Source of the DNA: a virus | Strand: one strand, 5' to 3' | Virus record (IMG/VR): IMGVR_UViG_3300022072_000169 | Location: 1-21,097 of that record | DNA: 21,097 bases | In this document: piece by piece, positions 1 to 21,097 of the stretch | Layout of the letters: each line of letters opens with the position of its first letter | Position numbering within the stretch: the stretch's first letter is position 1 | Made by a program: the position numbers and the translations under genes | The notes under the pieces: model-generated | What the model saw: only the letters and a program-made list of their open reading frames with translations | Databases searched by the model: none | Told to the model about the DNA's origin: nothing

Positions 1-290
1 GTGTGATTCCGGCGCCGCTCAGGCCGAGAGATCCGCCCACGGTTAAGTTGTCAGGCAGTGCGGTGATGCCGGTGCCGCTCAGGTAGAGAGATCCGCCAAC
101 GGTTAAGTTGTCAGGCAGTGCGGTGATTCCGGTGCCGCGCAGGTAGAGAGATCCGCCAACGGTTAAGTTGTCAGGCAGTGCGGTGATTCCGGTGCCGCTC
201 AGGTCGAGAGATCCGCCAACGGTTAAGTTGTCAGGCAGTGCGGTGATGCCGGTGCAATCCTGCAGGCCGAGAGATCCGCCCACGGTTAAG
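1..290. repeat. 60-bp tandem repeat array inside the leucine-rich-repeat gene
   Basis: About five units of 60 bp run head to tail with few substitutions. They share the stretch CGGTTAAGTTGTCAGGCAGT (+ strand). The unit near 250-285 carries a 3-bp insertion that keeps the reading frame. Near-identity at DNA level suggests recent duplication or gene conversion, and copy number could change by slippage without a frameshift. Confidence 0.9.
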
Positions 291-385
291 TTGTCACCCT
301 TCAGCTCGAAATCAATTTTATGTTTGTGTAGGTATGCAATCAGTGCATCTTTTGGCGACTCGGTTTTTTGCGTTGCTTTGTTCAT
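1..385 (-). CDS. Leucine-rich-repeat-like phage protein (C-terminus beyond the left edge)
   Basis: The leftward frame is open from an ATG at 385 to the window edge (128 codons). A ribosome binding site (AGGAG) lies about 7 nt upstream of the ATG. A non-repetitive head of about 30 residues, starting MNKATQKTESPKDALIAYLH, leads into tandem 20-residue units of the form LPDNLTVGGSLDLSGTGITA. The unit nearest the head has one extra residue (LGLQDCTGIT). Such units are common in phage and prophage proteins of unknown function and probably fold as a solenoid. At DNA level they are near-identical 60-bp repeats. The gene sits alone, opposite to the lytic genes, with its own promoter (446-474) overlapped by operator-like palindromes, so expression from the prophage or early in infection is likely. 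The role could be host interaction or a lysogenic-conversion protein; I cannot assign one. Confidence 0.8.
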   Translation of the reverse strand, partial: MNKATQKTESPKDALIAYLHKHKIDFELKGDNLTVGGSLGLQDCTGITALPDNLTVGGSLDLSGTGITALPDNLTVGGSLYLRGTGITALPDNLTVGGSLYLSGTGITALPDNLTVGGSLGLSGAGIT

Positions 386-445
386 GCTGGCTCCTGGTTT
401 AATTCGGAGGCTTGCTCCGTGGTGCGTTTTTGCTTTCGATGACTC

Positions 446-474
446 AATATACAACCGAAAGTTGTTTGTGTAAA
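446..474 (-). promoter_or_regulatory. Sigma-70-like promoter of the leucine-rich-repeat gene
   Basis: Read leftward, a -35 box TTTACA (469-474) and a -10 box TATATT (446-451) are separated by 17 nt, a near-consensus arrangement. Transcription would start near 438-440, about 55 nt before the ATG at 385. Both boxes overlap the ACAAC-N5-GTTGT palindromes, which suggests repression by a phage regulator. Promoter activity itself is inferred. Confidence 0.6.
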
Positions 475-489
475 CAACCAAAAGTTGTT
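451..489. promoter_or_regulatory. Paired operator-like palindromes
   Basis: Two inverted repeats of the form ACAAC-N5-GTTGT are present: ACAAC CGAAA GTTGT (451-465) and AACAAC CAAAA GTTGTT (473-489). Their left halves begin 23 bp apart (451 and 474). They also create a perfect 7-bp palindrome, GTTGTTT-N4-AAACAAC (461-478). The same half-sites occur between the divergent repressor and Cro-like genes at 2071-2104, so one regulator may bind both places. Confidence 0.6.
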
Positions 490-573
490 TTATTAAAAAT
501 AATCTAAACTTGCGGCTTGTTGTCGCGTAAATCATTGCTAGTATTTATGAGGGCAAATAAGATCGAGGGCGCA

Positions 574-876
574 ATGGTTTTACCATCTGAGAGATTAAGG
601 CAGCTGCGAGAGGCAAAGCATTCAAGTCAAAAAGCGTTCTGCGCTCATGCGGAACGGGCTGGCTACATCATTGCTCTGCGAAGGTATGGTGCTATTGAGC
701 GAGGTGACGCCAGCCCGTCCGCAGATGAGATAATTAAGATATGCAGAGCAATGGAAATCAGTGCTGATTGCTGGCTGATGGGTGAGTGCGGTGCGACAGG
801 GACCGCAAAGCTTGATGGTGCTGAGCTGGATCTGGTGAGGGATTTGATGCTTAGGCTGATAGCCTTCAGTAGGTGA
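574..876 (+). CDS. Small Cro/C1-type helix-turn-helix regulator
   Basis: A 100-residue protein. The ATG at 574 is preferred because GAGGG lies 5 nt upstream; upstream in-frame starts at 547 (ATG) and 517 (TTG) lack a good site. Residues about 3-70 read as an XRE-type DNA-binding domain: SERLRQLREAKHSSQKAF, then a recognition region around GAIERGDASPSADEIIKICR, and a closing ISADCWLMGE typical of these domains. No oligomerisation or peptidase domain follows, so it is a stand-alone small regulator. It lies divergent from the leucine-rich-repeat gene across the operator cluster 451-489 and may regulate that gene, itself, or both. It could also be a second immunity regulator alongside the repressor at 1629-2003. 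The partner is unknown. Confidence 0.75.
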   Translation: MVLPSERLRQLREAKHSSQKAFCAHAERAGYIIALRRYGAIERGDASPSADEIIKICRAMEISADCWLMGECGATGTAKLDGAELDLVRDLMLRLIAFSR

Positions 877-890
877 TGATTATTGGCGAC

Positions 891-1352
891 CTATCTGGGC
901 TCGCCTTTTGCTGAGACTATTTCAATATTCGTACCCTCCTGAATGTCGCCAACCTCAATTATTACTGTTTTTTCCGCTAACGCGCTTATTTGGTAGCTCT
1001 TTCTGTAGGTCTTGCCGTCTGCTGTTGATGATCCGACCATAAATACAACTTCCGATAGGTCTATCGAGCTATTGCCGTTATAAAGCTTCCCGTAAAATCC
1101 GGCAGAAAAAGCCGAGCTTGTGTATGCGCTGCCAGTTAATCTTAATCTGGCAAGCTGGTCGCCATTCAGGCTAAACAACTTACTTTCCTTTATTGCTAAC
1201 GGAAAGCGAGAGCGGCAGGCTCTGCTAATTTCTATAGCGGCGACATTACTGGTAACCCCTTTCATTGACTTAATAATGCAGTCGTCGTAGGTTTTCGGGC
1301 TGCAGCCCGCAATAAATACGCTTAGCACGATTATGGCTGATCTGTAGTTCAC
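891..1352 (-). CDS. Small lipoprotein, unknown function (possible lysogenic-conversion gene)
   Basis: A 153-residue protein starting at GTG (1352), with AAAGGA upstream. The N-terminus MNYRSAIIVLSVFIAGCSPK is a lipoprotein signal with lipobox IAGC, so the mature protein would begin at Cys17 and be anchored to a membrane. Just after it comes TYDDCIIKSMKGV and, further on, ISRACRSRFP, a two-cysteine helical segment (YDDC...ACR-x-x-FP) found in many small bacterial lipoproteins. The rest looks like a beta-rich domain. It is leftward and single, convergent with the regulator ending at 876, and outside the lytic transcription units. This is the usual position of a gene expressed from the prophage, perhaps for surface exclusion or another envelope change. 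That role is inference only. Confidence 0.7.
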   Translation of the reverse strand: MNYRSAIIVLSVFIAGCSPKTYDDCIIKSMKGVTSNVAAIEISRACRSRFPLAIKESKLFSLNGDQLARLRLTGSAYTSSAFSAGFYGKLYNGNSSIDLSEVVFMVGSSTADGKTYRKSYQISALAEKTVIIEVGDIQEGTNIEIVSAKGEPR

Positions 1353-1555
1353 GGTTAATATCCTTTCTGTAATTAATCTCTTGAATTTATGACTTTTTGG
1401 CGCTTAAGTTGTCATATCTTCCTAAATGGTTGCGCTGCCATGATATTTCCGCTGGAAACGTTGAACCGCGTCACTCTTGCGTGTAAATTTACGCGCCATA
1501 AGGATGCGCCTGGGCTTGACCTTTTGCGTGTGATTACATGGAACATGGAGGCCGT

Positions 1556-1804
1556 ATGCCAGAATTAACAGCTAAAAAAATACTTCTTTCTGCGTGGTTC
1601 GCGCTGGATGGGGCGGAGCAAGAGCAGGTTATGGCTTTGCTGCGCCCTTCCCGTAACCGCCAAGAAGCCCAAGAAGTGCCCGCCTTTCGGCGAGAGTGCA
1701 TCGATCCCAGTGAGCAAGAAGCTCATTTGTCAGCTCATCCTCGATCATGCTGCCTTCGCCGTGCTGAAGCCACGCCTTCCTGCAGGGGTAAAGCTTGCAG
1801 ATAG
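1556..1804 (+). CDS. Small ORF antisense to the repressor 3' end, doubtful
   Basis: An ATG at 1556 has an excellent ribosome binding site (GGAGG, 4 nt away). The first 30 or so residues (MPELTAKKILLSAWFALDGA, then EQEQVMALLR) look like a natural amphipathic helical protein. From about 1650 on, the frame runs antisense to the repressor gene (1629-2003) and the translation becomes rich in Arg, Cys and Pro, as an antisense shadow would be. Either this is a small real gene that overlaps the repressor tail, or it is the intact head of a gene that lost its own 3' end when the repressor module was joined here. Up to 82 residues; no family recognised. Confidence 0.3.
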   Translation: MPELTAKKILLSAWFALDGAEQEQVMALLRPSRNRQEAQEVPAFRRECIDPSEQEAHLSAHPRSCCLRRAEATPSCRGKACR

Positions 1805-2003
1805 AAATAATCTTTTCCTCTCTAGGTATGGACTCACCTTCTAGCCATTTTCTGGACGCCTCTTGCGACACCTTCAGGTCGAGCTTTAGCTGGACCTGTC
1901 TTCCGTCATGCTTTGGCGGGACGCCATAGTGATCAAGCAGTGCGTTAAGCCTGCCTGAGAACGCCTCGCGCGCCTTGTCTCTGTCAAAACTATTTGATTT
2001 CAT
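1629..2003 (-). CDS. Phage repressor, short CI-like helix-turn-helix protein
   Basis: A 124-residue protein from the ATG at 2003. ATG at 2012 and GTG at 2033 are alternatives, and none has a strong ribosome binding site. The head SFDRDKAREAFSGRLNALLD is followed by a helix-turn-helix region with LKVSQEASRKWLEGESIP as turn and recognition helix, then EEKIISICKLYPCRKAWLQHG, typical of phage C1-like regulators. No S24 peptidase/self-cleavage domain is present, so SOS induction through RecA-stimulated autocleavage is unlikely by this protein alone; induction may need an antirepressor or partner. It is divergent from the Cro-like gene, with operators of the form ACAAC-N5-GTTGT between them. The position and orientation match a lambdoid CI. 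Confidence 0.75.
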   Translation of the reverse strand: MKSNSFDRDKAREAFSGRLNALLDHYGVPPKHDGRQVQLKLDLKVSQEASRKWLEGESIPREEKIISICKLYPCRKAWLQHGEGSMIEDELTNELLAHWDRCTLAERRALLGLLGGYGKGAAKP

Positions 2004-2046
2004 GGTTCTCATAATAAAACTTGTTTTAACCACTTACAGTTGAAAG

Positions 2047-2109
2047 TTGACTTTTGTATTGCCTGCGGATACAACTAACAGTTGACATAACAACTATTGG
2101 TTGTAATAT
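2047..2109 (+). promoter_or_regulatory. Rightward early promoter(s) with operators of the lysis-lysogeny switch
   Basis: Two candidate promoters overlap. The first is TTGACT (2047-2052), 17 nt, TACAAC (2070-2075). The second is TTGACA (2082-2087), 16 nt, TAATAT (2104-2109). Operator-like sites are a perfect ACAAC TATTG GTTGT (2090-2104) and an imperfect ACAAC TAACA GTTGA (2071-2085), 19 bp apart, sitting on the -10 of the first promoter and across the second. Repressor bound here would block the early operon. I find no equally clear leftward promoter for the repressor. Confidence 0.6.
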
Positions 2110-2116
2110 GAGGCTT

Positions 2117-2365
2117 ATGAAAACACTTTCACTTAAAGAAATAGTAAAAATTGCAGGCGGCTCAAGAGTTGTAGGTGTCCGCTGCGGCGTTTCCTATCAG
2201 GCTGTTCAGAAATGGATTGCCAATGGCTTGCCGCGCACAGAATTTAGCTCCGAAACTAATTACTCGGCGCTAATAAGCGAGCTTTGCTCGAAGCAGGGCA
2301 GGTCAATTAGTGGAGCTGAAATTCTCGAAATAAGTCGAGCGCTTCTCCTTAATAAGGCCGCCTAG
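2117..2365 (+). CDS. Cro-like / YdaS-like DNA-binding protein
   Basis: An 82-residue protein. The ATG at 2117 is chosen because MKTLSLKEIVKIAGG is the usual N-terminus of this kind of protein; ATG 2108 is an alternative. The domain IVKIAGGSRVVGVRCGVSYQ, then AVQKWIANGLPRTEFS, is a helix-turn-helix of the Cro/YdaS group, in which the second helix carries V-S-Y-Q-A-V-Q-K-W. It is the first gene of the rightward early operon and divergent from the repressor, which is the position of cro. It should compete for the same operators and commit the phage to lytic growth. If the promoter ending at 2109 is used, the transcript would start at or next to this ATG. Confidence 0.7.
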   Translation: MKTLSLKEIVKIAGGSRVVGVRCGVSYQAVQKWIANGLPRTEFSSETNYSALISELCSKQGRSISGAEILEISRALLLNKAA

Positions 2366-2393
2366 CTATCCAAAACCCAAAAGGAGATTAACC

Positions 2394-2639
2394 ATGTACA
2401 GAAACAGAAAGCTTGTTCGTGAAAATGGCATTCGTGTCTACCTCAATGACGTTGAGCAAAAGGAAATTGAGGAAGGCGCAGAGATTGCTAATTCTGAGCG
2501 TGCGACTTTTATGCGCGATGCATCACTTGTTGTTGCTCGCTACTTAAAGCGCTTGTCGGATCAAAACCGTACACCTACCTCTGCGCTTGCTGATATTCAG
2601 GCTCGCCTTGGAAATGATTTTAGATATTGCCTTGCTTAG
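2394..2639 (+). CDS. Small ribbon-helix-helix-like protein, CII position
   Basis: An 81-residue protein with a strong ribosome binding site (AGGAG, 7 nt before the ATG). The N-terminus has a beta-strand-like segment, NGIRVYLNDVEQKEIEEGAE, then IANSERATFMRDASLVVARY. This pattern (a short strand, then helices with an F-M/I-R-D-A motif) is typical of Arc/MobC-like ribbon-helix-helix DNA-binding proteins. It sits right after the Cro-like gene and before a rho-independent terminator and the replication genes, the slot that holds cII in lambda-like phages. It may therefore be a transcription regulator, but it has no sequence resemblance to CII that I can see. Confidence 0.5.
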   Translation: MYRNRKLVRENGIRVYLNDVEQKEIEEGAEIANSERATFMRDASLVVARYLKRLSDQNRTPTSALADIQARLGNDFRYCLA

Positions 2640-2658
2640 TTGGAAGGTTCCGCTGCTT

Positions 2659-2679
2659 GCCCCCGTGTGGGGCTTTTTT
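2659..2679 (+). terminator. Rho-independent terminator between the early regulators and replication genes
   Basis: The stem GCCCC/GGGGC has the loop CGTGT and is followed by six T. It lies 20 nt after the stop of the 2394 gene and 37 nt before the replication initiator. The arrangement resembles tR1 in lambda: readthrough or antitermination would be needed for replication genes to be expressed from the cro promoter. Confidence 0.7.
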
Positions 2680-2715
2680 GTAATTGTTTTAAAGGGGCCT
2701 GTAAGGGTTTTTGTT

Positions 2716-3603
2716 ATGGCTGGCGACTGGATCAAGTTTGAGATCGGAACGTCCGACAAGGCTGAGGTTTGGGCAATAGCTCAGGATTTATCAATTGATC
2801 CTGATGCGGTTGTTGGAAAGCTTCTGCGTGTTTGGGCATGGTTCGATCAACATACCGAAGACGGTAACGCTCCGAGCGTTACCAAAATGCTGCTAGATAG
2901 AAATGTTGGCGTTACCGGTTTTTGTAATTCGCTAATCTCTGTTGGCTGGATGGCAGAAAGTGAAGCTGAGGTATTTCTCCCACACTTTGATCGCCATAAC
3001 GGAAAAACAGCCAAAACCCGCGCCACCACTGCAAAGCGTGTTGCAAGCTTTAAAAATAAAACGCAAGAAAAACAAAAAGGTAACGACAACACTAACGATA
3101 AGGTAACGCCGACACCGTTACCTAAAGAAGAGAAGAGAAGAGAAGATATATCTAATACTAACGTATTAGATTCTTCTTGCTCTGAGCTGTCCAGCTCAAA
3201 GCCAAAAGCTCCACTCGATGACAGCCAAATTTTTATTTCAATCCCGACAAACAAATTCAACACCGAAAGCGAAGAACGCCCGATTACCGAAAACAAAATT
3301 TCTGAGTGGCAAGCGGTTTATCCCGCTGTAGACGTTCGTCAATCGCTCATGCGAATACGAAGCTGGGTTATTAATAACCCAAGCAAGCGCAAGACGTTCG
3401 GCGGAATAAATAAATTTATCGACACCTGGTTGGCAAAGGATCAAAACAGCGGAGGCAGCAATGCAGCAAACCAACAGCATCGTAGCGTTAGTCCAAGCCA
3501 ATACAAGCCTGGGCCTGCCGATCTCGTCAGGGCGCAAGCAAGGCAAGCCTTGGAGTCTCTCGACCGAGAAGCTGGTAATCCTCGCGTTCACCCGACTAGC
3601 TGA
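2716..3603 (+). CDS. Phage replication initiator, O-like
   Basis: A 295-residue protein from the ATG at 2716 (TAAGGG about 8 nt upstream); an in-frame opening extends to 2587 but crosses the terminator, so the longer version is rejected. The N-terminal 100 residues (MAGDWIKFEIGTSDKAEVWA, LRVWAWFDQHTEDGNAPSVT, GWMAE...VFLPHFDRHNGK) form the winged-helix domain of phage replication proteins. A Lys/Asn/Thr-rich linker follows. The C-terminal part, ISEWQAVYPAVDVRQSLMRI, then SWVINNPSKRKTFGGINKFI and DTWL, is the conserved tail of phage initiators. Direct repeats and inverted repeats inside the gene (2863-3170) look like its own origin, as in lambda O. The 3' end overlaps the helicase-loader gene by 143 nt. 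Confidence 0.75.
   Translation: MAGDWIKFEIGTSDKAEVWAIAQDLSIDPDAVVGKLLRVWAWFDQHTEDGNAPSVTKMLLDRNVGVTGFCNSLISVGWMAESEAEVFLPHFDRHNGKTAKTRATTAKRVASFKNKTQEKQKGNDNTNDKVTPTPLPKEEKRREDISNTNVLDSSCSELSSSKPKAPLDDSQIFISIPTNKFNTESEERPITENKISEWQAVYPAVDVRQSLMRIRSWVINNPSKRKTFGGINKFIDTWLAKDQNSGGSNAANQQHRSVSPSQYKPGPADLVRAQARQALESLDREAGNPRVHPTS
2863..3170. other. Candidate phage replication origin with iterons inside the initiator gene
   Basis: The heptamer GGTAACG or its complement occurs at 2863-2869, 2877-2883, 2910-2916, 3079-3085, 3102-3108 and 3116-3122. The first two form a perfect palindrome with 9-bp arms (GGTAACGCT CCG AGCGTTACC, 2863-2883). After the last repeat come four tandem copies of GAAGA (3127-3146), then TATA and a perfect 8-bp hairpin, TCTAATAC TAAC GTATTAGA (3151-3170). 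Iterons next to a purine-rich, AT-rich, easily opened tract inside the O-like gene match the known layout of lambda ori. Function is inferred. Confidence 0.5.
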
Positions 3604-4075
3604 CTTGTTTGGTCACAAGGCTGTTTCGCGTGGACTGGTTATCTACTCCGATGCTGAGCGCGGCATTTACTCCGAATCGTTTGAGCTTTGGTGCCGGAAG
3701 TTGAATGACCTGACCGCTGAAAACTTTAAGGCCGGAATCGCTGGGCTTGAGCAAAAGTCTGAAGACGAATACCGCATTGGCGGAGAGATGTGGCCGCCAA
3801 GCTACGCAGAATTTCGGGCGCTTTGTTTTCCGAACAATAACCGCGATACGCAGGCGCACAAGATTTTCCCGAGAATGCTCGCAATCGAAGATCAAACGCA
3901 AAAAGAGCAGCAGCGGGCGCTTAATATCATTAAATCAAGTGAGCTATTGGCAATGGTTGGCGGCAATCCACAACCAGCTCCTGAGCTAACCGAAAAATCG
4001 AGAGAGTTTGCAAGGCGGCGCTTAGAGCAAGCTAAAAAAATGTTGTCGGAAAAGGGGCCTCAAAAATGCCAGTAA
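3461..4075 (+). CDS. Replication protein P-like helicase loader
   Basis: A 204-residue protein; the ATG at 3461 has GGAGG 5 nt upstream. The core FTRLADLFGHKAVSRGLVIY, then FELWCRKLNDLTAENFKAGI and MWPPSYAEFRALC, matches the phage replication protein P family, which brings the host replicative helicase (DnaB) to the origin. The C-terminus is charged and helical (EFARRRLEQAKKMLSEKG). It follows the O-like initiator, but its first 47 codons lie out of frame inside the end of that gene, far more than the few bases usual at O-P junctions. It overlaps the next gene by 10 nt. The domain call is from pattern recognition. Confidence 0.65.
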   Translation: MQQTNSIVALVQANTSLGLPISSGRKQGKPWSLSTEKLVILAFTRLADLFGHKAVSRGLVIYSDAERGIYSESFELWCRKLNDLTAENFKAGIAGLEQKSEDEYRIGGEMWPPSYAEFRALCFPNNNRDTQAHKIFPRMLAIEDQTQKEQQRALNIIKSSELLAMVGGNPQPAPELTEKSREFARRRLEQAKKMLSEKGPQKCQ

Positions 4076-4347
4076 GAAATACAAGCAAGGCTGCATTCCT
4101 TGAAATTCAAGAAGACAACATTGCGGCTGCGCAGCGAATTCGCATTTTAAATTATGTGCGCAAGCACCCTGGCGTTTCCCGCCGTGAAATTCGCACAGGC
4201 TTAAACCTGTCGATTGAAATGGGTTCTGTCTGCGGTCGCGCTAATGAGCTGCTGAACTCTGGCGCGCTGGTTGAGGGCGGATGCAAGCACTGCCAGCAAA
4301 CCGGTAGATCTGTGAATTTGCTGTTTGTTGCGGGTGATGAGGCATGA
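4066..4347 (+). CDS. Winged-helix protein of the replication/early operon
   Basis: A 93-residue protein overlapping the end of the P-like gene. Residues 20-75, AAAQRIRILNYVRKHPGVSR, REIRTGLNLSIEMGSVCGRA and NELLNSGALVEGG, have the order of a winged helix (helix, HPGVSRREI turn, recognition helix, wing). A short Cys/His stretch CKHCQQTGR follows and could bind a metal weakly. Small proteins of this type are common between replication and nin genes of Pseudomonas-type phages, with no assigned role. It probably binds DNA. Stop and next start share ATGA, so translation is coupled. Confidence 0.55.
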   Translation: MPVRNTSKAAFLEIQEDNIAAAQRIRILNYVRKHPGVSRREIRTGLNLSIEMGSVCGRANELLNSGALVEGGCKHCQQTGRSVNLLFVAGDEA

Positions 4348-4589
4348 GCCCCGAATTCATAAACCATCTAATGACCTGCGAAAAATGCTATGCCCCAGTG
4401 CGCAAGTATTGCCCCGAAGGCCTTGAGTGCAAATTAAATAGTGACGCTGATTTTGTGATGACGCTAAACACTAAAGAGCAGCGCAATACAGCATTGCTCT
4501 CAATGAAAAAGAACAGCCCGGCGCATTACGAAGCGCTGCGGGAAAAAATGAAGGCGCGCTATGCGGCAAAGCGAGTGGAGGCAGCATGA
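4344..4589 (+). CDS. Small zinc-binding-like phage protein
   Basis: An 81-residue protein with its start in an ATGA overlap. Four cysteines (12, 15, 23, 29) in MTCEKCYAPVRKYCPEGLEC form a C-x2-C-x7-C-x5-C pattern likely to hold zinc. The motif CYAP-x2-KYC-x2-G recurs in small proteins of phages and mobile elements. The C-terminal half is a charged helix (YEALREKMKARYAAKR). No function is known to me. Its coupling to both neighbours suggests it belongs to the early DNA-metabolism operon. Confidence 0.55.
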   Translation: MSPEFINHLMTCEKCYAPVRKYCPEGLECKLNSDADFVMTLNTKEQRNTALLSMKKNSPAHYEALREKMKARYAAKRVEAA

Positions 4590-4918
4590 TAAACATAGAG
4601 GCAGTGAGACTGCGGAAAGAGGCGATAAATAAGCGCAAGGCTGAATTAAGGCGAGTTCAGCGGATGCAGGCTAAGGCTGCAAAAATTCTCGAAGCTAGGA
4701 CGGCGGTGATTGGCAAGGTATCGCGCTCACCGCATAAGATTTTGCCTGCTGAGTCGAGGTCGGCATTTTCGCGTGAGGATGCGATTGTTTTTGGTCGCGC
4801 AGTATTGCCGTTTAACCAGGTGCTGGGGTGCTGGTACAACGCGGCAGGCGTGAAGTTTTTTCAGCGTGAGCGCGCAGAGCGTCATGCAATGAAAATGCAC
4901 AGGGCAATCGTTCAGTGA
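4586..4918 (+). CDS. Basic hypothetical protein of the early operon
   Basis: A 110-residue protein starting in an ATGA overlap. The first 45 residues are a strongly basic helix (LRKEAINKRKAELRRVQRMQ...). The second half includes FNQVLGCWYNAAGVKFFQRE and a His-rich tail. I recognise no family. The high Lys/Arg content suggests nucleic-acid binding, but this is inference. The next gene begins with GTG inside its stop (GTGA). Confidence 0.5.
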   Translation: MINIEAVRLRKEAINKRKAELRRVQRMQAKAAKILEARTAVIGKVSRSPHKILPAESRSAFSREDAIVFGRAVLPFNQVLGCWYNAAGVKFFQRERAERHAMKMHRAIVQ

Positions 4919-5415
4919 GCATTTCCGACACTGTAACGCTGATAGCTAACAGTGAAGCGGCATTCGAGGCCTCTGTGATTGAGGCTCGCGCGATGTGGAA
5001 AGAAAAGCGCTATTTGCGCATGCGCCTATCTACCTGCAAAAACAGGACGCTTGATCAAAACGCGCTGTGGCCAACACTGTATAAACGGATAAGCGAAACA
5101 AGCGGCGATGGTAGCGCGGCGAATATTGGTGAGGTTCGCGCTTACTGCAAGCTGATTATTGGTGTGCCTATTTTGCGTCGTGATGACGAACAGTTTGAGA
5201 AGGGCTGGAATAGATACTTCGCAAGCAGAAGCTACGAAGAGCAGATTTATTTGATGAGCCCTAATCCTCTATTTGGTGTTGATGGCTTCCCTGTTACGCG
5301 CTTACTGAGCACAAAGCAAGGCGCGGAGTACACAAACGAGATAGATCGGCATTACGCGCCCCATGGTGTTTATTTTGGAGATTTGCTAAGTGAACGCAAA
5401 AGCAAGAATAAGTAA
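4915..5415 (+). CDS. NinB/Orf-like recombination protein
   Basis: A 166-residue protein from a GTG in a GTGA overlap. The segment LRMRLSTCKNRTLDQNALWP followed by TLYKRISE is the hallmark of the NinB family (RTLDQN-x-x-W), single-strand DNA-binding recombination mediators that replace RecFOR functions in lambda-like phages. Downstream, IGEVRAYCKLIIGVPILRRD and LMSPNPLFGVDGFPVTRLLS are typical of the longer NinB-like variants of other proteobacterial phages. The position between replication genes and a RusA-type resolvase fits a nin-like recombination block. The family assignment rests on the one motif. Confidence 0.55.
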   Translation: MSISDTVTLIANSEAAFEASVIEARAMWKEKRYLRMRLSTCKNRTLDQNALWPTLYKRISETSGDGSAANIGEVRAYCKLIIGVPILRRDDEQFEKGWNRYFASRSYEEQIYLMSPNPLFGVDGFPVTRLLSTKQGAEYTNEIDRHYAPHGVYFGDLLSERKSKNK

Positions 5416-5860
5416 GTGTGCTGTAGATCGTCTGCCACCAAAGATTAAGCGGCATCTGATTGGCGCCGTGCTTGAGTGGTGGGACGTAGAGCCGATGAGT
5501 ACCAATGGTGGCGATAAGTTGCTGTTTAAGTTCGACTCCAATACAAGCCCGGTTACAGATCTTCTTTTGCGTCGCCATGGTGTTTACGACGCATCGCATA
5601 TCGTTAATGCAATTTTGAATTGGGAGGTGCACATGGAAGTAATCTATGACACGCCCAACAATTCGAAAAAGTCGGCTCACATAGATCACCACTGGTTTAA
5701 GTTTCGCGGAACCATATTTCCAGTAGATGCGCGCTTTAAATCAGAGCGCGAAAACTTCTACATGATGAAGAATTTAGAGCATGAATTGGTGCCTGCGGAT
5801 AATAAAAACAAAGGCTACTACCGCGTGATGAGATTTACAGCAACGGTTATAGGGGTTTGA
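5390..5860 (+). CDS. Hypothetical protein of the early operon
   Basis: A 156-residue protein. The GTG at 5390 has GGAG about 8 nt upstream and overlaps the previous gene by 26 nt. The start reads MNAKARISKCAVDRLPPKIK, then RHLIGAVLEWWDVEP. A later region is rich in His, Asp and aromatic residues (SAHIDHHWFKFRGTIFPVDA) and could include a metal site. No signal peptide or membrane segment is visible. I do not recognise the family. Its place in a row of overlapping genes argues that it is real. Confidence 0.5.
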   Translation: MNAKARISKCAVDRLPPKIKRHLIGAVLEWWDVEPMSTNGGDKLLFKFDSNTSPVTDLLLRRHGVYDASHIVNAILNWEVHMEVIYDTPNNSKKSAHIDHHWFKFRGTIFPVDARFKSERENFYMMKNLEHELVPADNKNKGYYRVMRFTATVIGV

Positions 5861-5861
5861 C

Positions 5862-6089
5862 ATGGCAGACGGCGATTTTAACCCAATGCGCAAGCAGGAT
5901 ATTTCAGTGTACAAGATTGTCATGGCTGCGCTAGTGAAGCATCACGGATCAGTAGGCGCGACGTGTAGAGCGATTGGCATAGGTGTGGGCACTTACAGGG
6001 TGCTAATGGATGAGGGGAATTTGATGCTGGGCACTGCGCGCAAGATCATGGATGGGTATTCAAGAATTCGACAAGAGGGCGCGGCATGA
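5862..6089 (+). CDS. Small helix-turn-helix-like protein, last gene before the cassette block
   Basis: A 75-residue protein beginning 2 nt after the previous stop, with AGGGG upstream. The sequence KHHGSVGATCRAIGIGVGTY, then RVLMDEGNLMLGTARKIMDG, resembles a helix-turn-helix in which VGATCRAIGIGVGTYRVLM holds the turn and recognition helix. It probably binds DNA. It is the last gene of the overlapping early run: its stop shares ATGA with an 11-codon ORF (6086-6121), and the gene after that (6124) is of cassette type. Confidence 0.5.
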   Translation: MADGDFNPMRKQDISVYKIVMAALVKHHGSVGATCRAIGIGVGTYRVLMDEGNLMLGTARKIMDGYSRIRQEGAA

Positions 6090-6123
6090 ATTTTTTAGAC
6101 AACAATAATCAGCAGGTATAAGT

Positions 6124-6336
6124 ATGGAATTAAGCAACTTTAAACTGGAGAAAACTGAAGGTGAGGACGCTACGAATTGGAGGTACTTCTCATCTGTTGA
6201 TGTTACAACAGGCTTTTGGTTTTGGAAGAAAACCGCTAGGCGGGGAATTTGCAGAAACTTTATCGGCTCCTATTTTTTCACTGACACCGGAGAGTACGTG
6301 CCGAGCGATGATGTTGAAAAGTTGGCCAGAGTCTAG
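6124..6336 (+). CDS. Cassette-type hypothetical protein
   Basis: A 70-residue protein; AGCAGG lies upstream of the ATG. The core ATNWRYFSSVDVTTGFWFWK, then KTARRGICRNFIGSYFFTDT and GEYVPSD, resembles in my memory small proteins of chromosomal integron cassettes from environmental Gammaproteobacteria, where a W-R-Y/F...VTTG...W-W/F-KK...IC+ pattern recurs. It has no signal peptide or membrane segment, and its function is unknown. The stop lies 21 nt before the R'' core of an attC-like site, as expected for a cassette gene. Confidence 0.55.
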   Translation: MELSNFKLEKTEGEDATNWRYFSSVDVTTGFWFWKKTARRGICRNFIGSYFFTDTGEYVPSDDVEKLARV

Positions 6337-6357
6337 GTGGCGACGACAGGGAAGGAG

Positions 6358-6443
6358 GCATAACGCCGAGTTAAACGGCGGCGGTACAAAGTAAATTTAA
6401 AACTGGGATGGTCAGGCCGTCCTTTTTGAACGACTTGTTATGC
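6358..6443 (+). other. attC-like site 1
   Basis: R'' GCATAAC (6358-6364) and R' GTTATGC (6437-6443) are perfectly complementary. Inside them, the left arm GAGTTAAACGGCGG pairs with the complement of the right arm, TCGTTCAAAAAGGACGG, leaving unpaired extra bases in one strand (C after GTT, A before CGG), like the extrahelical bases that orient attC. Length is 86 bp, within the usual 55-140 bp range. The ends CATAACGCCGAG and GACTTGTTATGC recur in the site at 9808-9891. Confidence 0.75.
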
Positions 6444-6521
6444 AAATTTAGCCGGTAAAGTGGCGCGCCTGCTAGGTTAATTCTTAAAGCGCCGCACAAC
6501 ACAATTAAGAGATAAAACCTT

Positions 6522-6674
6522 ATGAGTATTGACATGAAAGAAGCGATTGAAGCGTTGAGAGATAAAGCAAAAAATGCCGAAAAATCAGAGGATGCACTCC
6601 GATTTTCTCAGGCGGCAAATAACCTTGCGAACACCAGAGCAGCAATGGTGAATAGTGACAAGCAAGAGAAGTAG
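6522..6674 (+). CDS. 50-residue cassette-borne hypothetical protein
   Basis: The ATG at 6522 starts a 50-residue protein, MSIDMKEAIEALRDKAKNAE, then KSEDALRFSQAANNLANTRA. It is fully helical and amphipathic. The segment DALRFSQAANNLANT resembles short phage and cassette proteins with an A-x-K/R-F/Y-S-Q-A-A-x-N-x-A pattern, often annotated hypothetical. No clear ribosome binding site is seen beyond an A-rich leader (AAGAGATAAAACCTT). The gene lies alone between two attC-like sites, with 79 nt of leader from R', so it forms a single-gene cassette of about 343 bp. Confidence 0.5.
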   Translation: MSIDMKEAIEALRDKAKNAEKSEDALRFSQAANNLANTRAAMVNSDKQEK

Positions 6675-6700
6675 TGATTTCTGCGCCGCCTACACGGGGC

Positions 6701-6786
6701 GCATAACGCCTAGCGCAAATGCGCACAGAACCAACTAGCTATAAACTGATATTTACCATGCGTCATTTTGGCGCGACTTGTTAAGT
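6701..6786 (+). other. attC-like site 2
   Basis: R'' GCATAAC (6701-6707) is followed by the left arm AGCGCAAATGCGCA. The right arm, read as complement, is CGCGCCAAAATGACGCA and pairs with it except for single extra C and A bases. R' is GTTAAGT (6780-6786), an exact fit to the consensus GTTRRRY. Length 86 bp, the same as site 1. R'' and R' differ in their outer bases, as happens after cassette exchange, because recombination occurs between G and TT of R'. Confidence 0.7.
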
Positions 6787-6799
6787 GAGGGCTTACGCA

Positions 6800-7009
6800 A
6801 TGCAGCTAAACGAAGACACACGATTTATTTTAGGCAGACCGAACTTTTGGTGCCACTCAATAGCAAAAAGAATGCGCGAGCTAGGCCACGAAATACCGAA
6901 TAAGGCTGAAGAAGAGCAAGCCAACGTAATTAACTTGATGCTTGAGCACTACGAAAAACACGGAACCAACTGGCGGGCTGAATTTGAAGCCTATTTAAGA
7001 AGCACTTAA
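6800..7009 (+). CDS. Cassette-type hypothetical protein
   Basis: A 69-residue protein; ATG 6800 with GAGGG about 9 nt upstream (a GTG at 6785 is in frame but lies inside the attC core). The sequence NEDTRFILGRPNFWCHSIAK, then RMRELGHEIPNKAEEEQANV and INLMLEHYEKHGTNW, strongly recalls a family common in integron cassettes of environmental bacteria (RFILGRPNF...G+.IP.+.E.EQA.V...ML..Y..HG..W). The fold seems alpha-helical and the function is unknown. The stop codon TAA (7007-7009) is part of the R'' core ACTTAAC of the next site, a typical cassette arrangement. Confidence 0.6.
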   Translation: MQLNEDTRFILGRPNFWCHSIAKRMRELGHEIPNKAEEEQANVINLMLEHYEKHGTNWRAEFEAYLRST

Positions 7010-7138
7010 CAGTTTATTCAACGGGACGGGCCGTAAAACTCCGAAATGATTTTTAGTAAAATCAATGCGTTGTATAAGTTTTCGGAGTTTTACTGGTCGG
7101 GCCGTATATTTACAGTTTTATTTTTTAAAGCGTTAGCC
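7004..7138 (+). other. attC-like site 3 (long, less certain)
   Basis: R'' ACTTAAC (7004-7010) fits RYYYAAC and contains the stop of the preceding gene. R' is GTTAGCC (7132-7138). The interior has a perfect 14-bp inverted repeat, GTAAAACTCCGAAA (7034-7047) with its complement (7080-7093), flanked by GGGCCGT on both sides. At 135 bp it is long, like the longest attC sites. The arms near the cores pair poorly, so a simple hairpin between genes is the alternative. Confidence 0.45.
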
Positions 7139-7178
7139 GGAAGCGCTTAGTTTTTCCGGCAGCAAGTGAGGTAGTTCA

Positions 7179-7559
7179 ATGAAGTTAAGTCGATGTTTGC
7201 TTGGTGGTGTTTTGTTAGCTGCGTTATCCGGTCTGGCGTTCGCCGCCGAGCCAAGCGCGGTAGTGGTTGATAAGTCGATGAATGTGGAAATTGTTGCGCT
7301 TCAGTCGCTGCAGGTTTCCGAGTCGGTGGATTTCTCTGCGCTGGAAGTTGTTAGCCATGAGTTGTCGGGCGAGTCGGTGATTGCTCTGACGACTTACGAT
7401 GGCGCCGTGGTGGCGCTTGCCGTTGAGTCTGAGCGAATGTGTGGCATTGCTGGCGATAAGGCTATGAGCAATAAATCTAATGCATTGAGTGCGACCGCAG
7501 GCCCAACCAATAACGGTAGCGAGGTGAAAAGGTTAGTCGGCAACTTTGCCCAAAGCTAA
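7179..7559 (+). CDS. Small secreted/periplasmic protein, unknown function
   Basis: A 126-residue protein with GAGGT 8 nt before the ATG. MKLSRCLLGGVLLAALSGLA, then FAAEP, is a clear Sec signal peptide with cleavage expected after LAFA-A. The mature part has short repeated Val/Ser-rich segments (SLQVSESVDFSALEVVSHEL), probably beta structure, and a flexible Asn/Ser-rich tail. I recognise no family. It lies right after attC-like site 3 and is closed by a strong terminator (7584-7617), so it can be a one-gene unit. No second attC follows, so I treat it as a possible moron rather than a cassette. Confidence 0.5.
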   Translation: MKLSRCLLGGVLLAALSGLAFAAEPSAVVVDKSMNVEIVALQSLQVSESVDFSALEVVSHELSGESVIALTTYDGAVVALAVESERMCGIAGDKAMSNKSNALSATAGPTNNGSEVKRLVGNFAQS

Positions 7560-7583
7560 AAATGATTAAGTGCTAAACCATTG

Positions 7584-7617
7584 AAAATCCGGCCTTGCGG
7601 GGCCGGATTTTAATAAA
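7584..7617 (+). terminator. Rho-independent terminator
   Basis: A perfect 11-bp stem, AAAATCCGGCC (7584-7594) and GGCCGGATTTT (7601-7611), has a 6-nt loop. The T-run is short on the + strand but the stem is very stable. The complement also has an A/T tail, so it may act in both directions. Confidence 0.75.
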
Positions 7618-7636
7618 AAATATTGAGGGTAGAAAA

Positions 7637-8155
7637 TTGAAAAGTTTTATTGGTACAAAAGCTGTAAATGCAAAACCTATGAATCGCCTTGAATACAATA
7701 ATTTTCGTGGGTGGAAATTGCCGGATGATGAAAACGGCGAGGATGAAGGCTACCTGGTGGAGTATGTGGATGGTGGTGCGGCCAACACAAAAGAGTTTTC
7801 TGGTTATGTTAGTTGGTCGCCTAAGGAGCAGTTTGAGAATGCTTATCGGGCTAGCGGCAGCATGAGCTTTGGCCATGCGCTCACGCTTGCTGAGGCGGGC
7901 GCAAAGATAGCACGACGCGGCTGGAATGGCGCAGGTCAATTTGTGGTTGTAATGGGGGCGCTTTATCTTCCTCCGTTCAACACGCAAGGCACCGACCGTA
8001 AAGTCAATGACAGAACTGCAAAATGGATTGGCGAAGATACTCCGCTGGATTCTCAGCCCTACTTTGCGCTCAAGAATGCGCAAAATAAGTGGCAGCCAGG
8101 CTGGGTCCCCAGTCAAGGTGACTTGTTTGCGAAAGACTGGATGATCGCAGAGTAA
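7637..8155 (+). CDS. gp49/gp66-family and DUF2829 (Tad2-like) fusion, putative anti-Thoeris protein
   Basis: A 172-residue protein. TTG at 7637 is chosen: GAGGG lies 8 nt upstream, and MKSFIGTKAVNAKPMNRLEY is the normal head of this family. Residues 1-75 (IGTKAVNAKPMNR, YNNFRGW, DEGYLVEY, SGYVSWSPKEQFE) match the N4 gp49/Sf6 gp66 family of small phage proteins. Residues about 75-172 (MSFGHALTLAEAGAKIARRG, WNGAGQFVV, PYFALKNAQNKWQPGWVPSQ, GDLFAKDWMI) match DUF2829. Proteins of that family (Tad2) are known to bind and sequester the cyclic ADP-ribose signal of Thoeris defence. The site residues were not checked. Start and stop overlap the next gene as TAATG. Confidence 0.7.
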   Translation: MKSFIGTKAVNAKPMNRLEYNNFRGWKLPDDENGEDEGYLVEYVDGGAANTKEFSGYVSWSPKEQFENAYRASGSMSFGHALTLAEAGAKIARRGWNGAGQFVVVMGALYLPPFNTQGTDRKVNDRTAKWIGEDTPLDSQPYFALKNAQNKWQPGWVPSQGDLFAKDWMIAE

Positions 8156-8511
8156 TGCAGCGCAAGCCAACGCCACAAAGCCGATCAGCCAATGCCGCCG
8201 AAAAGCGGCATATGGGCTGGATTAAGGAGCGGTGCATTTGTGCCGCTTGCAGTAATTCTGCGCCGGTAATCAATCACCACTTTCTCGGCAGTGCGCGAAA
8301 GCTGCCTGCAGGGCTGGAGCGTGTTTTTTGTGGGCACTGGGGTGTGGTTGGCCTGTGTCAGCGCTGCGATGACTTGGTGACGCACGGAAGTCCTAAAAGG
8401 CTCGCCGAGGCGCACGGCCCAGTTTCTGATATGTGGTTTCGGCAAATTGAGGAATTCCCTGAAGAGGTTCCTCTGAATGTAATGGCAGCTATTGCTCGGT
8501 GGGGTAAGTGA
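8155..8511 (+). CDS. Putative zinc/HNH-like nuclease-type phage protein
   Basis: A 118-residue protein beginning in a TAATG overlap. C-x-C-x2-C in RCICAACSNSAPVINHHFLG gives a first cysteine cluster followed by a His-His pair. VVGLCQRCDDLVTHGSPKRL gives C-x2-C-D-x3-TH. The order CxxC...HH...CxxC...H is that of treble-clef HNH or Ref/NinG-like phage nucleases, and it lies directly before RusA in the recombination block. No clear N of an HNH motif is visible, so it may be a zinc-binding structural or DNA-binding protein instead. Stop overlaps the RusA start by 4 nt. Confidence 0.45.
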   Translation: MQRKPTPQSRSANAAEKRHMGWIKERCICAACSNSAPVINHHFLGSARKLPAGLERVFCGHWGVVGLCQRCDDLVTHGSPKRLAEAHGPVSDMWFRQIEEFPEEVPLNVMAAIARWGK

Positions 8512-8876
8512 TGAATTTATTTATTCCGTATATTGCGCCAAGCACCAATGCGATGTACGCAGGGCAGCATTGGAGAAAGCGGGTAAAGCATAAGGCCGAG
8601 GCAATGAGAGCTGTAATTGCTGCGCTATCACCTCCCGGTTATGCGGGCGAATTTTTTTCTGGTCCCGTATGTGTTGAGCTTGAACCACACCTAGGAAAGG
8701 GGCGCAGGGCGTATGACGTTAGTAATTACAGCTACACATATAAGCTGATTGAGGACTGTCTTGTAGAGCGCGGGATTTTAGTGAGCGATTCCGCAACTTT
8801 TGTAAAAGAAATTCGATTTAAATCACCTGTTCGTGCCAGCAACACCGGCCTTATGATTCACTTAATTAGGGGGTAA
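8508..8876 (+). CDS. RusA-like Holliday junction resolvase
   Basis: A 122-residue protein, close to the 120 residues of E. coli RusA, with an ATGA overlap start. The N-terminus MMNLFIPYIAPSTNAMYAGQ, then HWRKRVKHKAEAMRAV, is typical (substrate-binding basic segment). The active-site segment RAYDVSNYSYTYKLIEDCLV, then ERGILVSDSATFVKEIRF, corresponds to the catalytic region of the family. The first Asp and the second-site Asp before L are present, but the usual D-x-D-N reads D-x-S-N, and the usual DD reads SD. It would resolve junctions and branched DNA during late replication and packaging. Activity is uncertain because of these changes. Confidence 0.7.
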   Translation: MMNLFIPYIAPSTNAMYAGQHWRKRVKHKAEAMRAVIAALSPPGYAGEFFSGPVCVELEPHLGKGRRAYDVSNYSYTYKLIEDCLVERGILVSDSATFVKEIRFKSPVRASNTGLMIHLIRG

Positions 8877-8878
8877 TA

Positions 8879-9529
8879 ATGAGATTCGAGACTTCTTCAG
8901 GGGCTGCAATAAGCGCCCGCCAAGCTTGGCATGACGCATTTCACACTGATGTTAATAGTATGGACGCCCGCGACATGGCAAGCGGCATACAGTTCACGGC
9001 GAAGGGTGGCGACAATAAAACAATGAGTCATTGCGACAAGGGCAAGATTCAGCAAGCAGTCCACCTGTTGCGACTAAAGAATTTCGCGGCATGGTCTTGG
9101 GGTATGTGGGCCTACGCCCCCGAAGGAACTGAGAATTCGAATGTAGTAAAAAACGCGCTGCTTGATTATGCGTTTAGCGCAGCAAGAACGGACAAGCTTA
9201 ATCCGTATTTGGTTGCGCGCTGCGGGCATATTGCCTATGTGGCTATGCAGGACGCCGCGGTTGAAGCAAGAACGCAATCGCGCTACAAGCGGCACCATAA
9301 AGAAATGGCGGCAATGCTCCGCTGTAGTGTTGACGATTATCGAAAGGATTGGATGCCGGTGTTTTTCAAGATGAAAGATGCACTGAAGGATTTGGACGGC
9401 GTGGCGTTGCCGCCCATAGGCAATGTGATTTGGGTGATTATTGATAAAAATAGCGGTGATGAATCTGAGCGAGCGAATGCGGTTGTTGATTTACAGCGGA
9501 TGATGCGCAGAATTGAGTGCGCTGACTGA
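8879..9529 (+). CDS. Candidate late antitermination protein, Q-like
   Basis: A 216-residue protein; AGGGGG lies about 7 nt before the ATG. Segments such as LLRLKNFAAWSWGMWAYAPE and YKRHHKEMAAMLRCSVDDYR, then KDWMPVFFKMKDALKDLDGV, suggest a helical DNA-binding protein (the MAAMLRCSVDDYRKDW part resembles a helix-turn-helix). It is the last gene of the rightward recombination block and, apart from the cassettes, directly precedes a terminator and the lysis genes. That is the place of Q in lambda-like phages, and size (Q is about 207) fits. The family call is mainly positional. Confidence 0.45.
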   Translation: MRFETSSGAAISARQAWHDAFHTDVNSMDARDMASGIQFTAKGGDNKTMSHCDKGKIQQAVHLLRLKNFAAWSWGMWAYAPEGTENSNVVKNALLDYAFSAARTDKLNPYLVARCGHIAYVAMQDAAVEARTQSRYKRHHKEMAAMLRCSVDDYRKDWMPVFFKMKDALKDLDGVALPPIGNVIWVIIDKNSGDESERANAVVDLQRMMRRIECAD

Positions 9530-9557
9530 ATTAACTAAAAACTGAGGCCTACCACGC

Positions 9558-9581
9558 ATCCGCTGGAACGCCTTGTTATGA
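9558..9581 (+). other. attC-like remnant 4 (3' arm only)
   Basis: The sequence CCGCTGGAACGCCTTGTTAT is the 3' arm of an attC site ending in R' GTTATGA (9575-9581). The expected 5' arm is not found next to it. A 9-bp complement of CATCCGCTG (9557-9565) lies at 9494-9502 in the end of the Q-like gene, but without an R'' core. This could mean cassette insertion or deletion at this junction, or chance. Confidence 0.45.
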
Positions 9582-9605
9582 CAGACTAACGGAGTGGGAT
9601 TTAGT

Positions 9606-9806
9606 ATGACATTTATTTCTTGGAGATTTATTGGGAAATATAAAAACAATTCACAGGTTTATGAGGGCTTTGAAAGTGAAATGACGACCCACAAAAAACC
9701 ACGCGATCAAGAATGCTTGGAATTACTGACTGATGTAATAAATGCAAGAACCATTGCAATTCATGGGTTTGAAACTGTCAGTTGCACTATTTTGAATATT
9801 TGCTAA
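9606..9806 (+). CDS. Cassette-type hypothetical protein
   Basis: A 66-residue protein from the ATG at 9606 (GGAGTGG upstream; a GTG at 9594 is in frame but overlaps that site). MTFISWRFIGKYKNNSQVYE, then GFESEMTTHKKPRDQECLEL and LTDVINARTIAIHGFETVSC, look like an alpha/beta small protein. No signal peptide. I recognise no function. The stop is 1 nt before the R'' core of the next attC-like site, the usual end of a cassette gene. Confidence 0.55.
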   Translation: MTFISWRFIGKYKNNSQVYEGFESEMTTHKKPRDQECLELLTDVINARTIAIHGFETVSCTILNIC

Positions 9807-9807
9807 G

Positions 9808-9891
9808 TCATAACGCCGAGATTTGCGGCGGCTGGGAGTAAAAGAACTGGGTGGAGATTTACATTCCGTCCGCAACATTGACTTGTTATGC
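9808..9891 (+). other. attC-like site 5
   Basis: R'' TCATAAC (9808-9814) and R' GTTATGC (9885-9891) pair in six of seven bases. The left arm TTTGCGGCGG pairs with the complement of the right arm, GTTGCGGACGG, with a single extra A, an extrahelical base as in attC. Length is 84 bp. The ends CATAACGCCGAG and GACTTGTTATGCAAA are also found at site 1. Confidence 0.75.
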
Positions 9892-9917
9892 AAAAAACTA
9901 CGATGCGGAGACTGGCC

Positions 9918-10127
9918 ATGAAGTTTAAAGACGAAATACACACAAGCACTACTATTAAATTTTCGTTTGTTGATAAGTTGCGTGTTTTGATTGGGTGCAA
10001 AGTTACACTCAATGTAAGTGTAAAAACAGAAAATGTTGTTGGAGCCACAGAAACTGAATCGCGGGTAACCGTTGAAAAGGTATTCAAGAAAGAAACCGAA
10101 TTGGGCGCTTACTCTGCCCAAGCATAA
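9918..10127 (+). CDS. Cassette-type hypothetical protein
   Basis: A 69-residue protein; ATG 9918 has GGAG 8 nt upstream. An in-frame ATG at 9888 lies inside the attC core. The sequence MKFKDEIHTSTTIKFSFVDK, then LRVLIGCKVTLNVSVKTENV and VGATETESRVTVEKVFKKET, is a small beta-rich protein of a type I recall from integron cassettes of environmental bacteria. Function unknown. The stop TAA (10125-10127) lies inside the R'' core GCATAAC of the next site. Confidence 0.6.
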   Translation: MKFKDEIHTSTTIKFSFVDKLRVLIGCKVTLNVSVKTENVVGATETESRVTVEKVFKKETELGAYSAQA

Positions 10128-10231
10128 CACTGTAATACACGTATCGCGCAAAGTCGGGGCTTATAAATCAATAGCTTGCGGAGCAGCAGCACGAAAGCTG
10201 CGAGAAGGCCCAATGAATTAATCAGTTAAAT
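10122..10231 (+). other. attC-like site 6 (degenerate)
   Basis: R'' GCATAAC (10122-10128) is clear and contains the preceding stop. A possible R' GTTAAAT (10225-10231) fits GTTRRRY. Between them, arms pair only partly (CTGTAAT against CTGATTAAT) and there is a small hairpin, GCAGC ACGAAA GCTGC. It is read as a decayed attC or one with an unusual stem. The 10128-10370 stretch contains no gene that I can support. Confidence 0.35.
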
Positions 10232-10316
10232 AAGGCGCGGCTTGTAGTTGCATAAATTAAAGCTACATGCGACCATATTGTCACTTTGGGGCTTTGCGCC
10301 TCGAAACTAATTAACC

Positions 10317-10349
10317 AAACCCGCCTTGAGCAATCTCGGCGGGTTTTTT
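10317..10349 (+). terminator. Rho-independent terminator upstream of the lysis genes
   Basis: Perfect 9-bp stem AAACCCGCC (10317-10325) with GGCGGGTTT (10338-10346), closed further by GAG/CTC within the loop, followed by six T. It ends 20 nt before the holin start. A terminator between Q and the lysis genes is the typical target for a Q-type antiterminator (like lambda tR'). Confidence 0.85.
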
Positions 10350-10369
10350 ATTGCCCAAAGGAAACTCAA

Positions 10370-10624
10370 ATGCAAGAGCCGCACACATCAGCCGCTTCGG
10401 GACCAATCACTTACGGCCTTGGCGCTGTTGCGGCTACAGTGTCGCAAATGAGCGCAAACGAATGGCTAATAATTCTATCCATCGTTGCCGTCCTAGTAAG
10501 AATTTATGTTGATATTACAAATTACCTTGAGCAGCGCGCAGAAAAAAAGGCCAAGCGTGAAGCCGAAAAACTTGAGCGAATTCGACAGCTTAATGATGAA
10601 ATGAATTGCAGAGTTAGCGAGTAG
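10370..10624 (+). CDS. Phage holin (HP1/LydA-like)
   Basis: An 84-residue protein; AAAGGAAA lies just before the ATG. A longer frame upstream crosses the terminator and is rejected. The N-terminus MQEPHTSAASGPITYGLGAV is small and semi-hydrophobic, then EWLIILSIVAVLVRIYVDIT is a clear membrane helix, and the C-terminus YLEQRAEKKAKREAEKLERI is a basic tail, as in holins of the HP1/lysis protein S type. It probably forms the inner-membrane lesions that start lysis or depolarise the membrane to activate the SAR endolysin next to it. It is first in a lysis operon. Confidence 0.75.
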   Translation: MQEPHTSAASGPITYGLGAVAATVSQMSANEWLIILSIVAVLVRIYVDITNYLEQRAEKKAKREAEKLERIRQLNDEMNCRVSE

Positions 10625-10627
10625 CTG

Positions 10628-11131
10628 ATGATTAAGTTTCCGCGAACCACTATAGCCGCATTATCCCTAAGCGCTTCCGGCCTTATTGCGCTGGTAATGA
10701 GCGAAGGGTATAGCGATAAGGCGATTATTCCGGTGCCTGGTGATGTTCCTACAATCGGTTTCGGCTCGACTCGCAATGTGCGCATGGGTGAGACAACCAA
10801 TCCTATTGCGGCATTAGCAAGAGCTGGGCGCGAAATCAATCAGGACTACGAGGCTGTGCTAAAGCGCTGCGTTACTGCTCCGCTGTATCAGCATGAATAT
10901 GATGTTTACGTCGATATGGCATACAACGTTGGCGCCCATAAATTTTGTAGCTCAACCATTGTTCGCCGCGTCAATTCTGGTGACTATGAGGGGGCATGCG
11001 AAGCAATCCTTATGTGGAAAAAATACAAGGGGCTTGATTGCTCGCTTGCAGTGAATTCGAGAATCTGCGGCGGCATATGGACTCGTCGCCTAAAAGCTAA
11101 GGCTGAATGTCTAGGGGGTGCGCATGATTGA
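10628..11131 (+). CDS. Endolysin, lysozyme family GH24 with SAR signal
   Basis: A 167-residue protein, 3 nt after the holin stop. Residues 1-24 (MIKFPRTTIAALSLSASGLI, then ALVM) are a weakly hydrophobic Ala/Ser/Gly-rich signal-anchor-release segment. The catalytic Glu is E26 in SEGYSDKAIIPVPGDVPTIG, with D39 and T42 as the likely other active residues of the GH24 type (E...D...T). A later motif, VDMAYNVGAHKFCSSTIVRR, is the family's lysozyme core. It cleaves the peptidoglycan glycan chain in the periplasm after release from the membrane. Cysteines (C76, C107, C138, C147, C161) may control activity. The order holin, endolysin, spanins is standard. Confidence 0.85.
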   Translation: MIKFPRTTIAALSLSASGLIALVMSEGYSDKAIIPVPGDVPTIGFGSTRNVRMGETTNPIAALARAGREINQDYEAVLKRCVTAPLYQHEYDVYVDMAYNVGAHKFCSSTIVRRVNSGDYEGACEAILMWKKYKGLDCSLAVNSRICGGIWTRRLKAKAECLGGAHD

Positions 11132-11495
11132 TAGAGTTCTTCCTTCTGTCTTGGGTGTGCTGCTTGTTATCTGTCTCGGTGCATTGGTTTATGTTGGCAT
11201 CGACAATGCCAAGCTAACTATTGATCTGAGTTCAGAAAAGGCAAAGACAGCAAGACAAGAAGCGAGCATCTTCACGCTCAACACTGCAATCAACGAACAG
11301 AATCGCAAGATCGAAGAATTCAAGTGGCAGGAACAGGCCGACATAGATAAATCAAGACAGGCTTTGGCGGAGATAGAGACAGCAGTGCAGGAAGAAGAGC
11401 GGCGAATTTTGGGAATTCGTGGCGCTCAGAAAACTCCTGAGTCTGAGAAATTAGAAGTTATCCGCCAAAAGATGCTTAAGGACGCGCTGCTATGA
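11124..11495 (+). CDS. i-spanin (Rz-like)
   Basis: The ATG at 11124 has AGGGGG 5 nt upstream; GTG at 11118 would overlap that site. A 123-residue protein: a short basic head, a single N-terminal membrane helix (LPSVLGVLLVICLGALVYVG), then a long periplasmic coiled coil (EKAKTARQEASIFTLNTAIN, NRKIEEFKWQEQADIDKSRQ, ALAEIETAVQEEERRI). This is the layout of inner-membrane spanins, which join an outer-membrane lipoprotein partner and fuse the membranes at the end of lysis. It overlaps the endolysin stop by 8 nt and the next gene by 4 nt. Confidence 0.75.
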   Translation: MIDRVLPSVLGVLLVICLGALVYVGIDNAKLTIDLSSEKAKTARQEASIFTLNTAINEQNRKIEEFKWQEQADIDKSRQALAEIETAVQEEERRILGIRGAQKTPESEKLEVIRQKMLKDALL

Positions 11496-11767
11496 GAAAA
11501 GCAGGAATGTTAGCAGCCTTGACACTGGCAGCTTTCACGCTATGCGCTTGTAGCTCGCCCCCTCCCAAGATCGAAACCGTTTATGTGAATGTCCCAATAG
11601 CCACCAAGTGTATTGAGCGCATTCCGGCTACTCCTGATTTGGAAGTGCCAAAGCTTAAAGGCACCGATTCGCTAGATAAGATTACAGACGCTTACATGAT
11701 TGATCGTCGACTACTGATTAATGATAGGCGCAAGCTTGTTGCGTCTATGACTGGGTGTGTTAAGTGA
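11492..11767 (+). CDS. o-spanin-like lipoprotein (Rz1-like)
   Basis: A 91-residue protein with an ATGA overlap start. MRKAGMLAALTLAAFTLCAC is a lipoprotein signal with lipobox LCAC, giving a mature N-terminal Cys20 followed by SSPPPK. The mature part is short with a proline-containing segment (ERIPATPDLEVPKLKG). It would be the outer-membrane partner of the i-spanin before it. Unlike lambda Rz1, it is not embedded in the i-spanin gene but follows it. The next gene starts with GTG in a GTGA overlap. Confidence 0.7.
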   Translation: MRKAGMLAALTLAAFTLCACSSPPPKIETVYVNVPIATKCIERIPATPDLEVPKLKGTDSLDKITDAYMIDRRLLINDRRKLVASMTGCVK

Positions 11768-12288
11768 GTGATGAACTGAAGGCACTTAAGACCGAGCTGG
11801 CTGAGCTGGCGGCGACATTCAAGGTGCCCGCTAGACTTGAGTTTGCAAAGGGCTTGGCTGCCGGTAAGTCGCAGGAACAGGCCTATAAGGATGCTGGTTA
11901 CAAGAGCAAGAAGCCTGCTGTTGATGCAAGCAAAGCAATAAGCGCTTACCCAACTATTGCCCAATACAAGAATCTCTTCTTAAAAATCGCACAGCTTGAG
12001 TCATTGCCGAGGCAAATAGGCACCCTTGAGCAGAAGCGAAACATGCTTTGGGATATTGCTCGGCGATCTTCTGTATTGAAAGCCGCCCTAAAAGGTAGTG
12101 GTGATGAAGATGGCGAGGGCGCATTAGAGGTGTTTGATGCGACTGCCGCCAAAACAGCTGTTGCCGCTATCGCTGAGCTAAATAAAATGGACGGACACCT
12201 TGCGAGCATTAAGGCTGACAGCAAAGTTACATCAACCATAGGCTTTAGGTTAAATCTTGCAGGAAATTCGCGGGGCAATGAAGAATAA
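11764..12288 (+). CDS. terS: Terminase small subunit
   Basis: A 174-residue protein from GTG in a GTGA overlap. Residues 20-60, KVPARLEFAKGLAAGKSQEQ, then AYKDAGYKSKKPAVDASKAI, are the N-terminal helix-turn-helix of the Terminase_2 family (F-x-x-x-L-A-x-G-x-S-Q-x-x-A-Y-x-x-A-G-Y). It is followed by a helical oligomerisation region (IAQLESLPRQIGTLEQKRNM, LWDIARRSS) and a C-terminal acidic linker. It recognises the packaging site of phage DNA and feeds the large subunit. The ratio of pac or cos packaging cannot be decided here. Confidence 0.8.
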   Translation: MSDELKALKTELAELAATFKVPARLEFAKGLAAGKSQEQAYKDAGYKSKKPAVDASKAISAYPTIAQYKNLFLKIAQLESLPRQIGTLEQKRNMLWDIARRSSVLKAALKGSGDEDGEGALEVFDATAAKTAVAAIAELNKMDGHLASIKADSKVTSTIGFRLNLAGNSRGNEE

Positions 12289-12370
12289 CCGCTACGGTTT
12301 TTGGTTGCGCCCAGATGAATGGCTCTACCACTGCCCAAATATCTTGTGCCTTCAGTTTTTTTGGTTTCAC
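12245..12370 (-). CDS. Possible 41-residue antisense ORF in the TerS-TerL junction, weak
   Basis: On the minus strand a GTG at 12370 has AGGAG 5 nt upstream and opens a 41-codon frame: MKPKKLKAQDIWAVVEPFIW, then AQPKTVAVILHC. It ends at 12245 inside the tail of terS. The same frame is open further upstream (EEKVWKFSITKPGVEV). The composition (Lys/Glu-rich) looks like real protein, and the + strand here is T-rich, unlike the purine-rich genes around it. It may be a small gene, an insertion remnant, or chance. No family recognised. Confidence 0.25.
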   Translation of the reverse strand: MKPKKLKAQDIWAVVEPFIWAQPKTVAVILHCPANFLQDLT

Positions 12371-12523
12371 TTCCACTCCTGGTTTAGTTATAGAAAATTT
12401 CCATACTTTTTCTTCAGGTTTATTAAAGTTGACGGCTCACTGCAAAAAAGAATCAAGTTTCATGCTGTTCTTTTTTGGAAGCCGGAGACGCTGGAGCAAG
12501 CAAGAAAAAGGGAAGAGGCTAAA

Positions 12524-13984
12524 TTGGAATCCACTTTAATTGAGTATGACGCGAGCGAAACGGCAGCTGCGTTTCATACGTCTACTGCGTTTGTTAGGGG
12601 TATTCGTGGCCCTGTAGGTGGCGGTAAAACTGTTGCGTGCTTAATTGAAATACTCTCCAAAGCATCGCAGCAGGCGCCCGACAAAAAGAAGCGGCGTAGG
12701 ACGCGATGGGCCGTTGTTCGTAACACAGCCCCAGAACTAAAGACCACAACAATAAAGAGCTGGCAAGATTGGGTGCCAACTGAAATTTGCCCGATTCGCT
12801 ACGACTCTCCAATCACCGGAAATTTAAAGCTTCCGCTCGATGACGGCACGACGATCTACTGTGAAGTAATTTTCCTTGCGCTTGATATTGAAAAGGATGT
12901 CAAAAAGCTTCTGTCGTTGGAGTTGACTGGCGCATATATAAATGAGGCAAAGGAGATCAGCAAGGCGGTGCTTGACGGTGTTACTCAGCGCGTCGGTCGC
13001 TACCCATCAATGAAGGATGGCGGCGCTACATGGAATGGCGTAATCATGGACACAAACAGTCCAGATGACGATCACTGGTGGTACGAGTTTGAATGCGTTA
13101 ACACCCCCCGTAAGTGGGCGTTCTTCCCGCAGCCAGGGGCACTACTTCTATTGCCCAATGGCAGCTATATCCCAAACCCAAAAGCCGAGAACGTCAAAAA
13201 CCATGTTAAAGGCTACGATTATTGGCTGGATATGCTCGGCGGCAAAGACAAGAACTGGATCAAGGCGTTTGTCTTGAATGAGTTCGCAACGACTCAGGAC
13301 GGTAAGCCGGTTTACGGCGACTACTTCAACGAACAAGTCCATAACTCTGCTAATGAATTCCTGCCCATTAAGGGTTTGCATATTATTGTTTCGTTCGACT
13401 TTGGTCTGACGCCCGCGCTTGTTGTTGGGCAGGTTCAGGCAAGCGGCCAGCTTCGCATTCTGGATGAGGTCACCACTAGCCGAATGGGCTTAGAGGGCTT
13501 CTTAAAGGATTGCGTTAACCCGCTGATGGCGCGCAAGTATCGCGGCTTTGAAATGATTGTTGTCGGTGACCCGAGCGGCGTTAAGGGCTCGGACAATGAC
13601 GAGAAGTCTTGCTTCGATATTCTTAAGGCTCACAAGTACGACGTTATCCCCGCGCCAAGCAATGCGCTTGAGCCGCGACTTGGCGCAGTTACTTGGTGGC
13701 TCTCGCAATTGGTCGGCAAAGGTCAGCCCGGCTTTTCCATTGGCAAGAATTGCACGACGCTGCGCAAGGGCTTTGCTGGCGGCTACAAATTTGAGCGTGT
13801 TCAAGTTGGTGGTGCTGAGGCTCGCTATCGCGACATGCCCTGCAAAAACAAATATTCGCATCCTCATGATGCGCTGCAATACCTCTGCATGATTGCAAGA
13901 CCTGAGCACCTAACAAACGCACTACCCGCAAAACAAACAGATCATTCACCGCGCGTTGTCGCTGACAAAACTACCGGCTACTAA
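12524..13984 (+). CDS. terL: Terminase large subunit
   Basis: The TTG at 12524 is chosen: GGAAGAGG lies 5 nt upstream, and MESTLIEYDASETAAAFHTS is a usual head for this family, giving 486 residues (P22 gp2 has 499). A longer frame opens upstream to 12257, but those 89 residues are aromatic-rich and atypical. Walker A GPVGGGKT (29-36) and the Walker B-like AYINE (137-141) form the packaging ATPase. The nuclease has acidic residues in VSFDFG (D292), VGDPSG (D349) and HPHDAL (D449). It cuts and pumps DNA into the capsid through the portal. The ATPase/nuclease is complete; only the N-terminus is uncertain. Confidence 0.85.
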   Translation: MESTLIEYDASETAAAFHTSTAFVRGIRGPVGGGKTVACLIEILSKASQQAPDKKKRRRTRWAVVRNTAPELKTTTIKSWQDWVPTEICPIRYDSPITGNLKLPLDDGTTIYCEVIFLALDIEKDVKKLLSLELTGAYINEAKEISKAVLDGVTQRVGRYPSMKDGGATWNGVIMDTNSPDDDHWWYEFECVNTPRKWAFFPQPGALLLLPNGSYIPNPKAENVKNHVKGYDYWLDMLGGKDKNWIKAFVLNEFATTQDGKPVYGDYFNEQVHNSANEFLPIKGLHIIVSFDFGLTPALVVGQVQASGQLRILDEVTTSRMGLEGFLKDCVNPLMARKYRGFEMIVVGDPSGVKGSDNDEKSCFDILKAHKYDVIPAPSNALEPRLGAVTWWLSQLVGKGQPGFSIGKNCTTLRKGFAGGYKFERVQVGGAEARYRDMPCKNKYSHPHDALQYLCMIARPEHLTNALPAKQTDHSPRVVADKTTGY

Positions 13985-13987
13985 TAC

Positions 13988-16135
13988 ATGACTCATGAAA
14001 TAGATATTTCTGACGGCGACGAAGCTGAAGGGAAGGGCGAGCGCTTGGCGCTTTTTGGCGCAGGACTCAAGAAAACTGCTGCTGATTTGTGTGCGCAGCG
14101 TAAAACGATTGAGCAGGGCTGGGTTGAAGACCTGTATCAGTATCGCGGTCGCTATCCCGAAGGTACAAAGTTTCCAGAGGGCGGAAGCCAAGTTTTTGTA
14201 AACATCACCAAACCAAAAACAAAGGCTGGTGCTGCGCAGTTAATCGATATGCTGTTTCCTGCTGACGACAAAAATTATGGCGTAAACCCTACACCAAACC
14301 CTGAGCTTGCAGATGCGAGCGACGACGAAACGCCAGTTCATCAAACTGAGCAAGAGGAAATGCGCTTCGCTGATGGCGATAAGGAGCTTGTGAGTAAGGG
14401 CGATCAGGCGCGCATGACTATGGAAAAGGCCGAGGAAGCCGCCAAAAACATGGAGCGCACAATTGAAGACCAGCTGGTCGAGTGCGAATACAACACCCAG
14501 GCGCGCCGCTGTATTTACGATGCGGCCGTATTTGGTACTGGCATTGTGTGTGGTCCTGAGGTTGAGGTGCGTGAAGCAAGATCCTACGCGCAAGGCGACG
14601 ACGGCTACTCGCTCAATGTTGCTCAAAACAAAACACCTGTCGCCTATCACGTTCCGATTTGGGACTTCTTCCCTGACCTAAGCGCAAGCCGAATTCAAGA
14701 GTGTAATCACATATTCCGCCGCTCTTACTTGACCAAAAAGTCACTGAAGAAGATGCGCAAAATTAAAGGCATTCAGCTTGACGGGCTTAAGCGCCTGCTT
14801 GATGAGGTGTCTCCGACCGAAACTCAGAATTTCTCTGAGCATGTTTCTACGCTGCGCGAATTGAGCGGCATTATCGGCATGACTGAAGATAAGCGTTATG
14901 AAGTGTGGCGCTACCATGGACCGATTGAATCAAGCGTTCTGATTGCGGCCGGCGTTATTGAAGAGGACGCCGAGGATATTGAAAGCGAATATGACGGGCA
15001 TGTAATTTTTTGCGGTGACATTGTGCTGAAAGCTGCAATCAATCCCATGGAAACCGAAGACTGGCCTTATTCAGTTTATTGCTGGGACTACGACGACAAC
15101 TGTATTTTTGGTACCGGCATACCGCGCGATATTAAAACCCCGCAAGCAATTCTAAACACCTCAATGCGCATGCTGCTAGACAACAGTAGCAAAGCAGCTG
15201 GGCCGCAGATTGTTAAGCACAGAAAAATTCAAAAGATCGGCGGCGGGAATACGATTGAGCCATGGGGTTTGTGGGAGCTGAGCGACGACAATCTCAAGGT
15301 TTCGGATGCTTTCGGTGTGTTTGAATTCCCAAGCTTTCAGGTCGAAATGACCAACATTTTTAACATGGCGCGTGCATTGATTGATGAGCAGTCTGGCTTG
15401 CCAATGATCCAAGAGGGCGAGCAGGGCCAAGTAACACCAACGCTCGGCGGTATGTCAATGCTGATGAACTCAGCTAACACGGTGCGTCGCTCTCAAGTAA
15501 AGCAGTGGGACGACTATGTGACTTGCCCAATGATCCAGCGCTTCTATGACTGGAACATGCAATTCAATGATGACCCGACAATCAAGGGTGATCTGAAAGT
15601 TTATGCGCGCGGCACCAGTGCACTGCTTGTGAAAGAGCAGCAGGCGCAAACACTAATCACCATGCTCGACAAGTACGGCGGACACCCTGTGCTGTCGCAG
15701 TTCTTCAAGACGCAGGGTCTCGATGCGTTCCGCAAGGCAATGCAGGCCATGCACATTAACCCTGATGACTTGCTCAAGACCAAAGAGCAGTTTGAGGCGG
15801 ATATTGCAGAGGCACAAAAACAAGCTGAAGAGCAGGGCTCGCAAGAAGACCCGCGCATTATTGCTGAGCGTATGCGTGGTGAGGCGAGAATCAAAGAGCT
15901 TGAAATGGAAGCGCAGCTTCGCGAAGCAGAGAACCAGCTTGAATATCAGATTGCACAAATGAAAATGCAGACTGAAATGCTGAAGATTTCAACGCATGAA
16001 AAAATCACGATTGAAACCCTGGCTCAGCGCATGAAAGAGGCTGGCATGAAGCTTGATCTTGATATGTCTAAATTTAAGACTGAGGTTCAAATCAAGCAGG
16101 CCAATGGTGAGGTTGCAAATTATGGCCTCGATTAA
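13988..16135 (+). CDS. Portal protein (P22-like, head-tail connector)
   Basis: A 715-residue protein beginning 3 nt after TerL; no strong ribosome binding site, so coupling is likely. The size and position match the large portals of short-tailed phages (P22 gp1 has 725). The region SQVFVNITKPKTKAGAAQLI, then DMLFPADDKNYGV, is a typical start of the portal core, and a later part GTGIPRDIKTPQAILNTSMR belongs to the conserved wing and stem domain. The C-terminal 130 residues are a charged coiled coil (RGEARIKELEMEAQLREAEN). Twelve copies would form the DNA channel at the capsid vertex. Confidence 0.8.
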   Translation: MTHEIDISDGDEAEGKGERLALFGAGLKKTAADLCAQRKTIEQGWVEDLYQYRGRYPEGTKFPEGGSQVFVNITKPKTKAGAAQLIDMLFPADDKNYGVNPTPNPELADASDDETPVHQTEQEEMRFADGDKELVSKGDQARMTMEKAEEAAKNMERTIEDQLVECEYNTQARRCIYDAAVFGTGIVCGPEVEVREARSYAQGDDGYSLNVAQNKTPVAYHVPIWDFFPDLSASRIQECNHIFRRSYLTKKSLKKMRKIKGIQLDGLKRLLDEVSPTETQNFSEHVSTLRELSGIIGMTEDKRYEVWRYHGPIESSVLIAAGVIEEDAEDIESEYDGHVIFCGDIVLKAAINPMETEDWPYSVYCWDYDDNCIFGTGIPRDIKTPQAILNTSMRMLLDNSSKAAGPQIVKHRKIQKIGGGNTIEPWGLWELSDDNLKVSDAFGVFEFPSFQVEMTNIFNMARALIDEQSGLPMIQEGEQGQVTPTLGGMSMLMNSANTVRRSQVKQWDDYVTCPMIQRFYDWNMQFNDDPTIKGDLKVYARGTSALLVKEQQAQTLITMLDKYGGHPVLSQFFKTQGLDAFRKAMQAMHINPDDLLKTKEQFEADIAEAQKQAEEQGSQEDPRIIAERMRGEARIKELEMEAQLREAENQLEYQIAQMKMQTEMLKISTHEKITIETLAQRMKEAGMKLDLDMSKFKTEVQIKQANGEVANYGLD

Positions 16136-16331
16136 CTTTCATTCTTCCGAGTGGGCCACTGTCTACAATGTCGCTCAAGAAAAAATCCAAGAACATGTTG
16201 CCGCGCTTTGCTCGATTAATTGCCCCCCAGAAAAAACACAAATATTGCGCGGGAGAATAGACGCGCTACGCGAACTCATCGCACAGGATGAGCTGCGCTA
16301 CAAAGAATTCAAGATAAACCCCTTTAGCTAA
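16122..16331 (+). CDS. Small structural-region protein
   Basis: A 69-residue protein; ATG 16122 overlaps the end of the portal gene by 14 nt with GAGG upstream. An upstream frame from 16053 lies inside the portal gene and is rejected. The sequence MASINFHSSEWATVYNVAQE, then KIQEHVAALCSINCPPEKTQ and ILRGRIDALRELIAQDE, is helical. Small proteins of this kind follow the portal in many podoviruses, with no assigned function. Confidence 0.6.
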   Translation: MASINFHSSEWATVYNVAQEKIQEHVAALCSINCPPEKTQILRGRIDALRELIAQDELRYKEFKINPFS

Positions 16332-16387
16332 ATCCACCAACCAACCCACAGCTGCCCTTGCTCACGCGACGGCGGTGAGGATTTTTT

Positions 16388-17290
16388 ATGCCTGTAGAAA
16401 ACCAAGACGAGTTTACCGATCAAGACGCTGATGACGTGTTCGACAAAATGGCGAACACCTTAGATGCTGACAATGAAGATGGTGAGCCCGCTGACCTTGC
16501 TGACGATAACAATGAAGACGAAGACGAATCAGAGCAGGAGCAAGAGGCGAATGCGCCCGAGACTACCGATGCTGATGATGTTTTTGAATTTGACAAGCTA
16601 TTGCCGGCAGCACAAAGAGTATTCCAAGACCTTGAGCATAGAAGCAAAAGCGATTCTGGCCGCGTTAGCTCACTGCAAAAGCAGATTGATGCGCAGGCTC
16701 AGCAATTAGCCGACCTTCAGGCCCAAGGCAAAGGCGACACCAAGGCAGCGCAAAAGCTAGAGGACGACATAGACGCTTCGGAAGCGAAGCTTGATGGCCT
16801 TCTCGAAGACTTGCCCGAGCTTGCTGGTTTCGTTGAGCAATTCAAGTCAATGAAAGCTGAGAACTCAAAACTCCGCAGCGACATTGACGGCGTTCGCAAC
16901 ACCGTGCAAGAGCAGGTTTTGGCTCCGGCACAACAACGTGCAGCACAAGAATCAGAGCAGCGTGAAATTGCAGAGCTGAAAAAAGTTCATCCCGATTATT
17001 TCGAAGTAGCTGCTAGCCCTAAGTTTGATTCGTGGCTGGAAGGCCAGCCGGATTCAATCAAAAAGATAGCTGACTCTAATGACTCGCGTGAAGTTTCTGC
17101 GCTTCTCACATTTTACAAAAATTCAAATCCTTCTCCCTCCGCAACTATCACAAAGAAAAAAGTTCAGCGAAGCATTGATGACCTGACGGTAATACCGCGC
17201 GACGGAAACGCTCGCTCGACTTCCGTTAGCGGCGATCAAGACGCTCTGTTCAATCACTTTGCGGATATGGCGGATAAGGGAAAACTTTAA
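16388..17290 (+). CDS. Putative capsid scaffolding protein
   Basis: A 300-residue protein, GAGG before the ATG. The N-terminal 70 residues are extremely acidic (DNNEDEDESEQEQEANAPET). The middle, SLQKQIDAQAQQLADLQAQG, then AENSKLRSDIDGVRNTVQEQ, is a long coiled coil, and the C-terminus is basic-to-mixed (TKKKVQRSIDDLTVIPRDGN). An acidic coiled-coil protein directly before the major capsid gene is the scaffold in related phages. It would guide assembly of the N4-gp56-like shell and then be lost. Sequence does not show a protease domain. Confidence 0.7.
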   Translation: MPVENQDEFTDQDADDVFDKMANTLDADNEDGEPADLADDNNEDEDESEQEQEANAPETTDADDVFEFDKLLPAAQRVFQDLEHRSKSDSGRVSSLQKQIDAQAQQLADLQAQGKGDTKAAQKLEDDIDASEAKLDGLLEDLPELAGFVEQFKSMKAENSKLRSDIDGVRNTVQEQVLAPAQQRAAQESEQREIAELKKVHPDYFEVAASPKFDSWLEGQPDSIKKIADSNDSREVSALLTFYKNSNPSPSATITKKKVQRSIDDLTVIPRDGNARSTSVSGDQDALFNHFADMADKGKL

Positions 17291-17308
17291 TTTTCCGAGG
17301 TATAAATC

Positions 17309-18310
17309 ATGGCTACTGGCGATACTAAATACGGTGATATTTCACCACGCGTTGGCGTTGCGCTCGACACTGTTGCGCTAAAACATGCTGGCCCCGTCCT
17401 GTGCGTTGCTAAATTCGGACAGCAACGCCCAATTCCTAAAAACAAGGGCCAAACCCTTAAGATGCGCCGCGCGAAGCCTTGGCCCCTGGCTTTAACGCCG
17501 CTGGCTGAGGGCGTTAAGCCGTCGCCCTTGAAGCTTGAGTATGAAGATGTGAATTTTACGCTTCAGCAGTTCGGCTCATACGCGCGCTTCACTGACGTAG
17601 TTGAAGACACGCACGAAGACCCAGTTCTTCAGGATCTGACCATGCTGTCTGGTGAGCAAGCGGCGGAAACGGTTGAGAAAATTGTTATCGGTGCAATCAC
17701 TGGTGGTACAAACGTAATGTTTGCCAACGGCGCCATTCGTACTGCTGTTAATACAAAGCTAACTATCAATGTGCAGCGCAGGTGTACTCGCGCACTGAAG
17801 TTAGCTAAGGGCAAGAAAGTTACAAAAATGCTGTCAGCATCTGTGCGCATTGGTACCAAGCCAATTGAGCGCTCTTACATTTCATTTGCGCACACTGACG
17901 TGGAAGCTGATGTTCGTGCACTCCCAAACTTCAAGACCACGGCTGAGTACGGCACCATGCAAACTCTGTGCGATGAAGAGATCGGTTCGTGTGAAGATGT
18001 TCGCTACATTCTTACGCAAAACATGACGGCTTGGGCGAATGCTGGCGGCGCGCATGGTGGTGTTGTTATGTCCACCGGCGGCACTCTCGCTGACGTTTAC
18101 CCTATTGTTTACATTGCGGACGATGCCTTCGGTGTTACGTCACTTAAGGGTCAGGAGGCCATCAATATGATGGTGCTTAAACCCGGCGCTCCGCGTTCTG
18201 GTGATGAGCTTGGTCAGTGGGGCTCTGTTGGCTGGAAGACTTGGCATGCGTCGGGGATTCTTAACAACACATGGCTTGTTCGTGCGGAGGTTGGCGCAAG
18301 CGTTCTTTAA
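17309..18310 (+). CDS. Major capsid protein, N4-gp56 family
   Basis: A 333-residue protein; GAGGT lies before the ATG. MATGDTKYGDISPRVGVALD is followed by QRPIPKNKGQTLKMRRAKPW and the conserved LKLEYEDVNFTLQQFGSYAR, then FTDVVEDTHEDPVLQDLTML. These, with the YISFAHTDVEADVRALPNFK and ADVYPIVYIADDAFGVTSLK segments, are the hallmarks of the N4-gp56 family of HK97-fold capsid proteins. It forms the icosahedral shell and should be the most highly expressed gene. The gene is followed by a strong terminator, giving a high-level mRNA end. Confidence 0.85.
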   Translation: MATGDTKYGDISPRVGVALDTVALKHAGPVLCVAKFGQQRPIPKNKGQTLKMRRAKPWPLALTPLAEGVKPSPLKLEYEDVNFTLQQFGSYARFTDVVEDTHEDPVLQDLTMLSGEQAAETVEKIVIGAITGGTNVMFANGAIRTAVNTKLTINVQRRCTRALKLAKGKKVTKMLSASVRIGTKPIERSYISFAHTDVEADVRALPNFKTTAEYGTMQTLCDEEIGSCEDVRYILTQNMTAWANAGGAHGGVVMSTGGTLADVYPIVYIADDAFGVTSLKGQEAINMMVLKPGAPRSGDELGQWGSVGWKTWHASGILNNTWLVRAEVGASVL

Positions 18311-18338
18311 TCTTTGGCACTGGGAAGGTGCAGGTATT

Positions 18339-18364
18339 GGGTGACTTCGGTCGCCCTTTTTTTT
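18339..18364 (+). terminator. Strong rho-independent terminator after the capsid gene
   Basis: The 7-bp stem GGGTGAC / GTCGCCC (one G-T pair) has the very stable TTCG loop and eight T. It lies 29 nt after the capsid stop and before the next structural gene. Partial termination would reduce tail gene expression below that of the capsid. Confidence 0.85.
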
Positions 18365-18387
18365 AATCTAAATTTTCGGTAAATACT

Positions 18388-18870
18388 ATGTCCACGATCA
18401 CGACAAATAGCCATCCAAAAACACTCAAGAGCCATCTTGAAGCTGAGCTTGGCGTTAAAGTCCCTGACGGCGCAACAACTGCAGTACAGCTTATTGAGCT
18501 AATACGCTCAAACGGTGGGACAGTAATTGAGGCCGACAAAGACACTGCTGGCGGCGGCGCCAAGGGCGATGATTCTGCGCAAAACAAGAAAAAGGCTGAT
18601 ATTGATGCGCTCTGCAAAACCAAGGTGCGCATGGTTTTAAACGACCGCAAAGATGCGGAAAAGCAACATACGCTTGGCGTGAATGGCGTTTTCACCACAA
18701 TCACTCGCGGTGAAGAGGTTACGGTTCCTTACCCTGTTTATCACGCACTTCTGATTGCAAAGACTACCGTCTATGAGCAAAAAGGCAACGAAATGGTCGA
18801 AAAAGAAATTGCGACTGAGCCGTTGTCGGTTATTAAGTTTGACGTTCAGCCTGGCGAGTACGAAGACTAA
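18388..18870 (+). CDS. Virion-associated protein adjacent to the capsid gene
   Basis: A 160-residue protein with no strong ribosome binding site. The N-terminal third (LKSHLEAELGVKVPDGATTA, VQLIELIRSNGG) is a small helical domain. After a Gly/Lys-rich linker, the C-terminal part KVRMVLNDRKDAEKQHTLGV, then VFTTITRGEEVTVPYPVYHA and LLIAKTTVYEQKG, is beta-rich and of a type found next to N4-gp56 capsid genes in short-tailed phages. It may be a capsid decoration or head-completion protein. The function is inferred from context. Confidence 0.5.
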   Translation: MSTITTNSHPKTLKSHLEAELGVKVPDGATTAVQLIELIRSNGGTVIEADKDTAGGGAKGDDSAQNKKKADIDALCKTKVRMVLNDRKDAEKQHTLGVNGVFTTITRGEEVTVPYPVYHALLIAKTTVYEQKGNEMVEKEIATEPLSVIKFDVQPGEYED

Positions 18871-19520
18871 TGAATTACCTAGAGCTGGTTCGCATGGCAT
18901 GGGAAGAGGCAGGGCAGTCCGGTGACGGCCCCGCTTCCGTCTCTGGCGTTAGCGGGCATCAAAAGCGCTTTGTAAATTGGGTGCGCCGCGCGTGGAATGA
19001 CATTCAGCAAGAAACTGACGAGTGGGTATTTCGCAAGACCGACAAACTTGTGTCATTGACTGCAGGGCAGGAAACATTTTCTGCGGCAGCGCTGGGTTTT
19101 TCCGATCTTCAAATGCCGCTGTCACTGTTCATAATGATTGACGGTCAATACTCGCAATTGAAATTTGTTATTTCTCCGTCCTACACGCAAAATTATTTAA
19201 TGCAAAATAAGCAGCCGGGGCGCCCAGGTGTTTGTTATTTCATTAATGGCACCTTTGCATTTGATTGTATTCCCGATCAAGCCTACCAGCTCAAAGTTCA
19301 CTACCTGAAGGCGCCGCAAATGCTCGGCTCCAATGGTGATATTCCCGCCTGCGATGCAGTATATCATCACACCATAGTGTGGGGCGCAGTCAAAAGCTAT
19401 GCTCGATACGATGAAGATAACGCGCTCTTTATCGAAGCAAGCGAAGAGCATTCAAAGGCAATGATTTCAATGCACAGCAAGCTAACACCTCGGGTTCAGT
19501 TTGCGCGGAGTTCTTTCTAA
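18870..19520 (+). CDS. Tail/head adaptor protein, P22 gp4-like position
   Basis: A 216-residue protein in a TAATG overlap. GHQKRFVNWVRRAWNDIQQE, then TDEWVFRKTDKLVSLTAGQE and TFSAAALGFSDLQMPLSLFI, form a helix-rich N-terminus and a beta domain seen in adaptor proteins below the portal of podoviruses. The C-terminal segment IVWGAVKSYARYDEDNALFI is also typical of this group. It should bind below the portal and link to the tail nozzle. The gp4 identity is by position and general pattern. Confidence 0.6.
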   Translation: MNYLELVRMAWEEAGQSGDGPASVSGVSGHQKRFVNWVRRAWNDIQQETDEWVFRKTDKLVSLTAGQETFSAAALGFSDLQMPLSLFIMIDGQYSQLKFVISPSYTQNYLMQNKQPGRPGVCYFINGTFAFDCIPDQAYQLKVHYLKAPQMLGSNGDIPACDAVYHHTIVWGAVKSYARYDEDNALFIEASEEHSKAMISMHSKLTPRVQFARSSF

Positions 19521-21097
19521 TGCTGAGCTCTGTTATTGCTGCTGGCGGATTAAATACCGAGTCGTCGCTAATGGAGTTGCGCCCAGGTGAGGCAGTTGCG
19601 CTGCACAATGTGGAGATCGATCAGTCTGGCGACTACGTGACAATGCGCGGCATTGAGCGGTTCGATGGGCGGCAAGAGCCAAACAAAGCCAGCTATTTAA
19701 TTATTGGCATGTGGGCGATCGCGGGCATTGTCGTGGGTGATTTAATTGTTGCTTCTCCTTCTGGCGGTTACGCGACCGTTGTGGGTGTTGATGGCGCAAA
19801 CCCTGCAGATAGACGCATTGCTGTTATCAATATCGGCGGGCCAGCAATTACGCTGAGCGATACGATAGTGGGCAATGCCATTAAGTCGCTGCCTGCCAAT
19901 ATTGGGGCTCGCGGCTATCAGGCACATAAGCAATATCTGTCTAATGCCGCCGAAATATTGCGCCTACCGATTACTACGGTACCGGGCATTAATGTAGTGC
20001 GCGGTATCGCAATTTATAAAAATGAAGTTTACGCATTCCGCGACCATTCGGACGGCACAACTGCGCGCATGTACAAGTCTACATCTGGCGGATGGGTTGA
20101 GGTTGCCAGCTCTGGGTTTATATTGCCTGCTGGCCGCTATGAATTCAGGGTTCACAATTTTACCGCGAGTGCCGGAACTGAAAAGCTGTTTATTGTTAAT
20201 GGTGTAAATAAAGCGCTGATGTTTGATGGCGTCACATTTACACAGCTAAGCACCGGAATGACGACCGACGCCCCAAGCTCAATCGAGGTGCTGCCGTCTG
20301 ATGTGCTGCTGCTAGGTTATGACAGCGGCTCACTGATGTTCGGCAAGCCAAATGACCCAACGGATTTTAGCGCCGGTACCGGCGGAGAGATCGGCTGCTC
20401 TGACAAAATCATAGGCATGGCCCTGCAGCCCGACGAGCGTGTCGCAGTGTTCTGCGAGAATTCAATTCGCATGATTGCAGGCAAGACAAAGCTAAGCATC
20501 ACTATGTCGGTGTTCACTGACAGCACTGGCGCAAAGCCGGGATCAATAGCCAATATTGGCGACTCTGTTTTTATATCAAAAGCGGGTCTTACTCGCCTTG
20601 GCCGCGTTCAGTCGTTTGGCAGCTTTGCTATGACGGCGCTCGACAAGAAATTTAAAACTGCTATTCAAGACACCGTTAATTTTTCTGTTGCTGTGCGCGG
20701 CAAGAATCAGTACCGCGTGTTTTCTCAGCGCGGCTTTGTCGGTGTAACCATGAATGGCAGCGAGGTCGTTGGTGCATTCACCGGCAGCTATCCCGTTGAA
20801 ATGAAGTGCGGCATATCGGGTTTCATTAACAGCGAAGAGTATGTGCTACTGGGTGGCGCTGATGGCTTTGTGTATCGCGCCGACGTTGGCGCCAGTCACG
20901 CGGGCGAAGAGTTCACGCGCATAGCAAGATTCGCACACAATCACCTTGGTAGCCCGCAGCAGCGCAAGAAATTCAAGCGCCTCACGGTTAATGCTGACTG
21001 CGAGCGCCACGAAGAAATAAAAGTATTTGCTGAGTTGGATTACTCAAGCGGCGACGCGCCTCGGCAAAAACTATCTGGCATTAATGTTGGCGGCCCC
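19520..21097 (+). CDS. Tail nozzle/stabilisation protein, P22 gp10-like (3' end beyond the window)
   Basis: The frame is open from the ATG at 19520 (TAATG overlap) to the right edge, 526 codons. MLSSVIAAGGLNTESSLMEL, then RPGEAVALHNVEIDQSGDYV and TMRGIERFDG, resembles the start of gp10-like stabilisation proteins, where an early segment with N-V-x...GDY-x-x-x-x-G-x-E-R-F-D-G is found. The rest consists of repeated beta blades (VRGIAIYKNEVYAFRDHSDG; TEKLFIVNGVNKALMFDG; DVLLLGYDSGSLMFGKPNDP; KIIGMALQPDERVAVFCENS), fitting a beta-propeller of a tail nozzle. It would plug the tail and hold DNA. The C-terminus is not in the window. Confidence 0.65.
   Translation, partial: MLSSVIAAGGLNTESSLMELRPGEAVALHNVEIDQSGDYVTMRGIERFDGRQEPNKASYLIIGMWAIAGIVVGDLIVASPSGGYATVVGVDGANPADRRIAVINIGGPAITLSDTIVGNAIKSLPANIGARGYQAHKQYLSNAAEILRLPITTVPGINVVRGIAIYKNEVYAFRDHSDGTTARMYKSTSGGWVEVASSGFILPAGRYEFRVHNFTASAGTEKLFIVNGVNKALMFDGVTFTQLSTGMTTDAPSSIEVLPSDVLLLGYDSGSLMFGKPNDPTDFSAGTGGEIGCSDKIIGMALQPDERVAVFCENSIRMIAGKTKLSITMSVFTDSTGAKPGSIANIGDSVFISKAGLTRLGRVQSFGSFAMTALDKKFKTAIQDTVNFSVAVRGKNQYRVFSQRGFVGVTMNGSEVVGAFTGSYPVEMKCGISGFINSEEYVLLGGADGFVYRADVGASHAGEEFTRIARFAHNHLGSPQQRKKFKRLTVNADCERHEEIKVFAELDYSSGDAPRQKLSGINVGGP

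Follow-up and report, generated by a model that had tools for sequence, protein, structure and literature searches.

The window analysed here, a linear IMG/VR record 21,097 bp long, contains phage genes, among them an HTH repressor-like protein, NinB, Phage_lysozyme, the large terminase subunit and a portal protein, along with a weak match to a capsid protein. Its nearest relative by terminase (80%) is the sister phage G001, which is colinear with the window over 10.2-21.1 kb. The Rfam search of the window yielded no match, and relatives of the NinB protein and of the protein encoded at 8508-8876 provided no useful loci. Set within this phage gene context are short cassettes, attC sites and an attI-like site (Table 1).

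Table 1 Features of the cassette region in the window
Feature	Position	Strand	Description
attC site 1	6358..6443	-	R1 39.2 bits, E 2.4e-7; cut GCATAA|C at 6363|6364
Cassette A (343 bp)	6364..6706	+	attC site 1 arms, the 50-aa gene and the first six bases of the next core
Cassette A gene, 50 aa	6522..6674	+	direction opposite to attC polarity
attC site 2	6701..6786	-	R1 38.9 bits, E 2.9e-7; cut 6706|6707
Cassette B (303 bp)	6707..7009	+	R'' GTTAAGT complements core ACTTAAC at 7004-7010
Cassette B gene, 74 aa	6785..7009	+	ATG start likely at 6800; stop TAA inside core
attI-like site GGAGTTTTACGGCCCGTCCCGTTGAATAAACTG|TT heading the main array	7010..7042 (33 bp)	-	PWM 34.7 bits, window left out of the matrix
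Rest of attI region	7043..7140	.	inverted repeat with distal CTGTAAATATACGG palindrome, then T-run in + direction; terminator-like
Tad2-like (anti-Thoeris) gene	7595..8155	+	PF11195 5.7e-22; just downstream of the array, outside any cassette
attC site 3	9808..9891	-	R1 32.9 bits, E 7e-6; cut 9813|9814
Cassette C (314 bp)	9814..10127	+	ORF 9888-10127 (79 aa); stop TAA inside core GCATAAC 10122-10128

The attC sites were detected with a covariance model (A1/R1, hereafter R1) trained on 43 attC sites, all from bacterial loci and many of them beside intI or in intI-bearing genomes. Run over the whole window with filters off, R1 returned exactly three matches at E<=1, all on the minus strand. As a positive control, it was run on the plasmid R100, where the aadA1 attC of In2 came out on the strand that encodes aadA1; the strand called by R1 is therefore the canonical one. 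The first-pass annotation had described two 86-bp sites, which are present at the positions and with the cores it gave, and its reading of them as true attC agrees with the covariance model, which matches both with E of 2-3e-7. Its count of two overlooked the third attC, as well as the attI-like site and the mirror polarity. The arms of the third site are 87-91% identical to attC sites of the viral contigs L034 and L068. Another candidate attC at 7002-7139, suggested by an ACTTAAC...GTTAGCC pair, was discarded as R1 gave no match to it; this stretch is the attI-like region.

Canonical attC sites carry an unpaired C and A in the left (R''-L'') arm. In the sites of the window these bases are located in the right arm on the plus strand, which therefore corresponds to the recombining bottom strand. 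It follows that the cuts lie at GCATAA|C-type positions, namely those of the three attC sites together with 7009|7010 and 10127|10128, and that these positions delimit cassettes A, B and C. The cassette proposed earlier at 6437-6780 was thus misplaced, since attC sites on the minus strand yield cassette A instead; that it holds a single gene was correct for the 50-aa ORF, but the window contains three cassettes rather than one. In each of them attC comes first and the gene follows, in the direction opposite to the canonical one, so that the genes are not co-directional with attC polarity as the definition of an integron would have it. They run the same way as the operon of the phage, and the earlier placement of the cassettes in an early/middle operon is supported. 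The R'' of cassette A (GTTATGC) complements the next core (GCATAAC). Its gene matches no known family, and the protein of cassette B shares a domain with proteins of other phage or prophage contigs (54-58% identity).

Judged by its sequence, a putative attI is also present: the motif at the head of the main array is related to the intI-adjacent attI of a bacterial contig (L082), and its score can be set against a maximum of 17.5 bits for shuffled sequence. In canonical orientation, phages share a conserved sequence ahead of the first cassette, roughly GGAGTTTTGCGGCCTGGCCGTTGAATAAACTG|TT or ...GGCCGTTTATTCCGCTG|TT, and about 20 contigs have this attI-like head. The head site of cassette C beyond 10128 is a degenerate version of it, a point against the integron reading proposed below; G001 has a strong attI-like site at the corresponding place. 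The G001 contig stops 3-4 nt past the attI G|TT at both ends, which would fit an assembly breaking where the population carries different cassettes. When viral contigs were scanned with the attI pattern alone, three new contigs were found (L140, L142 and L144). Two of these (L140 and L144) displayed attC arrays with reversed genes downstream, and L142 displayed degenerate attC as assessed by eye; thus, attI predicts arrays. A distal palindrome like CCGTAAATATACGG is conserved some 100 nt from the attI cut, at 7043-7140 in the window and upstream of attI in L086, L090, L101 and L115. This palindrome resembles a terminator when read with the operon and might also bind a protein, and the conservation of the attI-like site could partly reflect common descent of the operon-end/terminator region. 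Two contigs from one metagenome (L091:2827 and L117:2096) are identical over 151 nt up to the attI G and diverge directly after TTA; the flanks of this block differ on both sides, as if the block itself had moved.

Among bacteria, the attI matrix matches a site beside the intI of an uncultured Pseudomonadales (L082:19403, 20.6 bits; intI at 18070-19059, minus strand), and the same genome holds two further attI-headed canonical arrays (26.4 and 14.0 bits). Among 391 Pseudomonadales genomes, the consensus pattern occurred in this one only, in three copies, each heading a canonical cassette array. Weaker matches adjacent to intI were obtained in Oceanisphaera (14.5 and 18.5) and Marinobacter (14.2), most of which score below the shuffle maximum and draw their weight from their position. 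In the attI-bearing Pseudomonadales genome (G018), the two extra attI copies (C3:67475 and C3:124964, i.e., L148:16992 and L150:19767) are located far from intI and head canonical arrays without an integrase, and Oceanisphaera L036:632 resembles these copies. A prophage origin of the G018 C3 copies was considered and rejected, as they are located in canonical bacterial cassette arrays.

To place the window among its relatives, we collected viral contigs by exact patterns on both strands, a procedure that biases attC arm type and not gene polarity. These scans yielded 8 and 27 contigs in overlapping sets. With the model, attC sites were confirmed in every pattern-found record except two, often as 3-10 sites in a tight cluster; the matches in L116 and L119 had no R1 support and were taken as chance. 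In total, about 29 further viral contigs display the same layout: an attC array with reversed genes and without intI, headed in most of them by an attI-like site. Several were verified as phage by terminase or portal genes. Between one attC site and its neighbour, the longest ORF ran opposite to attC in 88 cases and with it in nine, against 8 and 35 in bacterial controls (Fisher p 4e-17, a value that is only indicative as the arrays share ancestry). The nine co-directional phage ORFs look like spurious antisense ORFs. Among the cassette-bearing phages, 45 of the 88 genes end in the TAA of the next core, as do the genes of cassettes B and C in the window. The first-pass annotation had held that invariant core sites among related phages would speak against integron sites; the cores do vary. 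Among isolated phages, the R1 attC sites of Pseudoalteromonas phage H101 (PH101) are opposite to the annotated genes, TJE1 has a single R1 match of canonical polarity, and P12002L has no R1 match.

With at least two attC sites and no intI nearby, the window corresponds to what is called a CALIN, and it might be an ordinary one, that is, a piece of a host chromosomal integron array carried into a phage. attC sites in phages have been described as CALINs in an earlier study (PMC9892861), and the uncultured Pseudomonadales has attI and attC that are broadly of this type. Nevertheless, we consider this origin highly improbable. The polarity of the phage genes is reversed, the attI-like head is conserved across different phages, and the cargo is of phage type, with short genes (median 73 aa in phages, 133 aa in bacterial arrays). 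Moreover, the attC arm type, found in 27 viral contigs, was absent from 369 Gammaproteobacteria genomes. Nor did BLAST with the phage attC return anything from INPHARED (phages) or PLSDB (plasmids), so this arm type occurs in no isolated, named-host phage of those sets. The earlier proposal that the phage gathers cassettes from the integron of its host thus found no support, given the polarity and arm-type results and the near-identical cassettes that occur from phage to phage.

These shared cassettes provided insights into how the arrays are assembled. In a cassette moved by IntI, R'' must pair with the core at the other end of the same cassette, which in an array is the core of the next site. 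Of 107 adjacent phage pairs, 91 have an R'' that complements the next core (2000 shuffles gave a mean of 15 and a maximum of 26) and 15 have an R'' that matches the core of its own site, with discordant cases favouring the next core 79:3. Bacterial controls behave alike (41/46; discordant 31:1). In addition, contigs mostly derived from different metagenomes share single cassettes, and their similarity starts or stops at the G|TTRRRY cut. The clearest pair (L084 and L111) is 97% identical over 459 nt, exactly one cassette, with identity of 46% before and 92% after G|TTATAC, and of 98% before and 48% after G|TTATGT. Similar edges at cut sites were found for L104/L106, L068/L109, L106/L110 and L086/L110. 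As far as sequence can tell, the pairing with the next core and the identity switches are the footprint of IntI shuffling.

Homologous recombination could also swap such modules, in which case the attC-like hairpins would be intergenic linkers or RNA elements and the exchange would be carried out by ERF/NinB annealing proteins rather than by IntI. NinB is encoded in the window and ERF/YqaJ-like proteins were recognised by eye in L034. One cassette gene is shared by L084 (reverse-complement 13643-13950) and L068 (reverse-complement 6203-6508), at 94% over 231 nt, with different attC arms, so not all exchange is of whole cassettes. Weak folding of the attC sites points the same way: the median R-box pairing probability is 0.09, against 0.80 in bacteria. 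The bottom strand is more stable than the top in 88 of 135 phage sites but folds worse than in bacterial ones, so that single-stranded DNA may matter more for the phage sites. Still, we give homologous recombination very little credence as the main process, as it accounts poorly for identity that switches exactly at G|TT, for the complementarity to the next core, for the extra-helical bases and the match to bacterial attC, and for the similarity to attI. The exchange edge between L084 and L068 lies near R'' and not R', and standard IntI cutting does not explain it.

We therefore regard it as probable that a phage early operon in the window ends in a mirror-image integron that lacks an integrase of its own, is worked in trans by an integron integrase, most likely the IntI of the host, and circulates mainly among phages. 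At the level of sequence, the arrays display attC sites, an attI-like site, reversed polarity, a missing intI, G|TT junctions and sharing between phages; from these, we infer the action of host IntI as recombinase, the entry of cassettes at attI and their expression. The attI-like site would stand at the downstream end of the early operon. Cassettes, each consisting of one attC and one short gene, would be inserted beside it by an integrase supplied in trans and cutting at G|TTRRRY, and their genes would be read from the phage promoter towards attI. As phage transcription would enter at the end opposite attI, genes and attC point in opposite directions, and this reversed layout fits transcription from a phage promoter with attI at an operon end indicated by the terminator-like palindrome. 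The reversal also puts the recombinogenic bottom strand of attC on the coding strand, which would be exposed during co-directional transcription. In co-directional replication, the coding strand would serve as lagging-strand template, an orientation known to promote the exchange of cassettes. In chromosomal integrons, a bottom strand located on the lagging-strand template raises excision, and most sedentary integrons avoid this arrangement (PMC5371416).

The source of the integrase could be different, with the same arrays being worked by a divergent enzyme from the phage itself or from a helper phage. Many of the contigs are incomplete and most PHROG families have no known function, which leaves room for such an enzyme. 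In the window, however, neither TIGR02249 nor PF00589 matched, and at the family cut-off IntI was absent from all 29 records searched, most of them fragments and several of 37-48 kb. The only array record with a tyrosine recombinase domain was G039, where the domain was not IntI-like by the same cut-off; G050, which also has one, has no attC. Hence, we find a phage-borne integrase very unlikely, and host IntI remains the preferred source.

Integrons are familiar as devices of bacteria, and attC sites in phages were previously interpreted as borrowed pieces. The phage arrays share with sedentary chromosomal integrons the attC structure, the G|TTRRRY cut, one-gene cassettes, an R'' complementary to the start of its own cassette and an attI-like head, and differ from them in lacking intI, in their reversed genes, in the location of attI at the end of a transcription unit and in their phage cargo. 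The reverse integron of Treponema also departs from the usual integron layout, but is bacterial and has its own intI. Likewise, attG and other secondary sites receive cassettes outside the intI-adjacent attI, whereas different phages reuse one conserved, attI-related motif of 33 bp. Qi et al. 2023 (PMC9892861) already described complete integrons in phages and, in virulent phages, attC clusters that lack intI, and showed that IntI1 recombines the attC sites of PH101; the available text of that study mentions neither an attI-like head nor reversed polarity nor an exchange of cassettes. In the literature searched (subscription papers, supplements and preprints aside), we found no attI-like site in integrase-less phages, no consistent gene inversion and no trade of cassettes between phages. 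Hence, these three features appear to be new, and the bare observation of attC in phages is not.

Phages thus appear to own a version of the integron that has an attachment site and no integrase and is built backwards to suit phage transcription. Among its genes are some directed against restriction and against CBASS/Thoeris-type defences. More broadly, we somewhat favour the view that phages of a widespread class maintain attI-anchored mirror arrays of counter-defence genes of their own at early operon ends, with host IntI shuffling them and trading them between phages, in a pool separate from the bacterial one. Such a system would explain how phages quickly re-equip themselves with small accessory genes and would supply a mechanism by which part of the mosaicism of phages arises; the cassette pool also becomes searchable through the attI motif.

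Cassette genes matched 71 PHROG families. Pfam matches among the 88 cassette genes included Lar restriction alleviation (two), Acb2/Tad1 (one), an N6_N4 methylase, an Rv2179c-like exonuclease and a Cro/C1-type regulator. The Acb2/Tad1-type gene, assigned by eye to L072:9003-9260, lies in a phage cassette between attC sites at 8891-8974 and 9286-9371. The contig L084 of phage G025 displayed two arrays in opposite directions (3493-5814 and 10004-10601), each with its own attI-like site. The two arrays lie where divergent gene blocks end, as though a cassette platform closed each of the early operons. The array-bearing phage contig G037 encoded a phosphoadenosine phosphosulfate reductase (L126:4357-5619).
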